A stretch of 64,000 nt of DNA from Candidatus Polarisedimenticolaceae bacterium (GTDB lineage Bacteria > Pseudomonadota > Gammaproteobacteria > Chromatiales > Chromatiaceae). Positions 1-64,000 of this stretch are shown piece by piece. How positions within the stretch are numbered: position 1 is the first letter of the stretch; every line of letters starts with the position of its first letter. Below the pieces are notes generated by a model. The model had not been told where the DNA came from and did no database searches. It saw nothing but the letters and a program-made list of their open reading frames with translations. The stretch lies in assembly GCA_021647945.1 (NCBI GenBank), contig JAKITT010000004.1, positions 1 to 64,000 on the forward strand, given 5' to 3'. The translations under genes and the position numbers were made by a program.

Positions 1-37
1 TCTTTGCAAGATCAATACTAACTCGTTTAATATTCAT
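1..37 (-). mobile_element. IS110-family transposase, 5' end only (cut by window edge)
   Basis: The reverse strand opens with an ATG at 37 and reads MNIKRVSIDLAK before the window ends. This is the typical amino terminus of IS110/IS1111 transposases, whose first catalytic aspartate (here D9) sits in the RuvC-like DEDD nuclease fold. A ribosome-binding sequence AGGAG lies 8-10 bases upstream, inside a long-range stem described in the next entry. Only twelve codons are visible, so the family call rests on a short but characteristic motif. Whether the element is intact cannot be seen. Confidence 0.6.
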
Positions 38-120
38 GATGGACGCTCCTGTTATATTTAGTTGGGGTACTACATCAACTATGGCGCATTGTGACGCCGG
101 TTTAATCAGGGGCGTCCATC
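38..120 (-). ncRNA. Structured non-coding end of the IS110-like element, candidate guide (bridge-type) RNA
   Basis: Positions 38-51 pair with 107-120 (14 bp, one wobble), enclosing two smaller hairpins (61-64 with 76-79, and 83-86 with 95-98). IS110-family elements are known to carry a structured RNA in a non-coding end that guides target and donor recognition. The branched fold directly upstream of the transposase start is what such an RNA, or its encoding end, would look like. The outer stem also buries the transposase ribosome-binding site, so it may restrain translation. The RNA role is inference; the pairing is directly visible. Confidence 0.35.
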
Positions 121-240
121 TCATCAGTCAAAGCTACAGGAGTCTCCCCCAAATTTGAACACATCTTTTAAATATTTATTAGAGGTGATCAAATAGCTAG
201 AAAATCTAAATATGACTATTATGACGATGTCTTCAAGGCC

Positions 241-295
241 CTGTGTGTCAACCTGATCTCATACAATGACTGTATGGGATCAGGTTGACACACAG
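241..295. repeat. 25-bp inverted repeat with 5-base loop
   Basis: Bases 241-265 are complementary to 271-295 over 25 positions with a single wobble. The loop is five bases and there is no T-run on either side, so it is not a simple terminator. It sits between the IS110 remnant and fnr and could be a relic of a mobile element or a cruciform-forming repeat. I do not recognise the family. Confidence 0.6.
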
Positions 296-358
296 GGGTA
301 ACAACTCCATCTTGGCTCTTTTGAGGCCGCTTATAAAGTGGAGTGGGTCCATACCATT

Positions 359-396
359 ATCCATGTAGGCATCACGGCGAGGCGCCGCTCCTACAG
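359..396 (-). repeat. REP-like element (GTAG type), single copy
   Basis: Read on the minus strand it begins with TGTAGGAGCGGCGCC and forms a GC-rich hairpin, the signature of REP elements mobilised by RAYT transposases. The same 38 bp recurs at 47499-47536 with one difference. A RAYT gene is present at 50283-50813. Confidence 0.65.
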
Positions 397-439
397 TGAC
401 CGTCTGAATTACGGCGTATGGTGCCTGATCATTAGAAGC

Positions 440-473
440 AAAAAAGCCGCAGAACAGTGATTGTTCAGCGGCT
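440..473 (-). terminator. Rho-independent terminator of the fnr-like gene
   Basis: On the minus strand a GC-rich stem (AGCCGCTGAAC paired with GTTCTGCGGCT) is followed immediately by TTTTTT. It lies about 30 bases beyond the stop codon of the fnr-like gene and points the right way to end that transcript. Confidence 0.8.
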
Positions 474-500
474 CCTTATTAAATGACAAGAGATATTGAG

Positions 501-1247
501 CTAGAGGCCGTCAATCGCTGCCTTCTCCAGTCCTTTCCGATCTAAAATATCGACATTTTTACCGCTCACCTTCAACAGATCACTGCGTTTAAAGCGCTGA
601 ATGGCGCGACTGACTGTCGCCTCGGCAAGGCCAAGATAGTCGGCGATATCCTGTCGTGTCATTACCAGACGGAAGTGGTCACCATTAAACCCACGGGCGA
701 TGAGCCGGTCGGAGTAGTCGAGAATAAAGGCGGCCAAGCGCTCCTCCGCAGAGCGGCGGGATGAGAGCAGTGATTGACGCTGTTCAACCAAAATTTGCTG
801 ACTGGTCAGTTTGATCAACTGCTCTTGAAAGGCGGGATATTGCTGGTTTAGCAGCGCGAGGTTGTCAAAGCCAAGCTCACAGACAGAGCCATTTTCCACC
901 ATCTCGGCCGTTGAGCGGTAGGTGGTCCCCACCGCATCTAGCCCCAACAGCTCTCCCGGTAGATGGAAGCCGATGATCTGCTGCCGGTCACCGAGGGTGC
1001 AGTAACTCTTTGCCGCACCACTTTTGATCGCATAGACCGAGGTGAAGGGTTGGTTTGCTTGGAATAGAATCTCACCGATGGCGCAGGGGCGCTTTTTGGT
1101 TAAAATTCTCTCAGATAATTCAGGTGCGGCATCGGCATCGCCTTCGAGCAGTGCAAGCATGTTGATAAGGCTACAGTTTTTACAGCTGACTTCATCTTCA
1201 GCGCTTTTTTTGCGCGCGCATTTATTACTATTTGTAGGGTTATTCAT
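501..1247 (-). CDS. FNR-family transcriptional regulator with altered cysteine pattern and recognition helix
   Basis: A Crp/Fnr regulator of 248 residues: cyclic-nucleotide-binding-like beta-roll (about 45-150), long dimer helix (about 145-170) and winged helix-turn-helix (about 195-225). Overall it resembles E. coli FNR, which senses oxygen through a 4Fe-4S cluster on C20, C23, C29 and C122. Here C22, C25 and C123 match, but the third ligand position is leucine (L31); an extra cysteine, C10, lies further upstream. The recognition helix reads AEATVSR, so the residue aligned with FNR E209 is alanine, while S and R are kept. Oxygen sensing and the TTGAT-type site preference may therefore differ from FNR. 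I chose the ATG at 1247 because residues upstream of it resemble no FNR; a longer frame opens at 1364. A terminator follows at 440-473. Confidence 0.85.
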   Translation of the reverse strand: MNNPTNSNKCARKKSAEDEVSCKNCSLINMLALLEGDADAAPELSERILTKKRPCAIGEILFQANQPFTSVYAIKSGAAKSYCTLGDRQQIIGFHLPGELLGLDAVGTTYRSTAEMVENGSVCELGFDNLALLNQQYPAFQEQLIKLTSQQILVEQRQSLLSSRRSAEERLAAFILDYSDRLIARGFNGDHFRLVMTRQDIADYLGLAEATVSRAIQRFKRSDLLKVSGKNVDILDRKGLEKAAIDGL

Positions 1248-1254
1248 GGCGGGG

Positions 1255-1283
1255 ATTGTGCCACACCGGGGTAAATTTGACAA
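1255..1283 (-). promoter_or_regulatory. Sigma70-type promoter for the fnr-like gene, possibly leaderless
   Basis: On the minus strand TTGTCA (1283-1278) and CACAAT (1260-1255) are separated by 17 bases. Only seven bases lie between the -10 element and the ATG at 1247, so transcription would start at or next to the start codon. No Shine-Dalgarno sequence is seen, which fits a leaderless message. Confidence 0.45.
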
Positions 1284-1518
1284 AAAGCAGAAATTAATTC
1301 TGCTCTGACAGCGCCCCGCTGCACGGGTTATGATCACTTTTTTGTAACAACTCAGCGTATTCATCTTTTGCCTTAACTCTTTGTTATTTTCGTACTCAAT
1401 CGGTCACATATATCTATATGCTCCCTCTTTCCGTGCGAAAATGCCTCGATTTAAGGCAAAATCTAAACACGCTGAATCGTTACACTTTTTTCAACTCAGC
1501 CAGTGGTGTGAACCAATT

Positions 1519-1992
1519 ATGAGACCGCAGTGGGCCCTACTCTCTGTTTTTATCTCCCTGTTTCTGCTTCAAGGGTGTGGTTTCCACCTTAAAGGGCAGC
1601 AGGCGGTCTCCCCCCTGCTGGCCGGTTTACAGGTGGAAGGCTATGGACGGCTCGCCTCACTTATTCGAAGCCAGATTGCTGAGTTGAGCGGTGGCCAAAA
1701 AGCCTCAGGTGCAAAGTTATATATCGAGTTAGAGGGTTTTGATAGTCATGTGCTAACCGTTGATGGTCGAGGAAAAGCGATTGAGTATGAACTGCGTTAT
1801 CGGATCAAATTCAGAGTTGACCAAATGGAGAAGGCGTTGCTGGTGAGTCAGACGTTGGAGATGGATCGTAGCTACTACAGCAGTGGTGAAGATGAGCTGG
1901 GCCGATTGAGTGAGGCTGATATCTTAAAACAAGATATGGTGAGAATGATGTCAGATCGTCTGTTGCGCCAACTTGAGGTGCAGCTGCGATGA
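1519..1992 (+). CDS. lptE: LPS-assembly lipoprotein LptE
   Basis: Outer-membrane lipoprotein that plugs the LptD barrel and helps insert lipopolysaccharide. The start at 1519 gives 157 residues with a textbook lipoprotein signal: short basic start, hydrophobic core, and lipobox LLQGC with lipidation at C20. The rest (GFHLKG after the cysteine, then alternating strand/helix) fits LptE. The open frame extends upstream to 1381, but that part lacks any signal-peptide logic. The stop overlaps the start of holA (ATGA), the usual gammaproteobacterial pairing; the usual upstream neighbour leuS is missing and an fnr-like gene stands there instead. Confidence 0.88.
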   Translation: MRPQWALLSVFISLFLLQGCGFHLKGQQAVSPLLAGLQVEGYGRLASLIRSQIAELSGGQKASGAKLYIELEGFDSHVLTVDGRGKAIEYELRYRIKFRVDQMEKALLVSQTLEMDRSYYSSGEDELGRLSEADILKQDMVRMMSDRLLRQLEVQLR

Positions 1993-3008
1993 GAGTGCGC
2001 TCTGATCAACTGGCAGGCCAGCTGTCGCGTTCGCTGGTTCCGGTCTACCTGATCAGCGGTGATGAACCGTTGCAGTTGGGTGAAGCGGCCGATGCCGTGC
2101 GCCAAGCGGCCAAAACGCAGGGTTATAGTGACCGTCTGGTGATGGATCATGGCACTGGTTTCAACTGGGATGAGCTGGCGGCTATCTCTGCTGAGATGTC
2201 GCTATTTTCTGAACGCCGGGTGATTGACCTGCGCCTCTCCACCGCCAAGATTGGTACCGATGGCAGCAAAGCGCTGGCCGCCTACGCTGAGAACCCTTCG
2301 GCTGATGATCTGCTGTTGATCTCCTGCCCAAAATTGGAGAAGGCGCAGCAGAACGCTAAGTGGGTCAAAGCGATTGAGCGGGTGGGTGTATTGGTTCAGG
2401 TGTGGCCCATTGATGTGGCGCAGCTACCGCGCTGGATTGAACAGCGGCTGCGTAGCCGTGGCCTCAACCCAGAGCGTGAAGTGGCCTCCATGCTGGCGGA
2501 GCGGGTTGAAGGCAACTTGCTGGCTGCGGCGCAAGAGGTGGAGAAACTGCTGCTATTGAATGGCCCGGGTGCGGTGACTATTGAGCAGATGCTCTCGGCG
2601 GTTGCCGACAGTGCTCGTTTTGATGTCTATGGGCTGGTGGATGCGGCGTTGCAAGGCAATATTGCACGTGTCACCCGTATGCTTGACGGGTTGCGTGGTG
2701 AGGGGTTAGCCGCGCCGGTGGTGCTATGGGCCTTGGCGCGTGAGATCCGCATGTTGTGCGGTATGCGTTTCGCTATCGACAGTGGTGAACCGGCCGAGCG
2801 GGTGATGGCCAATCATCGTGTCTGGGATAAGCGCAAACCGCTGGTGAAAAAGGGGCTGCAACGCTTTTCACTGCAACGTTGGCAGCGGCTGCTGCAACAG
2901 TGTGGCCAAGCGGATAGATTGATCAAAGGGCAGGCGCGTGGTGATCCGTGGCAGAGCCTGATCAGCATCGCCTCACAGATGGCGGGTGCCAAACCACTGG
3001 TTGTGTAG
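1989..3008 (+). CDS. holA: DNA polymerase III subunit delta
   Basis: Delta is the wrench of the clamp-loader complex that opens the beta sliding clamp. The 339 residues match the usual family length (about 340). Visible features are the N-terminal VYLISGDEPLQ, the strand-helix pattern of an inactive AAA+ fold, and the C-terminal collar-domain helices. It is translationally coupled to lptE by a four-base overlap. Its stop codon TAG lies inside the GTAG of a REP element that begins at 3004. Confidence 0.93.
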   Translation: MRVRSDQLAGQLSRSLVPVYLISGDEPLQLGEAADAVRQAAKTQGYSDRLVMDHGTGFNWDELAAISAEMSLFSERRVIDLRLSTAKIGTDGSKALAAYAENPSADDLLLISCPKLEKAQQNAKWVKAIERVGVLVQVWPIDVAQLPRWIEQRLRSRGLNPEREVASMLAERVEGNLLAAAQEVEKLLLLNGPGAVTIEQMLSAVADSARFDVYGLVDAALQGNIARVTRMLDGLRGEGLAAPVVLWALAREIRMLCGMRFAIDSGEPAERVMANHRVWDKRKPLVKKGLQRFSLQRWQRLLQQCGQADRLIKGQARGDPWQSLISIASQMAGAKPLVV

Positions 3009-3025
3009 GAGCGGTGCCTTGCCGC
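3004..3025 (+). repeat. REP-like element (TGTAGGAGCGG...)
   Basis: TGTAGGAGCGG followed by a short hairpin (GCGG with CCGC). It has the same head as the copies at 359-396 and 47418-47536. The GTAG overlaps the holA stop codon. Confidence 0.55.
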
Positions 3026-3072
3026 TGTTACCGCAAATTTTTGGTTACTATTTAGTACCCTTGAAAAGATCT

Positions 3073-3163
3073 CTGTAGGGCGGGATTTATCCTGCCAGCG
3101 GAGCCAAATTGAGCCGCATGGTTTTATTTCGACACCACAGGCGGGATAAACCCCGCCCTACAG
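3073..3163. repeat. Paired inverted REP-like units (BIME-like)
   Basis: Bases 3073-3096 (TGTAGGGCGGGATTTATCC class) are complementary to 3140-3163 over 24 positions with two mismatches, separated by 43 bases. Each arm is itself a small hairpin and starts with GTAG. A paired arrangement of this kind is typical of bacterial interspersed mosaic elements. It fills most of the holA-proA gap. Confidence 0.65.
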
Positions 3164-3280
3164 CCTGAAACAACAGGTGAACTGAATAGTGACCGGTTGA
3201 GTATAGAAATAACGAAGAGTTGAGCCAAAAGATGGATACGCTGAGTAGTTACAATTTTCATTAGATTTGGGATAGAGAAA

Positions 3281-4558
3281 ATGAGCCAGGAAATTATCAC
3301 CGACGTTGGAGCCTACATGAAAGGGCTGGGTGCCAAAGCGCGTCTCGCATCACGCCAGCTCGCCGCCGCAAGCACGCGAGCCAAGAATGATGCGCTACAC
3401 GCCATTGCCGATGATCTTGATAGCCAACGTGAGAGCCTGATCGCCGAGAACCAGCGAGACATGACCGCCGGTGCCGCCAAAGGGTTGGCAAGCGCACTGC
3501 TGGATCGTCTGGAGCTGACTAGTGCCCGTATTGACAGCATGATTGAAGGGCTGCGTCAGATCGCAACGCTGCCCGATCCCATTGGTGAGATCTTCGACAT
3601 GAAGTATATGCCCTCCGGTATCCAAGTGGGCCGTATGCGGGTGCCGTTGGGTGTGGTCGGCATCATCTACGAGTCACGCCCCAATGTGACCGCCGATGCG
3701 GCGGCGCTCTGCCTCAAATCGGGCAACGCCACCGTGTTGCGTGGAGGCTCCGAAGCCTTTCACTCCAACCAGGCGATTGCCACCTCGATCCATCGTGGCT
3801 TAGAGCAGGCGGGCCTGCCTGCCGATGCGGTGCAGGTGCTACAGACCACCGATCGCTCGGCGGTGGATTGCATGATCACCATGCCAGAGTCGATTGATGT
3901 CATCATCCCTCGAGGGGGTAAAGGATTAATTGAACGCATCAGCGCCGGGGCGCGGGTGCCAGTGATCAAACATCTGGATGGCATCTGCCACCTCTATATA
4001 GATGATGATGCTGATCCGACCAAAGCCTTCAATGTGACCATCAACTCAAAGACCCAGCGCTATGGCACCTGCAATACATTGGAGACACTACTCGTGGCAG
4101 AGTCAGCGGCCGAGATGATTTTGCCGTTACTGGCAGAGGCGCTGTGGGAGAAGGGGGTTGAGCTGCGTGGGTGTGCCAAGACCCAAGGGTTGCTTGGTGA
4201 GCGCTGTCTGGCTGCTACCGATGAGGATTGGGATACCGAGTACCTTGCGCCCATCTTGTCGATTAAGATGGTTGCGGGTATCGATGAAGCGATTGAGCAC
4301 ATCAACAACCACAGCTCACAACATACTGACACCATCATCACCGAGAACTACACCAAATCGCGCCAATTCCTGCGTGAGGTGGACTCCAGCTCCGTGATAG
4401 TCAACGCTTCGACCCGCTTTGCCGATGGTTTTGAGTATGGTCTCGGTGCCGAGATTGGTATCTCCACCGATAAATTTCATGCCCGTGGCCCGGTCGGGCT
4501 GGAGGGGCTTACCTCCGTCAAATTCATCGTTCTGGGTGATGGGCATATTCGAACCTAA
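3281..4558 (+). CDS. proA: Gamma-glutamyl phosphate reductase
   Basis: Catalyses the NADPH-dependent reduction of gamma-glutamyl phosphate to glutamate semialdehyde, the second step of proline synthesis. The 425 residues are full length. Family landmarks include [17 protein letters not shown], the glycine-rich [12 protein letters not shown], the segment [13 protein letters not shown] holding the catalytic cysteine, and [10 protein letters not shown] near the C terminus. ATG at 3281 follows a GATAGAG-type ribosome-binding site. Its usual partner proB is not adjacent; a GxxExxY cassette separates proA from nadD downstream. Confidence 0.96.
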
Positions 4559-4573
4559 ATAATTAAAGGATAA

Positions 4574-4650
4574 ATCACCACAGAGGACACAGAGAGCACA
4601 GAGGTTTTTGATTCAGTCGTGAAACACAAAGAGGACCATGGCATTGGTGA
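4574..4650. repeat. CACAGAG-type repeat, left part
   Basis: The stretch from 4577 (CCACAGAGGACACAGAG and following) is the inverted counterpart of the CTCTGTGTCCTCT ... CTCTCTGTGG sequence in the 84-bp tails at 4688 and 5225. Similar CACAGAG inverted repeats occur at 30458-30534. Such sequences often accompany GxxExxY genes. Confidence 0.5.
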
Positions 4651-4689
4651 GCTAAGTGGGTTGATAGCGTAATAAGATTCAATATTTAA
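4651..4689 (+). pseudogene. Relic of the 3' end of a second GxxExxY gene
   Basis: In one frame the last codons read AKWVDSVIRFNI then stop. The intact gene at 4854-5225 ends [12 protein letters not shown] then stop, and in both cases the stop runs straight into the same 84-bp sequence. The remainder of the older copy is gone. This shows that the gene end and the tail travel or duplicate together. Confidence 0.55.
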
Positions 4690-4771
4690 TCTCTGTGTCC
4701 TCTCGGCTTTGGCTTCCTGCGTCGCACTACCTCCTGCATCCATGCAGTCGTGTGCTCTCTGTGGTTAATAA
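4688..4771. repeat. 84-bp direct repeat, copy 1 (GxxExxY tail)
   Basis: Identical over 84 bases to 5225-5308. It starts with AATCTCTGTGTCCTC and ends with CTCTCTGTGGTTAATAA. It follows the GxxExxY relic just as copy 2 follows the intact gene. Confidence 0.9.
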
Positions 4772-4853
4772 TATTTCGACGCTGTTGATTAGCTTGTAAT
4801 TTGGTGCAATAGAAACAGCTCAAGCAAGAGATAAAATGCCATGGAGGCTTCTG

Positions 4854-5225
4854 ATGGAAAGGGACCTGTTAACAGGGAAAGTTATTGGTTGTGCTATTGA
4901 GGTGCATCGTGCTTTGGGGCCAGGTTTACTGGAATCGACCTATGAACAGTGTTTGGCTAGAGAGCTGGGGATGCAAGAGATTCCATTTAGACTACAGGTG
5001 CCTCTTCCTGTTAAGTACAAAGGTATTCAGTTAGATTGTGGTTACCGAATCGATCTATTGGTTGATAAGAGACTGATTTTGGAACTGAAAGCAGTTGAAA
5101 ATATTAAAGGTATCCATGAAGCTCAACTGCTGACCTATATGAAACTCTCTGGTATTGGTAAAGGGCTATTGATCAATTTCAACGTAACTAAGCTCGTTGA
5201 TGGAGTAAAACGATTCAAAATTTAA
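4854..5225 (+). CDS. GxxExxY family protein
   Basis: A 123-residue protein of the GxxExxY family (function unknown; the fold is thought to be nuclease-like). The naming motif is visible as [11 protein letters not shown] near residues 25-35. Further conserved features are [16 protein letters not shown] (acidic D, then ELK as in PD-(D/E)XK nucleases) and the C-terminal [17 protein letters not shown]. The start at 4854 is preceded by GGAGG at good spacing; an upstream in-frame ATG at 4836 lacks one. It stands alone between proA and nadD, bracketed by two identical 84-bp repeats. The nuclease link is family knowledge, not shown here. Confidence 0.85.
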
Positions 5226-5308
5226 ATCTCTGTGTCCTCTCGGCTTTGGCTTCCTGCGTCGCACTACCTCCTGCATCCATGCAGTCGTGTGCTCTCTGTG
5301 GTTAATAA
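5225..5308. repeat. 84-bp direct repeat, copy 2 (GxxExxY tail)
   Basis: Identical to 4688-4771. It begins at the last base of the GxxExxY stop codon and ends six bases before the nadD start, so the nadD ribosome-binding region (TAATAACC) comes from the edge of the repeat. Confidence 0.9.
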
Positions 5309-5314
5309 CCAAAA

Positions 5315-5977
5315 ATGATAGGCATCTTCGGCGGCACCTTCGATCCCATCCACTACGGTCATCTGCGTATTGCGCTCGATATCAAAGAGCGTCTCGGCCT
5401 GAGTGAAATCCGCTTTATTCCGCTGAATAATGCGGTGCATCGTCATCAGCCACAGTCGACAGCGGCTCAACGCCTCGCCATGGTCAAAGCGGCCATCGCC
5501 GATCAGCCAGGATTTAGCGTTGATGAGCGTGAGCTGACGCGGACAGGTGGCTCCTATACGGTGGATACACTCACCTCACTGCGTGAAGAGTTGGGTGATC
5601 ATCCGCTCTGCCTACTGCTGGGCAGTGATGCATTCAATGGCTTCCTCAACTGGCATCGGCCGATGGATATTCTCAAACAGGCCCACCTGATGGTGATGGC
5701 ACGCCCGGGTGAGACCTACAGTGATGACCCGCATCTCCAAGCGTTGCTAAAAGAGCGTCACTCCGCAGAGATTGCGCCACTGCACCAACAGCCCGGTGGT
5801 TTGATCTACTTTCAAACGGTGACACAGCTTGATATCTCCTCCACCCGAATTCGTCAATCGGTGGCCAACGGAGAGTCAGTCTCCTATCTATTGCCGCTGA
5901 AGGTTGAAGCCCTAATCAAACAAGAGGGGCTGTATACAAGCAGCATCAGCAATGGGAAAGATGAGTCTACCGCCTAA
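5315..5977 (+). CDS. nadD: Nicotinate-nucleotide adenylyltransferase
   Basis: Joins ATP and nicotinate mononucleotide to deamido-NAD in NAD synthesis. The N terminus reads GIFGGTFDPIHYGHLRIA, holding the nucleotidyltransferase HxGH motif, and LDISSTRIR near residue 170 is the second signature (ISSTxIR). Length 220 is normal. The ATG at 5315 lacks a convincing Shine-Dalgarno sequence because the 84-bp repeat runs to six bases upstream, so the cassette insertion may have replaced the native leader. It is followed by rsfS, the common gammaproteobacterial partner. Confidence 0.95.
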   Translation: MIGIFGGTFDPIHYGHLRIALDIKERLGLSEIRFIPLNNAVHRHQPQSTAAQRLAMVKAAIADQPGFSVDERELTRTGGSYTVDTLTSLREELGDHPLCLLLGSDAFNGFLNWHRPMDILKQAHLMVMARPGETYSDDPHLQALLKERHSAEIAPLHQQPGGLIYFQTVTQLDISSTRIRQSVANGESVSYLLPLKVEALIKQEGLYTSSISNGKDESTA

Positions 5978-5990
5978 TATGCGTTATCAT

Positions 5991-6154
5991 TAAGGATCTT
6001 CTGATTAAGTCTGGTTGAATTTAGGCTGAAATAAAACTGTTCCGATTTGTTTCGAAGTGAGCGGTAATAGTCGTTCTATTGCGGCGATCTTCGGAGCGAA
6101 TCGGGGCAGTTTTAGCCAGTCTAAAACAATCATGACTTATTTAGAGGCTCCTTA
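5991..6154. repeat. 164-bp imperfect palindrome
   Basis: The outer ends (TAAGGATCTTCTGATTAAGTC and GACTTATTTAGAGGCTCCTTA) are complementary with several mismatches. Pairing continues inward through AAAACTGTTCCGATT opposite AATCGGGGCAGTTTT and on to CGAAG opposite CTTCG. The loop is about 20 bases around TCGTTCTATTG. A palindrome this long, without a coding frame, looks like a MITE-type element lodged between nadD and rsfS. Confidence 0.7.
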
Positions 6155-6182
6155 AAGATATTGAATTTTACTTAGGATTAAC

Positions 6183-6539
6183 ATGCAGCTAGAAGCACTG
6201 AAAAAATTGGTCGTCGGTACCCTTGATGAGATGAAAGGTATCGATATAACGGTGATTGATGTACGTGGCAAAACCAGCGTCACCGACTACATGATTGTCG
6301 CCACCGGCACCTCCGCTATCCACGTAAAATCCCTCGCAGAAGCAGTCTCAGTCGCCGCCAAAGAGGCGGGTGAAACCCCGTTAGGCATGGAAGGTGCTCA
6401 AGAGGGTGAGTGGGTGCTACTCGATTTGAACGGCGTGGTGCTGCATGTGATGCAGGCCAAAGTGCGTGACTTCTACCAGTTGGAGCGTCTCTGGACTATT
6501 GATACGCCCAATGAAGAGTGGCGTGCTGACGAAGCCTAA
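6183..6539 (+). CDS. rsfS: Ribosomal silencing factor RsfS
   Basis: Binds ribosomal protein L14 (uL14) and blocks subunit joining when nutrients are scarce. The 118 residues carry the Iojap/YbeB pattern: VIDVRGKTSVTDYMIVATGTS, then GMEGAQEGEWVLLDLNGVVLHVM and the terminal FYQLERLW. The ATG at 6183 follows TTAGGATTAAC. It follows nadD in the usual order, but the 164-bp palindrome separates them. Confidence 0.95.
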   Translation: MQLEALKKLVVGTLDEMKGIDITVIDVRGKTSVTDYMIVATGTSAIHVKSLAEAVSVAAKEAGETPLGMEGAQEGEWVLLDLNGVVLHVMQAKVRDFYQLERLWTIDTPNEEWRADEA

Positions 6540-6592
6540 GACCCTTTGGTCTATTTATAGACACCCTATTTACCGGCTCAACCTGACTCGAA

Positions 6593-7552
6593 ATGAACCA
6601 TTTCGACCGCATCTACGATCTACATAAACTGCTCGCCTCCTCACGCTATCCGGTGCCTCGCCGCCGGATTGAGGAGGTGCTGGAGTGCTCCCGCGCCACC
6701 GCCAAACGCACCGTCGAATCGCTACGCGCCTACCTTGGTGCGCCCATCGCGTATGACCGTAAGCTAAAGGGCTTCTACTATGACCGGGATGATGAGCAGA
6801 ACTACGAGCTGCCCGGCCTCTGGTTTAACGCCAGTGAACTGCATGCACTGCTCTCAGTACAACAGCTGTTGCTCAATATCCAACCTGGACTACTTGATAA
6901 GCAGCTCGCCCCACTACGCAAACGGATCGACTCGCTGCTCGATATTCAGCAGAGTGGCGTGGAAAATCTGGATCACCGGATTCGAATACTCAGTATCGCG
7001 GCCCGCCCGGTCGGCAACCATTTTCAGCCGATTGCCGGTGCCGTTGCACAGCAGCGGCGGTTGCACATCCACTACCAAAGCCAGCAGCAGGAGAGCGCAC
7101 GTGAGATCTCACCACAGCGTCTCACCCACTATCGTGACAACTGGTATCTCGATGCGTGGTGCCACCTGCGTGGCGCCCTGCGCACCTTCGCACTGGATGC
7201 CATCTCAAGCGTCAAGGTGTTGCCAGACCCTATTAAACAGATTGCCGAAGCGCAGCTAATGCGCCACTACAGCTCAGCCTACGGCATCTTCTCAGGTGAA
7301 GCCGATCAACAAGCCGTATTGCAATTCAGTGCTGAAGCGGGCCGCCGAGTCAGCCGTGAAGTGTGGCATCCCGCGCAGCAGAGCGAGTGGCTGGAAGATG
7401 GCCGTTACCAACTCACCATCCCCTACCACAACCCTGCTGAACTGATCATGGATATCCTGCGCCACGGCCCCGATGTGGAGGTGATCGCCCCCGCAACACT
7501 TCGCCAGCAGGTGATAGAGCGCGTAGAAAAAACAGCCGCCCAATACATCTAA
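6593..7552 (+). CDS. WYL-domain transcriptional regulator
   Basis: A 319-residue DeoR/HTH-plus-WYL protein. The N terminus (residues 1-60) is a helix-turn-helix: LHKLLASSRYPVPRRRIEEV with recognition region CSRATAKRTVESLR. The WYL domain (about 140-225) shows RRLHIHYQS, the NWYLDAW core and the downstream FALDAISSV. A C-terminal WCX-like extension follows. WYL domains bind nucleotide-type ligands, and several such proteins regulate CRISPR or other defence loci. This one is transcribed toward cas3, 1.2 kb away, with a channel gene and a HIRAN gene between. That it controls the CRISPR locus is inference. Confidence 0.85.
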   Translation: MNHFDRIYDLHKLLASSRYPVPRRRIEEVLECSRATAKRTVESLRAYLGAPIAYDRKLKGFYYDRDDEQNYELPGLWFNASELHALLSVQQLLLNIQPGLLDKQLAPLRKRIDSLLDIQQSGVENLDHRIRILSIAARPVGNHFQPIAGAVAQQRRLHIHYQSQQQESAREISPQRLTHYRDNWYLDAWCHLRGALRTFALDAISSVKVLPDPIKQIAEAQLMRHYSSAYGIFSGEADQQAVLQFSAEAGRRVSREVWHPAQQSEWLEDGRYQLTIPYHNPAELIMDILRHGPDVEVIAPATLRQQVIERVEKTAAQYI

Positions 7553-7693
7553 TGGCAACGGCTAAAATAGTCTCTTCCATAATTGAAGCTCAAGCGCTGA
7601 TTACCTACAATTAAAATAGAACGACAGGAGAAGCATAGAGGCGAAAATATCCTTCTCTTCTGTGACACATTTGGTGGTTAGATACCCTACGGG

Positions 7694-7720
7694 CATACTG
7701 AGCTTTGTACCTAATCACCT
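7694..7720. repeat. 27-bp dispersed repeat, copy 1
   Basis: CATACTGAGCTTTGTACCTA followed by ATCACCT matches 47551-47577 with one difference. Both copies are intergenic. The match is too long for chance at this distance, but I do not recognise the family. Confidence 0.6.
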
Positions 7721-7751
7721 TTTAACTTACTCATGATGGTAATAGACAGAA

Positions 7752-8183
7752 ATGGCCCTCATTTTGCTCAACAGCTTCGTTGTTATATGTGTCGTCATCA
7801 TTCACTACGAGTTTCTCTTTCGCCTGACGGCGCTGCTGCCAAAAATAGGTGTCATACACCGTTTTAGGATTGTGATTGGTGTACTTGTCGCCCTCGTCGC
7901 CCATGCCATTGAGGTGTGGATCTTCGCATTTGCCTACTATTTCATGCACAACAGCGACGGCTGGGGCCATTTAGAGGGCAACTTCAATGGCAGCCTGATG
8001 GATTGCAGCTACTACTCATTCACCACGTTTACTACGCTAGGGTTTGGTGACATCACCCCCATCGGTGGTATTAGATACTTAACGGGCATTGAGTCCTTAA
8101 CGGGTCTGGTACTCATCACCTGGACCGCCTCATTCCTCTTCCTTGAGATGCAACGCTACTGGAAGTCAAAAGAATTGAAGTAG
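7752..8183 (+). CDS. Two-TM potassium-channel-like membrane protein
   Basis: A 143-residue protein of the ion channel 2 (pfam07885) type. Hydrophobic helices lie near residues 1-18, 34-60 and 107-130, with a pore loop between the last two. The pore loop reads TTFTTLGFGDITP, in which TLGFGD takes the place of the potassium selectivity filter TVGYGD. There is no RCK or cyclic-nucleotide domain, so it is a bare pore. The ATG at 7752 is the first in frame. It stands between the WYL regulator and the HIRAN gene; a role in defence is possible but unproven. Confidence 0.75.
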   Translation: MALILLNSFVVICVVIIHYEFLFRLTALLPKIGVIHRFRIVIGVLVALVAHAIEVWIFAFAYYFMHNSDGWGHLEGNFNGSLMDCSYYSFTTFTTLGFGDITPIGGIRYLTGIESLTGLVLITWTASFLFLEMQRYWKSKELK

Positions 8184-8248
8184 GGACTCACTATCTGAGC
8201 CTTACCCTATGCTACAAATAGAACACCCGTAAAAGAGAGGTGTTCGTC

Positions 8249-8623
8249 ATGTTTGCCCAATCCCTAATAACCGCCGTAAAAACCAACCCCTTTCCACAAA
8301 AAAGAGCAGTTAAACAGCGCCACCTTCTGTTGCAGGAGTCGCCACTCGCCGGTTTTCAATACCATCGAGCCAATGGTGTCTGGGCATTTCTCCAGATGGG
8401 CGCACTGCTACGCCTAAAGCGAGAGCCGCATAACCCCCATGATGCCAATGCTGTAGCCGTCTGGTTTATGAATGACAAACTGGGTTACATCCCCCGCAAT
8501 GAAAATAGCCGATTAGCCGCGTTGATGGATCGGGGTGAAAAGTTAGAAGTACGGATCAGTAAATTACTGGATGAAGATGACCCGTGGCAGCGGGTGAGGT
8601 TTAGCGTTGCGCTTGTGGTGTAG
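8249..8623 (+). CDS. HIRAN-domain protein
   Basis: A 124-residue protein made almost entirely of a HIRAN domain (about 30-120): FQYHRANGVWAFLQMGALLRL, then REPHNPHDANAVAVWF, KLGYIPRNEN and the closing beta strand. HIRAN domains bind single-stranded 3' DNA ends in Rad5/HLTF-type remodelers and also occur as small stand-alone bacterial proteins. The ATG at 8249 has AGAGAGG eight bases upstream; a GTG at 8240 is less likely. It lies directly before cas3 in the same direction, so a DNA-end-binding helper of the CRISPR locus is conceivable but not shown. Confidence 0.8.
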   Translation: MFAQSLITAVKTNPFPQKRAVKQRHLLLQESPLAGFQYHRANGVWAFLQMGALLRLKREPHNPHDANAVAVWFMNDKLGYIPRNENSRLAALMDRGEKLEVRISKLLDEDDPWQRVRFSVALVV

Positions 8624-8664
8624 GTGATTTTTGCGGGTTAGTATCAGCTAAAGGATGGGTATTG

Positions 8665-8730
8665 ATGGAGTATGAAGTGATGGTGTTAAACGGCTTTCAG
8701 TATATACAGATTGCAGTGTGTGAGGGATAA
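8665..8730 (+). CDS. Possible 21-residue leader peptide upstream of cas3
   Basis: A short frame, ATG at 8665 after AAGGATG, reads MEYEVMVLNGFQYIQIAVCE plus G and stops two bases before the cas3 start. Tight spacing would allow translational coupling with cas3. No family is recognisable and the frame may be fortuitous. Confidence 0.2.
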   Translation: MEYEVMVLNGFQYIQIAVCEG

Positions 8731-8732
8731 GG

Positions 8733-11000
8733 ATGAAGGAGTACATTGCCCGTATCAAAAAGAGTGATGACGCTGAGCAGTGGGAAGCGGCTCATGAGCT
8801 ATCAGACCACTTACAAAAAACATCAAAACGAGCCGGTGAACTGGCCAGTAGTATCGGTAGTGAATGGGCTTTGTTAGCGGGGCGTTGGCATGACCTAGGT
8901 AAATATAGGGAAAAATTCCAAGACTATATCCGCATTCAAACAGGTTATGAGAGTGAGAATACTCATATTGAAAATGGAACAAGGCAACCGCACTCAACAG
9001 CGGGAGCTATTCACGCTGTAAATACACTTCCTGCTGGTTTTGGTCATATCATTGCCTACCTGATCGCGGGGCATCATGCCGGTCTAGCTGATTGGAATGG
9101 GGGAAGGGGTAGCCTTAAGTATCGCTTGGAAAATGGAGTTGAGGAGTATAACGAGGCTTTAGCTGAATCAATACCTGTAGAGCTTTTATCCGCAGACACT
9201 CCTACCTTGCCAGAGATGGCTCTATCAGCTGATGCCATGTCGTTATGGATCAGGATGCTCTTCTCCTGTTTGGTAGATGCCGATTTTCTTGATACCGAAT
9301 CTTACATGCAGCCTGATAAGTCGTTATATCGGCAAGAGCGGTTGTCACTAAATGAATTGCAAACCCGTTTTTATGCGTCGATGAGTTCTCTGCAACAAAA
9401 GAGCAGCAAGAGCTCTTTATCTGGAATTCGTAACAAAATACTGAATCAATGTGAAAGTGCCGCAGCGTTGCCGCCTGGTATATTTAGCCTGACAGTACCT
9501 ACTGGTGGTGGAAAAACACTCTCCAGCCTCGCTTTCGCGCTAAAACATGCGGCACGTTATGATAAGAAACGCATCATCTATGCAATTCCCTTTACCAGTA
9601 TTATTGAGCAAAATGCTGATGTCTTTAGATCATTTTTGGGTAAAGAGGCGGTGCTCGAACACCACAGTAATTTGGATGTAGCACCTGAAAAAGAGAGCAG
9701 TGCATCGCGGCTTGCAGCTGAAAATTGGGATGCTCCACTTATTGTGACGACCAATGTACAGTTGTTTGAGTCACTACACGCTTCACGCACCAGTCGATGT
9801 CGAAAACTACACAACATAACGAATAGCGTCATTATTCTTGATGAGGCTCAACAGATTCCAAGAGATTTCCACGCACCCATTACCCAAGTCATGCGGCAGC
9901 TCTCAGAGCATTACGGTGTTACATGGGTGTTATGTACCGCTACTCAACCCGTACTTACTGAGTCAAAAAGCCCCTTTGGTCAGGTTATGTTAAAGGGGTT
10001 AGGGCATGTCCATGAGATTATCTCTAATCCCGCAGAGCTGGCCGTAAAATTAAAGCGTGTCGAGGTGCAGTTACCCAAGCCCAATTCAGGCCGAATGAGT
10101 TGGTCGTCACTGGCTGATGAGCTTGCAAAAGAGCCATCTGTACTGGTTATTGTCAACACACGTCGCCAAGCCAGAAAGCTATTTGAGTTGCTGCCTGATA
10201 GTAAAAATAACCTCCATCTATCTGCCAACATGTGCGCCCAACATAGAACAGAGCTAATTGCCCAGATCAAAATTCGTTTACAGCAACGAAGAGATGGCGA
10301 TACAAGGCCGCTCAGGGTTGTGAGTACTCAACTTATAGAGGCGGGGGTGGATGTTGATTTTCCTCTGGTCTACCGTGCTATGGCGGGTCTCGACTCCATT
10401 GCACAATCAGCGGGGCGCTGTAATCGGGAAGACAAATTAAAGAGTGGACGTGTGGTTGTTTTTAATGCGGAGGAGGCCTCCCCAGCTGGTTTTCTTCGGC
10501 AAGGTGAAGAGATCACCATTGAGATGATTGCCAATGGGCAGCTTGAAGATCCGTTATCTCCAGAGAGCTTTTACCATTACTTCTCAATGATGAATTCAAA
10601 GGGTGAGCGAGATAAATATAATATTGTTGATCTACTGACGATGAAATCATCAGCAGATGCACCGCTGGCTATTCAATTCAGAGAGGCCGCAGAACAGTTC
10701 CGCCTCATTGATGATAAAGGGGTTGCTGTCATTGTTCCCTTTGAGCCAGAAGGTTGTGACGATAGCCCTATCGAAGAGTGGATCTCCCAGCTTGAGAGAG
10801 ATGCCTCTCAAAAGTGGGTATATAAGAAATTGCAGCGTTATACCGTGACAATTCCTGAGAGATTGGCTGTGCAATATCAGGCAAATAAGTGCATTGATGA
10901 AAGAGCTGGCTTATATGTGTTGTTAGATGATTTTTATCACGAATGCTGGGGTGTGGATTCTGCTGAAACACTAGCCTCAGCAGAGGCTAGTGTAATGTAG
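8733..11000 (+). CDS. cas3: CRISPR-associated helicase/nuclease Cas3 (type I-C)
   Basis: Recruited by Cascade after R-loop formation to nick and shred target DNA. The N-terminal HD nuclease shows LLAGRWHDLGKY (about 47-58), HSTAGA and LIAGHHAGLADW. The SF2 helicase has Walker A VPTGGGKT (about residue 255), Walker B LDEAQ (about 368; DEAQ rather than DEAH), CTATQP and motif VI QSAGRCNRE. Length 755 is usual. The ATG at 8733 follows GGGATAAGG. The last codons run into a 26-bp palindrome (10967-10992), so the extreme C terminus may be poorly conserved. The cas5-cas8-cas7 genes follow after a 358-base gap that holds the guide-like RNA and a small ORF. Confidence 0.97.
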   Translation: MKEYIARIKKSDDAEQWEAAHELSDHLQKTSKRAGELASSIGSEWALLAGRWHDLGKYREKFQDYIRIQTGYESENTHIENGTRQPHSTAGAIHAVNTLPAGFGHIIAYLIAGHHAGLADWNGGRGSLKYRLENGVEEYNEALAESIPVELLSADTPTLPEMALSADAMSLWIRMLFSCLVDADFLDTESYMQPDKSLYRQERLSLNELQTRFYASMSSLQQKSSKSSLSGIRNKILNQCESAAALPPGIFSLTVPTGGGKTLSSLAFALKHAARYDKKRIIYAIPFTSIIEQNADVFRSFLGKEAVLEHHSNLDVAPEKESSASRLAAENWDAPLIVTTNVQLFESLHASRTSRCRKLHNITNSVIILDEAQQIPRDFHAPITQVMRQLSEHYGVTWVLCTATQPVLTESKSPFGQVMLKGLGHVHEIISNPAELAVKLKRVEVQLPKPNSGRMSWSSLADELAKEPSVLVIVNTRRQARKLFELLPDSKNNLHLSANMCAQHRTELIAQIKIRLQQRRDGDTRPLRVVSTQLIEAGVDVDFPLVYRAMAGLDSIAQSAGRCNREDKLKSGRVVVFNAEEASPAGFLRQGEEITIEMIANGQLEDPLSPESFYHYFSMMNSKGERDKYNIVDLLTMKSSADAPLAIQFREAAEQFRLIDDKGVAVIVPFEPEGCDDSPIEEWISQLERDASQKWVYKKLQRYTVTIPERLAVQYQANKCIDERAGLYVLLDDFYHECWGVDSAETLASAEASVM
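10967..10992. repeat. Perfect palindrome at the cas3 3' end
   Basis: ACACTAGCCTC and GAGGCTAGTGT form an 11-bp stem with a four-base loop (AGCA), overlapping the last cas3 codons. It could act as the end of the minus-strand transcript described below, or as a transcript-end hairpin for cas3. No T-run follows. Confidence 0.6.
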
Positions 11001-11022
11001 GTGGGCACCAGAGTGCCCACCT
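10999..11022. terminator. Hairpin bounding the guide-like RNA and cas3
   Basis: AGGTGGGCAC and GTGCCCACCT pair perfectly over 10 bp with loop CAGA. It starts at the last bases of cas3. On the minus strand it begins exactly where the spacer-like segment of the guide RNA would end (11023), so it probably marks the 3' end of that RNA. No T-run is present on either strand. Confidence 0.5.
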
Positions 11023-11083
11023 GATTCGTACATATACAAACAATAAATAGATAGTTTCAATCCACACATATCAAATATGCGAC
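11023..11083 (-). ncRNA. CRISPR-repeat-like guide RNA (CreA/CreR-type) between cas3 and cas5c
   Basis: Read on the minus strand, 11083-11054 is a 30-base mimic of the array repeat. It begins GTCGCA and ends TGGATTGAAAC, both identical to the 33-base repeat, while the middle differs. The repeat's 7-bp stem CGCACCC/GGGTGCG is replaced by CGCATAT/ATATGTG, which still pairs (one wobble), so the hairpin recognised by Cas5c is kept by compensatory change. The last eleven bases correspond to the 5' handle known for type I-C crRNAs. Next comes a spacer-sized 31-base segment (11053-11023) beginning TATCTATTTATTGTTT, then a strong hairpin. These first 16 bases match the site at 11113-11128. CreA and CreR RNAs of other types work this way, with Cascade binding and no cleavage because complementarity is partial. 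The type I-C assignment and function are inference. Confidence 0.75.
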
Positions 11084-11089
11084 AAGGTG

Positions 11090-11118
11090 ATAGTACACGT
11101 AGGATGAGAATGAAACAA
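11090..11118 (-). promoter_or_regulatory. Promoter of the guide-like RNA
   Basis: On the minus strand TTGTTT (11118-11113) and TACTAT (11095-11090) are 17 bases apart. The expected start, about seven bases on, falls at 11083, the first base of the repeat mimic. The -35 element lies inside the guide's own target site. Confidence 0.55.
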
Positions 11119-11131
11119 TAAATAGATAGAA
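11113..11131 (-). promoter_or_regulatory. Target site of the guide-like RNA with TTC PAM
   Basis: On the minus strand TTC (11131-11129) is followed by TATCTATTTATTGTTT (11128-11113), identical to the first 16 bases of the spacer-like segment; identity stops there. TTC is the established type I-C PAM and the match starts at the PAM-proximal seed. The site sits 7 bases upstream of the -35 of the plus-strand promoter and covers the -35 of the guide RNA promoter. Confidence 0.75.
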
Positions 11132-11138
11132 AGAGAAG

Positions 11139-11167
11139 TTGATATGCTTTGATCTGCTTGGTAGGAT
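11139..11167 (+). promoter_or_regulatory. Promoter for the small membrane peptide and cas5c operon
   Basis: TTGATA (11139-11144) and TAGGAT (11162-11167) with a 17-base spacer. The start would be near 11174, just upstream of the small ORF. Cascade bound at the TTC site would lie against this -35 element. Confidence 0.5.
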
Positions 11168-11176
11168 TTACAGCCA

Positions 11177-11332
11177 ATGTTTATTCAGGACGGGGCAGAA
11201 ATGGGCTTTGAATGGATCCCAGAAGCGATAACTCGGCTTAATCAGTATCCACATGAGCGTTTTTGGGGTGTGCTGATAATTGGGTCGCTCGTCGTGATGG
11301 TTTGTACATGGCTAGCAGTGAAAAGAAAGTAG
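11177..11332 (+). CDS. Small single-span membrane peptide (candidate CreT-like toxin)
   Basis: A 51-codon frame (ATG 11177) or 43-codon frame (ATG 11201, preceded by AGGA and GGGG at usable distance). The N-terminal part is amphipathic (GFEWIPEAITRLNQYPHERF). One hydrophobic helix follows (WGVLIIGSLVVMVCTWLAV), and the peptide ends in KRK. That shape, a short inside-positive single-span peptide, is common among type I toxins. It lies between a guide-like RNA that targets the adjacent promoter and cas5c, 26 bases before the latter. In CreTA modules the toxin gene occupies this place and is repressed by Cascade with CreA. No homolog is recognised; it could also be a leader or a membrane adaptor. 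Confidence 0.5.
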   Translation: MFIQDGAEMGFEWIPEAITRLNQYPHERFWGVLIIGSLVVMVCTWLAVKRK

Positions 11333-11358
11333 CGACAAAGGTTATAGGGAGATAAAAC

Positions 11359-12018
11359 ATGGGATTTTGTTTAGAGGTTTCAGGGGACTTTGCCTGTTTT
11401 ACACGGCCAGAGATGAAAGTGGAGCGAGTCAGTTATGACGTTATCACCCCTTCAGCGGCAAGAGCCATATTTGAGGCTATTTTGTGGAAACCCGCTATTG
11501 CGTGGCATATCCATAAAATTGAGGTGATGCGACCTATCGAGTGGATCAGTATTAGGCGCAATGAGGTTGGGGCTGTTTTGCCGGTCGGTAATATCAATAA
11601 AGCGATGAAAGGAGGTGCTTTACCTGCCATCTACATTGAGGAGGAGAGGCAACAGAGAGCGGGGCTTTTTCTCAGGGATGTCTCTTATCGGTTACATGCC
11701 AGCTTTTCATTGACCGACAAAGCTGGCTCGTCCGATAGTGCGGGTAAATTTGTTGATATGTTCAAGCGGCGGGCAAAAAAGGGGCAATGTTTTAACCAAC
11801 CCTATCTAGGGTGTCGAGAGTTCTCATGTGATTTCAGATTAGTAGAGTCACCTGAAGATGAGTGTGCCGCCATCACTGAGAGTAAACCGCTTGGTTGGAT
11901 GCTCTATGACATGAATTACCACCTGTCCCAAGAGCCAATGCCTCTCTTCTTTAATGCCGTTATGGATAATGGAGTGATCACGGTGCCTGATCGAGAGAGT
12001 GCGGAGGTGCGGGGATGA
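11359..12018 (+). CDS. cas5c: Cas5c (Cas5d), type I-C pre-crRNA endonuclease and Cascade subunit
   Basis: In type I-C there is no Cas6; Cas5c cleaves each repeat at the base of its hairpin and then stays on the crRNA 5' handle. The 219 residues show the family pattern: LEVSGDFACFTRPEMKVER at the start, VITPSAARAIFEAILWKP, the mid-domain VSYRLHASF, and FNQPYLGCREF. The ATG at 11359 follows AGGGAGA. The stop overlaps the cas8c start (ATGA). The same enzyme would be expected to process the repeat mimic at 11054-11083. Confidence 0.95.
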   Translation: MGFCLEVSGDFACFTRPEMKVERVSYDVITPSAARAIFEAILWKPAIAWHIHKIEVMRPIEWISIRRNEVGAVLPVGNINKAMKGGALPAIYIEEERQQRAGLFLRDVSYRLHASFSLTDKAGSSDSAGKFVDMFKRRAKKGQCFNQPYLGCREFSCDFRLVESPEDECAAITESKPLGWMLYDMNYHLSQEPMPLFFNAVMDNGVITVPDRESAEVRG

Positions 12019-13763
12019 TTCTACAAGCACTCTGTGACTACTACGACCGCAAGCATGATGAGCTGCCCCCCTTTGGCTTTGAAGAGAAAGAGATCCCCTT
12101 CATTATCGTCATTAACGAACAAGGTGAGTTTATTAACCTTGAAAGCAACTATGCGTTGGAGGATGGCAAGCGGATCGTCAAACCCATGCGAGTTCCCAGG
12201 GCATCGGGTCGATGTGGAGCAAAATCATACGAAACGGCCTACCCTCTGTGGGATCACTATGGTTACGTTGCCAAGCAGCCAAAACTGGCAAAACCAACAG
12301 ATCAACCCACAGAGAAAGCACTTGATGATGCTCAAAAACAGCATGATAGTTTCAAACGTTTAACAAAGCAGCTAGAGCAGGCACTACCTGGAGATATTGG
12401 CATAAGGGCAGTTAATTTATTCATTAACTCAGAAGTGCAGATAGAGCGGCTAAAAGCATCTGAAACATGGCAAGAGTCTCTTAAAATTAAAGGCTGTAAC
12501 TTAACGTTTCGTTTGGCTGGTCAGCAAGCTCCTGTCTGCCAATCTGAGCAGGTTATCGAATGGGTCAAACAACAGCCGATACCTGAGGCTAATGCACAGG
12601 ATGGATTTTGTCTCATCACGGGGAAAAAGGGCAAGGTTGTTCGGCTGCACAATTCAATCAGTGGTGTAAGCCAAAAGCCAGCACCGCTGGCTGCCATCAA
12701 TGAGCCAGCCTACACCTCACATGGTAAAGAAAAGGGTTTTAACTTTCCGATAGGTGTTGAGTCATCATTCAAATATGCAGCTGCGCTCAATCACCTACTG
12801 AGGAAGCGTTCACAAACAAAATTCCGTATCGCTGATACCTCTTATGTCTGTTGGGCTGAGAAAGCCAATGTGCAGGAGACGCTCTTCACCTCGCTCATTA
12901 CAGGTCTTGATGACGATCCTGATAACGGTGCAGTGGCAATAAAAAGCCTCTTTGCAACCATTCATAATGGTGCCTATAGTAGCAGTGATGGGCGTGATGC
13001 TTTTTTTGTTTTGGGATTAGCCCCCAACTCCGCTCGTATTGTGGTGCGCTACTGGAGAGTCGGCACGATTGCCAAGTTTTCAGAAAACCTTGCTCAGTGG
13101 TTTACCGATATTGATATGGCAGGGCGTGATCACTACGGCTATCCATCGTTAAAAAAGCTGCTTCGTGCTACGGCCTTACAGTACAAAGATGACAACATTG
13201 CTCCCAATCTGCCACCCACGGTTATCAATGCCATCCTGTCGGGTGGACGCTTACCTGAAACACTACTTCAAGCCACTTTGCGTAGAGTTAAAGCGGAACT
13301 CGGTCATGTCACCTACGTTCGTGCTTGCTCAATCAAAGCCACACTTAATCGCAAATATAGATTTTCTGCCACTAACCAGAGGGAATTAACAGTGTCACTA
13401 AACCATGATGAAACACGTCCAGGCTACTGCCTTGGGCGACTCTTTGCTCTGCTGGAAAAGCTTCAACTCAAAGCTCAGACTGGCATTAAAGCGACCATCA
13501 GAGATCGTTATTACAGTAGTGCTAGTAGCACACCAAAAACAGTATTTGGGACGCTAATGCGACTATCAACCCATCATCTCTCTAAACTAAAAAAGACAGG
13601 CAAGGATTACTATCTTGAGAAGGAAATTGAAGAGGTGATGCAGCTGATTTCTGAGTTTCCATCTCACCTTAATTTAGAAAATCAGGGGCTATTTGCAATT
13701 GGTTACTACCATCAAAAACAAGCCCTATACCCTACAAATAAAAAACAAGGAGAAGAGCAATGA
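12015..13763 (+). CDS. cas8c: Cas8c (Csd1), type I-C Cascade large subunit
   Basis: Recognises the PAM and helps recruit Cas3. The 582-residue protein has the Csd1 opening [27 protein letters not shown] and the central [14 protein letters not shown], then [18 protein letters not shown], both characteristic of the family. The small Cascade subunit Cas11 of type I-C is usually made from an internal start in cas8c; candidate internal starts exist in the 3' third but none is clearly marked by a ribosome-binding site. It overlaps cas5c and cas7c by four bases at each end, so the three are translationally coupled. Confidence 0.95.
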
Positions 13764-14620
13764 GTCTGGATAATCGATATGAATTCGTGCTGCTATTTGA
13801 TGTGAAAGATGGCAATCCCAATGGTGACCCCGATGCAGGGAACTTGCCGCGCATCGATGCAGAAACAGGTATGGGATTGGTAACGGATGTCTGCTTAAAG
13901 AGAAAAGTTCGTAACTTTGTGCAGATGACTCAAGCAGATAACCCAACTAGGAAAATATTTATACGTGAAAAGGGGATTCTCAACAACATGATTGATGAGT
14001 CTCATGAGCAAGAGGGCGTAAAAGATAAACAGAAGGGAGACAAAACTGAGGCAGCAAGAGCGTGGATGTGTGAAAACTACTATGACATTCGTACTTTTGG
14101 GGCAGTGATGAGTACCGGAAAGAATGCGGGGCAGGTAAGAGGCCCTGTTCAGCTGACATTTTCTAGGTCAATCGACCCCATTGTTGCTTCGGAACACTGC
14201 ATTACCCGAATGGCCGTAACAACACCGCAAGAGGCGGAAAAACAGAGTGGAGAAAATCGCACTATGGGGCGTAAGTTCACCGTGCCTTACGGTTTGTACC
14301 GTTGTCATGGGTTTGTATCGGCACATCTTGCAAAGCAGACGGGGTTCAGTGACGAGGATTTAGAGCTGCTATGGGAGTCTCTATTACTGATGTTTGACCA
14401 TGATCGTTCCGCCAGCCGTGGAGAGATGAGTACAAGAGGACTCTATCTATTCAAACACAGCAATATGTTGGGTCATGCACCCGCTACGACACTGCTTGAT
14501 CGTATAAAAGTTAAAGCTAATGATGGTGTTGAGGCTCCACGGAGTTTTGCGGATTACCATGTTGATGTTGATGAGTCAGAGCTGCCAAATGGGGTGGAGT
14601 TGATCAGGCGACTTGGTTAG
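13760..14620 (+). CDS. cas7c: Cas7c (Csd2), type I-C Cascade backbone
   Basis: Forms the helical backbone along the crRNA spacer. The 286 residues include the family signatures [21 protein letters not shown] at the N terminus, [32 protein letters not shown], and [20 protein letters not shown] near the end. Length fits Csd2 (about 280-300). The start overlaps cas8c. A 41-base gap then leads to cas4. Confidence 0.96.
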
Positions 14621-14661
14621 TAGGCATGTCAAAAGTAGCAACAAGCTAGGAGACTGAGAAC

Positions 14662-15324
14662 ATGGCTAAATGCCCTAAAAAAGAGCCTGATTGGCTGATG
14701 ATCTCCGCCCTCCAGCACTACGCCTACTGCCCACGCCAATTTGCCCTAATCCATATCGAGCAGGCGTGGGCCGATAACTTCTTCACCGCCCACGGCAATC
14801 TGCTGCATGAGCGTGTCGATAGCTACGAGTCTGAACAGCGGGGCGATATCCGTTATGAACGCAGTGTTGCGGTGCGTTCCAATGCGCTCCAGATTAGAGG
14901 CAAACTTGATCTTTTGGAGGTTGAAGGGGGATCGGCCAAAAAATATTACCCTGTGGAGTATAAACGCGGAAAACCAAAGCAGGAGCCGTGGGATAAAATT
15001 CAACTCTGCGCTCAGGCGCTCTGCCTTGAGGAGATGCGGGATACCACCATCGAGAGTGGTGCGATGTGGTACTGGCAAGTAAGAAAACGCGAGCATGTCC
15101 CGTTTGATGAGGAGCTGCGGGGTATCACGCTGCAAATGATCAAAGAGGCCCACTCACTATTGATGAGTGGCCAAACACCTGAACCGATAGCCGATCAAAA
15201 GCGTTGTAAGGCTTGCTCGCTCAATGATCTGTGTGAACCTGCCGTCTTTCGGCGTGACCATTCGAGTGCATATATTGAAGGGATTTTTTCTGATCCGACA
15301 AGGAGTGAGTCAAATGGAGACTGA
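14662..15324 (+). CDS. cas4: Cas4 nuclease for spacer adaptation
   Basis: A RecB-type nuclease that trims prespacers and selects PAM-correct ends together with Cas1. The 220 residues show ISALQHYAYCPRQFALIH (first cluster cysteine at about 21), HGNLLHERV, the nuclease core PVEYKRGKPK, and a C-terminal CKACSLNDLC giving the remaining iron-sulfur ligands. ATG at 14662 follows TAGGAG. The 3' end overlaps the BRO/DinD-like gene by eleven bases instead of leading directly to cas1 as in most type I-C operons. Confidence 0.94.
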   Translation: MAKCPKKEPDWLMISALQHYAYCPRQFALIHIEQAWADNFFTAHGNLLHERVDSYESEQRGDIRYERSVAVRSNALQIRGKLDLLEVEGGSAKKYYPVEYKRGKPKQEPWDKIQLCAQALCLEEMRDTTIESGAMWYWQVRKREHVPFDEELRGITLQMIKEAHSLLMSGQTPEPIADQKRCKACSLNDLCEPAVFRRDHSSAYIEGIFSDPTRSESNGD

Positions 15325-16168
15325 TATGACCTTTTTTGAGAACTACCAGATCCGGCGTGTTTATGATGATGAGGCGGAAGTTTGGTTGTTTTCGGTGATT
15401 GATATTGTGCAGGTGCTTACCCAGCAGTCTGATCATCAGACCGCCAGGAACTACTGGAAGGTATTGAAAAACCGACTGAATAAGGAGGGAAGTGAAGTGG
15501 TTACAAATTGTAACCAGTTGAAAATGAGAGCAACAGATGGCAAGCAGCGTTCCACCGATGTAGCGACCGCTGAAACCCTGTTGCGTCTAGTGCAATCTGT
15601 TCCCAGCCCTAAAGCTGAGCCGGTTAAGCTCTGGTTGGCCAAGGTGGGCTATGAACGGATGCAGGAGATGAGTGACCCCGCAAAGTCGCTGAACCGTGCT
15701 AGGGAGACCTGGCAAAAGCATGGCCGAAGTGAAAAATGGATTCAGCAGCGCATGACAGGGCAGGAGACCCGCAACAAGCTGACCGACTACTGGAGCAATC
15801 ATGACGTTAAGAAGGGTGAAGAGTACGCCACTCTTACTAACATCATTCACCAGGAGTGGGCCGATGTAAGTGTAAAGGAGCACAAATCTCTAAAAGGGTT
15901 AAAGAGCCAAAATTTGCGGGATCACATGAGTGAGGCAGAACTGATCTTTACCGCGCTGGCAGAGCTATCAACACGGCAAATTGCCGAGAGTGATGATGCG
16001 ATGGGTATGGATGAAAACCGATCAGCGGCAAAAACGGGGGGTGGTATTGCCAAAAAAGCGCGTAAAGATCTGGAGGATAAAACAGGAAAAAAAGTGATCA
16101 GCTCCGATAATTATCTGCCTCAGACAAAGCGAGCAGCCCTCAAAAATAACACTGACAAAACATCGTGA
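15314..16168 (+). CDS. BRO-N / DinD-like protein embedded in the cas operon
   Basis: A 284-residue protein. The N-terminal half (about 10-115) is a BRO-N/antirepressor-like domain (FENYQIRRVYDDEAEVWLFSV, later TAETLLRLVQSVPSPKAEPVK). The C-terminal half resembles E. coli DinD, a DNA-damage-inducible protein that inhibits RecA activities: SVKEHKSLKGLKSQNLRDHM, then AELIFTALAEL and the lysine-rich tail. The ATG at 15314 follows AAGGAG and overlaps cas4 by 11 bases; the stop overlaps the cas1 GTG by four. Such overlaps on both sides argue that it is an integrated member of the operon, not a stray insertion. A role in DNA-damage response or spacer acquisition is inference. Confidence 0.8.
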   Translation: METDMTFFENYQIRRVYDDEAEVWLFSVIDIVQVLTQQSDHQTARNYWKVLKNRLNKEGSEVVTNCNQLKMRATDGKQRSTDVATAETLLRLVQSVPSPKAEPVKLWLAKVGYERMQEMSDPAKSLNRARETWQKHGRSEKWIQQRMTGQETRNKLTDYWSNHDVKKGEEYATLTNIIHQEWADVSVKEHKSLKGLKSQNLRDHMSEAELIFTALAELSTRQIAESDDAMGMDENRSAAKTGGGIAKKARKDLEDKTGKKVISSDNYLPQTKRAALKNNTDKTS

Positions 16169-17181
16169 AAAAACTGCTCAACACCCTCTACATCACTCGG
16201 CAAAAGAGCTATCTGCATAAAGAGCGGGAGACCATTGTTATCAAGCATGAGGGTGATAAATTGGGGCAGTTTCCTGCTATCAGCATCGCAAACATCCTCT
16301 GTTTTGGACAGGTCTCTGTATCCCCTTTTCTCATGGGTTATTGCGGGGAGCAAGGGATAGGGTTGGCCTTCTATTCAGAGTATGGCAAGTTCCTTGCGCG
16401 TGTTCAGGGGCCGCAATCTGGCAATGTACTATTGAGGCGAGCCCAATACCGTTGGGCAGATGATGACAAGAAGTCACTCTCCATCGCCCGATTGATGGTG
16501 GCCGCCAAGATCGCTAATGGGCGAGCGGTGTTGATGCGAGAGATTCGCAACCATGGGGAGAGCCCCGGACTATCACTCGCAGTTAAAAAACTGGCCACCA
16601 GCCTTCGGCGAACCCAACAAGCCCAATCTGTCAGTGAGACGATGGGTATAGAGGGTGACGCAGCCAGTACCTATTTTGCCGTCTTCAATGATCTGCTGCG
16701 AAGCAGCGGTTTCAATTTTGGAGGAAGAGTGCGTAGGCCACCGACAGATAGCGTTAATGCGCTCTTATCTTATATCTACACACTGATAACTAATGAGTGT
16801 GCCTCAGCACTGCAAGGCGTGGGGCTTGACCCCTATGTTGGATTCTTGCATCAAGATCGGCCAGGGCGGGTCAGCTTGGCCCTTGATCTGTTAGAAGAGT
16901 TCAGAGCACCCTGGGCAGATCGTTTTGTTCTAACCCTGATCAACCGAAAACAGATTAAACCAAAGGATTTTATAACCGAGGCAAGTGGAGCCGTTCGATT
17001 AACCGATGATGGCCGAAAAAGCCTATTGATCGCATGGCAGGAGCGAAAACAGGTTGAGATAATGCATCCCTATCTCAATGAAAAGGTTCCCATTGGGCTA
17101 TTGCCTCACTGCCAAGCCATGTTGCTAGCTCGGCATATCCGAGGGGATACGGAATACTATCCCCCCTATCTGGTGAAATAG
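16165..17181 (+). CDS. cas1: Cas1 integrase (type I-C)
   Basis: Integrates new spacers with Cas2. The 338-residue protein keeps the metal-binding triad: glutamate in GIEGDAASTYF (about 163), histidine in FLHQDRPGRVSLALDLLEEF (about 229), and the aspartate later in the same segment (about 240). N-terminal LNTLYITRQKSYLHKERETIV is typical of I-C Cas1. It starts with GTG at 16165, overlapping the previous stop (GTGA). Confidence 0.96.
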   Translation: MKKLLNTLYITRQKSYLHKERETIVIKHEGDKLGQFPAISIANILCFGQVSVSPFLMGYCGEQGIGLAFYSEYGKFLARVQGPQSGNVLLRRAQYRWADDDKKSLSIARLMVAAKIANGRAVLMREIRNHGESPGLSLAVKKLATSLRRTQQAQSVSETMGIEGDAASTYFAVFNDLLRSSGFNFGGRVRRPPTDSVNALLSYIYTLITNECASALQGVGLDPYVGFLHQDRPGRVSLALDLLEEFRAPWADRFVLTLINRKQIKPKDFITEASGAVRLTDDGRKSLLIAWQERKQVEIMHPYLNEKVPIGLLPHCQAMLLARHIRGDTEYYPPYLVK

Positions 17182-17183
17182 TT

Positions 17184-17477
17184 ATGCTGGTACTCATAAC
17201 CTATGATGTCAATGTAGTCTCTGAAGGCGGCCAAAAACGGCTTCGGCACATCTCAAAGAGCTGCCTGGACTACGGAATGCGGGTGCAAAACTCCGTATTT
17301 GAATGCGAAGTAACACCTGCTCAATTTGTCGTATTGAAAAATGAACTGCTGGAAATTATTGACCCAAGTAAAGATAGCCTTAGATTCTACATGTTAGGAA
17401 AAAAAGGGCGACAAAAGGTCGAACACATTGGAGCCAAAGCCGTGGCTGACCCTGTCAGCGATGCCTTAATTATCTGA
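17184..17477 (+). CDS. cas2: Cas2 (type I-C)
   Basis: Structural partner that bridges two Cas1 dimers. The 97 residues show LVLITYDVNV at the N terminus and the ferredoxin-like pattern RVQNSVFECEVTPAQF, then DSLRFYMLG. It starts two bases after cas1 and is followed by the leader and the array. Confidence 0.95.
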   Translation: MLVLITYDVNVVSEGGQKRLRHISKSCLDYGMRVQNSVFECEVTPAQFVVLKNELLEIIDPSKDSLRFYMLGKKGRQKVEHIGAKAVADPVSDALII

Positions 17478-17653
17478 TCGCTAACCGTTAGCTCTCATTG
17501 AAAACCAAATAGGGTTAGCGGAATGCTAACTCCCTGTTTTTGCAAAGTAATAATTCACAAACATTCTGCTCTTTAACAATTTGGTAAATTCCATTCCAGG
17601 TTAGCGGAATTTGGGTCGTTGGATTATTGAAATCAATCGATTAGACTTGAGCA
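17478..17653 (+). promoter_or_regulatory. Leader of the type I-C array
   Basis: The 176 AT-rich bases between cas2 and the first repeat. GGTTAGCGGAAT occurs twice (17513-17524 and 17599-17610), and CGCTAACCGTTAGC near the start is a related inverted form. CTCTTTAACAATTTG at 17571-17585 recurs in the type I-E leader downstream. The leader side is identified because the far end of the array carries the degenerate repeat. Confidence 0.75.
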
Positions 17654-19977
17654 GTCGCACCCTCACACGGGTGCGTGGATTGAAACCACGCTTTATTTCT
17701 TGACCCTGGGTTAGGTAAAACGTCGCACCCTCACACGGGTGCGTGGATTGAAACATAAACAAAAGGTTGTATAACATGACTAAACCAGGTCGCACCCTCA
17801 CACGGGTGCGTGGATTGAAACTCGAGAGCGGGAAGTAAAGCTGTAACGGCAATGAAGTCGCACCCTCACACGGGTGCGTGGATTGAAACCAACCGTATTT
17901 CTTAGCAGCTTTTAATTGCTCTTGTCGCACCCTCACACGGGTGCGTGGATTGAAACCCTTAATGATAATCCTGGGGCAATTGCAGCGCGAGTCGCACCCT
18001 CACACGGGTGCGTGGATTGAAACTATAAAAGGTAAAGCTTATTCTTATGGAGAGAGGTCGCACCCTCACACGGGTGCGTGGATTGAAACATAGCTGGCTA
18101 ATGAATCAGTCTATAGTCATTAAGTCGCACCCTCACACGGGTGCGTGGATTGAAACAACTAAGCGACTCAATTACGGACATAATGATTAAAGTCGCACCC
18201 TCACACGGGTGCGTGGATTGAAACCAAAAAGATGAAGACAGATGGACTCGGCTTATTGTGTCGCACCCTCACACGGGTGCGTGGATTGAAACTGGTTAGC
18301 CATTTGTTGTAGGTACAATATAAACGTCGCACCCTCACACGGGTGCGTGGATTGAAACACCTGTAACAGGGTGCTTTATCTCTGTGTGTGTCGTCGCACC
18401 CTCACACGGGTGCGTGGATTGAAACAACTGTCGTTGATCATCGCCGGATGACTCATAGAGGTCGCACCCTCACACGGGTGCGTGGATTGAAACTGTTGCC
18501 ACTGCTGCCGACTGGACTGGTTTAACAGGTCGCACCCTCACACGGGTGCGTGGATTGAAACTCGGTACTACGGTTAAATCAATAACACCCTCAAAGTCGC
18601 ACCCTCACACGGGTGCGTGGATTGAAACAATACTACAAGATAAATTGGTCAAATATGTTCAACGTCGCACCCTCACACGGGTGCGTGGATTGAAACCAAT
18701 CTAGGAAAGAAAGATATTATTGAATTTCTCGTCGCACCCTCACACGGGTGCGTGGATTGAAACTGAATTGCAGGTACATAAGAAAACCACCCATCACGTC
18801 GCACCCTCACACGGGTGCGTGGATTGAAACCATACCCCATCTACGGATAAGCTCATACGTCAAAGTCGCACCCTCACACGGGTGCGTGGATTGAAACCGC
18901 TTACATAGCTTAGGACGGGCTTGCCCTGCCGTCGCACCCTCACACGGGTGCGTGGATTGAAACACCTCCATCTGAATCATCAGCACCAGTTGCAACAGTC
19001 GCACCCTCACACGGGTGCGTGGATTGAAACATACTCCGTAGCTCACACTAACAAAAACATACAGGTCGCACCCTCACACGGGTGCGTGGATTGAAACTCA
19101 GAATAGCCATTATCGATGAATGATTGGATAGCACGTCGCACCCTCACACGGGTGCGTGGATTGAAACACCAAAAAGATAAAGGCTGCGATGATAGGCGGC
19201 CTGTCGCACCCTCACACGGGTGCGTGGATTGAAACTCTGCTTCTGTTACAGCTCCAGTTGCCTGAGACGCGTCGCACCCTCACACGGGTGCGTGGATTGA
19301 AACATCGCCACCCTCATACGATAGCATGAGGAATTTAGGTCGCACCCTCACACGGGTGCGTGGATTGAAACTTGTGACATGCTAGCGTATGACAGGGAAT
19401 CCGCCGTCGCACCCTCACACGGGTGCGTGGATTGAAACAAGTGCCGATTGGCGTTTCGTATAAGTTCGGCCAGTCGCACCCTCACACGGGTGCGTGGATT
19501 GAAACCCAGATTCGCTCATTTATGTTCGCCAGCCAACCTGTCGCACCCTCACACGGGTGCGTGGATTGAAACTCCTTTCCATGTAATAAGGTGACTCCCG
19601 TTAATTGTCGCACCCTCACACGGGTGCGTGGATTGAAACTTACGGACTTGATTGACAAAGGCGCATTAGTTCAGGTCGCACCCTCACACGGGTGCGTGGA
19701 TTGAAACCACTTATCGTTATCAATAAATTCATCTGCTTTGTCGTCGCACCCTCACACGGGTGCGTGGATTGAAACAACGCTACTAAGCGTCATTAATATG
19801 GTTCGCGGAGGTCGCACCCTCACACGGGTGCGTGGATTGAAACAACGAACGAGCGGAATGACACCTTGATTTCTTGTGTCGCACCCTCACACGGGTGCGT
19901 GGATTGAAACAATTGGTTGGTTGAGTAGCTTGAAGGTTTACTCAGGTCGCACCCTCACAGGTGTGTGGACTGAAATG
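17654..19977 (+). CRISPR. Type I-C CRISPR array, 35 repeats, 34 spacers
   Basis: Repeats are 33 bases, starting GTCGCACCCTCACACGGG and ending TGCGTGGATTGAAAC; the stem CGCACCC/GGGTGCG is the Cas5c hairpin. I count 34 uniform repeats at 66-70 base intervals (spacers 33-37, mostly 34-35) and a degenerate last one at 19946-19977 (TGTGTGGACTGAAAT end). New spacers therefore enter at 17654. Uniform repeats with an intact cas operon argue for a recently active locus. No spacer was seen to match elsewhere in the window, though I did not compare them exhaustively. Confidence 0.99.
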
Positions 19978-20083
19978 TTGTGGTTGCGATGATGGTGCTA
20001 CATGATGCATGAGCGTAGAGATCAGGTTGCTAGCCGAAAATGATGGCAGTTTGGCAGTTGTCAGGAGCACTAACTGATGACCA

Positions 20084-20323
20084 ATGAAAGGGGGGGTATT
20101 GGATACTTCAGATGGAGCAGTGCTGGCCTTTAGCTTGCGAGTCAATCCAGTGGTGACACGTAAAGATGATAGCGGGAAACAGCATCGCCATGATGTGGTG
20201 ATGAATGCGAAAAGTGAGATGGCCTATAAGGCGATGTCACCTGAAGAGCGTCCCGCACTCAATAGTGGCATTGGCCCAGCCAAAGCCTTCGGCTGTGGGC
20301 TAATGCTAATTCGTCGAGTATAG
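20084..20323 (+). pseudogene. cas6e: Internally deleted cas6e remnant (type I-E)
   Basis: The frame encodes two recognisable pieces of Cas6e, the type I-E crRNA endonuclease. The first is LAFSLRVNPVVTRKDDSGKQ, matching the mid-protein RxRANP strand region. The second is GIGPAKAFGCGLMLIRRV, the glycine-rich C terminus that binds the repeat. About 90 N-terminal residues and roughly 50 between the two pieces are missing compared with a normal protein of about 200-220. The gene cannot make a working enzyme. It marks where the type I-E effector operon once ended, just before cas1e. Confidence 0.8.
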
Positions 20324-20332
20324 GCCGCTTAC

Positions 20333-20380
20333 TTGACGGCCTCTTGCCTTGCAACTATAAGTAAGACTGTCGTCTTACTT
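20333..20380 (+). promoter_or_regulatory. vapBC promoter with overlapping palindromic operator
   Basis: TTGACG (20333-20338) and TATAAG (20356-20361) are 17 bases apart. A palindrome with 9-bp arms (AAGTAAGAC, GTCTTACTT; 20359-20380) begins inside the -10 element and covers the start site. That is the usual layout for autorepression by a toxin-antitoxin complex. A short T-run after the palindrome means it could also end a transcript from the cas6e side. Confidence 0.6.
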
Positions 20381-20393
20381 TTTGGGTATAACA

Positions 20394-20657
20394 ATGGAAA
20401 CTACAAAACTCTCCAGCAAGGGTCAGGTCATCATCCCTAAACTGGTAAGAAGTTCGCACCATTGGGAACCGGGCCAGGAGCTTGAGGTTATTGATGTGGG
20501 TGATGGTGTGTTGTTAAAGGCAAAATCGCCCTTTGAGGAGACAACCATTGAAGACGTGGTGGGTTGTCTCGCCTATAAAGGGCCAGCAAAGAGTCTTGAT
20601 GCGATGGAAGAGGCAATTCAAGCAGGCGTGAAGGAACAGACGGATGATTGCAGTTGA
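20394..20657 (+). CDS. vapB: VapB-type antitoxin (AbrB/SpoVT fold)
   Basis: The 87 residues start METTKLSSKGQVIIPKLVR, the swapped-hairpin AbrB DNA-binding signature, with EVIDVGDGVLLKAKS following. The C-terminal third, which would wrap the toxin, is acidic and probably disordered. The ATG at 20394 fits the family start better than the TTG at 20382. It overlaps vapC by 14 bases. The pair lies between the cas6e remnant and cas1e. Confidence 0.85.
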   Translation: METTKLSSKGQVIIPKLVRSSHHWEPGQELEVIDVGDGVLLKAKSPFEETTIEDVVGCLAYKGPAKSLDAMEEAIQAGVKEQTDDCS

Positions 20658-21033
20658 TACGAATGTAGTGGTGCGGTTTTTAACGCAGGATGATGAACAT
20701 CAAGCTAAAAAAGCAACCACTCTTTTTAAGCGCCAACAGATCTACATCCCTGACACGATAATTCTTGAGACAGAGTGGGTACTAAGATATGCCTACCACT
20801 TCACTGCTACAGAAATATGCAGGGCACTGGTCAAGTTATTTGGTCTACCCAATGTGAACCTATCAAATCCAATCTGGATTGCTCAAGCTATTACGTGGCA
20901 TGAACAAGGCATGGACTTTGCCGATGCATTGCATCTTGTTCAAAGCCAATCTTGCGAGCAGTTTTTAACCTTTGATCTTAAATTAATAAATAAGGCAAAA
21001 AAGCTAAGTGAGAGTGTCGTGAAAGCCCCGTAG
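20644..21033 (+). CDS. vapC: VapC-type PIN-domain RNase toxin
   Basis: A 129-residue PIN nuclease that would cut RNA, often tRNA, when freed from VapB. The acidic metal site is present: D5 (VDTNVVVRFL), E42 (ILETEW), D91/D94 (MDFADALHL) and D111 (TFDLK). It starts within the end of vapB. Placed beside cas1e-cas2e it may stabilise this decayed CRISPR segment by addiction; that is inference. Confidence 0.88.
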   Translation: MIAVDTNVVVRFLTQDDEHQAKKATTLFKRQQIYIPDTIILETEWVLRYAYHFTATEICRALVKLFGLPNVNLSNPIWIAQAITWHEQGMDFADALHLVQSQSCEQFLTFDLKLINKAKKLSESVVKAP

Positions 21034-21075
21034 TTTGCTTCGTGTTTATCTGGAAAAACAGCCACAAGGATCGTC

Positions 21076-22300
<1,225 letters not shown>

Positions 22301-22431
22301 CTTTTGGATGGCATTAGCCATCGATTTTACTGTTCTTTAACAATTTGAAAATTGCCACTGAGAAGCTCAAATTTGTTGGTGGAATTGAAGAGGGTGTTTT
22401 TTCTCAATGAGATCAATGGTATAAGTTTAGA
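22301..22431 (+). promoter_or_regulatory. Leader of the type I-E locus
   Basis: The 131 bases between cas2e and the lone repeat. GTTCTTTAACAATTTG (22333-22348) resembles the start of many type I-E leaders and matches the motif in the type I-C leader at 17571-17585. GGTATAAGTTTAGA just before the repeat is reminiscent of leader ends in the family. Confidence 0.6.
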
Positions 22432-22460
22432 GTGTTCCCCACACCCGTGGGGATGAACAA
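22432..22460 (+). CRISPR. Single type I-E repeat without spacers
   Basis: GTGTTCCCCACACCCGTGGG and the following GATGAACAA form a 29-base type I-E repeat (stem CCCCAC/GTGGGG), with AA where CG is usual at the 3' end. No second repeat follows; the chemotaxis gene ends 17 bases on. The array has therefore collapsed to its terminal repeat. Confidence 0.85.
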
Positions 22461-22477
22461 CTATTTAGTTGAACTGG

Positions 22478-24052
22478 CTACTTGGTGCTAAATTGTTTGA
22501 CCAAACGTTCGGTGTGCTCTACCTCTTTTGCCAATGTTGAAATAATCTGGGCTGTCTGTATCGCGCCGCTGGCGGTCTCATCGGTGACTGAACTTATATT
22601 GACGAGTTTGTGGTTAATCTCCTCTGCAACGCTGCTCTGTTGACCGACTGTGGTGGCGACGATGGCGATCATCTCATCTACTCGGGCGACCATTTCTGAG
22701 ATGATGTTGAAGGTGGCGCGGGTCTGTTCACCCTTTTCAACGCTTGCTTGTGCTGTTGTGCTTCCCCGTTCCATCACTTCTACAGCTTCATGGGCCTCTT
22801 GCTGAAGCTGTTCAATCATCAATTGGATCTCTTGAGTTGCATCTTGTGTTCGCACTGCCAGGGTGCGCACTTCATCGGCAACTACGGCAAAGCCTCGCCC
22901 CTGTTCACCCGCTCGTGCAGCTTCAATGGCGGCATTGAGGGCGAGTAGGTTGGTCTGTTCTGCAATCCCTTTGATGACATCTAGGACGCTGCCGATCCCT
23001 TTGCTTGATTCACCTAGTTGGTTGATTACAGCAGCGGCTTGTTTGGTTTCGGCGGCAACTTCTAAGATTGAGTTGAGCAGGGCGGTCACTTCGTTTCCTC
23101 CTGAAATGGCTTGTACTTTGCCTTGCTTTGCGGCACCTGCTGCTTCGATGGTGCTGCTTGCTACGCCATGAATGCTGGTGGAGATCTCTGCCATGGCGGA
23201 GACCAAGCTGTTGAGGTCATCTTTCTGCTGCTGCATGCCTTGACTGGTCTGCTCTGCGGTGGTGCTGGTGCTGCTGATTACCTGCCCTAGGTTGTCCAGG
23301 GTGTCTGACATCCGCCCAATGATGGCAGCGCGCTCTGAGTTGGCCATTTTTAGCGCAAGCTCAAGTGTGCCCGCCTCATCTGTTCGATTGGTGTAGATGT
23401 AGCGCATGAGCGGGTTGTTGGTTGCTTCCAGGGCTTTTTTAATCACCTTTTTTAGCGGCTGTAATAGAAACATGGTGCCGAACCAAGCCATTAGTAGTGA
23501 GAGTAGAATGGCTCCGCCGGTCTGTGTGATGGAGGGTGTCTCAATGAGAACAAGCATGGTGATCAGTGGAAGCAGTGATGCGGTGGACATGAGTGATATT
23601 TTGAACTGCAATGGCAGTGTCTTGCGCAGTGCGGTGATACTTTTTCCTGCGTTAATTTGCTGGTATGTCTTTTCCGCTCGCGCTACTGAACTGGCATCGG
23701 GTTGGATGCGAACAGATTGGTACTCAACAATCTCTCCATCTTTAATAATGGGTGTTACGAAGGCATCGACCCAGTAATGGTCACCATTTTTGCAGCGGTT
23801 TTTTACAATGCCCATCCAGGGCGAACCCCCTTTGATGGTATCCCAAAGGTCGGCAAATGCGGCGGGTGGCATGTCGGGGTGTCTGACGATATTGTGGTTG
23901 TTGTTAATGAGTTCATCACCTGAGAAACCGCTGACTTTGAGGAAATCTTGGTTGATGTAGGTGATGGTTCCTTTTGGGTTGGTGGTTGAAAGGATGATGG
24001 TCTCACTAGAAAAAGAGACCTCTTTGTTGGTCACAGGAAGATTATTTTTCAC
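22478..24052 (-). CDS. PAS-containing methyl-accepting chemotaxis (Aer-like) receptor
   Basis: A 524-residue receptor of the aerotaxis type. The PAS domain (about 15-120) has [18 protein letters not shown] and [12 protein letters not shown], as in FAD-binding Aer. A paired hydrophobic segment (about 160-200) anchors it. The cytoplasmic signalling domain carries the conserved hairpin tip [20 protein letters not shown], where CheA and CheW bind, and [15 protein letters not shown]. It most likely senses redox or oxygen through flavin, though binding residues cannot be confirmed by eye. It is a single gene with no che genes nearby and runs convergently toward the type I-E repeat. Confidence 0.9.
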
Positions 24053-24258
24053 TGATTGCTCTCACTTCAAACGGGCGACTGCAATGTCCACTGTCAATCT
24101 TGATGTCTGATAAGTCCACTATCCGCCGGTGGAAGGGGTTATTTAGTGTCCTATCTCTTTAGTAAATCATCCATAAAAGGTCGCTATATTAAGCGCCCCT
24201 AATTTAGCGGCGTTAAGATTAATATCTTGAGTGCAATATTGCAGGAAAAGGAATTTAT

Positions 24259-24561
24259 TTATGCGAAGGTGTCGAGGCCAAATACTTCAGTGAGATAGCT
24301 TCTCTCATCGTTTTTTTCATGGCTGCTGTAGGCGGAGAGAGCCGCTTTGCCTCGCTGACTCAATGAGTCGTCAGATGCTTGGGCCTTTAATGTGTAGTCT
24401 CGAGCGCGTTCTAGGTTCTCAGTCCAGGTGACGGGGCGTACCTGTTGGCTGGGAGTATCACTCTGTGGTGGGTTAGATGGTTTATTAACCGCACTCTCAA
24501 CGGGCAGCGCGGTGCGCTGACCGGGGTCATAAATTTGTGGTAGTTGGCTGTTAACTATCAT
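24259..24561 (-). CDS. Conserved hypothetical protein, 100 residues
   Basis: A soluble, proline- and glutamine-rich N-terminal half (about 1-55) followed by a helical C-terminal half ending SHEKNDERSYLTEVFGLDTF. The terminal motif RGKAALSAYSS plus EVFGLD recalls small gammaproteobacterial proteins of unknown function. There is no signal peptide or membrane segment. The ATG at 24561 is the only sensible start. It is divergent from the DUF3179 gene. Confidence 0.6.
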   Translation of the reverse strand: MIVNSQLPQIYDPGQRTALPVESAVNKPSNPPQSDTPSQQVRPVTWTENLERARDYTLKAQASDDSLSQRGKAALSAYSSHEKNDERSYLTEVFGLDTFA

Positions 24562-24638
24562 TAAATTATTTGGAGTGTGGTGTGCTTTGTGAGATGTGAA
24601 AATTGGACTGTATGTAATTATAGATCAGTTTTTCCGGT

Positions 24639-24683
24639 CATATCCAATGTATGAACCCCTTTTCAGTTCATGCATTGGATATG
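24639..24683. repeat. 18-bp inverted repeat before the DUF3179 gene
   Basis: CATATCCAATGTATGAAC (24639-24656) pairs with 24666-24683 with one mismatch and a nine-base loop. It ends directly before the ribosome-binding site (GAGGTGGTGA) of the DUF3179 gene, so it may act as an operator or as a message hairpin. Confidence 0.65.
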
Positions 24684-24692
24684 AGGTGGTGA

Positions 24693-25613
24693 ATGAATAA
24701 GCGAATAAGCTCCCGATTGCTGTTGGTTAGCCTGCTCTTGCTCATGGTGCAAGTTGAGGCAGGGCCGAATGGTTTTGATATCAAACAGCCCTTGGTTCCG
24801 ATCGATGAAATTCTATTAGGTGGCCCACCAAGAGATGGCATTCCAGCCATTGATGCGCCGCTTTTTATCTTGGCGAGTGAGGCAGATTTGAAGCAAGATG
24901 CTGAGGTGCTGGGGCTTGTTGTGAAGGGGGTAGCGAAGGCCTATCCCATCGCTATCCTCAACTGGCATGAGATTGTGAATGACCAAGGGGTGCTGGTGAG
25001 CTTCTGTCCACTCTGTGGAACGGGCGTCGCTTTTAGTGCAGATGTGGGTGGTGAACGGCTCGATTTTGGTGTCTCTGGACTGCTCTATAACAGTGATGTG
25101 TTGCTCTATGATCGTAAGACCCAATCACTCTGGTCTCAGCTATTGAATCAGGCAATAAGTGGCCCATTTAAAGGGACAAAATTGCAGATGCTACCGCTGA
25201 TGCATACTACGTGGTCTGCGTGGTTGAGTGCCCAGCCTGAGACGTGGGTGTTGTCACGCAATACCGGCTACGGTGCTGATTATGATCGTGACCCTTATGC
25301 GGGATATGCATCGCGGCCGGGGTTATATTTCCCAGTGGCAAAGCGTGATGCGCGTTATCCCCCCAAAGCGCGTGTGTTGGGGGTTGAGTTGAATGGCCAG
25401 TTTAAGGCCTACCCGATGGTTGAATTGGCCAAAAATGGGGCTGAGTTGGTGGATGATTTTCAAGGGAAGAGGGTGTTGGTTCGCTATGATGCTGCAAGCC
25501 GCAGTGCGGCGATCTATGATGAGCATGGGGAGTTGATGCCGGCGGTGACCGCATTTTGGTTCGCTTGGTATGCCTTTCATCCAGAGAGTGAGGTCTATAG
25601 GAGCCCTGAATAA
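24693..25613 (+). CDS. Exported DUF3179 protein
   Basis: A 306-residue protein with an N-terminal signal sequence (MNKRISSRLLLVSLLLLMVQ, likely cut after VEA). DUF3179 hallmarks follow: AYPIAILNWHEIVND, SFCPLCGTGVAF with its CxxC pair, and FGVSGLLYNSDVLLYDR, with WSQLLNQAISGP. The function of the family is unknown; the CPLCGTG segment suggests a metal or thiol site. It is a single gene preceded by an inverted repeat. Confidence 0.88.
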   Translation: MNKRISSRLLLVSLLLLMVQVEAGPNGFDIKQPLVPIDEILLGGPPRDGIPAIDAPLFILASEADLKQDAEVLGLVVKGVAKAYPIAILNWHEIVNDQGVLVSFCPLCGTGVAFSADVGGERLDFGVSGLLYNSDVLLYDRKTQSLWSQLLNQAISGPFKGTKLQMLPLMHTTWSAWLSAQPETWVLSRNTGYGADYDRDPYAGYASRPGLYFPVAKRDARYPPKARVLGVELNGQFKAYPMVELAKNGAELVDDFQGKRVLVRYDAASRSAAIYDEHGELMPAVTAFWFAWYAFHPESEVYRSPE

Positions 25614-25792
25614 GTCAGGATGTATCCACTCCAGGCACTTTATGCCCGTGTAGGGTTGCATTTATGCGACCAGCCGAACCTGCAAACGTGCAGATGAATG
25701 TGCACCTACAGCCATATTAGGCCAATGGAGTGCTTACCCCTTTTGTTTTATTCAGAGAGTTCTATACAGTAGATTGAGCTGAATGGCAGGCA

Positions 25793-25920
25793 AAAAAATA
25801 GCCCCTGGAACATCCTGTTCCGGGGGCTGGTCATCATAGCTTGGTTGGCGAAAGCTTCGATATCCTATCAAGGGCCTGTTACAGGCTTACCGTCCGTGGT
25901 TGATGACTGGGGTTATCATG
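25793..25920 (-). ncRNA. Candidate CsrA/RsmA-titrating small RNA (Rsm/Csr type)
   Basis: A minus-strand transcript of about 125 bases with three GGA motifs shown in small hairpins: ACC-ACGGAC-GGT, GATA-GGA-TATC, and the terminator stem GGAACA-GGA-TGTTCC. Two further hairpins (GCCTG-TAA-CAGGC and AGCTT...AAGCT) lie between. GGA in hairpin loops is the binding signature of CsrA/RsmA. The last stem is followed by TATTTTTTT, a clear terminator facing a region with no minus-strand gene. Upstream are a TATAAA box and an 18-base GacA-type palindrome. Identification is by architecture only; no primary-sequence match to rsmX/Y/Z or csrB is claimed. Confidence 0.55.
25799..25828 (-). terminator. Rho-independent terminator of the candidate small RNA
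   Basis: A 13-bp stem (25800-25812 with 25816-25828, one wobble) with loop GGA on the minus strand, followed by a run of T. No protein gene on that strand lies upstream within this gap. Confidence 0.8.
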
Positions 25921-25926
25921 CCAGAG

Positions 25927-25932
25927 TTTATA
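25927..25932 (-). promoter_or_regulatory. -10 element of the candidate small RNA
   Basis: TATAAA on the minus strand; the start would be near 25920. The -35 region is poor, as expected for an activator-dependent promoter. Confidence 0.4.
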
Positions 25933-25959
25933 GGGGGCAGTGTGTAGGACTTTTCCTGT

Positions 25960-25987
25960 TTCCTTGTAGGAAATTTCCTACAAGGAA
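25960..25987. promoter_or_regulatory. 28-bp perfect palindrome containing a GacA/UvrY/LetA-type box
   Basis: The whole 28 bases are self-complementary. The core TGTAGGAAATTTCCTACA (25965-25982) differs by one base per half from TGTAAG-N6-CTTACA, the GacA upstream activating sequence, and contains GAAATTTC as in LetA boxes. Its centre is about 54 bases upstream of the predicted start of the minus-strand small RNA. Confidence 0.55.
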
Positions 25988-26039
25988 GTAAAAGTGTGAC
26001 GTGGTTCACTTTGCCAGTAATTGATTTGATCAAAGCATG

Positions 26040-26073
26040 ACCCATCCCTTATGGGTGAGCATAAGGGATGGGT
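26040..26073. repeat. 14-bp perfect hairpin in the relA upstream region
   Basis: ACCCATCCCTTATG (26040-26053) pairs exactly with 26060-26073 with a six-base loop. No T-run is present. Its role is unknown; the rest of 25988-26200 shows nothing I can name. Confidence 0.5.
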
Positions 26074-26200
26074 GTGATTGCGTGCTAAATTGAGCGTTAC
26101 TCCAGAACTTTGGCTTGATCCCTCTCTTATGCATCTGAAACAATAGGCGCAGAGTATGCCGACAGATGGCGTGCTGGACTTGGACGCTAAGCAGCCTTTT

Positions 26201-26228
26201 TTGCGGGTTGTTGGTCGGTATATATAAT
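26201..26228 (+). promoter_or_regulatory. relA promoter
   Basis: TTGCGG (26201-26206), a 16-base spacer and a perfect TATAAT (26223-26228). The start near 26235 gives a leader of about 57 bases to relA. Confidence 0.6.
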
Positions 26229-26291
26229 CCCCCTTCTGCGTAGTAGGGGATTGCTGATGCAGGTTGATAAGCCTGTATTTGGAGTGGACGT

Positions 26292-28496
26292 TTGGTATCA
26301 ACAACGACAAATTTACCCACAGATAGTGAGTTGGATCAGCGCAATGTTGCCACTTGGTTAGACTCAATTACGCCTGACCAGGATCAGCAGACGTTGCGGC
26401 GGCTGAAGCTGGCGTGTGATCTCGCATTGCGAACTGAGGGTGGGCAGCTACTCGCTTCGGGAGAGACGCGGGTGCGCCATGCGCTCTCGGTGGCGGATAT
26501 TCTGGCCGGCCTCAAGCTTGACTACGAAACACTGGTGGCAGCCATCCTAAATGGTGTGTTGGCACATCATGAGGTGAGCCTTGATGATATCTCGCATGAC
26601 TTTGGTAAAACCACCGCGCGCATGTTGGATGATCTGCAACGGATTAGCCTGTTGGCCGGTTTCCGGCAAGATGTTGAGATTGATGATGAGGTAAAACAGG
26701 CGGAGAACCTGCGTCGCTTGATGTTGGGTATCGCCGAAGATGTGCGTGTTGTGTTGATTGTTGTTGCTGAGCGACTACATGTGATGCGCAACGCTCGTGC
26801 GCTGCCAGACCATATCCGCCGTCCCCTGGCAAAAGAGACCCAAGAGATCTATGCGCCGCTGGCCAATCGTCTTGGTATTTGGCAGATCAAATGGGAGCTG
26901 GAGGATCTTTCGCTGCGCTTTCTAGACCCCGATGCATACAAGGAGGTGGTGAGTCTCTTGGATGGTCGTCGCTCTGAGCGAGAGGCTTATATTACCCGTG
27001 TGATTACACTGCTCAATGAAAAATTTGATGAAGCGGGAATCAATGCCGAAATTACCGGCCGACCCAAACACATCTACAGCATTTGGGGGAAAATGCAGCG
27101 TAAAGGGGTCGGTTTCGAGGAGATTTTTGATCTACGTGCCGTGCGCGTATTGGTTGAAGATGTGGCCGACTGCTACACCGTTTTAGGTATTGTGCATGGC
27201 CTATGGCGCCATATTCCCGGTGAGTTTGATGACTATATTGCCACCCCGAAGAATAATATGTATCAGTCAATCCACACAGCTGTGATTGGCCCCGATGAGA
27301 AGACATTTGAGGTGCAGGTGCGCACCCACGATATGCACCATCACGCCGAGTTGGGTGTGGCCGCACACTGGCGATATAAAGAGAATAAACATCACGATGC
27401 TGATTTTGAGCGTCGGGTGGTCTGGATGCGTCACTGGTTGGAGTTTAAGGAGGATGACTCTGTTTTAGATGACTCTGTTGATGAGCTGAAGGGGGAGCTG
27501 GAGTCGAGCCTGATCTATGTCTTGACGCCAAAGGGCAAAGTGGTTGAACTGCCCGAGGGGGCGACCGCTCTCGATTTTGCCTATGCCGTACACACTGAAG
27601 TGGGGCATTGTTGTCGTGGTGCGCGAGTGAATGGGCAGATGGTGCAGCTGACAAAACCGTTGCGCAGTGGTGAAACTATTGAGGTGCTGACCTCGAAATC
27701 TGGTACACCCAGCCGTGATTGGCTCAGTTCCCATCTGAACTATCTAAAGACCCGTCGGGCGCGTAACCGGGTTCGCCAATGGTTTAAACAGCAGGATTAT
27801 GAGGTGCATCTTGACTCTGGGCGTAAGGGATTGGAGCGTGAAATAGTACGTCTTGGTATTAGTGATCGCCCTGATCTCGTCGCGTTGGCAGAGCGGTTCA
27901 ATTTCAAATCGGCCGATGACCTGCTGGCGGCTATTGGTCGAGGGGATATCTCATCACTCAAGATTGCGGCCGCAGGTGGTGGGGTTAAACAGGCGGTGCC
28001 AAAGAGGCGAGTGCCGCCCGCTGACGTGCGTCCCATATCGGGTAAGGGGGAGGTGATTGTGCAGGGGGTGAGTGATCTGATGACCCATGTGGCAGGCTGT
28101 TGTAAACCCGTCCCCTATGATCCAATTATCGGTTTTATTACGCGTGGTAGAGGCGTCACCGTACATCGGCGTGACTGTAGCAATGTCTCTGGCTCGGTGT
28201 TGGCTGAACCAGAGCGGCTTGTCGATGTGACTTGGGGGGCACACGCTTCTGACTCAAGCTATGCCGTGGATGTAAGAGTTTTAGCCAATGATCGACGGGG
28301 TTTGCTGAGTGAAATATCAGCGCTGTATACTGCTGAAAGGGTGGATGTTATGGGTGTTAATACGGCCTCCAATCCACTTAAAGAGACCGCCTCCATGATG
28401 TTTACCATCCAGGTGATCGATATCACTCAGCTGAGTCGAATCTTGAATAAGATTGCTCAGATTCCTGATGTCACTGAGGTAAAACGGCAGATTTAA
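26292..28496 (+). CDS. relA: GTP pyrophosphokinase RelA
   Basis: Makes (p)ppGpp on starved ribosomes. The 734 residues contain an N-terminal pseudo-hydrolase domain in which the HD pair is lost (ILNGVLAHHE instead of ILHDVIED), as in RelA rather than SpoT. The synthetase follows (GRPKHIYSIWGKMQRKG, FDLRAVRV, NNMYQSIHTAVIGP), then a TGS domain (YVLTPKGKVVELPEGATALD), zinc-finger region (HVAGCCKPVPYD) and C-terminal ACT domain. Start is TTG at 26292 after GGAGTGG. It stands alone, beside the candidate Csr-type RNA. Confidence 0.95.
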   Translation: MVSTTTNLPTDSELDQRNVATWLDSITPDQDQQTLRRLKLACDLALRTEGGQLLASGETRVRHALSVADILAGLKLDYETLVAAILNGVLAHHEVSLDDISHDFGKTTARMLDDLQRISLLAGFRQDVEIDDEVKQAENLRRLMLGIAEDVRVVLIVVAERLHVMRNARALPDHIRRPLAKETQEIYAPLANRLGIWQIKWELEDLSLRFLDPDAYKEVVSLLDGRRSEREAYITRVITLLNEKFDEAGINAEITGRPKHIYSIWGKMQRKGVGFEEIFDLRAVRVLVEDVADCYTVLGIVHGLWRHIPGEFDDYIATPKNNMYQSIHTAVIGPDEKTFEVQVRTHDMHHHAELGVAAHWRYKENKHHDADFERRVVWMRHWLEFKEDDSVLDDSVDELKGELESSLIYVLTPKGKVVELPEGATALDFAYAVHTEVGHCCRGARVNGQMVQLTKPLRSGETIEVLTSKSGTPSRDWLSSHLNYLKTRRARNRVRQWFKQQDYEVHLDSGRKGLEREIVRLGISDRPDLVALAERFNFKSADDLLAAIGRGDISSLKIAAAGGGVKQAVPKRRVPPADVRPISGKGEVIVQGVSDLMTHVAGCCKPVPYDPIIGFITRGRGVTVHRRDCSNVSGSVLAEPERLVDVTWGAHASDSSYAVDVRVLANDRRGLLSEISALYTAERVDVMGVNTASNPLKETASMMFTIQVIDITQLSRILNKIAQIPDVTEVKRQI

Positions 28497-28536
28497 GTGG
28501 AGCAACAGGTTCGCTGCTCCACCTTCTTAGTACATT

Positions 28537-30339
28537 TCAGTGCCCAACATAGAGTGCTTTGATCTCGGCCTCAAAACGTTCCATGATTTTTGCCCGGCGA
28601 GGTTTTAGTGTCGGCGTGATCAGGTTGTTCTCAACGCTCCAAGGGTCATCAAGAACTGCAATGCGGCGAACGGTTGCATAACCGGGAAAAGCGCGTAGCT
28701 GTCGGCTCACTCTTGCGAGTAGATGCTCTTGCAACATGGTGGCATCCAGTTGGCCGCTATGCTTGATAGTTAACTCCTTTAATACCTTCTCTTTCAGCTC
28801 AGGATTAAGTACTATCAGGGTAATGAGGTAGGGTTTGCCTTCACCGATCACTAATGACTGTTCAAAGATAGGGTCGAGCTGAATAGCGGTCTCCATATCG
28901 GCAGGCGGCACCTTCTCGCCATTGGAGAGGACGATGATCTCCTTTAGACGCCCTGTAATGTAGATGTGTTGGTTCTCGTCGACCCGTACTTTATCACCGG
29001 TATGCAGCCAACCATCGATATCGATAATCTCATCGGTGGCTTGCTGGTTGTTCCAGTATCCCAACATCACACTGGGGCTGCGCGATAGCAGTTCGTCATG
29101 TTCACCCACCTTTATCTCCACACCTGGAAGTGGAGGGCCGACGCTTGCGGGGATGTTGTCGCCAATAGGATTACAGGCGATGACAGGGCTGGTTTCGGTG
29201 AGTCCGTAACCTTGCACGATGGGGATGTCCAGGCCGATGAAAAAACGGGCAATATCGGGTGATAATGCTGCGCCGCCTGAGACGGCAAAACGGAGTCGCC
29301 CGCCCAGTTTCGCTTGCACTTTTTTGGCAACCAAATGTTCAAGAATAGACCAGAGTAGCCCACCGCTCGTACCCCCCGGGCGGTTCTGCTGGTGCAGAAA
29401 ACGTCGCCATCCGACATCAACGGTTTTGTTGAATAGCGCTTTTTTGAGTGCTGACTCCCCCTCCAATTTGGCCTGAATCTTGGCGTAGACGCGCTCAAAT
29501 ATACGCGGTACTGAGACCATGACGGTGGGTTTGATGGTGAGGAGGTCTTCACCCAGCAGCGGTATTGAACGGGCGTAGGCGACACAAGCCCCGGCCGACA
29601 TGGTCAGATAGTAGCCTGTTGTTCGTTCCAGGGTGTGAGAGAGCGGTAGAAAGGATAGAAATTGGTCATCAGGATAGATATCAATCGCCTTCAGACCTGC
29701 TTGAATGTTCCACAGCATATTGCGATGACTCAACATCACCCCTTTGGAGCGGCCCGTTGTTCCAGAGGTGTAGACGATGGAGGCGAGTGCGTTGGTATCG
29801 CTGGTGTTGATCTGGAATTCAGCGGGTTGCTTGCTCACCCAGGTGGCCGCCTGCACCACATGCTTGGGCAGCTTGCTCTCATCTAGCTGATCAACGACCA
29901 CTATTCGGATGAGATCAGCGAGAGGCCGGTCGATCTGTTGGATGATGCTCCACTGCTCCTGATCACCTATCAATAAGACGCGCACATTGGCATCTTCTAA
30001 GATGTAACCGATATTCTCGGCCCGATCATTAGTGTAGATCGGTACAGTGACCAGCCCCAGCCCCTGTGCAGCAATATCGAAGATGACCCACTCTTGACAG
30101 TTACGCAGCATCAGTGCGACGCGATCACCCGCTTTCAGCCCCTCTTTGCTCAGGCTGGATTGCCAGCGGTTGACCTCTTCAGCGATGGTCTGCCAACTGC
30201 TCTCCTCCCATATGCCGGTGGCAGGATTGCACTGGACATAGGCCACCTTGTCAGGTGTTCTTGCCACTCGTTCACGAAATAGGGCCGGGATGGTATCGGC
30301 TTGCTCAAGGGTGATGATATCGAGTTGTTTACCGGACAT
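28537..30339 (-). CDS. Long-chain fatty-acid--CoA ligase (AMP-forming)
   Basis: Activates fatty acids to acyl-CoA for the beta-oxidation genes just upstream on the same strand. The 600 residues hold the AMP-binding P-loop IVYTSGTTGRSKGVMLSHRN (about 190), VQGYGLTETSPV, DGWLHTGDKVRV and the hinge GRLKEIIVLSNGEKV. The layout is that of FadD15-like long-chain ligases with the C-terminal linker, not E. coli FadD. It is separated from fadJ by a 242-base gap carrying a CACAGAG inverted repeat, so it may have its own promoter. Confidence 0.92.
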   Translation of the reverse strand: MSGKQLDIITLEQADTIPALFRERVARTPDKVAYVQCNPATGIWEESSWQTIAEEVNRWQSSLSKEGLKAGDRVALMLRNCQEWVIFDIAAQGLGLVTVPIYTNDRAENIGYILEDANVRVLLIGDQEQWSIIQQIDRPLADLIRIVVVDQLDESKLPKHVVQAATWVSKQPAEFQINTSDTNALASIVYTSGTTGRSKGVMLSHRNMLWNIQAGLKAIDIYPDDQFLSFLPLSHTLERTTGYYLTMSAGACVAYARSIPLLGEDLLTIKPTVMVSVPRIFERVYAKIQAKLEGESALKKALFNKTVDVGWRRFLHQQNRPGGTSGGLLWSILEHLVAKKVQAKLGGRLRFAVSGGAALSPDIARFFIGLDIPIVQGYGLTETSPVIACNPIGDNIPASVGPPLPGVEIKVGEHDELLSRSPSVMLGYWNNQQATDEIIDIDGWLHTGDKVRVDENQHIYITGRLKEIIVLSNGEKVPPADMETAIQLDPIFEQSLVIGEGKPYLITLIVLNPELKEKVLKELTIKHSGQLDATMLQEHLLARVSRQLRAFPGYATVRRIAVLDDPWSVENNLITPTLKPRRAKIMERFEAEIKALYVGH

Positions 30340-30457
30340 AGTGATCTCTTGTTAGTTTAATTCGAATGGAGGTAAACCACCGGCTTTGCCGGTGAGGCTT
30401 GAAAAGACTCTGATGCTTCATTGTGCAGATGCCCTTGGCAACTGCCAACAAGAATAA

Positions 30458-30534
30458 ACCACAGAGAGCAGAGAGAACCTAAGATGATTAAGTCCCTCTT
30501 TTCTTTTCTCTGTGACCTCTGTGTTCTCTGTGGT
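30458..30534. repeat. CACAGAG-type inverted repeat
   Basis: ACCACAGAGAGCAGAGAG at the left is opposed by CTCTGTGTTCTCTGTGGT at the right. It is the same class as the sequences around the GxxExxY gene at 4574-5308 but holds no gene. The nearby CCACCGGCTTTGCCGGTG (about 30378-30395) is a separate short hairpin. Confidence 0.6.
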
Positions 30535-30581
30535 CATATCTGTATTTGCTGGTGAGTGGCTTTAGCCCTGGGTACTAACGG

Positions 30582-32603
30582 CTACTCCAGATCACTCCAG
30601 CCTGGATCCGCTTTAAAACGCGCACCATGTGCGCTATTCAGTGCCTCTAGGCGCTGTCTCATCTGGTTGACTCCGCTGTCACGAATATACTGCATTGGCC
30701 CGCCTCGAAAGGGGGCAAAACCGGTGCCGAAGATGACACCCGCATCAAGCAGATCGGCATCCTCTACCACCCCTTCACGCAGACAGGCGACCGCCTCATT
30801 GAGTAGCCTGAAGATCATCCGGTTGGTCAGATCTTCAGGGGCCTTGTAGTCACTGGGTATGGGCGTTTTGACCGCTTTGCCCTTTTGGTAACGGTAGAAA
30901 CCCCAGCCCGATTTAATGCCAAGGTTATTATCATCGACCTTCTTCTGCAAGATGGCCGGTACGGTCACATCCATTGTCTCAGAGAGTTTTTGTGCCACTG
31001 ATAGACAGATGTCGATACCGACACTATCTGCCAGCGCGATAGGCCCCATTGGCATGCCGAAACGTAGGGCGGCGCGGTCGATGGCCGGTGCGGGTACACC
31101 CTCCTCCAGCAGTGCCACCGCCTCCAGCAGATAGGGCATCAGAATGCGGTTAACCAGAAAGCCGGGGCTGCTGGTGACGGGCAGTGGCAGTCGGTTGATG
31201 GCCAGTGCAAATGCAGCGGCACGGTGGGTCTCATCGGGCGAGGTCTGTTTGCTGCTGACGATTTCGATCAACTGCATCTTGGCCACAGGATTAAAAAAGT
31301 GGATGCCGACTAGACGTTCAGGTTTTTTCAATATGGTAGCGATCTGCTCAAGTGGGATGCTGGATGTGTTGCTGGCCAATACCGCATCCGGTTTAGCGCG
31401 TGCTTCGATCTCTTTGAATAGTACCTGTTTGGCCTCAACACTCTCAAAGATCGCTTCGATGATGATATCGGCCTTCTCAATACCGTCCCCTTTATGATCC
31501 GGGATCAGCCGGTCACCTGCCGCTTGTATCAATGGGGTGCGTTTTAGCTTTTTACGGAACAGTGCATGGGCGCGTTGCATCGCCTTACTGAGATATTGTG
31601 CCTCACGATCTTGCAGGGTGACGCGCATACCGCGCAGTGCACACCAAGCGGCAATATCACCGCCCATGACGCCACCACCAATGACATGCACATGATGGGG
31701 TTTGAAATCACTCCCTTTGCCAAGCGACTTCATCCGCTCCTGTAGAAAGAAGACTCTGATCAGATTTTGTGCCGTGCTGCTGGTGAGCAGCTCAGCGACG
31801 CCACGCGCTTCACTCTTGTACAAGGCCGCTTTTGAGCCACCATGCAGCTTCCAGTGATCAAGTAGTTTGAAGGGGGCGGGGTAGTGCTCGCGGTTCACTC
31901 GCTTAGCGGTCTCTTTCTCCATATATCGGGCGAGCATACTACGCAGTGGGTTGTTGTTGAGTAGCCGCTGGCTGAACGAGGGCTGATGGGGTGGGGGTTG
32001 GCGAGTAATGAGGTCGATAGCCGCCTGCTTGAGGTGTCGCTCAGGGGCTATTTGATCAACAAGTCCGATCTTTTTGGCGGCGCGTCCGGTGAGTGCGCGG
32101 GAGTTGAGCATGTTCTGCATGGCGACCAACGGCCCGAGCAGTTCGATGCTGCGTACTGAACCACCAAAACCGGGGAAGATGCCGAGGCGCACCTCGGGAA
32201 AACTGAGCCGAGTCCCCTCATCGTCACGTGCGACTCGGTAGCGACAAGCGAGCGCCAGCTCAAGGCCGCCGCCCAGACAGTGGCCATGAATCAGTGCCAG
32301 TGTTGGGAAGGGGAGGTCTTCGATACGCTGAAATAGGCTATGTACGCCTTTGATGAACTGCTCAGTTTCATCGACATCGCTTCGTCCGACGAAACCTTTG
32401 ACATCGGCACCGGCGATGAACCCCGCCTTTTTATCGGAGATAAAAATGAGTCCGCGTGGTGCCGCTTTGTCGATCTCGCTAATCTCAGCCGCCAGTTCAT
32501 CAAGTGCTTCATTTGAAAAGACGTTGTTGCTGGAGTCGAGATGGTCAAAATGCAGCCATCCGATGCCATTGTCATCCAGTTTATATGACCAATGTTTGCT
32601 CAT
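30582..32603 (-). CDS. fadJ: Enoyl-CoA hydratase / 3-hydroxyacyl-CoA dehydrogenase (FadJ/FadB-like)
   Basis: Bifunctional beta-oxidation enzyme, 673 residues. The N-terminal crotonase domain has FISDKKAGFIAGADVKGF (oxyanion-hole region) and HGHCLGGGLELALACRYR. The dehydrogenase part has a Rossmann motif HVIGGGVMGGDIAAWCALRG (about 310) and GIHFFNPVAKMQLIEIV with the catalytic histidine. It is slightly shorter than E. coli FadB or FadJ (about 715-730). It overlaps the thiolase gene by four bases. FadJ rather than FadB is chosen because the partner is FadI-like. Confidence 0.9.
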   Translation of the reverse strand: MSKHWSYKLDDNGIGWLHFDHLDSSNNVFSNEALDELAAEISEIDKAAPRGLIFISDKKAGFIAGADVKGFVGRSDVDETEQFIKGVHSLFQRIEDLPFPTLALIHGHCLGGGLELALACRYRVARDDEGTRLSFPEVRLGIFPGFGGSVRSIELLGPLVAMQNMLNSRALTGRAAKKIGLVDQIAPERHLKQAAIDLITRQPPPHQPSFSQRLLNNNPLRSMLARYMEKETAKRVNREHYPAPFKLLDHWKLHGGSKAALYKSEARGVAELLTSSTAQNLIRVFFLQERMKSLGKGSDFKPHHVHVIGGGVMGGDIAAWCALRGMRVTLQDREAQYLSKAMQRAHALFRKKLKRTPLIQAAGDRLIPDHKGDGIEKADIIIEAIFESVEAKQVLFKEIEARAKPDAVLASNTSSIPLEQIATILKKPERLVGIHFFNPVAKMQLIEIVSSKQTSPDETHRAAAFALAINRLPLPVTSSPGFLVNRILMPYLLEAVALLEEGVPAPAIDRAALRFGMPMGPIALADSVGIDICLSVAQKLSETMDVTVPAILQKKVDDNNLGIKSGWGFYRYQKGKAVKTPIPSDYKAPEDLTNRMIFRLLNEAVACLREGVVEDADLLDAGVIFGTGFAPFRGGPMQYIRDSGVNQMRQRLEALNSAHGARFKADPGWSDLE

Positions 32604-33901
32604 GAGAGGTTCTCCAGCAGCATGGCACCACCCTGTCCACCGCCAATACAGAGGCTAGCGACACCATGTTTTTTGTTATTTCGTTGTAGCGTTTTTAGCA
32701 GATGTAGCAGGATGCGTGTGCCACTTGCGCCAACAGGGTGGCCGAGGCTGACGCCACCACCATCGACATTCAGCGTTTCAGATGGGATGGGGCTGTAGGC
32801 CTTTTTCAGCCCCAGCTCTTCACGACAGTAGTCCTTATCTTGCCAAGCGGCTTGGCATGCAAGCACTTGGGCGGCAAAGGCCTCATTGATCTCCCAGTAG
32901 TCGATATCCTCGCTACTCATCTGATTGCGTTGGAGTAGAGCTGACATGGCGTGTACCGGGCCTAAACCCATCTGTGCGGGATCGAGAGCAGACCATTGGC
33001 TATCTACCAGACGCCCTAAAGGTTGCAGCTTATACTTCTTCACCATCGGTGCTGACGCGAGCAGCAGCCATGCGGCACCGTCGGTGACTTGGGCGCTGTT
33101 ACCGGCCGTTACCATGCCGGTGGGTCGATCAAAGACAGGTTTTAGTTTGGCCAGCTTCTCAACACTGGAGTCAGCACGTAGGCCATCATCCTCTTCATAG
33201 AGTTTGCCGTTGCTGTCGAAGATCGCTTCAACCTCATCCAACCACCCCTGTTTAATGGCGTTACCTAGCCGTTGGTGGCTACTGACGGCAAATTGATCCA
33301 TCATTTCGCGGCTGATACCAAAGCGGTGGGCGATGATCTCTGCCGTCTGGCCCATCGATAGGCCGACAATGGGGTCACTCAAGCCGCGCAGTAGGGCGAT
33401 GATGATCTGGAAGTGGCCTGGGCGTAGTTTGGCCAGTTGGCTGGCGCGTTGGGAGAGGGTCTTGGCCCGACTCCAATCACCCAGCCAAGCGATCATGGTG
33501 TTGTTGAGTAGTACCGGATGGTGGCTCATTGCTTCAGTGCCACCGGCGAGTATCAGGTCAGCGCGGCCAGTGGCGATATTGAGTGCCGCGCTATCGACCG
33601 CCTGCATACCCGACGCGCAGTTGCGGTGTACCGTCCAGGCGGGAACCTTATGGCCGCAGCCGAGACGGAGTGCTGTGATGCGTGCGATGTTGGCCTCATC
33701 TGGCCCGGAGGAGACGCAGCCGAGAATCACCTCATCCAATGCATCGGGTTCAAAGGGTTGACGTGTCAGGAGTGGTCGTCCAGCAGCAACGGCCAAGTCT
33801 GAGGCGCGGAACGGCCCCGGCTTGCCCTGTGCCTTTAGAAATGGCGTACGACTACCGTCGACCAGATAGACCATACGGCCCTTCAGGTTGCTCTTACTCA
33901 T
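32600..33901 (-). CDS. fadI: 3-ketoacyl-CoA thiolase (FadI-like)
   Basis: Cleaves 3-ketoacyl-CoA to acetyl-CoA. The 433 residues show the nucleophile cysteine in VHRNCASGMQAVDSAA (about 90), the histidine-containing NEAFAAQVL and GHPVGASGTRI, and CIGGGQGGAM near the end. Length and the lead-in (VYLVDGSRTPFLKAQG) fit FadI. It starts three bases after fadE and overlaps fadJ, forming the core fadE-fadI-fadJ operon. Confidence 0.92.
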   Translation of the reverse strand: MSKSNLKGRMVYLVDGSRTPFLKAQGKPGPFRASDLAVAAGRPLLTRQPFEPDALDEVILGCVSSGPDEANIARITALRLGCGHKVPAWTVHRNCASGMQAVDSAALNIATGRADLILAGGTEAMSHHPVLLNNTMIAWLGDWSRAKTLSQRASQLAKLRPGHFQIIIALLRGLSDPIVGLSMGQTAEIIAHRFGISREMMDQFAVSSHQRLGNAIKQGWLDEVEAIFDSNGKLYEEDDGLRADSSVEKLAKLKPVFDRPTGMVTAGNSAQVTDGAAWLLLASAPMVKKYKLQPLGRLVDSQWSALDPAQMGLGPVHAMSALLQRNQMSSEDIDYWEINEAFAAQVLACQAAWQDKDYCREELGLKKAYSPIPSETLNVDGGGVSLGHPVGASGTRILLHLLKTLQRNNKKHGVASLCIGGGQGGAMLLENLS

Positions 33902-33904
33902 CCA

Positions 33905-36337
33905 CTATTTCTCCTTTTTTTGTTCCCATTGCGGAAAGGCATCAACCTGAATTGCGTCATTGCGCAGGCGGTTGGCCTCTTGTAACAGTGCAATATCCTC
34001 TTTGGATATGATGCCAAGTTCGCAGGCGTGTTCAGCCAGTTCGCTGATGGTTTTACCTTTAATCTGCCCTGCTCGTTTTGCTTGGCGCAAGGTCTTCTCT
34101 AATGGTGAGGCGGCAATGGCCGCTTCAAATGCGCGCTCCAGACGACCAACCGTCTCACTCTCATCGAGAGAGGCGTAGATGCCGCTGGTGAGCCGCTCTC
34201 GGGCATCACCCTTATTAAGGATGATGCGGGCGGCTTGATGATCGAGATGGTCACTCGACTCATGGTAGGGCGTCCAGGTTGGGAAGATCAGTATGCGTAG
34301 GAACCAAGAGAGTGGTTTGAATGGCAGGTTGAGCAGCAGGCCGCGCAACGCCTCTTGGATGTTGTAGAGCGAATCGAGCAGGGCCCACTTAACCAGGGGC
34401 AGCTCCTCCACCTTCTCCCCCTGGTCATGGTAGTGCTTAAGTACCGCTGAGCAGAGGTAGAGTTCACTCAACACATCACCGAGACGGGCTGAGATACGCT
34501 CCTTACGTTTTAGTGAGCCACCCAGGGTCATTAGTGAGACATCGACCATGATGGCAAAGGCTGCACTCATCCAGTTGAGCTGTTGGAAGTAAGGTTTAGT
34601 CGGCCCTTTAACGGGTGAGAAGGAGAACTTGCCTCGGGTCAGTCCGAGCCAGCTGACGCGGGCGATATTGCTCAGTACGAAGCCGATATGACCAAATATT
34701 GCCTGATCAAAATCCTCCAGTGCCTGCTCATGGTCATCACTCTGCGCGGCGCTGAACTCTTTGAGTACGTATGGATGGCAGCGGATAGCACCCTGGCCAA
34801 AGATGATCATGCTGCGGGTCAGAATGTTGGCCCCCTCAACAGTGATGGCAACGGGAATGGCCTGGTAGACCCGGCCGATGAGATTGCGTGGGCCGAGACA
34901 GATGCCACTGCCGCCTTGAATATCCATCGCATCGTTGATCACCTGACGGTAGCGCTCGGTGAGATGATATTTGATGATGGCGGAGATGACAGATGGCTTC
35001 TCGCCCTGGTCGAGACAGCCGAGTGTCATGATACGTGCGGCATCCATCTGGTAGGTCTTACCGGCAATGCGTGCCAGTGGCTCCTCAATGCCCTCAAAGT
35101 AACCGATGGGCTGGTTGAATTGACGCCGGACCCGAGCGTAGGCACCGGTATAACGACAGGCCGCCTTGCCCGCCCCCACAGAGAGTGCAGGCAGTGAGAT
35201 GCCGCGCCCTTCGGAGAGGCACTCAACCAACATGCGCCAACCCTGGCCTATGCCCGTCTCACCGCCGATGATCCAATCCATTGGGATGAAGACATCTTTG
35301 CCCTGATTGGGGCCATTCTGAAATGGGATGTTGAGTGGGATGTGTCGCTCACCTATCTCGACCCCCGGTAAATTGCTGGGGACAAGTGCAACGGTGATGC
35401 CAAGGCGCTTCTTATCACCAATTAGATTGTCGGGATCAAAGAGCTTGAAGGCGAGACCAATGATGGTTGAGACCGGGCCAAGGGTGATGTAACGCTTCTC
35501 CCAGTTGAGCCGGATGCCGATAATCTCTTCACCCTCAAACTGACCCCGGCAGATGATGCCTGAATCGGGTAGGGCACCTGCATCGCTGCCAGCTTGTGGC
35601 CCGGTGAGTGCAAAACAGGGGATCTCCTCGCCACGAGCAAGACGCGGTAGGTAGTGATTTTTTTGCTCTTGAGTGCCGTAGTGCAGAAGCAGTTTTCCAG
35701 GGCCAAGAGAGTTGGGTACCATGACGGTGACAGCGGCCGTTACACTACGGCTGGCGATCTTCATCACCACCGCTGAATTGGCCATGGCAGAGAACTCAAG
35801 GCCGTCATACGCTTTGGGGATGATCAAGCCAAACATCTTGCTCTGCTTGAGAAATGCCCACGCCTCTTCGGGTAGATCAAAGTCTTGCTGGGTGATCTGC
35901 CAATCGTCCAGCAGTTGGCAGAACTCCTCCACAGGGCCATCTATATAAGCCTGCTCCTCATCACTCAATTTGGGGGTGGGAAATTTTAGCATCTTCTCCC
36001 AGTCGGGTTTACCACTGAAGAGATCGCCATCCCACCAGACGGTGCCAGCTTCAAGCGCCTCGCTCTCGGTTGTCGACATCGACGGCATCACTTTGCGGAA
36101 TTTATTGAGCAGTGGCCCGCTGATGAATTTTTTCCGTAAGTTGGGTTTTGCGTAGAACAGAATGGCGGTGAGATAGATGAGGAGCGGGATTAGAAGATAG
36201 ATGCCGCAGACGAGCCCGCTTAGGCCAAGGGTGATGAGTAGTGTAGGGGGAATGACAATCCAGCTGACAGTGCCCGCGCGGATGTAGGCCAATATCCAGA
36301 GGACGGCAACAGTAAGAAGCAGGCCGCTAAGTGTCAT
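33905..36337 (-). CDS. fadE: Acyl-CoA dehydrogenase FadE
   Basis: First oxidation step of fatty-acid breakdown, FAD-dependent. The 810 residues match FadE (E. coli 814): two N-terminal hydrophobic segments (about 1-25 and 30-60), the acyl-CoA dehydrogenase core with ALTGPQAGSDAGALPDSG and RYITLGPVSTIIGLAFKL, CLSEGRGISLPALSVG, and the long C-terminal DUF1974 domain. Its ATG overlaps the stop of the YiiX-like gene (ATGA), so five fatty-acid related genes appear to be arranged in one direction. Confidence 0.95.
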   Translation of the reverse strand: MTLSGLLLTVAVLWILAYIRAGTVSWIVIPPTLLITLGLSGLVCGIYLLIPLLIYLTAILFYAKPNLRKKFISGPLLNKFRKVMPSMSTTESEALEAGTVWWDGDLFSGKPDWEKMLKFPTPKLSDEEQAYIDGPVEEFCQLLDDWQITQQDFDLPEEAWAFLKQSKMFGLIIPKAYDGLEFSAMANSAVVMKIASRSVTAAVTVMVPNSLGPGKLLLHYGTQEQKNHYLPRLARGEEIPCFALTGPQAGSDAGALPDSGIICRGQFEGEEIIGIRLNWEKRYITLGPVSTIIGLAFKLFDPDNLIGDKKRLGITVALVPSNLPGVEIGERHIPLNIPFQNGPNQGKDVFIPMDWIIGGETGIGQGWRMLVECLSEGRGISLPALSVGAGKAACRYTGAYARVRRQFNQPIGYFEGIEEPLARIAGKTYQMDAARIMTLGCLDQGEKPSVISAIIKYHLTERYRQVINDAMDIQGGSGICLGPRNLIGRVYQAIPVAITVEGANILTRSMIIFGQGAIRCHPYVLKEFSAAQSDDHEQALEDFDQAIFGHIGFVLSNIARVSWLGLTRGKFSFSPVKGPTKPYFQQLNWMSAAFAIMVDVSLMTLGGSLKRKERISARLGDVLSELYLCSAVLKHYHDQGEKVEELPLVKWALLDSLYNIQEALRGLLLNLPFKPLSWFLRILIFPTWTPYHESSDHLDHQAARIILNKGDARERLTSGIYASLDESETVGRLERAFEAAIAASPLEKTLRQAKRAGQIKGKTISELAEHACELGIISKEDIALLQEANRLRNDAIQVDAFPQWEQKKEK

Positions 36338-37326
36338 GGTTTTCTCCTTGTAAAGATGCGAAAGCGCTGGATGATGGGTGTATCGTCAATGGGTTCATCT
36401 TCTATCGCCTCATCATCACTCTCGGTAATGGGAATATCAATCTGATTGCTCTTTTTTTCTTGTGGTGTCTCTTTGCTCTTATCAGAGGCCGTTCCCTCTG
36501 TTTCGTTCCTTTTCATGAAATCTTGATGATCATCATTAAAGAGTACCTGCTCACTGCTCCATGGCAGTTTTCGGTAGATACCCAGATCATCCAAACCGAG
36601 GAAGGGGTATTTGATGATGTCGAAATAGGGTGAAGAGTCGAAATCTTTGGGTGACATCAGTCGTGGATTGCGCCGATAAAATCGGATGCTGCCATCAAGC
36701 CCCCGGTCAATAAAGGGCAGTACCGGAAAATCAACAGAGCCAAACGCTTCGGCAATGAGTGTGGTGCATACCGCGTGGGTTGGAGCGCCCGCATTGTGTT
36801 CAAAGAGCGATGAGCGCCAGCGTCTCGGTAAGATCGCCCAAGGGAATAGAAAGCGAGCAAGATCAAATAGTTGGCGGACATCATACTTGAAGCCAAGATG
36901 TTTGATGGTGTAGGCGATGATGTGATGGGCGTCTGTTGTTGTCAGTCTTGATGGTCGACAGATGCGTATGTGATCTTCACGGTATTTGTGCAGTGGTGCG
37001 ATGATGGTTCCTTCACCCAACAGCGCCTCAATGATCAGTTGGTCGCTTGGATGACCATCATAGGCCTCACTAATCTTTGCCTGTATTTCAGGGTCGGGGA
37101 TATCACTGATGCGTCCCAGGTAGAGTGCCGCATGCGTCCAGCTGCTTTGGGTGATCATTTTAATCACCTCACTGACTCGGCTGCGCCCTTCAATCAGCAG
37201 CACATCACCCTGTTTAAGCTCATGTGAAAGGTGGTTAAAGTCACATAGTGGTGATACCCGTAATGGCGCATCTCGCATCAACCAATCTGTTATTTTTGTT
37301 GTTAGCCATTGGGCGAACCGTTTCAT
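36334..37326 (-). CDS. YiiX/YebB-like NlpC/P60 papain-fold hydrolase
   Basis: A 330-residue protein. The middle (about 40-200) is a permuted papain-like domain: LKQGDVLLIEGRSRVSEVI, then TQSSWTHAALYLG with the catalytic histidine, and THAVCTTLIAEAFG with the likely cysteine nucleophile. Such enzymes act on lipids or peptidoglycan-type amides. The C terminus is a charged, probably disordered tail (about 285-330). The start at 37326 is chosen because the 75 codons upstream do not resemble the family. Its stop overlaps the fadE start, suggesting it releases or handles acyl chains fed to beta-oxidation; that is inference. Confidence 0.75.
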   Translation of the reverse strand: MKRFAQWLTTKITDWLMRDAPLRVSPLCDFNHLSHELKQGDVLLIEGRSRVSEVIKMITQSSWTHAALYLGRISDIPDPEIQAKISEAYDGHPSDQLIIEALLGEGTIIAPLHKYREDHIRICRPSRLTTTDAHHIIAYTIKHLGFKYDVRQLFDLARFLFPWAILPRRWRSSLFEHNAGAPTHAVCTTLIAEAFGSVDFPVLPFIDRGLDGSIRFYRRNPRLMSPKDFDSSPYFDIIKYPFLGLDDLGIYRKLPWSSEQVLFNDDHQDFMKRNETEGTASDKSKETPQEKKSNQIDIPITESDDEAIEDEPIDDTPIIQRFRIFTRRKP

Positions 37327-37459
37327 TAAGTTACTCAGAGGTAATAGGCGTATCCATAAGTATAGACAGTTGTGCGCGTAGCATGAGGCTCTGCTGAGCG
37401 GAGGTGATTGTGAGTAAATTGAGGTCGCTTGCGGGCTATTTGGCTGAGGTTTTAGTGGT

Positions 37460-38572
37460 TCAACGACAGAGATTATCAATTGCTTTGAAGGCGTTGATGA
37501 TTTGACTCTTCTGGGTGTGGAAGTGAGGTGAGAAACGAATGCCACCGCCACGAAATGCGCAGATTACGCCCGCTTGCATCAGCTGTTGGTAGAGTATCTG
37601 ATTGTCGATATTGGGCACCTGGAAGGTGATGATGCCGCTGCGTCGCTGTGGAGCTGTGTCTGTCAGTAGCAGAAACCCTCGTTCGTGGGCCTGGTCGATA
37701 ATCAGCTGGCCGAGCTGCATGACGCTCTCGGCAATCTTGTCGATGCCGGTTGCGAGTAGCAAGGCCAGACTGGCCTCCAGTGCATGGATCGCCAACATAT
37801 TGGGGCTGCCGCACTCAAAGCGGGTGGCACTGCTTGAGGGGTGCCATTCAGTGGCATCATAATCCCCCACCTGCGCCACCATATGCCAGCCGAACTGCTG
37901 TAGTTTTAGTTGGTCATACAGCTCAGGATGACAGTAGAATAGTGCCAACCCCTCTGGACCCAGCATCCATTTGTGGCCATCGGCCATGACAAAGTCGGCA
38001 TGAATCTGCTGGACATCAAATGGCAGTACGCCGAGGCTCTGGATGGCATCGACACAGAATAGGATATCCCGCTGTTGGCAGAAATCGCCTAGCTGTTGCA
38101 GGTCGATCCGCATGCCGGTGGCGTACTGTACGGAGCTGGTGGTGATCAGCCGGGTTCGCTCATCACAAAGCGCCATCAATGCCGCCTCTGGATCGGCGGC
38201 TGTTGCCGCCTCCACGCAACGCAGCTCAACACCAAACTGGCTGAGTGACTGCCAAACAATTCGATTGGAGGGGAACTCATCGGCAAAGCTGACGATGTTG
38301 TCACCCGGCTGCCAAGTGAGGCCGTAGGCGACCATCGATAGCGCTTCAGAGGTGTTCTTCAGTAGTGCGATAGTGTCGCTTGATGGGGCGTTGATCAGCT
38401 GGGCGAGGTGTTGGCGTAGCGCCTGCTCTTTGAGTAGCCATCGTGGGTAGTGCTGCGCCCCGCAATGGGCATTCTCATCGGCAAACTGCCGCACCGCCTC
38501 TGCGCTGCAATCTGGCCAAGGGGCCACGGCAGCATGGTTGAGGTAGATGATCTCAGGTTTCAGTGAGAACAT
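37460..38572 (-). CDS. Class V aminotransferase (PLP-dependent)
   Basis: A 370-residue fold-type I PLP enzyme of the cysteine-desulfurase/isopenicillin-N-epimerase group. It starts EIIYLNHAAVAPWP, has LLKNTSEALSMVAYGL for the phosphate site, VDAIQSLGVLPFDV with the PLP-pairing aspartate, and FVMADGHKWMLGPEG with the Schiff-base lysine (about 204). The loop that carries the catalytic cysteine in desulfurases cannot be recognised, so the substrate is open. It precedes the fad group on the same strand and follows the DUF302 gene by eight bases. Confidence 0.85.
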   Translation of the reverse strand: MFSLKPEIIYLNHAAVAPWPDCSAEAVRQFADENAHCGAQHYPRWLLKEQALRQHLAQLINAPSSDTIALLKNTSEALSMVAYGLTWQPGDNIVSFADEFPSNRIVWQSLSQFGVELRCVEAATAADPEAALMALCDERTRLITTSSVQYATGMRIDLQQLGDFCQQRDILFCVDAIQSLGVLPFDVQQIHADFVMADGHKWMLGPEGLALFYCHPELYDQLKLQQFGWHMVAQVGDYDATEWHPSSSATRFECGSPNMLAIHALEASLALLLATGIDKIAESVMQLGQLIIDQAHERGFLLLTDTAPQRRSGIITFQVPNIDNQILYQQLMQAGVICAFRGGGIRFSPHFHTQKSQIINAFKAIDNLCR

Positions 38573-38580
38573 GCCTGTTT

Positions 38581-38976
38581 TCAGAGTGTCGATAGTGCCC
38601 GGTCCAGTTTTTCACGCACGGTGGCGGCTAGCGCCTCAATGCTTGGTTTATCGACCAGTGTTAACACCGCATTGGGGTCCATTATTTCGATATGCACGGC
38701 CCCCGCCTCATCTTGGCGTACCAGCACATTGCAGGGGAGTAGCAGTCCAATACTGGGTTCGGCTTGAATTGCTTGATGGGCTAAGGATGGGTTGCAGGCA
38801 CCGAGGATTTTGTAGGGCAGAATGTCGACATCTAGCTTTGTCTTCAGGGTTGCTTGTGCATCAATCTGGGTCAGAATGCCGAAGCCCTCCTCTTTCAGTG
38901 CTGCGGTGATGCGCTCAATGGCGGTATCAAAATCTAAGTCGACAATCTTGCCGAAACCGTATTTACAATCGCTCAT
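38581..38976 (-). CDS. DUF302 domain protein
   Basis: The 131 residues are one DUF302 domain: TAIERITAALKEEGFGILTQID, then LGACNPSLAHQAIQAEPSIG and LLPCNVLVRQDEAG. The conserved CNP and PCN cysteines are typical and may bind a metal or a thiol; the function is unknown. It is soluble and has no signal peptide. It lies directly upstream of the aminotransferase gene in one transcription unit. Confidence 0.88.
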   Translation of the reverse strand: MSDCKYGFGKIVDLDFDTAIERITAALKEEGFGILTQIDAQATLKTKLDVDILPYKILGACNPSLAHQAIQAEPSIGLLLPCNVLVRQDEAGAVHIEIMDPNAVLTLVDKPSIEALAATVREKLDRALSTL

Positions 38977-39048
38977 GAGAGGCTCCCTGAATAGTTACGT
39001 TCATCTTACTGTTTTGATGATATTAACCCGGCCATTATTATTTGAACA

Positions 39049-39096
39049 TGTGGGGCGGACTTTAGTCCGCCATGGCTGGTTAAAGCCAGCCCTACA
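39049..39096. repeat. Paired REP-like hairpins after bamD
   Basis: Two adjacent hairpins, GGCGGACTTTAGTCCGCC and GGCTGGTTAAAGCCAGCC. On the minus strand the second is preceded by TGTAGG, the REP head. They lie just beyond the bamD stop and upstream of the DUF302 gene. Confidence 0.6.
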
Positions 39097-39115
39097 AGCC
39101 ACGGTATTTAATAGC

Positions 39116-39940
39116 TCAACTCTTGTCTAAACCAAACCAATTCCAGATTTTTCGGCCAAAACTCCACTCGCTTTCAGGTAGTTCATCACTGACAAATCGA
39201 CCGGTACCCAAATTGAGTTCTAGCACCTGTTGTGTGTCGGCAGATAGGAGAGTCAAACCTAACTCGTTATAGGCCTCAATCATGATCTCCAGTGCGCGTT
39301 TGACAGAGCTGCTGCGCTGATAATTTTTGACCACTTTACTGGCGCGGTTGGCGGCCGCTAAATAAGCGCCTCGGCGCATATAGTAGTCGGCGGCGTGAAG
39401 CTCATGTTTCGCCATATTATTGCGCAGATAGATCATGCGCTTGCGTGCATCCGCAGCATATTTGCTGTTGGGAAAGCGTCTGACCAATGCACCAAAATCA
39501 TTGAATGCGGTGAGTGTTGCTCCAGGGTCGCGCTGGGATGGATCGGTAGGGAAGACATCATCCAGAAAACCGCTGTTTCGGTTGAAGTTGACGATACCCT
39601 TCAGATAGTAGGCGTAGGCGGCAAACTCACTCATGGGGTGCAGTTTTATGAAACGATCAGCGGCGGCGATGGCCGAGTCTGGCTCATTATCTCTATAGTG
39701 GATATAGGCGGTGTCGAGCTGTGCCTGCATCGCATAGCGACCAAATGGGAAACGCGCTTCAAGCTTCTGCAAATAGTCGAGTGCAGATACATAGTCGCCA
39801 TTGGATTGAGACTCTTTTGCTTCGAGATAGAGCTTGCTAGCGCTCCAATCTTTGGTTAGATCGATCTGATCAGGCAGCAGAGCGCAGCCTGAGAGTAGCG
39901 TGAGCAGGAGAAGTAGTGCAATCAACCGAGGTTTTGACAT
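39116..39940 (-). CDS. bamD: Outer-membrane assembly lipoprotein BamD
   Basis: Essential partner of BamA in beta-barrel insertion. The 274 residues begin with a lipoprotein signal (LLLLTLLSGCALLP, lipidated cysteine at about 19). TPR repeats follow, with landmarks GDYVSALDYLQKLEARFPFG, DTAYIHYRDNEPDSAIAAADRFI and RFPNSKYAADARKRMIYLRN. Length is a little above E. coli (245) because of a C-terminal extension ending GLDKS. Its usual divergent neighbour rluD is not here. Confidence 0.95.
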   Translation of the reverse strand: MSKPRLIALLLLLTLLSGCALLPDQIDLTKDWSASKLYLEAKESQSNGDYVSALDYLQKLEARFPFGRYAMQAQLDTAYIHYRDNEPDSAIAAADRFIKLHPMSEFAAYAYYLKGIVNFNRNSGFLDDVFPTDPSQRDPGATLTAFNDFGALVRRFPNSKYAADARKRMIYLRNNMAKHELHAADYYMRRGAYLAAANRASKVVKNYQRSSSVKRALEIMIEAYNELGLTLLSADTQQVLELNLGTGRFVSDELPESEWSFGRKIWNWFGLDKS

Positions 39941-40054
39941 CGCTGTGAATGAGTTTGGAAGCGGAATGGATATCAGATTATACCGGAAAGTGGTGAAGAG
40001 ATCAGATTATGGTGCTGCTGGGGGAGAGTGGCTAAATGGTCTACTTAGGATCGC

Positions 40055-40453
40055 TTATAGCAGTGCGATCTGTAAGTTGAGTGCGGACATATCCTCTTGT
40101 AGATGCGCCAGTTTAATGTTCAGTGCATTGAGATCTGTTTTGGCCTTTTTGTGGTTAAGTTTTTTGTTGAAGGCGTAGACCAATCCACCAGGAACGACGA
40201 TGGTGATGATGGCATCGACGACGTTAAAGCTCATTTCAGCTATTTGAGTCAGCAAGCTGATCTGTTGGCTCCATAGTTCCTGCTGTAGCTGTTCAAGTTC
40301 TAGGAGCAGTAATGGCTGGTCAACCTGTTGTAGTGATACGGTGAAACCGGTGTTGTTAGTGTGCAGCTGTCGGTACTCACCCTCTGCAAAACAGTTGCCA
40401 TAGAGCGTGCTTAAGAGCAGTAGTAGTGCAAGGCAGGTCAGCTGTTTAGTCAT
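40055..40453 (-). CDS. Exported hypothetical protein with one membrane helix
   Basis: A 132-residue protein with a signal peptide (LTCLALLLLLSTLYGNCFAE, likely cut after CFA). A glutamine- and leucine-rich coiled-coil follows (about 45-80), then a hydrophobic segment VVDAIITIVVPGGLVYAF, and a second coiled-coil (about 100-132). It may be anchored in the inner membrane with helical arms on each side. No family is recognised. The neighbours bamD and glcD give no functional clue. Confidence 0.6.
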   Translation of the reverse strand: MTKQLTCLALLLLLSTLYGNCFAEGEYRQLHTNNTGFTVSLQQVDQPLLLLELEQLQQELWSQQISLLTQIAEMSFNVVDAIITIVVPGGLVYAFNKKLNHKKAKTDLNALNIKLAHLQEDMSALNLQIALL

Positions 40454-40600
40454 CGGTCATCCGCTATTTAGGGGTGTTTGCCAGAGGGCGTCTACCTAAA
40501 AGTTTCGACCAAATTGCTGGTTTTTGTGCTGTGAAGGGGTGTAAAGGGGAGTTAGGTCACGTTTGTTCTGCGGGTCGTTTGGTGTTCTGTCTATTGGTTC

Positions 40601-41992
40601 TCAATTGTTCTGTTGGGAAGGGAAAATCTTTCCTGGATTCAAGATGTTATTAGGATCGAACTGATTTTTTATCGCCCGCATCAGTTGTAGGGTGGGTGGA
40701 TCGATCTCCCGATCAATATAGGGCTGCTTCTCCAGACCGATGCCATGTTCGCCCGATAGGGTGCCGTCAAGTTTCAGCACCAAGTCAAACAGTGCATCTA
40801 GGCAGCGGTGGGCGCGTTGCATCTCTCCATGGTCGTCTGGATCGACCAGTAGGTTGACGTGGATATTGCCATTGCCTGCATGACCAAAGTTGATGATGGT
40901 GATCTGATGTTGTTGTGCGAGCTGTTCCAATCCGGCGATCAGTGCAGGGATGTGTGAAACGGGCACCACCACATCTTCATTGATCTTCTTTGGTGCCACG
41001 GTGCGCAGTGCCGGTGAGAGGGATTTACGAGTCTTCCAGAGTGCGGCGACCTCTTCAGCGGTAGTGGCTTGCGTCACTTCAATGACCCCCGTTACATGAG
41101 CTGCTTCACTGACGGCGGCGGTTGCTTGCTCAATGCCATATTCGGGGCCATCGATCTCAATCATGAGCAGCGCACCCACACTGTTATCTAGCGTGAGGTC
41201 GGCGTAGTTGCTGACCATTTTCAGCGCGGCACCATCCATGAACTCTAGGGCGCAAGGTGTGACCGGCTGGGCCATGATGGCGGAGACGGCATGTGCGGCC
41301 GCGTGTATATCGTGATAGGTGGCGCGTAGGGTGCGTTTGCTCTGCTGGAGTGGGGTGAGGCTGAGGGTCGCCTCTGTGATGATGGCCAGGGTTCCTTCGG
41401 AGCCGATGATGAGTCGTGTGAGATCATAACCGACCACCCCTTTGCTGGTGCTGACGCCGGTATGGATTATCTCACCACTGCCGGTGACGGCGGTTAGACC
41501 GAGGGTGTTGTCACGCGGTGTGCCGTACTTTACGGCACGTGGCCCGGCAGAGTTGTAGGCGAGATTGCCGCCAATGGTACAGATGGCGCTGCTGGTGGGG
41601 TCGGGTGGCCAGAAGAAACCGTGTTCAGCGGCTGCTTGCTGTAGCGCCTGATTGGTGACGCCGGGTTCGATGCGGGCGAGTCGGTTATCTGGGTCGATCT
41701 TGATGATGCGGTTGAGCCGTTCGGTGCTGAGTATGATGCCACCGAGATGGGGCACGCTGGCTCCGGTGGTGCCGGTGCCGGTGCCGCGTGGGATCAGGTT
41801 GGTTTGGTACTGGTTGCAGAGTGCCAGAATGCCCTGTACCTGTTGAGTGCTGTTGGGGAAGAGAACCGCTTGTGGTGTCGCTTGTCGACGGCTGTTGTCA
41901 TAGCCGTAGGGCAGCGTGTCGGCAGGGTCGGTGTGAACCGCATCCCTGCCTAACAGCTGGATCAGTGGTGTGATTATCTCAGATGATTTCAA
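40601..41992 (-). CDS. FAD-linked oxidase, glycolate/D-lactate dehydrogenase GlcD type
   Basis: A 463-residue flavoprotein of the VAO/PCMH fold. The FAD site shows LIPRGTGTGTTGASVPHLGG (about 85) and IEPGVTNQALQQAA, then GGNLAYNSAGPRAVKYG. The C-terminal substrate cap has NFGHAGNGNIHVNLL and SGEHGIGLEKQPY, the usual end of GlcD/D-LDH enzymes. The GlcE and GlcF partners are not adjacent, so a D-2-hydroxyacid substrate is likely but not assigned. It overlaps the dolP end by 14 bases. Confidence 0.92.
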   Translation of the reverse strand: MKSSEIITPLIQLLGRDAVHTDPADTLPYGYDNSRRQATPQAVLFPNSTQQVQGILALCNQYQTNLIPRGTGTGTTGASVPHLGGIILSTERLNRIIKIDPDNRLARIEPGVTNQALQQAAAEHGFFWPPDPTSSAICTIGGNLAYNSAGPRAVKYGTPRDNTLGLTAVTGSGEIIHTGVSTSKGVVGYDLTRLIIGSEGTLAIITEATLSLTPLQQSKRTLRATYHDIHAAAHAVSAIMAQPVTPCALEFMDGAALKMVSNYADLTLDNSVGALLMIEIDGPEYGIEQATAAVSEAAHVTGVIEVTQATTAEEVAALWKTRKSLSPALRTVAPKKINEDVVVPVSHIPALIAGLEQLAQQHQITIINFGHAGNGNIHVNLLVDPDDHGEMQRAHRCLDALFDLVLKLDGTLSGEHGIGLEKQPYIDREIDPPTLQLMRAIKNQFDPNNILNPGKIFPSQQNN

Positions 41993-42560
41993 AAACTTTG
42001 ACGACTTTTTTTACGTCGCTAATGGTGCGAACCCGTTCGACAATTGCATTGGCCTCTTGCTGAGTGATGAGTCCCATCAGGTAGACAATGCCGCGTTCAG
42101 TTTTAATTTTGATCAGCGTGGTATCAAATCCGGGGATGCCCAAATTGATCAGCTTCAGTTTTACCTTGGCAGTGATATAGGTATCGCTGGTGGTTTCACC
42201 CGCAGTGGCAACAGCGCCGATCTCCAACTCATTAACCACCCGTTTGACCTTGGCGATGCTTTTCATCAACGCTGCACTATTCGCCTTTACCTCGGCAGAC
42301 TCCACCTGCCCCGTCAGCAAGATGATTTGGTTATAACTGGTAATGCTGATGGAGCTGCTATCACGTCTGACCGCTTTATCATTGATGCGGTCGATGGCCT
42401 TCAGTTCGATATTTTGATCTTCGAGGTAGGAGCCTGCAGTGCGTCGATCATGGACGACGGATGCCGTCATGGCGATGCCGCCAATGACGATGCCTGCGCA
42501 GCCAGATATGAGCGGTATTAAGAGCACGAAAATGAGCAGCAGGGCGGGTTTTCTATTCAT
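41979..42560 (-). CDS. dolP: BON-domain outer-membrane lipoprotein DolP (YraP)
   Basis: Dual-BON lipoprotein that helps keep the outer membrane intact. The 193 residues have a lipobox (LIPLISGCAG, cysteine about 21), a first BON domain (SSSISITSYNQIILLTGQVES, about 70-115) and a second (TTLIKIKTERGIVYLMGLIT, about 145-190). Gene order rsmI/lpoA-yraN-diaA-dolP matches the E. coli yraL-M-N-diaA-yraP block. Confidence 0.93.
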   Translation of the reverse strand: MNRKPALLLIFVLLIPLISGCAGIVIGGIAMTASVVHDRRTAGSYLEDQNIELKAIDRINDKAVRRDSSSISITSYNQIILLTGQVESAEVKANSAALMKSIAKVKRVVNELEIGAVATAGETTSDTYITAKVKLKLINLGIPGFDTTLIKIKTERGIVYLMGLITQQEANAIVERVRTISDVKKVVKVFEII

Positions 42561-42572
42561 GGATGGTGATCC

Positions 42573-43172
<600 letters not shown>

Positions 43173-43183
43173 TTACTCCGGCT

Positions 43184-43555
43184 TTAGTCTGTCTGGAAAG
43201 CGTTAGGGATCCAGTCGATGGATCGGTCTGTTTTGCCGCTGATTGCTACCACATCAAAGCGACAGGCGAGTGCGCTGGGTTGTTGTTGCAAATAGTGTTG
43301 TGCGGCAGCGATGATGCGCCCCTGTTTGCGTGAGGTGACACTCTCCGCAGCAGAGCCAAAATGGTCACTGCCACGTAGGCGAACCTCAACAAAAATCAGC
43401 GTTTTATCGTGCTGCATGATCAGGTCAATCTCACCGCGTCGGGTGTGATAGTTGCGTTCGATCAGCCTCAGCCCCTGCTGTTGCAGATAGTCACAGGCCA
43501 GGTTCTCAGCCCCATCCCCCGCTATTTTTGGGGGCTGTTTGCGTCTAAATATCAC
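43184..43555 (-). CDS. yraN: UPF0102 family nuclease-like protein YraN
   Basis: A 123-residue protein with the Holliday-junction-resolvase-like restriction fold: AENLACDYLQQQGLRLIERN, then RRGEIDLIMQHDKTLIFVEV (the E-D-ExV catalytic pattern), and SRKQGRIIAAAQHYL. Its activity is not established. The start overlaps the lpoA stop by four bases. Confidence 0.93.
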   Translation of the reverse strand: MIFRRKQPPKIAGDGAENLACDYLQQQGLRLIERNYHTRRGEIDLIMQHDKTLIFVEVRLRGSDHFGSAAESVTSRKQGRIIAAAQHYLQQQPSALACRFDVVAISGKTDRSIDWIPNAFQTD

Positions 43556-45549
43556 GTTGCCTCAGCCACCGGCAGCTTGTCGGTGGGGGCATTTTCGAAC
43601 ATTTCAGCAGGCAAAACCTCCTCTATCGGCAGCGTCTCCGAAGGGAGGGGTGTGATCGGTTCGATGCGCGGGGCATAACCGACAATGCGGCTCTTACCGT
43701 TGCTCATTTTAGCCCACACCAACTGACGATGAATCTGGTTGGGTCCATCGAGATAGAGTCTGCCGGTGGTGCCACTGAGGATCTCATCTGTTGAGGAGCG
43801 TAGACGCTCCAGCTGTGATAGCAGGCTATAGCTGTCGATGCCCATTGCGTAGTAACGGGCGTATCGATCTTGAAAGGTGGAGAGCTCTCTGCTCAGATGT
43901 TGGCGTGATAGTGGCCCGGTATCATCCTCTTCCAATACCCAGGGGATATCGGGGAAGAGCAGGCGGCCGAGATCTTTGTCTTTATCTCGGTTGGTGGTGC
44001 CGGAGTAGATGTGTGACGTGGTGTAGAGTGGCAGACTCCCCGCATGGTGAAACTGTAGCTGAGGCCGGATTTGACGCCCCTTCTGTGAGCGTGCAGCGAG
44101 GAAGATAAAATCGACATCTTGGCGGCGGCGTGGCTCAAATTTCAGCTTCTCACCCAGCAGGCGCTCAAGTTGGCGATGACGCTGATGGCTCTGGTCGATA
44201 TTGAGTAGTGCTTTGATCGGCTTGCCAAAGTCATTTGCCTTCGCAGGATAGTGCTGCTGCTCAGCGATGGTGCCGCCCAATGCTTGCCAGCGTTGGGTAA
44301 AACTGTTGGTGATGCGCTCACCCCAGTTGTTGTCAGGGGCTAATACCAGGGCGCGACTATGCCCATCAAGCCAGGCTCGTTCGGCAACTTGGCGTGCCTC
44401 ATCTTCTGGAAATAGACCATATTGGAATAGGTTTTCAGGGGGATTTGAATCGTCATCAAAACTGTTTAATGCCAGTGTGGGAATTGCCAGTGTCGCTTCA
44501 CGGGCCAGTTGTGCAACAGCATTCTTATGCAGTGGGCCGAGCACTATCTGAGCCCCTTTCTCAACCGCCTCCATATAGAGTGGCCAGATTTGGTCTGGGT
44601 CACTGCTGTCATAGAACTGTAAGCGTGGTCGCTGGTCAGCGGGTTGTACAAAATAGGCCGCCAGCAGGCCATCACGCAACGCGCCTGCCACATTGGCATA
44701 TGGGCCGCTGGATGGCAGCAGTACAGCGATGTGGTTGATCTGTTGGTGTGGTTCCTGCGGGCGCGTCTGATAGCTCTCCAGCAGCGCGGCGGTGGCTGGG
44801 TGCTGAGGGAATGCTTCATGCCAGATGGCGATCTGGGTGGTGAAGTTGTCCGTTGTGGTGGCCCCTCGTTTGATGGCTCTGGCCAGCTCCATCCAGCCGC
44901 CAAGACGGCCCGGTGGGTCGGGTTGCAGCAGCTCAAGTGCGGTATCGGTGAGTGTGATCAGGGTGTTGATGATTGCTCGCTGGTTCTCCAGTCGAGGCGC
45001 CTCATCTTGCAGTAGTCGATCAAGCAGATCCCGTTCACGGGCGCTCTCTAATATGTTGCCCGCTAGACGGAAGGCCTCCGCTTTATCTGTGCGGTAACGC
45101 TGGCGCAGCTCAAGTGGTTGATCCTCTGTGGGGGGCGGTTCAAGCAGATCCAGTGCACTCTCAATTTGGCCATGCTGTAGAGAGACCTCAGTCAACAGCA
45201 GGCGGTAGTGCAGGGTCAATGTTGGGTTGAGATCGCGCTGTGTGATGTAGGCGAGTGTGGTGGTTACTTGATCGCTATTGGCGCTCTTCATCCAGGCGTC
45301 GGCGGTTAGCAATAGTAGCTGTTCGCGCCTATCACCTTCACTCTTAATCGCCTGCTGAAAGTAGAGTTTGGCTGCGGCTTGATACTCCCCCTCTGCCATT
45401 AATAGTTGCGCGGTTTCAATGTCGCTGAGTGGCACTGAAATAGGGGCCTCTTGGGCGAGTTGGCTCTCAGGTGTGGTGCTACATCCCTGGATGATGAGCA
45501 GGGGTGTGATGACCAATATAAAGGCGAGCCTATGCAGGATCACTTGCAT
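43552..45549 (-). CDS. lpoA: Penicillin-binding protein activator LpoA
   Basis: Outer-membrane lipoprotein that activates PBP1a. The chosen start at 45549 puts the signal FILVITPLLIIQGCSTT at the N terminus; a TTG-initiated frame at 45591 would add 14 residues before it. The N-terminal TPR-like domain (about 40-250) is followed by a periplasmic-binding-like domain: HIAVLLPSSGPYANVAGALRD, IVLGPLHKNAVAQLA and RALVLAPDNNWGERI. Length about 665 matches E. coli LpoA (678). It is divergent from rsmI as in E. coli. Confidence 0.92.
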   Translation of the reverse strand: MQVILHRLAFILVITPLLIIQGCSTTPESQLAQEAPISVPLSDIETAQLLMAEGEYQAAAKLYFQQAIKSEGDRREQLLLLTADAWMKSANSDQVTTTLAYITQRDLNPTLTLHYRLLLTEVSLQHGQIESALDLLEPPPTEDQPLELRQRYRTDKAEAFRLAGNILESARERDLLDRLLQDEAPRLENQRAIINTLITLTDTALELLQPDPPGRLGGWMELARAIKRGATTTDNFTTQIAIWHEAFPQHPATAALLESYQTRPQEPHQQINHIAVLLPSSGPYANVAGALRDGLLAAYFVQPADQRPRLQFYDSSDPDQIWPLYMEAVEKGAQIVLGPLHKNAVAQLAREATLAIPTLALNSFDDDSNPPENLFQYGLFPEDEARQVAERAWLDGHSRALVLAPDNNWGERITNSFTQRWQALGGTIAEQQHYPAKANDFGKPIKALLNIDQSHQRHRQLERLLGEKLKFEPRRRQDVDFIFLAARSQKGRQIRPQLQFHHAGSLPLYTTSHIYSGTTNRDKDKDLGRLLFPDIPWVLEEDDTGPLSRQHLSRELSTFQDRYARYYAMGIDSYSLLSQLERLRSSTDEILSGTTGRLYLDGPNQIHRQLVWAKMSNGKSRIVGYAPRIEPITPLPSETLPIEEVLPAEMFENAPTDKLPVAEAT

Positions 45550-45607
45550 GGTGCGCGTTGAATCGGCAGGATGTGAGTTAAATAGGGTCAATTTAGGAGT
45601 AGCTAAG

Positions 45608-46450
45608 GTGTCAGATCAGAGTGGTGTACTATACGTGGTGGCGACCCCCATCGGCAATCTTGATGATATGACGCCGCGCGCAGTTCAGATATTAAAGCAG
45701 GTTGACCTGATTGCCGCAGAAGATACCCGTCACAGTGGCCATTTGTTGCGCCATTTTGGTATTAATACCCCCACCTACGCCGTGCATGAACACAATGAAC
45801 GTGATCAGTTTGAACGGCTGATTAGCCGTTTGCAGGGAGGGGAGTCTCTTGCGTTGATCTCAGATGCAGGCACACCGTTGATTAGTGACCCCGGTTTTCA
45901 TTTAGTGCGAGAGGCACGGAAAGCGGGTGTTCAGGTGACGCCAGTGCCGGGTGTGAGTGCGCTGATCTGCGCCCTCTCAGCGGCTGGGTTGCCCACTGAC
46001 CGTTTTCTATTTGCCGGTTTCCCTCCACGTACCGCCTCACGTCGTCGCGAGTGGTTGCAGGTGTTGCGTGGTGAACGTGCGACGTTAGTCTTTTATGAGG
46101 CGAGTCACCGTATCTGTGCCTCCCTACAGGATATGTCTGAGGTTTTTGGTGCTGGCCGAGAGGTAGTGGTGGCGCGTGAGCTGAGCAAGATGTTTGAGAC
46201 CTTTCTGAGTGGAGATCTGGCCTCAGTCATGCAGCAGATAAGCGATGACAGCAATCAACAGAAGGGGGAGTTTGTGGTGATGTTAGCGGGCGCCGCTGAG
46301 AGTGATGCTGAGATTGAGATGGCTGAAGCGGAGCGGGTTCTGCGTCTATTGTTGGCTGAACTGCCGGTCAAACAGGCGGCAGCGTTGGCGGCGAAGATCA
46401 CCGGGCAGAAGAAGAATGGCCTCTATAAGTTGGCACTCTCTTGGCAATAA
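45608..46450 (+). CDS. rsmI: 16S rRNA 2'-O-ribose C1402 methyltransferase RsmI
   Basis: Methylates C1402 in the 16S decoding centre together with RsmH, whose gene is also in this window. The 280 residues start with GTG at 45608 after AGGAG and show VVATPIGNLDDMTPRAVQIL, AEDTRHSGHLL, SDAGTPLISDPG and PVPGVSALICALSAAGLP, the tetrapyrrole-methylase-like SAM site. A long upstream extension of the frame (to 45419) overlaps lpoA and lacks homology. Confidence 0.95.
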   Translation: MSDQSGVLYVVATPIGNLDDMTPRAVQILKQVDLIAAEDTRHSGHLLRHFGINTPTYAVHEHNERDQFERLISRLQGGESLALISDAGTPLISDPGFHLVREARKAGVQVTPVPGVSALICALSAAGLPTDRFLFAGFPPRTASRRREWLQVLRGERATLVFYEASHRICASLQDMSEVFGAGREVVVARELSKMFETFLSGDLASVMQQISDDSNQQKGEFVVMLAGAAESDAEIEMAEAERVLRLLLAELPVKQAAALAAKITGQKKNGLYKLALSWQ

Positions 46451-46520
46451 CACCCTTTAATATGCCGCTGAGCTTTGGCTGTTCTGGATTCCTAGTGGCC
46501 AAGTGCGGTATAAGGACGCC

Positions 46521-47372
46521 ATGAAAATCCCGAAACAAATCCAACCGCTGGTTGATGACGGCATAGTTGATGAGGTCATCCGCTCACTGATGAGTGGTAA
46601 AGAGGCCACCGTCTATGTGGTGCGTTGTGGCGATGAGCTGCGTTGCGCCAAGGTCTATAAAGAGGCCAATAAACGTAGTTTTAAGCAGGCCGCGCAATAC
46701 CAAGAGGGGCGTAAAGTGCGTAATAGCCGCCGCGCCCGCGCCATGGAGAAGGGCTCTAAGTTTGGTCGCAAACAGCAGGAAGAGGTGTGGCACAACGCGG
46801 AGGTCGATGCGCTCTATCGCCTCGCCAATGCGGGGGTGCGAGTACCTCAGCCTCATGGCTGTATTGATGGTGTCCTGTTGATGGAGCTAATCACCGATGA
46901 TGAGGGGCAGGTGGCGCCTCGTCTGAATGATATCACCATGTCAGCTGAACAGGCGCGGGAGGATCATGCGGTGATGATGCTGTATGTGGTACGCATGCTC
47001 TGCGTCGGCATTGTGCATGGTGATCTCTCTGAATTTAATGTACTGGTGGATGAGTATGGCCCGGTCATTATCGACCTGCCACAGGCGGTTGACGCCTCTG
47101 CCAATAACCATGCGGAGTGGATGTTGGCGCGTGATGTGGATGCCATCACCAGCTACTATGCTCAGTACGCTCCAGAGCTGGCAAAGAGTCGCTACGCTAA
47201 GGAGATTTGGGCGCTCTATGAAGATGGCGAGTTGCACCCTGATGTAGAGCTAACGGGTGAGTTTGAGGTGCATGAAGAGGCGGCTGATGTCGATGCCGTG
47301 CTACAAGAGATAAAAGCGGCGTTGATAGAGGAACAGGCGCGTCAGGAGCGGCTGCGAGAGGCGGATAGCTGA
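46521..47372 (+). CDS. RIO1-type serine protein kinase
   Basis: An atypical kinase of 283 residues. The nucleotide loop is SLMSGKEATVYVVRCG, with the lysine in CAKVYKEANKRSFK. The catalytic loop is VHGDLSEFNVLVDEYG and the metal-binding motif IIDLPQAVD. RIO kinases are universal in archaea and eukaryotes, where they mature the small ribosomal subunit, and patchy in bacteria. The ATG at 46521 has AAGGA upstream; a GTG at 46503 is less likely. It follows rsmI, another small-subunit factor, by about 70 bases. A ribosome-related role is inference. Confidence 0.88.
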   Translation: MKIPKQIQPLVDDGIVDEVIRSLMSGKEATVYVVRCGDELRCAKVYKEANKRSFKQAAQYQEGRKVRNSRRARAMEKGSKFGRKQQEEVWHNAEVDALYRLANAGVRVPQPHGCIDGVLLMELITDDEGQVAPRLNDITMSAEQAREDHAVMMLYVVRMLCVGIVHGDLSEFNVLVDEYGPVIIDLPQAVDASANNHAEWMLARDVDAITSYYAQYAPELAKSRYAKEIWALYEDGELHPDVELTGEFEVHEEAADVDAVLQEIKAALIEEQARQERLREADS

Positions 47373-47417
47373 TAGATAAGGGATGATTGTTAGTGCATCA
47401 GTCATTCAGATGATTCA

Positions 47418-47536
47418 CTGTAGGAGCGCCGCCCTCGCCGCGATTGGGCTTGGCAGCGGGATTCAAAGCTTCCGCTCCTGCTCACGCCCCTTACCTACAT
47501 CCATGTAGGCATCGCGGCGAGGCGCCGCTCCTACAG
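47418..47536. repeat. BIME-like pair of REP elements
   Basis: CTGTAGGAGCGCCGCCCTCG at 47418 is opposed by an inverted copy ending CCGCTCCTACAG at 47536. The right half (47499-47536) repeats 359-396 with one difference. Both arms start with GTAG when read outward-in. Confidence 0.7.
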
Positions 47537-47550
47537 ACGCTTTACATAGA

Positions 47551-47577
47551 CATGCTGAGCTTTGTACCTAATCACCT
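47551..47577. repeat. 27-bp dispersed repeat, copy 2
   Basis: CATGCTGAGCTTTGTACCTA followed by ATCACCT, one difference from 7694-7720. Confidence 0.6.
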
Positions 47578-47587
47578 AAGGGATTGA

Positions 47588-47626
47588 GCAACCCGAAACA
47601 GCGGTGCTGTTTCGGGTTGATTTTTT
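47588..47626 (+). terminator. Rho-independent terminator
   Basis: AACCCGAAACAGC pairs with GCTGTTTCGGGTT and is followed by GATTTTTT on the plus strand. It ends the RIO kinase transcript and may also block read-through between the convergent genes. Confidence 0.85.
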
Positions 47627-47635
47627 AGGCCCCTG

Positions 47636-48313
47636 CTATTTCACTTTAAGCAGTTCAATATCGAAGACCAGGGTTGAGTTAGGGCCGATATTGGGGCCAG
47701 CACCGTTGGCACCATAGGCCAGCTCTGAGGGGATATAGACCTGCCATTTTGCACCCTCTCCCATCATTTGAAGAATCTGAGTCCAGCCTGGAATGACGCG
47801 GTTTACCGGGAATTCAGCCGGTGAACCACGCTTGTAGGAGCTATCAAACTCGGTGCCATCAATCAGTGTGCCACGGTAGTTAACGCTCACGGTATCGGTT
47901 GCCGCAGGTTTTTTACCTGTGCCTGCCGTGAGTATTTTGTACTGCAGCCCATTCTCTAATTCAGTCACCCCCTCTTGCTTCTTGTTTTCAGCAAGGAATG
48001 CTTTGCCAGCCGCTTCATTTTTACCGTTTGCTGCCTTTTGCGTGGCCATCTGTTTCTCTTGGAAGCCCTTCATAATGGTTTCGGCCTGCTGGCTGTCTAA
48101 GCGAGGTTGGGCACCTGAAAGCCCCTCTTGAATCGCTTTGCTCAGGGTCTCCATGTCAATTGGAAAACCTTGTTGCTTAAGTTGGGTGCCTGCCTGATAA
48201 CCGATGATGTAGCTCATCTTTTGGCTCTCTGTCTCTAGCTTCAGCTCATCTGCAATCAGTGGACTGGCGCAGAGGCCTAGTGCAAGGGCGGGCAACAGGT
48301 ATTTTGCTTTCAT
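47636..48313 (-). CDS. FKBP-type peptidyl-prolyl isomerase (FkpA/Mip-like)
   Basis: A periplasmic chaperone-isomerase of 225 residues. The signal peptide is KAKYLLPALALGLCASPLIA. An N-terminal helical dimerisation domain (about 25-115) precedes the FKBP domain: GKKPAATDTVSVNYRGTLIDG, FDSSYKRGSPAEFPVNRVIP and YIPSELAYGANGAGPNIGPN. It could be called FkpA, FklB or Mip; the signal peptide excludes cytosolic FklB. A candidate promoter (TTGACG, 17 bases, TTAAGT) lies at 48409-48381. Confidence 0.92.
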   Translation of the reverse strand: MKAKYLLPALALGLCASPLIADELKLETESQKMSYIIGYQAGTQLKQQGFPIDMETLSKAIQEGLSGAQPRLDSQQAETIMKGFQEKQMATQKAANGKNEAAGKAFLAENKKQEGVTELENGLQYKILTAGTGKKPAATDTVSVNYRGTLIDGTEFDSSYKRGSPAEFPVNRVIPGWTQILQMMGEGAKWQVYIPSELAYGANGAGPNIGPNSTLVFDIELLKVK

Positions 48314-48710
48314 AAACTATTCCTAGTGATTTGTAGTGGATACCACCTTCCCTAACGCAAGGATGAATGGCGTGCCACTAACTTAATTGGGTTTGGTTTG
48401 CTGCGTCAACTACTCTTTCATGCCATTGAGTTGCTTTAAGAGTCTGAAAATTGAGTTTGGTTCATTGTGACTTCTTAGCCGCTTTTTTTATGACATTTTG
48501 GCTTTAAGCAGCCCTCGCAATAGACGTTTTAATCCTATTTTCTACAGGTGGCAGCAATTTCCTGACAAGCCCTAACACTGGCACCCGAGATATTACGGGT
48601 ACAGATGTAGGTTGCTGGAAATAGCTTAACTGAGAACCTCTGAATAGATCCGCTCAGCCTGTTTCAGGTAGACTGTGCCTCCCACGTTGACCGCCCACAG
48701 GATGAAGTTG
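48314..48710. other. Intergenic region between divergent fkp and gpmI
   Basis: About 400 bases without a gene. It holds the possible fkp promoter (48381-48409, minus strand, weak -10) and a short hairpin ACCCG-AGATATTA-CGGGT at about 48583-48602. I looked for a 6S- or SRP-type RNA and found no match. Nothing else can be supported. Confidence 0.4.
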
Positions 48711-50243
48711 ATGAGTACTCCCTCGACCACACCACGTAGCCCCACCATGATGGTGATTCTTGATGGCTTCGGTACCAACCCATGCCGTATCAATAACGGT
48801 ATTGCAGAGGCAAATACACCGCGACTTGATCAGCTCTTTAGTACCAATCCACACACCCTGTTGCAAGCGTCGGGTGCCGCCGTCGGTCTGCCTGATGGGC
48901 AGATGGGCAACTCTGAAGTGGGGCATCTCACCATCGGCAGCGGTCTTATCGTACGCCAGGATCTGGTGGTGATTGATGATGCGATTAAAGATGGCTCCTT
49001 TTTTACCAATGAGACCCTGTTAGCGACACTCGCCAAGGCCAAAGCGGGCCGTGGCCGAGTGCATATCATTGGCCTAGTCTCAGAAGGGGGCGTGCATAGC
49101 CACACCCGGCATCTCAACGCGATGTTGCAGCTGGCCCATCAGCAGGGTGTGAAGTCGCTGGTGCATATGATCACCGATGGTCGAGATGTACCCCCACAGT
49201 CGGCGAAGGTGTCGCTGGATGCTATTGAGCCGGTGCTGCAAGCCACCAATGGTCAGATCGTGACGGTGGCTGGTCGCTACTACAGCATGGATCGAGACAA
49301 CCGTTGGGATCGCGTCAAACTGGCCTGGGACTGTATGGTTAAAGGTCTAGGTGAAGCGGCAACAACGGCGACTGAAGCGATTGAGCAATCCTACCAGCGT
49401 GGTGAAAATGATGAGTTCATCAAACCTACGCTGTTGGATGGCTTTGAGCCGATTGAGGCGAGTGATCAGGTGATCTTCCTTAACTTCCGTCGTGATCGGC
49501 CACGGCAGATTGTCAGTTCACTCTACGCTGAAAGTTTTGATGGTTTTCCACGAGAGAGTTTCACCCCCATCGACGTCACCTGTATCACTAAATATGATGA
49601 TCGTTTTGGCCTGCCCTACGCCTTTGAGCAGGAGCGTTCAGTTACCACGTTGGCTGAAGAGATCAGTAATGTGGGTCTGAAACAGTTCCACTGTGCCGAG
49701 ACGGAGAAGTATCCGCATATCACCTTCTTCCTTAACGGCAGTCGTAATGAGCCTTTCCCAGGTGAAAAGCAGGTGATCATTCCGTCACCGCGCGTCGCCA
49801 CCTATGATCTGCAACCGGAGATGAGTGCCGCTGAAGTGACCGATGTCGTCATCGAAGCTGCGCGAAGTGGTCAATATGACTTCATCGCTGTCAACTATGC
49901 CAATGGCGATATGGTGGGTCACACCGCTGTACGTGAAGCGGTGCTGAAGGCGGTAGAGACGCTTGACCATGAAGTGGGGCGTCTAATGGATGTGGCCAAA
50001 GAGCTCGACTACTCCGTGCTGATGACCTCTGATCACGGCAACTGTGAGGAGCTGATTGACCCCGTTGCCGGTACGCCACAGACCCAGCACTCCGTCTATC
50101 CGGTACCCTGCCTGATCATTGATAAAGAGAATCGGAGCCTATCAATCGGTGCGGGTCTTAGCTCTATTGCACCGACGGTGCTGCAACTGATGGGGCTAGA
50201 GATTCCAGCAGGGATGTCTGGTCATTCATTGTTGTTGGAATAA
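48711..50243 (+). CDS. gpmI: 2,3-bisphosphoglycerate-independent phosphoglycerate mutase
   Basis: Interconverts 3- and 2-phosphoglycerate using two manganese ions and a phosphoserine intermediate. The 510 residues carry MMVILDGFGTNP (first metal aspartate), GNSEVGHLTIGSG (catalytic serine), ITDGRDVPPQSA, NFRRDRPRQI and the closing metal ligands VLMTSDHGNCEEL. The ATG at 48711 follows GGATGAAG; alternatives at 48702 and 48675 would add only a few residues. Confidence 0.95.
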   Translation: MSTPSTTPRSPTMMVILDGFGTNPCRINNGIAEANTPRLDQLFSTNPHTLLQASGAAVGLPDGQMGNSEVGHLTIGSGLIVRQDLVVIDDAIKDGSFFTNETLLATLAKAKAGRGRVHIIGLVSEGGVHSHTRHLNAMLQLAHQQGVKSLVHMITDGRDVPPQSAKVSLDAIEPVLQATNGQIVTVAGRYYSMDRDNRWDRVKLAWDCMVKGLGEAATTATEAIEQSYQRGENDEFIKPTLLDGFEPIEASDQVIFLNFRRDRPRQIVSSLYAESFDGFPRESFTPIDVTCITKYDDRFGLPYAFEQERSVTTLAEEISNVGLKQFHCAETEKYPHITFFLNGSRNEPFPGEKQVIIPSPRVATYDLQPEMSAAEVTDVVIEAARSGQYDFIAVNYANGDMVGHTAVREAVLKAVETLDHEVGRLMDVAKELDYSVLMTSDHGNCEELIDPVAGTPQTQHSVYPVPCLIIDKENRSLSIGAGLSSIAPTVLQLMGLEIPAGMSGHSLLLE

Positions 50244-50282
50244 GCATCAATCACGAACACCTCATCTGCAAGGACGCAACTA

Positions 50283-50813
50283 ATGACAAATTATCGCCGG
50301 ACACGGGCGCCTGGAGCCACTTGGTTTTTCACGGTCAATCTTGCTTCGCGGCACAATAACCAACTTCTGCTTGATCAGGTTGATTCGCTTAGAGATGCAT
50401 TTCGTTATGTAAAGAGACGACATCCATTTGATATCAAGGCCGTGGTGATTCTGCCGGATCATCTACACACTATTTGGCGGCTGCCTGCTGGAGATAGCAA
50501 TTATTCAGTGCGATGGGGTTTGATCAAGGGTCATTTTTCGAGATCGATTGAGAGGGGTGAATCTCTCTCTGCCAGTCGATTGGGTCGGGGCGAACGTGGT
50601 TTGTGGCAACGGCGTTTTTGGGAGCACCTAATTCGTGATGACGAGGATTTCAAGCAACATGTGGAATACATCCATTGGAATCCAGTGAAACATAATTGGG
50701 TTAAATCGGCTGCTGATTGGCCCTATTCGAGTTTTCATCGGTATGTGGAGCAGGGAATCTATCCGCAGAATTGGTGTGGCTACGATGTGGAGGGTGTTGA
50801 TGGTGGAGAGTGA
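50283..50813 (+). CDS. REP-associated tyrosine transposase (RAYT)
   Basis: A 176-residue Y1-type HUH-family protein that mobilises or maintains REP elements. It starts NYRRTRAPGATWFFTVNLAS and has AVVILPDHLHTIWRLPAGD (the histidine-rich metal motif, HLH form), GLWQRRFWEHLIRDDEDF with the RAYT signature, and HVEYIHWNPVKHNWV containing the Y1 tyrosine. The ATG at 50283 follows AGGACGCAAC. A 31-bp perfect palindrome follows it, and REP elements are found at 359, 3004, 3073, 39049 and 47418. Confidence 0.93.
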   Translation: MTNYRRTRAPGATWFFTVNLASRHNNQLLLDQVDSLRDAFRYVKRRHPFDIKAVVILPDHLHTIWRLPAGDSNYSVRWGLIKGHFSRSIERGESLSASRLGRGERGLWQRRFWEHLIRDDEDFKQHVEYIHWNPVKHNWVKSAADWPYSSFHRYVEQGIYPQNWCGYDVEGVDGGE

Positions 50814-50819
50814 GTCCGG

Positions 50820-50884
50820 TGATGCGGTTCATTCCATTCACCACATCCTACCGTAGGATGTGGTGAATGGAATGAACCGCATCA
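50820..50884. repeat. 31-bp perfect inverted repeat next to the RAYT gene
   Basis: Bases 50820-50850 and 50854-50884 are exactly complementary with a three-base loop (CCG); GTAGG begins in the loop. It lies seven bases after the RAYT stop and twelve before the ygiQ stop. It could be the RAYT's own REP-type substrate and also a shared transcript end. Confidence 0.85.
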
Positions 50885-50896
50885 ATCTCGTGTATA

Positions 50897-52918
50897 TCAA
50901 CGCCTCCGTCTCAGAGGCTGTTCCCTTACCGGCTTTTTCACTCTACTGGGCCGAACTTTTGTGGGCTTTCGGCTCGGTGCTTTGCTTTGGCCCGGCTGCC
51001 AATTTGGGATCAGGTGTCGTTTGCCATTACCAATTAGATCGGCTCGCCCCATGCTTTCAAGCGCTTCGCGCAGCAGTGGCCAGTTCTCTGGATCGTGATA
51101 GCGCAAGAAGGCTTTGTGCAGTCGTCGCTGGCGGATCCCTTTGGCTGAAAAAACTCGTTCGCTGCCGATTTTTTTCAGCGGGTTGAAGTCGCTGTAGTAC
51201 ATGTCTGATGCGACGGCCAGTGGTGTCGGTAGGAAAGCCTGCACCTGATCCAGGCGGAATTTATTCTTCTTCAGCCAAAGGGCCAGATTGAGCATATCTT
51301 TATCACTGGTGCCGGGATGGGCGGCGATAAAGTAGGGGATCAGGTACTGCTCTTTACCCGCCTCTTTTGAGTAGTGCTCAAACATGCGTTTGAAACGGTC
51401 ATAGACCTCGATACCTGGTTTCATCATCTTGTTGAGCGGGCTCTCTTCGGTATGTTCCGGAGCGATTTTTAGATAGCCACCGACATGGTGAGTGACCAAC
51501 TCTTTAACATAAGCGGGGGAACGTACAGCGAGGTCGTAACGTACCCCAGAGGCGATGAAGACCCGTTTTACCCCCGGCAGCTGACGTGATTTTTGGTAGA
51601 GCTGGATCAGCGGGTCGTGGCTGGTCTCCATATATTTGCAGATGTCGGGGAAGATGCAGGAGGGACGACGACATACCGCTTCGACAGCTAGGTCTTTGCA
51701 TCGTTGGCGATACATGTTGGCAGTTGGGCCACCCAGGTCTGAGATGTTGCCGGTAAAGCCAGGCACGGTGTCGCGGATGGTCTCAATCTCATCCAAAATT
51801 GATTGCTCTGAACGACTCTGGATGATGCGCCCCTCATGTTCGGTAATTGAGCAGAAGGTGCAGCCACCAAAACAGCCACGCATGATGTTGATAGAGAAGC
51901 GGATCATCTCCCAGGCGGGGATCTTCTTCTGGCCATAACTGGGGTGTGGTCGCCGGGTGTAAGGGAAGGCGTAGAGTGGATCAAGCTCCTTGGTGGTCAG
52001 TGGGATCGGGGGTGGATTGACCCAGACATCCCGTTTGCCATGTTGCTGTACCAGTGGGCGAGCGTTGCCTGGGTTGGTCTCCAGATGGAACATGCGCGAT
52101 GAGTGGGCGTAGAGTGTTTTATCGTTGAGCACCTGATCATAGGAGGGGAGCCGAATGACCGCAGGCCGGTCGCCATCCGCATGGCGGTTTTGCTTGCTCT
52201 GTGCAGACTCAATGGTGGAGGCATCCAGCTCACACCACTCTTCAGGTGTCTGCTGGCGCATGAAGGCGGTGCCGCGCACATCGGTGATTTCATTGACGGG
52301 GGTGTTTGCTGCAAGACGATGGGCGACCTCAACCAGCGCCCGCTCGGCGTTGCCGTAGATCAGCAGATCGGCTTTCGAATCTGGCAAAATAGAGCGCCGC
52401 ACCTTATCTGACCAGTAGTCGTAGTGAGCAATCCGGCGCAGACTCGCCTCAATGCCTCCGACGATGATCGGCACCCCTTTATAGGCCTCCCGTGCACGCT
52501 GTGCATAGACCACAACTGAGCGGTCGGGGCGTTTTCCACCCTCTCCATCGGGTGTATAGGCATCATCGCTGCGAATGCGTCGATCTGCCGTGTAGCGGTT
52601 GACCATCGAGTCCATATTGCCAGCGGTAATGCCATAGAAGAGATTGGGTCTACCCAGGATGCGGAAGGCATCGGCTGATTGCCAATCTGGCTGCGCAATA
52701 ATGCCAACACGAAAACCCTGCGCCTCTAACAAACGTCCGACCAGCGCCATGCCAAAGCTAGGGTGGTCGACATAGGCATCACCGGTTACCAGAATGATAT
52801 CGCAGCTATCCCAGCCCAGCGTTTCCATCTCATCGCGAGACATTGGCAGTACGGGGGCGGCGCCGAAACGTTTGGCCCAATATTGGCGGTAGGAGAAGAG
52901 TTCTGTGATGATGTCCAT
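50897..52918 (-). CDS. YgiQ family radical SAM protein
   Basis: A 673-residue protein with an N-terminal UPF0313 domain and a radical SAM core: [18 protein letters not shown], the CxxxCxxC cluster motif (about 345). Other family landmarks are [41 protein letters not shown], and [15 protein letters not shown], with a basic C-terminal tail. The reaction catalysed is not known with confidence. It is convergent with the RAYT gene. Confidence 0.95.
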
Positions 52919-52993
52919 TGCACAATTATACTGCTGATCCAGGCCAGGTTGTGATTTATGTGTGCGCTCTCTCCGCTCTTAAGAAACCACATA

Positions 52994-53023
52994 TTGACTT
53001 TGATGTAGGTCTCTGTCTATATT
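52994..53023 (+). promoter_or_regulatory. Promoter of the outer-membrane protein gene
   Basis: TTGACT (52994-52999), an 18-base spacer and TATATT (53018-53023); the start is about 38 bases before the ATG at 53068, which has ATGGAG as ribosome-binding site. Confidence 0.55.
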
Positions 53024-53067
53024 CATATTAATGAGTTGATCATCCGCTAAAATAAAATGGAGTAATT

Positions 53068-53595
53068 ATGTATAAGGTCGCACTCTCCTTCGTCGTTCTG
53101 ATGTCGGTTGCTTTTTCAGTAAATGCTGAAGAGAAAAAATTCTATTTTGGTTTAACAGTGGGTGGGATTGAGTACCAAGAGACAGATTTTGATACTAGCC
53201 TAACCGCCTTTACGGGGCGTTTTGGTTATGCCATCAACGAAAATTTGGATGTGGAGGGGCGTTATATCAGTGTCGGCTCAGGAAGTGATGGTGATTCTAA
53301 ATTGTCAATTGAAGGGATGGCGAGTGCGTTAGTCAAATATAAGGTGTTTTTACAGCCAGATCATCGAGTTAATGTGCATGGTTTCCTTGGTACCACTGTC
53401 GCACGAACGAGTTCAAATAGAGGCGGTGACACAACAGTAACCAATGCAGGCCTATCCTTAGGGCTAGGTGTTGATCTCTATGTGGATGATGATCGTGGTG
53501 TCAATATCGAGTGGATCCACTATATGGATGCTGAGGCTCGGCATGAACAGTTCTCCATGGACTACCTGGGTATCGGATATATTCAGTGGTTTTAG
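53068..53595 (+). CDS. Outer-membrane beta-barrel protein (OmpA/porin-like fold)
   Basis: A 175-residue protein with a signal peptide (YKVALSFVVLMSVAFSVNAE, cut after VNA). Alternating strands follow: KFYFGLTVGGIEYQET, TGRFGYAINENLDVEGRY, HGFLGTTVARTSS and the C-terminal YLGIGYIQWF, ending in the aromatic residue typical of Bam substrates. Eight strands are plausible. No specific family function can be assigned; it is likely a small OMP_b-brl type barrel. Confidence 0.8.
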   Translation: MYKVALSFVVLMSVAFSVNAEEKKFYFGLTVGGIEYQETDFDTSLTAFTGRFGYAINENLDVEGRYISVGSGSDGDSKLSIEGMASALVKYKVFLQPDHRVNVHGFLGTTVARTSSNRGGDTTVTNAGLSLGLGVDLYVDDDRGVNIEWIHYMDAEARHEQFSMDYLGIGYIQWF

Positions 53596-53689
53596 CTGAT
53601 CAGGCGGGTTTGCCTGTGTCTTACTTTTTTGCTCTCTGCGGCCTCCAATAGCAGATGATGATTCCGTTGCTGAATCATAGGATGTAAAG

Positions 53690-54856
53690 ATGAATAAAAA
53701 TGCCTATTTAGCTTTTATGCTGCTATTCACATTTATCACGTTCGGCTTAGTAGGCTGTGGTGGCGGTGATAGTGGCGGTGTTGCTGGTGATGGTAGTGCA
53801 CCGGCGGGCCCTGTTCTTCCAGATCGAGCTGCGCATAGTATTAAATACTCTTGGTCGATAACCAATGCTATTGAAAATCTTGGGGCTGGACTCTATCGTA
53901 GGGTTGGTACAGTAAAAGTAGAAGATATTGATGGTGGTGCGGTATCTGATGGAACCGTTGTAAATCTAAATATAATTGACTCTATTATTGCAACCGGTGT
54001 TATTACAGCGGCAGGTGGTGACTCGATTGTAGGCCCGGTGTTAACAGATATGGCGCCTACCCAAGGTGATTGGGCAACTGCACTTCCTCAGTTTGATGCC
54101 GCGGAGATTACGAGGAACTCTGCTCAACGTGATATTTTGCCTGGTGACTCTGTACTTTTATTCAATGCGGATGAGGAGGATAAAATTCGAACGATTGGCA
54201 CAACTGTACTCTCTAATAACACGCTAACAGTCTCCTCAGCATTTTCTGGAATATACCCAAATGCAACCTATGGTAATGCGCAATATGTTGTTGGTGCCTC
54301 ATTGTTGGGTGCTGAAATAGCTGGAGAGGATAGTGATGGCAATCTTACTACTGGGAAGGCATATACTGTTAATGGTTTTGCGACCTTTAAAATTACTTAT
54401 CCAGCAAATATCAATACTATTAATGTTGGGTGTGGAAATGTTCCAGCTGTAGATGCGCGTTACGCGCCATTGGGATCTGCTGATGTCCATGTTTTTTCAA
54501 GTGTGAATAGTTCAGTAACGACAGTGAGCACTGACTTTTGCTTTTCCCCTATTTCTGGCGGCACTATAGAGCTAATTCCTACTGTAATTGCATCTACTTC
54601 CCCTATTAGTTTACGAGTGCGTGATGGCGGCGACACGATTCCAGTGCCTTATACAGGTGTCTCAGTATCTGTTGTCTATAAGACGAATACAGGCGGTCTT
54701 AGCGTGACACCAGATGCAGGCTCATATACAACCAACGCCTATGGTTTTGCCACACCTACACTGACTGTTGCTGGAGGTGCTTCATCTGATGAGGCTACAG
54801 TAACATTTATTGCAAATGGCACAGCTGTTGGAGTTGTTACAGTCGAAATCCCATGA
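53690..54856 (+). CDS. Large exported lipoprotein with Ig-like repeats
   Basis: A 388-residue lipoprotein: signal FMLLFTFITFGLVGCGGGDS with lipidated cysteine at about 23, then a glycine- and serine-rich linker. The mature part has at least two invasin/Big-like Ig folds: VGTVKVEDIDGGAVSDGTVV near the start, and VVYKTNTGGLSVTPDAGSYT, then TNAYGFATPTLTVAGG at the end. A cysteine pair (INVGCGNVP and STDFCFSP) may form a disulfide. It probably sits on the cell surface; an adhesive role is inference. It is AT-richer than its neighbours, a possible sign of transfer. Confidence 0.7.
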   Translation: MNKNAYLAFMLLFTFITFGLVGCGGGDSGGVAGDGSAPAGPVLPDRAAHSIKYSWSITNAIENLGAGLYRRVGTVKVEDIDGGAVSDGTVVNLNIIDSIIATGVITAAGGDSIVGPVLTDMAPTQGDWATALPQFDAAEITRNSAQRDILPGDSVLLFNADEEDKIRTIGTTVLSNNTLTVSSAFSGIYPNATYGNAQYVVGASLLGAEIAGEDSDGNLTTGKAYTVNGFATFKITYPANINTINVGCGNVPAVDARYAPLGSADVHVFSSVNSSVTTVSTDFCFSPISGGTIELIPTVIASTSPISLRVRDGGDTIPVPYTGVSVSVVYKTNTGGLSVTPDAGSYTTNAYGFATPTLTVAGGASSDEATVTFIANGTAVGVVTVEIP

Positions 54857-54893
54857 AAATTTGTGGTTGAGTTTGAGGTGGGGTTGGTATCAT

Positions 54894-54953
54894 TGTTAAT
54901 CGGGCTGAAATCCGCTATCTTTCCTGCTGGGAGTTAGCCAGACAGTCGCCATT
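54894..54953 (+). repeat. Duplicated 5' end of rnpB with its own promoter
   Basis: GGGAGTTAGCCAGACAGTCG and the following CCATT (54929-54953) equal the first 25 bases of rnpB (55817-55841) except for one base. A promoter-like TTGTTA (54894-54899), 16 bases, TATCTT (54916-54921) precedes it at the spacing expected for a start at 54929. The sequence then departs from rnpB. Confidence 0.7.
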
Positions 54954-54958
54954 CTCTC

Positions 54959-55132
54959 GTTCCCACGCTCCGCGTGGGAATGCATACGATGGTGGGTGAA
55001 TAACGCACGGTATGGGTTCCCACGGAGGACTGTGGGAACCAGAAAGCAAAGCAAGCCAGGTAGGGTGGGCACGCTGTTTGTGCCCACAGGTACTTGCGAT
55101 CCGCGTGGGCATAAAAACCTGCCCACCCTGCT
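54959..55132. repeat. Cluster of widespread hairpin repeats
   Basis: Three palindromic units follow one another: TTCCCACGCTCCGCGTGGGAA (54960-54980), GGTTCCCAC opposing GTGGGAACC (about 55016-55040), and GGTGGGCACGCTG with TGTGCCCAC and a distant CTGCCCACC (about 55063-55130). These families are common in environmental gammaproteobacteria and are often found near insertion points. No gene is seen here. Confidence 0.55.
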
Positions 55133-55167
55133 GGGCTCGCTTTGCTCGCACGATCTAACCTTATTCG

Positions 55168-55467
55168 TTATGTGCGATTTTTCCATTCTTTCGGATTTCT
55201 TCGTGCATGAAGCACAGCCAAAACAGAAATACTTTCTTTGCCTTCGATAAAAAATACACCAAATGGAAATCTATGTATTAACACTCGATGAACTCCTTTA
55301 TAAACGATTGAATACATAGCTGGATGACGTGAAGCCCTGGACAAAGCTTCTTCAATGCATAAGAGGAAATTTTCACCTAGCCCTTTTCTTTGTGCCTCAT
55401 ACCATTCATAAGCATCTTTGATATCTGATTCCGCCTCTGAGCGGATTATTATTCTCTTTATATTCAT
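55168..55467 (-). CDS. ParE/RelE-family toxin
   Basis: A 99-residue toxin of the RelE/ParE superfamily: IRSEAESDIKDAYEWYEAQR, LGENFLLCIEEALSRASRHP, VHRVLIHRFPFGVFFI and the terminal VLAVLHARRNPKEW. The partner type and ARRNP ending point to the ParE branch (gyrase-directed in some members). The ATG overlaps the antitoxin stop (ATGA). The pair lies inside the segment flanked by the rnpB 5' duplication. Confidence 0.88.
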   Translation of the reverse strand: MNIKRIIIRSEAESDIKDAYEWYEAQRKGLGENFLLCIEEALSRASRHPAMYSIVYKGVHRVLIHRFPFGVFFIEGKESISVLAVLHARRNPKEWKNRT

Positions 55468-55664
55468 GAGTTTGAGATTCTATTTCTTACATTCTCCCAT
55501 GAATCCCCAGCTTCAGGATTAGCAGAGTAGCTAGCTAACCTTGTATCTAATTCTGCCTTTTGATCCTCTGTTAATGGAAATAACTGTTCTTCAGAAGCCA
55601 CACTATCCCATAACTCCTCAGCCAATAATATTTTTTCTGATGAGGTAAGTTCTTGTAAATTCAT
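55464..55664 (-). CDS. Addiction-module antitoxin (PF09720 type)
   Basis: The 66 residues show the family motif SSEKILLAEELWDSVASEEQ and TEDQKAELDTRLASYSANPE, plus GDSWENVRNRI. This antitoxin family normally pairs with ParE/RelE toxins, as it does here by four-base overlap. The ATG at 55664 has GGAG seven bases upstream, better than the GTG at 55676. Confidence 0.88.
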   Translation of the reverse strand: MNLQELTSSEKILLAEELWDSVASEEQLFPLTEDQKAELDTRLASYSANPEAGDSWENVRNRISNS

Positions 55665-55780
55665 GGCTTTCTCCACTTTTAAAATAAATGCTTACATCTA
55701 TTTTAGCGGATTCTAGGTAGAGATACTAAAGACAAGGGAATTACAGTTGAGACTCATTTCATATTGGACAAGACTCACTG

Positions 55781-55809
55781 TTGTGATTGAGGCAATAAGC
55801 AGGTAATGT
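55781..55809 (+). promoter_or_regulatory. rnpB promoter
   Basis: TTGTGA (55781-55786), 17 bases, TAATGT (55804-55809), placing the start at 55817, the first base of the P1 stem. Confidence 0.5.
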
Positions 55810-55816
55810 CTCCGCC

Positions 55817-56164
55817 GGGAGTCAGCCAGACAGTCGCCATTTCGGTTTACCGGGGTGGAGGAAAGTCCGGGCTCCATAGGGCAGAGTGCCAGGTAACGCC
55901 TGGGGGGTGCAAACCTACGGAAAGTGCCACAGAAAATATACCGCCTAAGCCCGCAAGGGCCGGTAAGGGTGAAATGGTGCGGTAAGAGCGCACCGCGCTG
56001 CTGGCAACAGTAGCGGCACGGTAAACCCCACTCGGAGCAAGACCAAATAGAGGAGCACAGGCGCGGCCCGCGCTGTTCCTGGGTAGGTTGCTTGAGGTGT
56101 GCGGCGACGCACATCCTAGATGAATGACTGTCCACGACAGAACCCGGCTTATCGGCTGACTCCC
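55817..56164 (+). ncRNA. rnpB: RNase P catalytic RNA (type A)
   Basis: The 348-base RNA that cuts tRNA precursors. The ends pair perfectly as helix P1 (GGGAGTCAGCC with GGCTGACTCCC). Conserved blocks are GAGGAAAGTCCGGGCTCC, CAGGGTGCCAGGTAACGCCT-like sequence, GGTAAGGGTGAAATGGTGCG, TAAGAGCGCACCGCG, and ATGAATGACTGTCCACGACA with CAGAACCCGGCTTATCG at the 3' end. It is slightly shorter than E. coli (377), mainly in the P3 region. The apparent minus-strand reading frame over it is not a gene. Confidence 0.98.
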
Positions 56165-56297
56165 ACCTTCCTTCTTAATAAGTTACATTAACTGTGCGTC
56201 CTATTCGACTGTTTCTGTAGAGCTATTTGAGTTCATTTCCCTCTCTTTTGTCCCCGTTGTAACTCATTGACCCAAAAGGTTTTTTTCTGTTTTTGTG

Positions 56298-56326
56298 TTG
56301 ACAGGGTGGGTAATCGTGCCTAATAT
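56298..56326 (+). promoter_or_regulatory. dcw-cluster promoter (Pmra)
   Basis: Perfect TTGACA (56298-56303), 17 bases, TAATAT (56321-56326). It drives mraZ and probably the whole division and cell-wall cluster downstream. Confidence 0.8.
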
Positions 56327-56351
56327 TGGGAATTAGTGGTGCATAGTGGCT
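56327..56351 (+). promoter_or_regulatory. MraZ operator, three TGG repeats at 10-bp spacing
   Basis: TGGGA (56327-56331), TGGTG (56337-56341) and TGGCT (56347-56351) are exactly ten bases apart. MraZ is known to bind TGGGN-type direct repeats with five-base gaps upstream of its own gene. The array overlaps the transcription start, so binding would repress. Confidence 0.75.
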
Positions 56352-56385
56352 AAAACTGCATTTTAGGGTGATTTAGGGGAATAAC

Positions 56386-56829
56386 GTGTTTCGAGGTGTG
56401 AGCACACTCAATCTCGATGGCAAAGGTCGTTTGGCGATCCCGACAAAATATCGGGATGAGCTAAAGACCAGTTGCGCCTCAACATTGGTGGTCACTGCCG
56501 GTGTGGACAGATGCATTCTGATCTACCCTGAACCCGCCTGGAACACCGTTGAACGTGATCTTGATGGCCTCTCTTCGCAAAATCCCAATGTTCGTAAACT
56601 CCAGCGCTTGATGACAGGTTATGCCTCCGATGTGGTGATGGATGGCCAGGGGCGCATATTGCTGCCTCCTGCGTTGCGTAAACATGTGAATTTAGAGAAG
56701 GCGGTAGCTTTAGTGGGGCAGGGTAAGAAGTTTGAGCTTTGGAGTGAGTCAGCATGGAATGCCCAGTGGCTTGATGACGCTGAGCAGATTGAGCTGAGTG
56801 ACCCTGTATTCGAAAATCTTTCGTTCTAA
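56386..56829 (+). CDS. mraZ: Transcriptional regulator MraZ
   Basis: AbrB-fold ring-forming repressor of the dcw cluster. The 147 residues have two copies of the motif, [17 protein letters not shown] near the start and [17 protein letters not shown] near the middle. It starts with GTG at 56386 after TAGGGGA. Its own operator lies 35-60 bases upstream. Confidence 0.96.
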
Positions 56830-56842
56830 CCAGGTGGGCGAG

Positions 56843-57766
56843 ATGGGGCATAAAGCGGTACTGCTAGATGAAGCGCTGGCAGCGCTAGCGATTCAGCCGG
56901 CAGGCATCTATATCGATGGCACCTTTGGTCGGGGTGGTCATAGTGGTGCTATTTTGCAGCAGCTTGGGCCGGAAGGGCGTCTGTTGGCTGTGGATAAAGA
57001 CCCTGAGGCGATTGCATCAGCGCAACAGCAGTTCTCTGCGGATGAGCGCTTTTCAATTGTCAGAGCCTCCTTTGCCACGTTGGGTGAGGTGGCTTCAGAG
57101 GCGGGTATCTCTGGCAAAGTGGATGGCCTGCTGCTCGACCTTGGTGTCTCCTCTCCTCAGTTGGATGATGCAGAACGCGGTTTCAGTTTTTCCCAGGATG
57201 GTCCACTTGATATGCGTATGGATCCAGATTCAGGCCAGAGTGCAGAGCGATGGCTGGCGCATGCCGAAGCAGATGAGATTGCTAAGGTGCTGAAAGAGTA
57301 TGGTGAAGAGCGTTTTGCCAAGCGGATCGCTCGCGCCATTGTCGCGGCCCGTGAAGAGCAGGTGATTACTACTACAGGCCGGTTGGCGGATATTGTCAGT
57401 AAAGCCAATCCCGCCTGGGAGAGAGGCAAACACCCTGCAACACGCAGTTTCCAAGCAATACGCATCTTTATAAATAGAGAGCTGGATGACCTGTTGATCT
57501 GTCTTGATCAAGTGCTGCCGATGTTGGCGATAGGCGGTCGTTTGGCGGTTATCAGCTTCCACTCCCTTGAGGATCGTATCGTAAAACGCTTTATTCGTGA
57601 TCTTGCCCGTGGTGATCGATTTCCTCCCGGCGTACCTGTAACCCATGATCAGATAAAACCCCGCATGAAAATGATCGGTAAGGCTATCCGCTCTGGCCAG
57701 CAAGAGTTGGCTGAAAATGTGCGTGCAAGAAGCGCTACATTGCGGGTGGCAGAGAGGCTGTGGTGA
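56843..57766 (+). CDS. rsmH: 16S rRNA N4-C1402 methyltransferase
   Basis: Adds the N4 methyl to C1402, the partner modification to RsmI. The 307 residues show [29 protein letters not shown] (SAM site), [20 protein letters not shown] and [16 protein letters not shown]. The ATG at 56843 follows AGGTGGGCGAG. The frame extends upstream into mraZ but that part is not conserved. Confidence 0.97.
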
Positions 57767-58035
57767 GCAGACATCAGCCTTGGATTATCGCTTGCCTCGT
57801 GTTGGTCGTGGTCACCTCGGCGATCTCCGTGGTCTATGCAAAATACCTCAGCCGAAGCTATTTTTTTCAGTTAGAGGCGCTTCGGCTTGAGCGTGAGCAG
57901 CTTGATGTTGACTGGCGTCGCCTGCAACTTGAAGAGAGTGCTGTAGCGACCCACTCGCAGGTTGAGCATAAGGCGCATACCGTACTGAAGATGCGTCTGC
58001 CAAATATTGATGAAGTTGTGGTGGTCAGACGCTGA
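57760..58035 (+). CDS. ftsL: Cell division protein FtsL
   Basis: Small bitopic divisome protein that couples FtsB/Q to FtsW/I activation. The 91 residues (90 if the second GTG at 57763 is used) have a membrane helix [19 protein letters not shown] and a leucine-zipper coiled coil after it (about 35-80). It overlaps the rsmH stop and the ftsI start by a few bases. Confidence 0.93.
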
Positions 58036-59816
58036 TGGCCAAAGTGAAAAAAAGAGCGCGCAAAGAGAAACGGGTGATTCCAACCTACCATGGTCGTCGT
58101 CACTTCTTGTTTGGTTTGATGCTGGTTGGTTTCTCCCTGCTGATTTGGCGCTCGTTTGAGCGTCAAATTCTAGAGACCGACTTTTTGCAGGATCAGGGTG
58201 AAGCGCGATTTTTACGTGAGAAAGTGATCCCTGCATACCGTGGCGTGATCACTGATCGCCACGGTGAGATCTTGGCAGTGAGTGCGCCGATGTCATCGGT
58301 GATTGCGACCCCTAAAGATATGTCGGTAGATGATAAGACTATTGGACGGTTGGCTAAGGTGTTGAAGGTCAAGCCTGATGCACTACAGCGCCGGTTGGCG
58401 CAAAACCGTCACTATGCCTACCTCAAACGCCAAGTTAAGCCCGATATGGCAGCCCGTATTGAGGCGTTGGATATTGAGGGTGTTCGACTGGAAACAGAGT
58501 ATCGACGTTTCTACCCCAGTGGCGAAGTGACCGCTCACATCGTCGGCTGGACCGACATTGATGAGGTCGGAAAAGAGGGCATGGAGCTGGCTTACAACGA
58601 GTGGCTCAGCCCCGTTGCCGGGTTGAAACGTGTGATCAAGGATGGTCGTGGTCATGTGATCAAGAATGTTGAAAGCATCAAAATACCAGAGCCGGGCCAA
58701 CATCTGGCCCTCAGTATCGACCTGCGCTTTCAGTTTCTCGCCTATCGTGAACTCAAGGCCGCCGTGGAGCGGCATCAGGCCTGCTCCGGATCGGCGGTGA
58801 TTCTGGATGTGCAGACGGGTGAAGTGCTGGCCATGGTCAACCGCCCCTCCTATAACCCAAATGCATCACGCCGACAGGTGTTGGCGCGCGACCGCCGTGC
58901 GGGCTGTATCGGAAAAAGCAGGAGCAAATTGGACTTCAGCAAACTACGCAATCGTGCGGTTGTCGACCTTTTTGAACCCGGCTCCACGATTAAGCCTTTT
59001 GTCGTTGCAGCGGCGATAGAGGCGGGGGTGCTGAAGGCGAATGAAGAGATTGATGTTAGCGGGGCGAGGCTCTTGGTGGGTCGCCATCTGGTGCGTGACT
59101 CTCATGACTATGGCTTGATTGATGTATCGACGGTGATTAGCAAATCGAGCAATGTGGGTGCCAGTAAAATTGCCCTGCGTATGGAAGGTGAGCAGCTCTG
59201 GCAGTTCTTTGTTGATCTCGGTTTTGGTGAACGAAGTGAATCGCTTTTTCCCGGTGAGGCTGCTGGCCAGCTGCCCCATTTTACCAACTGGTCGAAATTC
59301 GAACAGGCGGCCATCGCTTATGGTTATGGCCTCTCTGTTACCACGCTACAGCTGGCGCAGGCCTACTCGATCTTTGCTACCGATGGCGTGAGGCGTCCCA
59401 TCTCCCTGATTCGTCTTGATGAGGCATCTGAGTCGATACGTGTTATTCAACCCGAAACGGCTCGATTGGTGCGCGCTATGCTGGAGCGAGTGGTGACGGA
59501 TGGCACTGCGCCACAAGCCGCTGTTGCTGGATATCGTGTCGCTGGTAAGACCGGTACGGCGAAGAAGTCAGTATCAGGTGGTTATGCAGATGACCGCTAC
59601 ATTGCTGCATTTGTCGGCATGATCCCGGCAAGTGCGCCACGTTTGGTGATGGCCGTGATGGTTGATGAGCCGAGCGCCGGTGAGTTTTATGGTGGGCAGG
59701 TGGCTGCACCGGTCTTCTCAAAAGTGATGTCAGGGGCGATGCGTCTGTTGAATGAAGCGCCTGATCAAATCAGAGCCAGTGGCACGCGAATGGCCGCAAC
59801 AGGAGGGCAGCACTAA
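58035..59816 (+). CDS. ftsI: Peptidoglycan transpeptidase FtsI (PBP3)
   Basis: Septal class B PBP, 593 residues. Membrane anchor FLFGLMLVGFSLLIW (about 25-40), pedestal domain, then the transpeptidase: SxxK in FEPGSTIKPF, SxN in SKSSNVG, KTG in AGKTGTAKK. Compared with E. coli, about 18 extra residues (ARDRRAGCIGKSRSKLDFSK) lie between SYNPN and the SxxK motif. It overlaps ftsL by one base. Confidence 0.97.
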   Translation: MAKVKKRARKEKRVIPTYHGRRHFLFGLMLVGFSLLIWRSFERQILETDFLQDQGEARFLREKVIPAYRGVITDRHGEILAVSAPMSSVIATPKDMSVDDKTIGRLAKVLKVKPDALQRRLAQNRHYAYLKRQVKPDMAARIEALDIEGVRLETEYRRFYPSGEVTAHIVGWTDIDEVGKEGMELAYNEWLSPVAGLKRVIKDGRGHVIKNVESIKIPEPGQHLALSIDLRFQFLAYRELKAAVERHQACSGSAVILDVQTGEVLAMVNRPSYNPNASRRQVLARDRRAGCIGKSRSKLDFSKLRNRAVVDLFEPGSTIKPFVVAAAIEAGVLKANEEIDVSGARLLVGRHLVRDSHDYGLIDVSTVISKSSNVGASKIALRMEGEQLWQFFVDLGFGERSESLFPGEAAGQLPHFTNWSKFEQAAIAYGYGLSVTTLQLAQAYSIFATDGVRRPISLIRLDEASESIRVIQPETARLVRAMLERVVTDGTAPQAAVAGYRVAGKTGTAKKSVSGGYADDRYIAAFVGMIPASAPRLVMAVMVDEPSAGEFYGGQVAAPVFSKVMSGAMRLLNEAPDQIRASGTRMAATGGQH

Positions 59817-61357
59817 TGACGGTTGCACTCGACCAGCAGCAGGGCTGTTCACTACAGATGTTGCTGCATGGCATCGGTCAGGAGGCACTCCCTCACTGTT
59901 ATGTGGCAGGGCTAACGCTAGATAGCCGCCAAGTGACGGCGGGTGATCTGTTTGTCGCTACCTCAGGTGTCGCTGGGCATGGTCTCAATTTTATCGATGA
60001 TGCACTGGCCCATGGTGCGGCAGCGGTTATCTGTGAAAGTGATCAAAATTGGCCTGAGTCACGGATTAAGAAACTGGCAGCAGAGATCACCACACCGCTG
60101 ATTGTTGTTGCACAATTGAAGCAACAGGTGAGCCTGATTGCGGGGCGTTTCTACGCCCAGCCGAGTGAGAGCCTATCGCTCATTGGTGTGACAGGCACCA
60201 ATGGAAAAAGCACTGTCTGCCAACTGCTGGCACAGGTGCTAGATGGTGAAAAATCGCGTTGTGCCGTTATTGGCACGTTGGGCAACGGCTTCCCTGGTGC
60301 ATTGCAACCGAGTACGCATACCACGCCGGATCCCATCTCACTGCAACGTCTGCTGGCGGAGTATCTTGCGGATGATGCAGCGACCGTAGTCATGGAAGTC
60401 TCATCACACGCCTTGAGTCAATGGCGGGCTGCCGCGCTACATTTTAATGCGGCCCTATTGACCAATTTGAGCCGTGACCACCTCGATTATCACCCCGATA
60501 TGGCGGCCTATGCGGCGGCCAAACAGCGGCTGTTTGAGATGCCCAATCTCGATTGTGCGCTGCTCAATTATGATGATGCCTTTGGTCGTGAGCTGATCAG
60601 CACGCTAAAGGGAGATCTGCCGGTGGTGCTCTACACCCTTGACCCTGCCGTGGTGCCTCCCGCAGACATTTCTGGTTGGGTGCGTGTTGATAGCATTGAG
60701 CAGAGTGTTGCCGGAATGCAGCTGCAAATTTCAACGCACCTGGGTGTGGTGGCGTTGACAAGTGCGCTACTGGGCCGATTTAACGCCGCCAATCTAGCGG
60801 CTGTACTGGCGCTGCTGTTGCAGCGTGGTTGGCGGCTGGAAAAGGCGGCAAAAGCGCTCTCCAAGGTGGCCACTATTCCGGGTCGGATGGAGCGCTATGG
60901 TGGTGGTCAGCAGCCATTGGTGGTGGTTGATTATGCACATACCCCCGATGCGCTGGAGCAGGCACTGCTAGCGTTGCGTCCACACTGTGATGGCCGGTTA
61001 ATCTGCCTCTTTGGCTGCGGTGGTGATCGTGACCGAGGTAAGCGCTCACTGATGGGTGCGGTGGCCTCCCGCTTGAGTGATCAAATTATTCTGACGGATG
61101 ACAATCCACGCAGTGAAGATGGCGCAGAGATCATTCGTGAAATCAGATCAGCGATCGCACCACAGCATCCTGTCATCGTCGAACGCAACCGTGCCAGTGC
61201 GATAAGCCAGGCGATAGCAATGGCTAGTGCAGGTGATCTTATTCTGGTGGCCGGAAAAGGGCATGAGACAAGCCAACAGATAGGTGATTTAACACTGCCA
61301 TTTAGTGATCGAGAACAGGTCGCGAGTCTATTACAAGAGAGAGAGGCTGGCCGATGA
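59816..61357 (+). CDS. murE: UDP-MurNAc-tripeptide synthetase
   Basis: Adds the third amino acid, meso-diaminopimelate in gammaproteobacteria. The 513 residues carry GVTGTNGKSTVCQLLAQVL (P-loop), THTTPDPISLQRLLAEYL, VVDYAHTPDALEQAL and the DAP-binding motif DNPRSEDGAEI (DNPR). Its start overlaps the ftsI stop by one base. Confidence 0.97.
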   Translation: MTVALDQQQGCSLQMLLHGIGQEALPHCYVAGLTLDSRQVTAGDLFVATSGVAGHGLNFIDDALAHGAAAVICESDQNWPESRIKKLAAEITTPLIVVAQLKQQVSLIAGRFYAQPSESLSLIGVTGTNGKSTVCQLLAQVLDGEKSRCAVIGTLGNGFPGALQPSTHTTPDPISLQRLLAEYLADDAATVVMEVSSHALSQWRAAALHFNAALLTNLSRDHLDYHPDMAAYAAAKQRLFEMPNLDCALLNYDDAFGRELISTLKGDLPVVLYTLDPAVVPPADISGWVRVDSIEQSVAGMQLQISTHLGVVALTSALLGRFNAANLAAVLALLLQRGWRLEKAAKALSKVATIPGRMERYGGGQQPLVVVDYAHTPDALEQALLALRPHCDGRLICLFGCGGDRDRGKRSLMGAVASRLSDQIILTDDNPRSEDGAEIIREIRSAIAPQHPVIVERNRASAISQAIAMASAGDLILVAGKGHETSQQIGDLTLPFSDREQVASLLQEREAGR

Positions 61358-62721
61358 ACCAATTGACCCTATCGATGGTTGCGAAAGCGATGGCGGCGAG
61401 CCACATCGGCGATGATGCCACCTTCTCCACCGTCTCTACCGATAGCCGTAGTCTGACCAAAGGTGCGCTCTTTATCGCACTGAGTGGCCCCAATTTTGAT
61501 GGACATGACCACCTCAAAGAGGCGGAACAAAAGGGTGCTTGTGCGGTGATGGTGAGTCGAGAGGTTGATTGCGACCTGCCGCAAATTAAAGTTGAAGATA
61601 CACGCATCGGTTTGGGACGACTGGCCAATATTTGGCGCAGAGAGTTCCCGGTATCACTGCTAGCGATAACCGGCAGTAATGGTAAGACCACCACAAAAGA
61701 GATGTTGGCCGCCATCCTGGGTCAAAAGGGCGATGTGCTGGCCACGGAAGGTAATCTAAATAATGATGTCGGCCTGCCTATAAGCCTGTTACGCCTACAG
61801 AGTGAGCGGTTTGCTGTACTGGAGATGGGTGCTAACCACAGTGGTGAAATCGCCTGGTTGTGTGAAATTGCCCAGCCCTATGTGGCGGTCATCACCAATG
61901 CTGGACCTGCGCACCTGGAGGGGTTTAAGGATCTACAAGGGGTGGCAGAAGCGAAGGGTGAGATTCTCAGCGGACTCTCCAAAGATGGTATTGCTGTATT
62001 GAATGCCGATGATCCTCAGCTTGAATTGTGGTTAGCCCTGGCCGGGTCAAGACGTGTTGTTACCTTTGGTATCAAAAAGGGCGCAGATGTCTCAATCGAT
62101 CCCAAAGCGATCACCACTCTCTGGGATCAGAGCAGTTTTAAGAGCAGCTGTCAGGTAAAGGCACTCGGCCAAGTTTTTGATATTGAGTTGCGGCTGGCCG
62201 GACAACACAATCTGATGAATGCCTTGGCGGCGATTGCTGCTGCAATCTCTGTCGGTGCAACTTCCGGTGAGATCAAACGAGGTCTCGCCTCAATTGAGGT
62301 GGTCAAAGGTCGTCTACAGACGCTGACGGGCATCTCAGGCTGCCGGTTGATTGATGATAGTTACAACGCCAATCCCGCATCGGTACGCGCTGCGGTTGAT
62401 GTGTTGGCGACTGCGCCGGGTAGAACCTGGCTGATTTTGGGCGATCTGGCTGAGCTGGGTATCGATACCGAAGATGAGCTGCATGCGCTTGGTGAATATA
62501 CCTCAGGCAAGGGCATTGAACGCTTCTGGAGTGTGGGTCAAACCAGCAAGTTTGCTACCGACTACTTTGCCGGTGAGGGGCAACATTTTGAGCAGCAAGC
62601 AGATTTGATTGAGACACTGAAGAGTGAACTCACCGCAGATGATACCGTACTGATCAAGGGGTCACGCAGTGCCGCAATGGAGCGTGTGGTTGATGCACTA
62701 GCGGCGGAGGATAGAGACTGA
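61354..62721 (+). CDS. murF: UDP-MurNAc-tripeptide--D-Ala-D-Ala ligase
   Basis: Completes the pentapeptide precursor. The 455 residues show [36 protein letters not shown] (P-loop), [16 protein letters not shown] and [18 protein letters not shown]. It overlaps murE by four bases. Confidence 0.97.
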
Positions 62722-62722
62722 C

Positions 62723-63805
62723 ATGCTGCTCTATCTCGCCGAATATCTGACCCAGTTTGATAGCTCGTTTGCGCTATTTCAGTATCTCACCATGCGCACT
62801 ATTCTCGGTGTGCTCACGGCCCTGCTGATCTCGTTTATTGTCGGGCCAATAATGATTCGTCGGCTCAGCTTTCACCAGATTGGCCAATCTATCCGTGATG
62901 ATGGGCCAAAGAGCCATCATGTCAAAGCGGGAACCCCCACCATGGGCGGGGCGTTGATCTTGGTGGCCGTCACTGTCAGTACCCTACTTTGGGCTGATCT
63001 GAACAACCGTTATATCTGGATCGTGCTGTTAGTGACGCTAGGGTTTGGTGTCATTGGTTGGGTTGATGACTATAAAAAATTGGTCGAAGGCGACTCAAAA
63101 GGCCTGATTGCACGCTGGAAATATCTCTGGCAATCGGTGATTGGTGGTATCGCCGCAGTGACGCTCTATCTCACCGCGACTTCCCCAGCAGAGACGCACC
63201 TGCTGATCCCCTACCTGAAAGACGTTTCGATCAACATGGGGCTGCTATTTATCCCCTTCGTCTACTTGGTCATAGTCGGCTCAAGCAATGCGGTCAACCT
63301 GACCGATGGTCTGGATGGTTTGGCCATCTTGCCAACGGTCCTGGTGGCCGGTGCACTGGGACTCTTTGCCTACCTCTCTGGCCATGTGGTTTTCTCTGAA
63401 TATCTGAAAATCCCCTATCTGCCTGGGGTGGGTGAGTTGATGGTTTTCTGTGCTGCACTGGTTGGTGCGGGCCTCGGCTTTCTCTGGTTCAACGCCTATC
63501 CAGCGCAAGTTTTTATGGGCGATGTTGGGGCTTTGGCCATCGGTGCTGCATTGGGTATTGTGGCTGTCTGTGTGCGCCAAGAGCTGGTGTTGCTGATTAT
63601 GGGCGGCATCTTTGTTATGGAGACGATCTCAGTCATCCTGCAAGTGGCCTCATTCAAACTGACCGGAAGACGAATCTTCAGAATGGCACCGCTGCACCAC
63701 CACTTTGAGTTGATAGGGTGGCCTGAACCACGGGTCATTGTTCGTTTCTGGATCATCACCGTAATACTCGTGTTGGTCGGTTTAGCGAGCCTTAAAATCC
63801 GATGA
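62723..63805 (+). CDS. mraY: Phospho-MurNAc-pentapeptide transferase MraY
   Basis: Forms lipid I at the inner membrane. The 360 residues have ten hydrophobic helices and the family motifs [31 protein letters not shown] (DD pair), [13 protein letters not shown] and [20 protein letters not shown]. It begins two bases after murF. Confidence 0.97.
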
Positions 63806-64000
63806 ATGTTCACGATACACATGGAATGGTTGAGATGGAAAAGTCGCATGATGAGTGCAAACGGCTGGTTGTTGGTTTGGGGAAAACCGGCCTGTCGTGT
63901 GTCCGTTTTTTGAGCCAAAATGGCAAAACTGTCGCTGTTACTGATAGCCGTGATGTGCCTCCCGCATTGGCAGAACTGAATAGTGAGCTGCCCGATGTGG
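63802..64000 (+). CDS. murD: UDP-MurNAc-L-Ala--D-Glu ligase, 5' end (cut by window edge)
   Basis: The frame from the ATG at 63802 (overlapping the mraY stop, ATGA) runs to the end of the window. Residues about 22-45 read [20 protein letters not shown], the MurD N-terminal nucleotide-fold glycine loop, then [16 protein letters not shown]. Position after mraY agrees. Confidence 0.93.

Follow-up and report, generated by a model that had tools for sequence, protein, structure and literature searches.

What a single degenerate CRISPR repeat does in the gap between cas3 and cas5c, and which genes it may control, is the question raised by the type I-C locus in the 64,000-nucleotide stretch of DNA analysed here (the window). 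Type I-C is a common subtype without Cas6, and Cas5c, its pre-crRNA processing nuclease, is encoded here within a complete locus of cas3, cas5c, cas8c, cas7, cas4, cas1 and cas2, as assigned with Pfam. The cas3-cas5c gap measures 358 nt, and the repeat of the array is GTCGCACCCTCACACGGGTGCGTGGATTGAAAC. The locus is laid out as follows.

8733 to 11000, plus strand: cas3 (Pfam).
10999 to 11022, minus strand: GC-rich hairpin AGGTGGGCAC-TCTG-GTGCCCACCT, the 3' end of the unit, at the place of a second repeat.
11023 to 11053, minus strand: guide (psiS) of about 31 nt, beginning TATCTATTTATTGTTT, with a seed matching the target in 16 of 16 bases.
11054 to 11083, minus strand: repeat mimic (psiR1) of 30 nt, with its own 7-bp stem and the exact 11-nt handle TGGATTGAAAC.
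11090 to 11118, minus strand: candidate mimic promoter (TTGTTT, 17 nt, TACTAT), a weak consensus match lying under the protospacer.
11113 to 11128, minus strand: target seed of 16 nt; a full Cascade protospacer would extend to about 11095.
11129 to 11131, minus strand: PAM TTC (GAA on the plus strand), TTC-specific across loci.
11139 to 11167, plus strand: candidate small-ORF promoter (TTGATA, 17 nt, TAGGAT with TG), a consensus match.
11187 to 11195, plus strand: Shine-Dalgarno-like AGGACGGGG, as read from the sequence.
11201 to 11332, plus strand: small ORF of 43 aa with one predicted membrane helix, MGFEWIPEAITRLNQYPHERFWGVLIIGSLVVMVCTWLAVKRK, a candidate toxin.
11359 to 12018, plus strand: cas5c (Pfam Cas_Cas5d).
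12015 to 14620, plus strand: cas8c and cas7 (Pfam), in the same direction as cas5c and the small ORF.
17654 to 19910, plus strand: CRISPR array of 34 identical 33-nt repeats.

The original prediction had placed a repeat mimic on the minus strand at 11083-11054, keeping both ends of the repeat around a different 7-bp stem, and every base of it was found where it had been placed. The mimic, GTCGCATATTTGATATGTGTGGATTGAAAC, retains the first six and the last eleven bases of the array repeat, the latter being identical to the repeat's 5' handle, and its stem (CGCATAT/ATATGTG; 7 bp, one of them a G-U pair) is unlike the repeat stem in its letters but still folds. Read from 11083, the minus strand runs from GTCGCATATTTGATATGTGTGGATTGAAAC through TATCTATTTATTGTTTGTATATGTACGAATC into a hairpin of 9-10 bp at 10999-11022, to which the prediction made no reference; since this hairpin lacks a T run, it can at most be proposed as a terminator or an end-protecting element. 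Nearly every related mimic likewise has a strong hairpin after its guide, that of L060 being weak. A canonical CRISPR array was ruled out here, given that at least two like repeats are needed and that one degenerate repeat is followed by a non-repeat hairpin. The Rfam search returned no match above threshold and weak sub-threshold ones only.

Comparison of the guide TATCTATTTATTGTTT with minus-strand 11128-11113 gave identity in 16 of 16 bases, directly after TTC, and a match at chance level past base 16, in exact agreement with the predicted copy that begins at the seed and then stops. The site 11131-11113 is the sole seed-plus-PAM site in the 3.43-Mb genome, in which no second self-target of the guide was found. 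With the candidate mimic promoter lying under the protospacer, the guide would in addition hold down its own synthesis. On the plus strand, the small ORF, likewise absent from the prediction, starts 69 nt past the PAM (its product would have 51 aa if the ATG at 11177 were used), and cas5c starts 26 nt after its end on the same strand, with no terminator-like site found between the two. Besides the TTGATA-17-TAGGAT promoter, an alternative extended -10 element, TGATATGCT (TATGCT with extended TG), ends at 11148 and fits the -10 position in relatives better. Three features that define CreTA were found in the window: a crRNA-like gene outside the array with repeat-derived sequence and the effector-binding handle kept, a guide pairing with a PAM-flanked site over the seed only (positions 1-5 and 7-11), and a target at the promoter region of the small gene beside the guide gene, the promoters being consensus matches only. 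A conserved small membrane ORF, the candidate toxin, is coupled to the guide.

Other type I-C loci were searched for such mimics in a convenience sample of Cas5c relatives from public genomes, comprising 183 distinct upstream regions. In the main scan, the guide following a TTGAAAC handle was compared with nearby TTC-flanked sites, at least 9 matches being required among seed positions 1-5 and 7-11. With TTC, 16 of the 183 loci passed, compared to at most one for other trinucleotides, and 398 of 400 shuffled handles yielded no locus at all. An earlier scan had given the same picture (13 of 139 loci with TTC, at most one for any other trinucleotide, and none for 297 of 300 shuffled anchors). 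When the target was allowed on either strand and the handle relaxed to GAAA[CT], 18 of 183 loci matched at all ten seed positions with TTC, against a mean of 0.06 over the other 63 trinucleotides; at the 9/10 threshold, the corresponding values were 24 loci and a mean of 0.54. Three further loci were added by eye, namely L060 (PAM TTT), L078 (match shifted by one base) and L113 (PAM GTT). With about 0.5 matches expected by chance at the 9/10 threshold, L174, which passed it with the poor handle CTGAAAT, is probably fortuitous and was not counted. Altogether, the survey of mimics between cas3 and cas5c that the original prediction had called for yielded 26 modules among the 183 I-C loci, to which plasmid pTM3 of Tistrella mobilis KA081020-065 (L232), found later, is added; the assignment of TTC as the type I-C PAM of the target and the judgement that chance is very unlikely were both sustained by these PAM, anchor and shuffle controls over up to 183 loci. 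The plasmid-borne I-C loci of Zymomonas, Nitratidesulfovibrio, Geminicoccaceae, Acidisoma, Azospirillum and Parabacteroides held no credible module.

Across the 26 loci, a handle is accompanied by a stem whose letters differ by locus and which still folds. The guides are also unlike one another, and each fits its own target. Counted over 16 loci, mismatches at positions 1-5 numbered 0, 0, 1, 0 and 0, at position 6 seven, at positions 7-11 1, 0, 0, 1 and 2, at position 12 eleven and at positions 13-15 1, 2 and 4, with random matching beyond. Position 6 and all positions from 12 on lay outside the selection criterion, and the mismatches at positions 6 and 12 are the expected signature of pairing by Cascade. 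In Haloarcula CreA, positions 1-5 and 7-11 are required, while 6 and 12 are free (PMC8501985). Guides and targets have also changed together. Comparison of the window with L010, its nearest relative, shows positions 4, 8, 13 and 16 altered on both sides, guide and target, without loss of pairing, and the only one-sided change is at position 12; double changes were likewise observed in the pairs L098/L101 (six), L012/L031 (four) and L042/L094 (two), and L191 differs from L192 at positions 6 and 12 only. Gene conversion between guide and target could contribute to these changes and would also leave a functional match in place.

The small ORF is conserved, and pN/pS values of 0.07-0.44 in five pairs of relatives indicate purifying selection. 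A profile HMM built from ORFs of this kind gave 18 good matches among the 1,259 ORFs of the upstream regions, of which 16 are at mimic loci (L113 and L199 among these were recognised afterwards), one is in L092, a second copy of the window, and one is in L055, a locus without a mimic. Among 369 genomes of the window's class, five strong profile matches were obtained, all at I-C loci with a mimic, and 63 genomes of another order gave six strong matches at mimic loci and two weak relatives elsewhere. Searches of the small proteins against Pfam and NCBIfam found no credible family and no phage-defence family match, and a search of the small ORF against plasmids gave no match. In L055, the small ORF is kept without a recognisable mimic, a state hard to reconcile with a strong toxin unless the promoter no longer works, and its ATG has changed to GTG. 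Two more distant relatives of the small protein, with the motif PSERFWGIVGL, were also seen outside cas loci (L226:2437-2573 and L227, about 2715-2843), one beside a UmuC-like gene and the other on a plasmid-like contig with a toxin-antitoxin-like pair.

Three arrangements of these elements were distinguished. In layout A, that of the window, the mimic is on the minus strand and the small ORF and cas5c are on the plus strand; in layout B, the small ORF is on the minus strand and the mimic and cas5c are on the plus strand, so that the small ORF lies past the target and off the cas5c transcript. In both, the small ORF is always divergent from the mimic, in either orientation of the module relative to cas5c. 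The inversion of the relation to cas5c in layout B points to small ORF, target and mimic, in this order, as the constant unit. Nine layout-A loci were tested for a -10-like hexamer on the strand of the small ORF, and each has one in the 22 nt that follow the PAM; no draw out of 20,000 taken at random from these regions reached the same score. In layout B, 2 to 10 nt separate the PAM from the small ORF's start codon. Layout C (L106, L108, L127, L134, L150 and L172) has the order small ORF, mini-CRISPR, cas5c on one strand, with the target at the small-ORF promoter on the other strand; a same-strand-only search for a third layout had given zero throughout, and it was the either-strand search that recovered it. 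A second degenerate repeat is kept in L106, L108 and L172, and the proteins are small and hydrophobic and may or may not be homologous to the A/B family, the small ORF of L150 being uncertain. L150 is a contig from a viral collection, so such modules may travel on mobile elements.

The position of the module is also restricted. Among the 170 loci with cas3 upstream, the cas3-cas5c gap is shorter than 100 nt in 122, none of which contains a mimic, whereas a mimic occupies 25 of the 48 wider gaps and a further 12 contain ordinary toxin-antitoxin genes or what remains of them, namely Phd/YefM with a PIN toxin in eleven and HicAB in one (representatives confirmed by Pfam; L020, L027, L029, L059, L087, L093, L095, L157, L159, L185, L003 as a remnant, and L004). 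On the Cas5c tree, the mimic label changes 16 times over 19 rows, compared to a shuffled mean of 18.3, on a tree that understates the mimic loci because it was made before the six layout-C loci were found and labels them 'none'; with presence so scattered, no single origin can be claimed. Given these varying contents, the scattered tree labels and the close relatives L091 and L190, in which cas5c directly follows cas3, toxin-antitoxin-like cassettes have landed in the slot, or been lost from it, repeatedly. A GIY-YIG-like protein or remnant was also noticed in the cas3-cas5c gap of the Rhizobium sp. Q54 plasmid (L237) and of L128, the likeness being judged by eye; Pfam found no family for the similar ORF of L128.

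The original prediction had read the arrangement as that of CreA or CreR in a type I-C setting, a reading strengthened by the mismatch periodicity, the co-change of guide and target, the TTC specificity and the restriction to wide gaps. We regard it as probable that the unit 11083-10999 is a CreTA/CreR-like module of type I-C, in which the small protein would most likely act as a toxin or induce dormancy and the level of Cascade would be set as well. The minus-strand unit 11083-10999 would act as a natural single-guide mini-CRISPR. Its transcript would be cut by Cas5c below the stem of the mimic, leaving the usual 11-nt handle on a processed guide RNA predicted to start TGGATTGAAAC-TATCTATTT, and this short RNA would load into type I-C Cascade and bring it to 11131-11113, where guide and target would pair at seed positions 1-5, 7-11 and 13-16. 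Such pairing would be too short for cleavage by Cas3, resulting in binding without cutting, and the bound Cascade would shut the promoter region for the mimic leftwards and for the small protein and cas5c-cas8c-cas7 rightwards, the repression of the cas5c operon being probable. Loss of Cascade, its inhibition by an anti-CRISPR or its titration by other crRNAs would lift the repression from the small protein and from Cascade alike, so that the module would serve as a type I-C CRISPR guard that also sets the Cascade level. Within this scheme, guide-directed repression of the control region is, judging from the sequence, very probable. That the small protein is toxic or dormancy-inducing is rather more likely than that it is harmless, on the grounds that the slot otherwise holds toxin-antitoxin genes, that the product has membrane-peptide character and that precedents exist. 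Small hydrophobic proteins are not necessarily toxic.

A first alternative is that the guide only autorepresses cas5c-cas8c-cas7, as in CreR, the small membrane protein being a harmless or accessory passenger. The target of the window is indeed upstream of cas5c on the same strand, and in five mimic loci (L010, L022, L047, L060 and L232) mimic and target are present but no small membrane ORF of these families was recognised; the toxin part is therefore not universal, and these loci look like plain autorepression. The target is, from the sequence, clearly at the cas operon promoter in L047, L060 and L232, and in L047 and L060 a good promoter directly before the target (TTGACA, 17 nt, TACATT in L047) appears to drive the mimic and cas5c, an arrangement which, with no small membrane ORF, looks like that of a plain autorepressor. 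As a separate observation, L060, a Nitrospira MAG, has between its plus-strand mimic and cas5c a cysteine-rich ORF of 67 aa (4749-4952) with no Pfam match. For the window, however, autorepression of the cas genes alone seems unlikely, as the small ORF is under purifying selection and is found almost only with mimics, and as in layout B it lies beyond the target and off the cas5c transcript, a relation that one would not expect a passenger to retain. The presence of this conserved membrane ORF speaks rather for a toxin guard, one that is also part of the cas5c transcript.

Alternatively, the small protein may be an abortive-infection or second-line effector triggered by anti-CRISPRs, similar to CrePA/CRISIS, acting on phage-infected cells rather than enforcing addiction to Cascade. 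The anatomy would be the same, and CRISPR-repressed defence genes inside cas loci have been described (PMC12409349, PMC12737573), but the sequence offers nothing that would separate such an effector from addiction and the small protein matches no phage-defence family; we consider this improbable. That the unit, degenerate and outside the array as it is, should be an array relic or a functionless coincidence is extremely improbable, chance and neutral decay being excluded by the PAM specificity, the periodic mismatches and the matched changes on both sides, together with a mimic stem that differs from that of the repeat yet folds.

The closest published case to the CreTA/CreR-like module favoured here is the I-E CreTA of Citrobacter rodentium, in which a 96-bp ORF within the cas3-casA gap has to be translated for toxicity and CreA is encoded on the other strand (PMC12055562). 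Both have a gap between cas3 and the Cascade genes, a crRNA-like CreA upstream of a small ORF on the opposite strand and a PAM-flanked partial target at the (candidate) toxin promoter. The Citrobacter system, however, is of type I-E with an ATG PAM and an ORF reported without homologue (PMC12055562), whereas the window has type I-C, a TTC PAM, putative processing by Cas5c and a conserved membrane family of 38-75 aa as candidate toxin. Next comes the I-F CreTA of Acinetobacter, with a cas3-csy1 gap of about 400 bp in some strains only (PMC10097628), a mini-ORF divergent from creA and downstream of the CreA target, and pairing that skips position 6; it differs in its CC PAM, in processing by Csy4 and in a CreT that acts as a small RNA (PMC10097628). 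Translated or toxic small genes in cas3-to-Cascade gaps are thus on record for I-E (PMC12055562) and I-F (PMC10097628). Haloarchaeal I-B CreTA shares seed positions 1-5 and 7-11, the TTC PAM and degenerate repeats (PMC8501985, PMC9458426) as well as a place beside the crRNA-processing gene (cas6 there, cas5c in the window), and differs in having an RNA toxin, Cas6 and an archaeal host.

CreR (Liu et al. 2023), a crRNA-like RNA that autorepresses cas genes through limited complementarity to their promoter, is reported for I-B, I-E and V-A (as cited in PMC13131331); I-C is not among these subtypes, and the window differs in the usually coupled small membrane ORF within the same control region. 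The CrePA/CRISIS systems (Shu et al. 2024-2025, as cited in PMC12409349 and PMC12737573) likewise pair an effector with a crRNA-like guide that represses protein-coding genes inside cas loci, CreP being described as a KilA-N protein acting on FtsZ, unlike the single-helix membrane protein of the window. Self-directed crRNA-like guides have thus been described for I-B, I-E, I-F and V-A systems, and none for type I-C was found in the literature searched; the original CreR, CrePA and CRISIS reports may contain I-C cases, so no priority is claimed.

Chances are about even that type I-C has its own family of guard modules, in which a single-helix membrane toxin would be held off by a Cascade-bound mimic guide, in the cas3-cas5c gap and in three interchangeable layouts; in the window, the toxin and the Cascade genes would share one repressed promoter, so that one RNA would both guard Cascade and meter its amount. 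Of the 183 I-C loci surveyed, 26 follow the same logic, beside cas5c, the processing gene of the subtype. Deleting or inhibiting I-C Cascade in such strains is predicted to release the small membrane protein, a prediction of relevance to editing with I-C systems, to the anti-CRISPR strategies of phages and to the question of addiction device versus regulator. The independent guide/target pairs also offer a natural measurement of the minimal pairing that I-C Cascade needs for repression.

Several further features of the window were noted. A protein with a Bro-N domain (15224-16168, plus strand; Pfam Bro-N, 5e-8) is encoded between cas4 and cas1, overlapping cas4, and may be an additional gene embedded in the cas operon; translated pieces of L010, the nearest relative, resemble it. 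Elsewhere, two direct repeats of 87 nt (4685-4771 and 5222-5308; 99% identical) surround a small ORF at 4836-5225 between two housekeeping genes, which looks like a recent insertion or a duplicated cassette. On the 3' side of the I-C array (20382-22459, plus strand), an AbrB-like/PIN pair at 20382-21033 is followed by a second, different cas1 at 21076-21990 (plus strand) and a likely cas2. A leader-like sequence at 22330 resembles one at 17566, and a single type I-E-like repeat, GTGTTCCCCACACCCGTGGGGATGAACA, lies near 22433-22460, the whole being apparently a spacerless array with its own adaptation genes.

Follow-up and report, generated by a model that had tools for sequence, protein, structure and literature searches.

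The window (the whole stretch of 64,000 nt that was analysed, part of contig C15 of a 3.43-Mb draft genome) very probably contains a real, conserved Rsm/Csr-type small RNA (sRNA) gene beside relA, whose product is a predicted CsrA sponge. Control of this sRNA by GacA is likely, based on site similarity. By sequence comparison, the RNA family is new and uncatalogued in Rfam 15, of a known functional kind, and present in about half of the order's genomes.

The predicted sRNA element in the window

In minus-strand order, the interval between relA and the DUF3179 gene contains a palindrome, TATAAA, short GGA hairpin candidates and a strong terminator with CAGGAUG in its loop. The sRNA and its control region reach up to 25982 on the minus strand. 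The features are:

24693–25613, plus strand: gene of a DUF3179 protein, convergent neighbour, not seen beside the RNA in other genera
25792–25907, minus strand: predicted Rsm/Csr-type small RNA of ~116 nt, predicted +1 near 25907
25800–25828, minus strand: terminator hairpin with CAGGAUG (GGA 3) in the loop, then A and U7; unpaired probability 1.00
25839–25849, minus strand: GCCAACCAAGC, the family's most conserved stretch, no CsrA site; near-invariant columns in alignments A4 and A6
25863–25865, minus strand: GGA 2 in the near-palindrome CUUGAUAGGAUAUCGAAG; unpaired probability 0.64 (0.99 in G001)
25893–25895, minus strand: GGA 1 (CACGGACG) in the loop of a 3-bp hairpin; unpaired probability 0.89
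25915–25923, minus strand: extended -10 TGGCATGAT, as in the family logo; identical in G001
25927–25932, minus strand: TATAAA, present, not the conserved promoter element
25943–25960, minus strand: degenerate second site AACAGGAAAAGTCCTACA, 22 bp downstream of site 1, adjoining the -35 region
25965–25982, minus strand: GacA/UvrY/LetA-like upstream activating site 1, TGTAGGAAATTTCCTACA, as in the family box and logo
26292–28496, plus strand: relA, divergent neighbour (Pfam RelA_SpoT, HD_4, TGS, ACT_4)

The first-pass annotation had reported a minus-strand terminator without a preceding gene. It was found at 25792–25828 (AGCCCCCGGAACAGGATGTTCCAGGGGCT, then A and T7), and no minus-strand gene lies before the RNA. 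All three frames of the RNA hold stops or nothing plausible as a protein. The RNA is an independent intergenic gene with an intrinsic terminator and without a coding frame. The reported three looped GGA, one of them in the terminator, were also recovered: at CACGGACG, GATAGGATATC and ACAGGATGT the GGA is either looped or largely unpaired. The stem of the terminator hides a fourth. With four GGA, three of which are accessible (one of these only partly open), the window copy is a reduced family member. Its folding was better than that of shuffled sequences (z -3.3, reached by 0 of 200). Simple scans listed neither the extended -10 nor the palindrome, which is a limit of such scans.

The best NCBIfam model of relA is the RelA-type GTP diphosphokinase, with a score under the equivalog cut-off. 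Compared with its counterparts in Sedimenticola and Ca. Thiodiazotropha, this relA shows 58–60% identity. The stretch that separates the RNA from relA holds a perfect stem of 14 bp at 26040–26073, which has a 6-base loop and no U-run; it was not seen at the loci of other genomes. Elsewhere in the window, positions 55818–56167 encode a class A RNase P RNA (Rfam RF00010).

Search for the RNA family

BLASTN among 55 relatives gave a full-length match only in the same-genus copy (75% identity, the only other genome of the genus searched), where the element adjoins relA as well. As full-length matches were confined to the genus, a covariance model was needed. A search of relA neighbourhoods for GCCAACCAA identified four Thiodiazotropha copies with a similar box, located 134–138 bp upstream of this motif (133 bp in the window). 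Model R1 was built from six sequences (A2), the window RNA and five relatives, and matched 52 of 194 genomes of the GTDB family. Within the order, the refined model R2 matched 99 of 210 genomes, belonging to 32 of 61 genera, and gave no match in the other 111 genomes. The window RNA scored 66 bits with R1 and E=2.3e-4 with R2, partly by construction, as the window sequence is a seed of both models.

In a class-wide draw of 369 genomes, R2 found only genomes of the same family and one false match. The latter (G309), a weak match outside the family, was rejected because it is without the box, has few GGA and looks like coding DNA. Matches L155, L180, L181 and L186 were false on inspection. For L182 (Thiococcus pfennigii), the closing stem, the GGA sites and the terminator suggest a genuine member; its box is unclear. 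Named carriers are Sedimenticola hydrogenitrophicus, a Sedimenticola sp., the Solemya velesiana gill symbiont and Ca. Thiodiazotropha. The Csr/Rsm models of Rfam 15 were matched neither by the window RNA nor by the scanned loci of relatives, at gathering thresholds and at lax E-values. Plasmid records held no match.

Thiodiazotropha genomes mostly carry two to four copies; RsmX is multi-copy as well in some Pseudomonas (PMC4950607). In some Thiodiazotropha genomes, three tandem RNA copies lie by typA (L134, L135), and most of these have the box ~22 bp further upstream than other members.

A set of 57 distinct RNAs was extracted, chosen by closing-stem letters, CCAACC motif, length and at least two GGA alone. 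The box and the 3' hairpin were not used in this choice and hence serve as tests. The box NNNN[AG][GA]N6[CT][CT]TAC was found at -78 to -70 in 51 of the 57 members, compared with 1% when the upstream sequences were shuffled. In all 57, the 3' stretch contained GGA and had a hairpin with a stability better than -8 kcal/mol. The window RNA shows the traits that define the family: the covarying GUC...GAC closing stem, GCCAACCAAGC, a terminator with GGA at the 3' end and a box starting near -73.

The combination of upstream activating site, at least three GGA and a T-run was absent from 3000 dinucleotide shuffles of the intergenic region; the upstream site alone occurred once. A chance palindrome next to an orphan terminator would fit the whole-genome count of the single box, which is little commoner than the control pattern at ≤1 mismatch (15 versus 9 sites). 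However, the shuffles, together with conservation, covariation and near-fixed spacing in 57 relatives, make coincidence extremely improbable, and the comparative data already refute it.

RNA structure, GGA sites and a conserved stretch

The closing stem around the 5' part varies in sequence and keeps its pairing. It is GUCAUC/GAUGAC in the window (GUCAUCA/UGAUGAC), GUCGCA/UGCGAC in Thiodiazotropha and, in other members, either GUCGCC/GGCGAC or GUCGUC/GACGAC. In a set of 61 distinct sequences, pairing held in 98.9% of cells and double changes occurred in five of six pairs; the underlying alignment was fitted to a model already containing the stem and is somewhat favourable to it. The covariation score was reached by 0 of 500 shuffles and was lost when the partners were slid. 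Whole-RNA alignment by MAFFT misaligned the 3' side of the closing stem, and core-only and model-fitted alignments were used instead.

Family RNAs contained a mean of 5.8 GGA (2.4 in shuffles), and most relatives hold five to six. The consensus of the sites is CAnGGA(U/C)G. It resembles both the CsrA SELEX consensus RUACARGGAUGU and the CsrB repeat CAGGA(U/A/C)G (PMC7652899). Several sites of the CAnGGAnG type are looped or single-stranded; this feature is weaker in the window copy than in its relatives.

The most conserved stretch of the family, UUUGCCAACCAAGC, is no CsrA site and was kept better than the GGA sites across some 30 genera. A dual function of the family is conceivable, with this stretch pairing with an mRNA or binding a second protein, and we put it forward tentatively. 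Another reading holds that the RNA works mainly through GCCAACCAAGC, by base-pairing or protein-binding, and that CsrA binding is secondary. No GGA site is conserved as well as this stretch, and GGA are few in the window copy. Nevertheless, the GGA excess and the site consensus hold family-wide, and the promoter is of the kind driving Rsm RNAs, so we regard this reading as quite unlikely. The role as a CsrA sponge is preferred.

Promoter and upstream sites

The TGTAGG-N6-CCTACA palindrome described earlier is present at 25965–25982, as the centre of a perfect 28-bp palindrome (25960–25987). Its position had to be revised. The extended -10 TGGCATGAT at 25915–25923 places the +1 near 25907; the centre of the palindrome is then near -66, not -54. 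Moreover, a second site follows the palindrome at a spacing of 22 bp. The TATAAA box proposed for this promoter exists at 25927–25932, but the conserved promoter element is the extended -10.

Aligning 44 non-redundant promoters on the box gave the consensus TGTMRGAAAWTTCCTACA, followed exactly 22 bp downstream by a weaker second copy, which adjoins the -35 region. This second site appears in the family logo at G28, A29 and C39-A40. Aligning 49 promoters on the RNA gave the extended -10 TGnCAnnnT, with TG at -15/-14, A at -11 and T at -7 relative to the RNA 5' end. The search pattern predetermined some box positions, but neither the second site nor the -10. The tandem-box pattern occurred four times in the whole genome and the control pattern not at all.

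Two tandem boxes in this genome are side observations. At L008 (G000:C85:1327-1366, minus strand), a perfect tandem box is followed neither by an evident GGA-rich RNA with terminator nor by a nearby gene start. L190 (G000:C28:567-606, minus strand) is weaker, with two mismatches, and lies upstream of a gene for a small secreted-looking protein. The ribosome site GGAGG of this gene is in a possible hairpin loop (GGCCACGGAGGGCC), and the gene is perhaps a CsrA target.

E. coli UvrY binds an 18-nt palindrome (PMC4682653), and the box of the window and the family resembles its site TGTGAGAGATCTCTTACA. In csrB, an additional half-site lies 5 bp downstream, and UvrY crosslinks near -35 (PMC4682653). 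The original reading of the palindrome as a GacA/UvrY/LetA-like site is supported at the sequence level by this resemblance and by the frequency of the box in the family.

A CsrA-sponge RNA could also be driven by another response regulator of the LuxR/NarL type. Response regulators are numerous in the genome, several of them with the same domain type, and TGTMRGAAAWTTCCTACA differs from TGTAAG-N6-CTTACA, mainly by C for T at the fourteenth position. However, the box is close to known GacA/UvrY sites, csrB/csrC-type RNA genes stand out by far as the strongest of the UvrY targets (PMC4682653), and the genome has a gacA ortholog close to uvrC. We therefore consider another regulator unlikely and GacA the likely one.

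Csr/Gac pathway and proposed mechanism

The genome contains csrA, gacA and a gacS/barA-type gene. There are two csrA genes, and both proteins score above curated cut-offs. The gacA ortholog lies two genes from uvrC; its best NCBIfam model is UvrY/SirA/GacA (262/280 bits, below the equivalog cut-off). A hybrid kinase (681/890 bits, below the equivalog cut-off) has BarA as its best and LetS as its second-best model. GacA and the kinase are clear best matches. Together with conservation and covariation, these genes bear out the first-pass proposal of an unannotated Rsm/Csr-type sRNA.

Sequence and comparative analysis show how the element is organised, that it is conserved, that its closing stem covaries, that its sites have a CsrA-like consensus and that the pathway proteins are encoded. 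From these we infer transcription of the RNA, binding of GacA and CsrA and an effect on targets. The BarA/GacS-like kinase would phosphorylate GacA. GacA-P would bind the palindrome and the weaker site 22 bp downstream, probably cooperatively, and recruit RNA polymerase to the extended -10 promoter. The transcript would start near 25907 and end at the terminator. With about three accessible GGA sites, it would bind CsrA dimers, and this capture would release CsrA-controlled mRNAs.

The first-pass annotation had named better csr/rsm genes in the genome, together with an unconserved element, as counter-evidence. Conservation of the element speaks against this, and the genome yielded only a single other Rsm-like candidate, which looks unrelated. 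This candidate (L189, minus strand from ~1501; G000:C160, ~51,690-51,832) lies between prmC and a HigA-like gene. It has tandem boxes 22 bp apart, followed by ~120 nt with GAACAAGGAUGUUC, CAAGGACGG and a terminator with AUAGGAUU, and is without the GCCAACCAAGC motif. In another family of the class (G047), the locus L005 (minus strand from ~805) has the box TGTAGGATATTTCCTACA and an RNA with ACAGGAUGU, UAGGAUUA and CACGGAUG. It lies between typA and dtd and is likewise without the GCCAACCAAGC motif; the typA-dtd interval may be the ancestral position.

Position beside relA

Within the genus of the window, the RNA is positioned directly before relA. In genus g21 and in Thiodiazotropha (genus g8, identified with the named loci by sequence), its neighbour is the DUF1015-relA pair. 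In many genera it is found in the typA-dtd interval and in others next to proB, each with its own palindrome; the box accompanies the RNA among three unrelated loci. Thiodiazotropha carries the RNA at relA as well as at typA. No such RNA was found at the typA position in the genome of the window.

The earlier proposal that the position beside relA links the stringent response with carbon-storage control is not upheld. As the same RNA occurs at typA-dtd or proB elsewhere, the adjacency is local gene order and no evidence of a functional link. From E. coli, a link between Csr and the stringent response is already familiar (PMC7652899). In Legionella, RsmY/Z are ppGpp-independent (PMC5928044).

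An exclusive role of the palindrome at relA was rejected, because the box travels with the RNA. A related reading takes the palindrome as a relA control site and the 'RNA' as the leader or 3' end of a neighbouring transcript. The palindrome does lie within the divergent region before relA. Against this, the same RNA and box occur at typA-dtd or proB in other genera, the box-to-RNA distance is kept, no minus-strand gene lies ahead, and the RNA frames hold stops or no plausible protein. This reading is very improbable, and an independent sRNA gene is preferred.

Comparison with known systems

The RNA resembles Pseudomonas RsmX/RsmY/RsmZ as a short RNA with several looped GGA, an intrinsic terminator and an upstream 18-bp GacA site (TGTAAG-N6-CTTACA), located at about -75 in rsmY (PMC4950607). 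The window family differs in its 22-bp tandem site, the closing stem around the 5' part, GCCAACCAAGC and its genomic positions, and it has no Rfam match.

CsrB and CsrC are longer than the RNAs of the window family and contain many more GGA. The E. coli RNAs resemble the family in their CAGGAUG-type repeats and in a UvrY palindrome with an extra half-site and crosslinking near -35 (PMC4682653). In contrast, the csrB palindrome is centred at -183/-182, and the window family is without an Rfam match.

For Legionella RsmY/RsmZ and LetA, the likeness is that LetS is the second-best NCBIfam model of the genome's kinase. The A/T-rich centre of the palindrome, AAATTT, resembles the Legionella LetA site, which we take to be TNAGAAATTTCTNA.

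No CsrA-antagonist RNA of the order's sulfur bacteria and symbionts was found in Rfam 15 or in the open-access literature searched. In Ca. Thiodiazotropha endolucinida, csrA tops the expressed annotated genes at about 80,000 TPM (PMC13137333). Accordingly, the clam symbionts appear to rely on Csr control, and its off-switch had not previously been pointed out. If the tentative dual function is true, the RNA would couple the Csr switch to another target. With the family model, existing symbiont transcriptomes can be searched for a defined gene.
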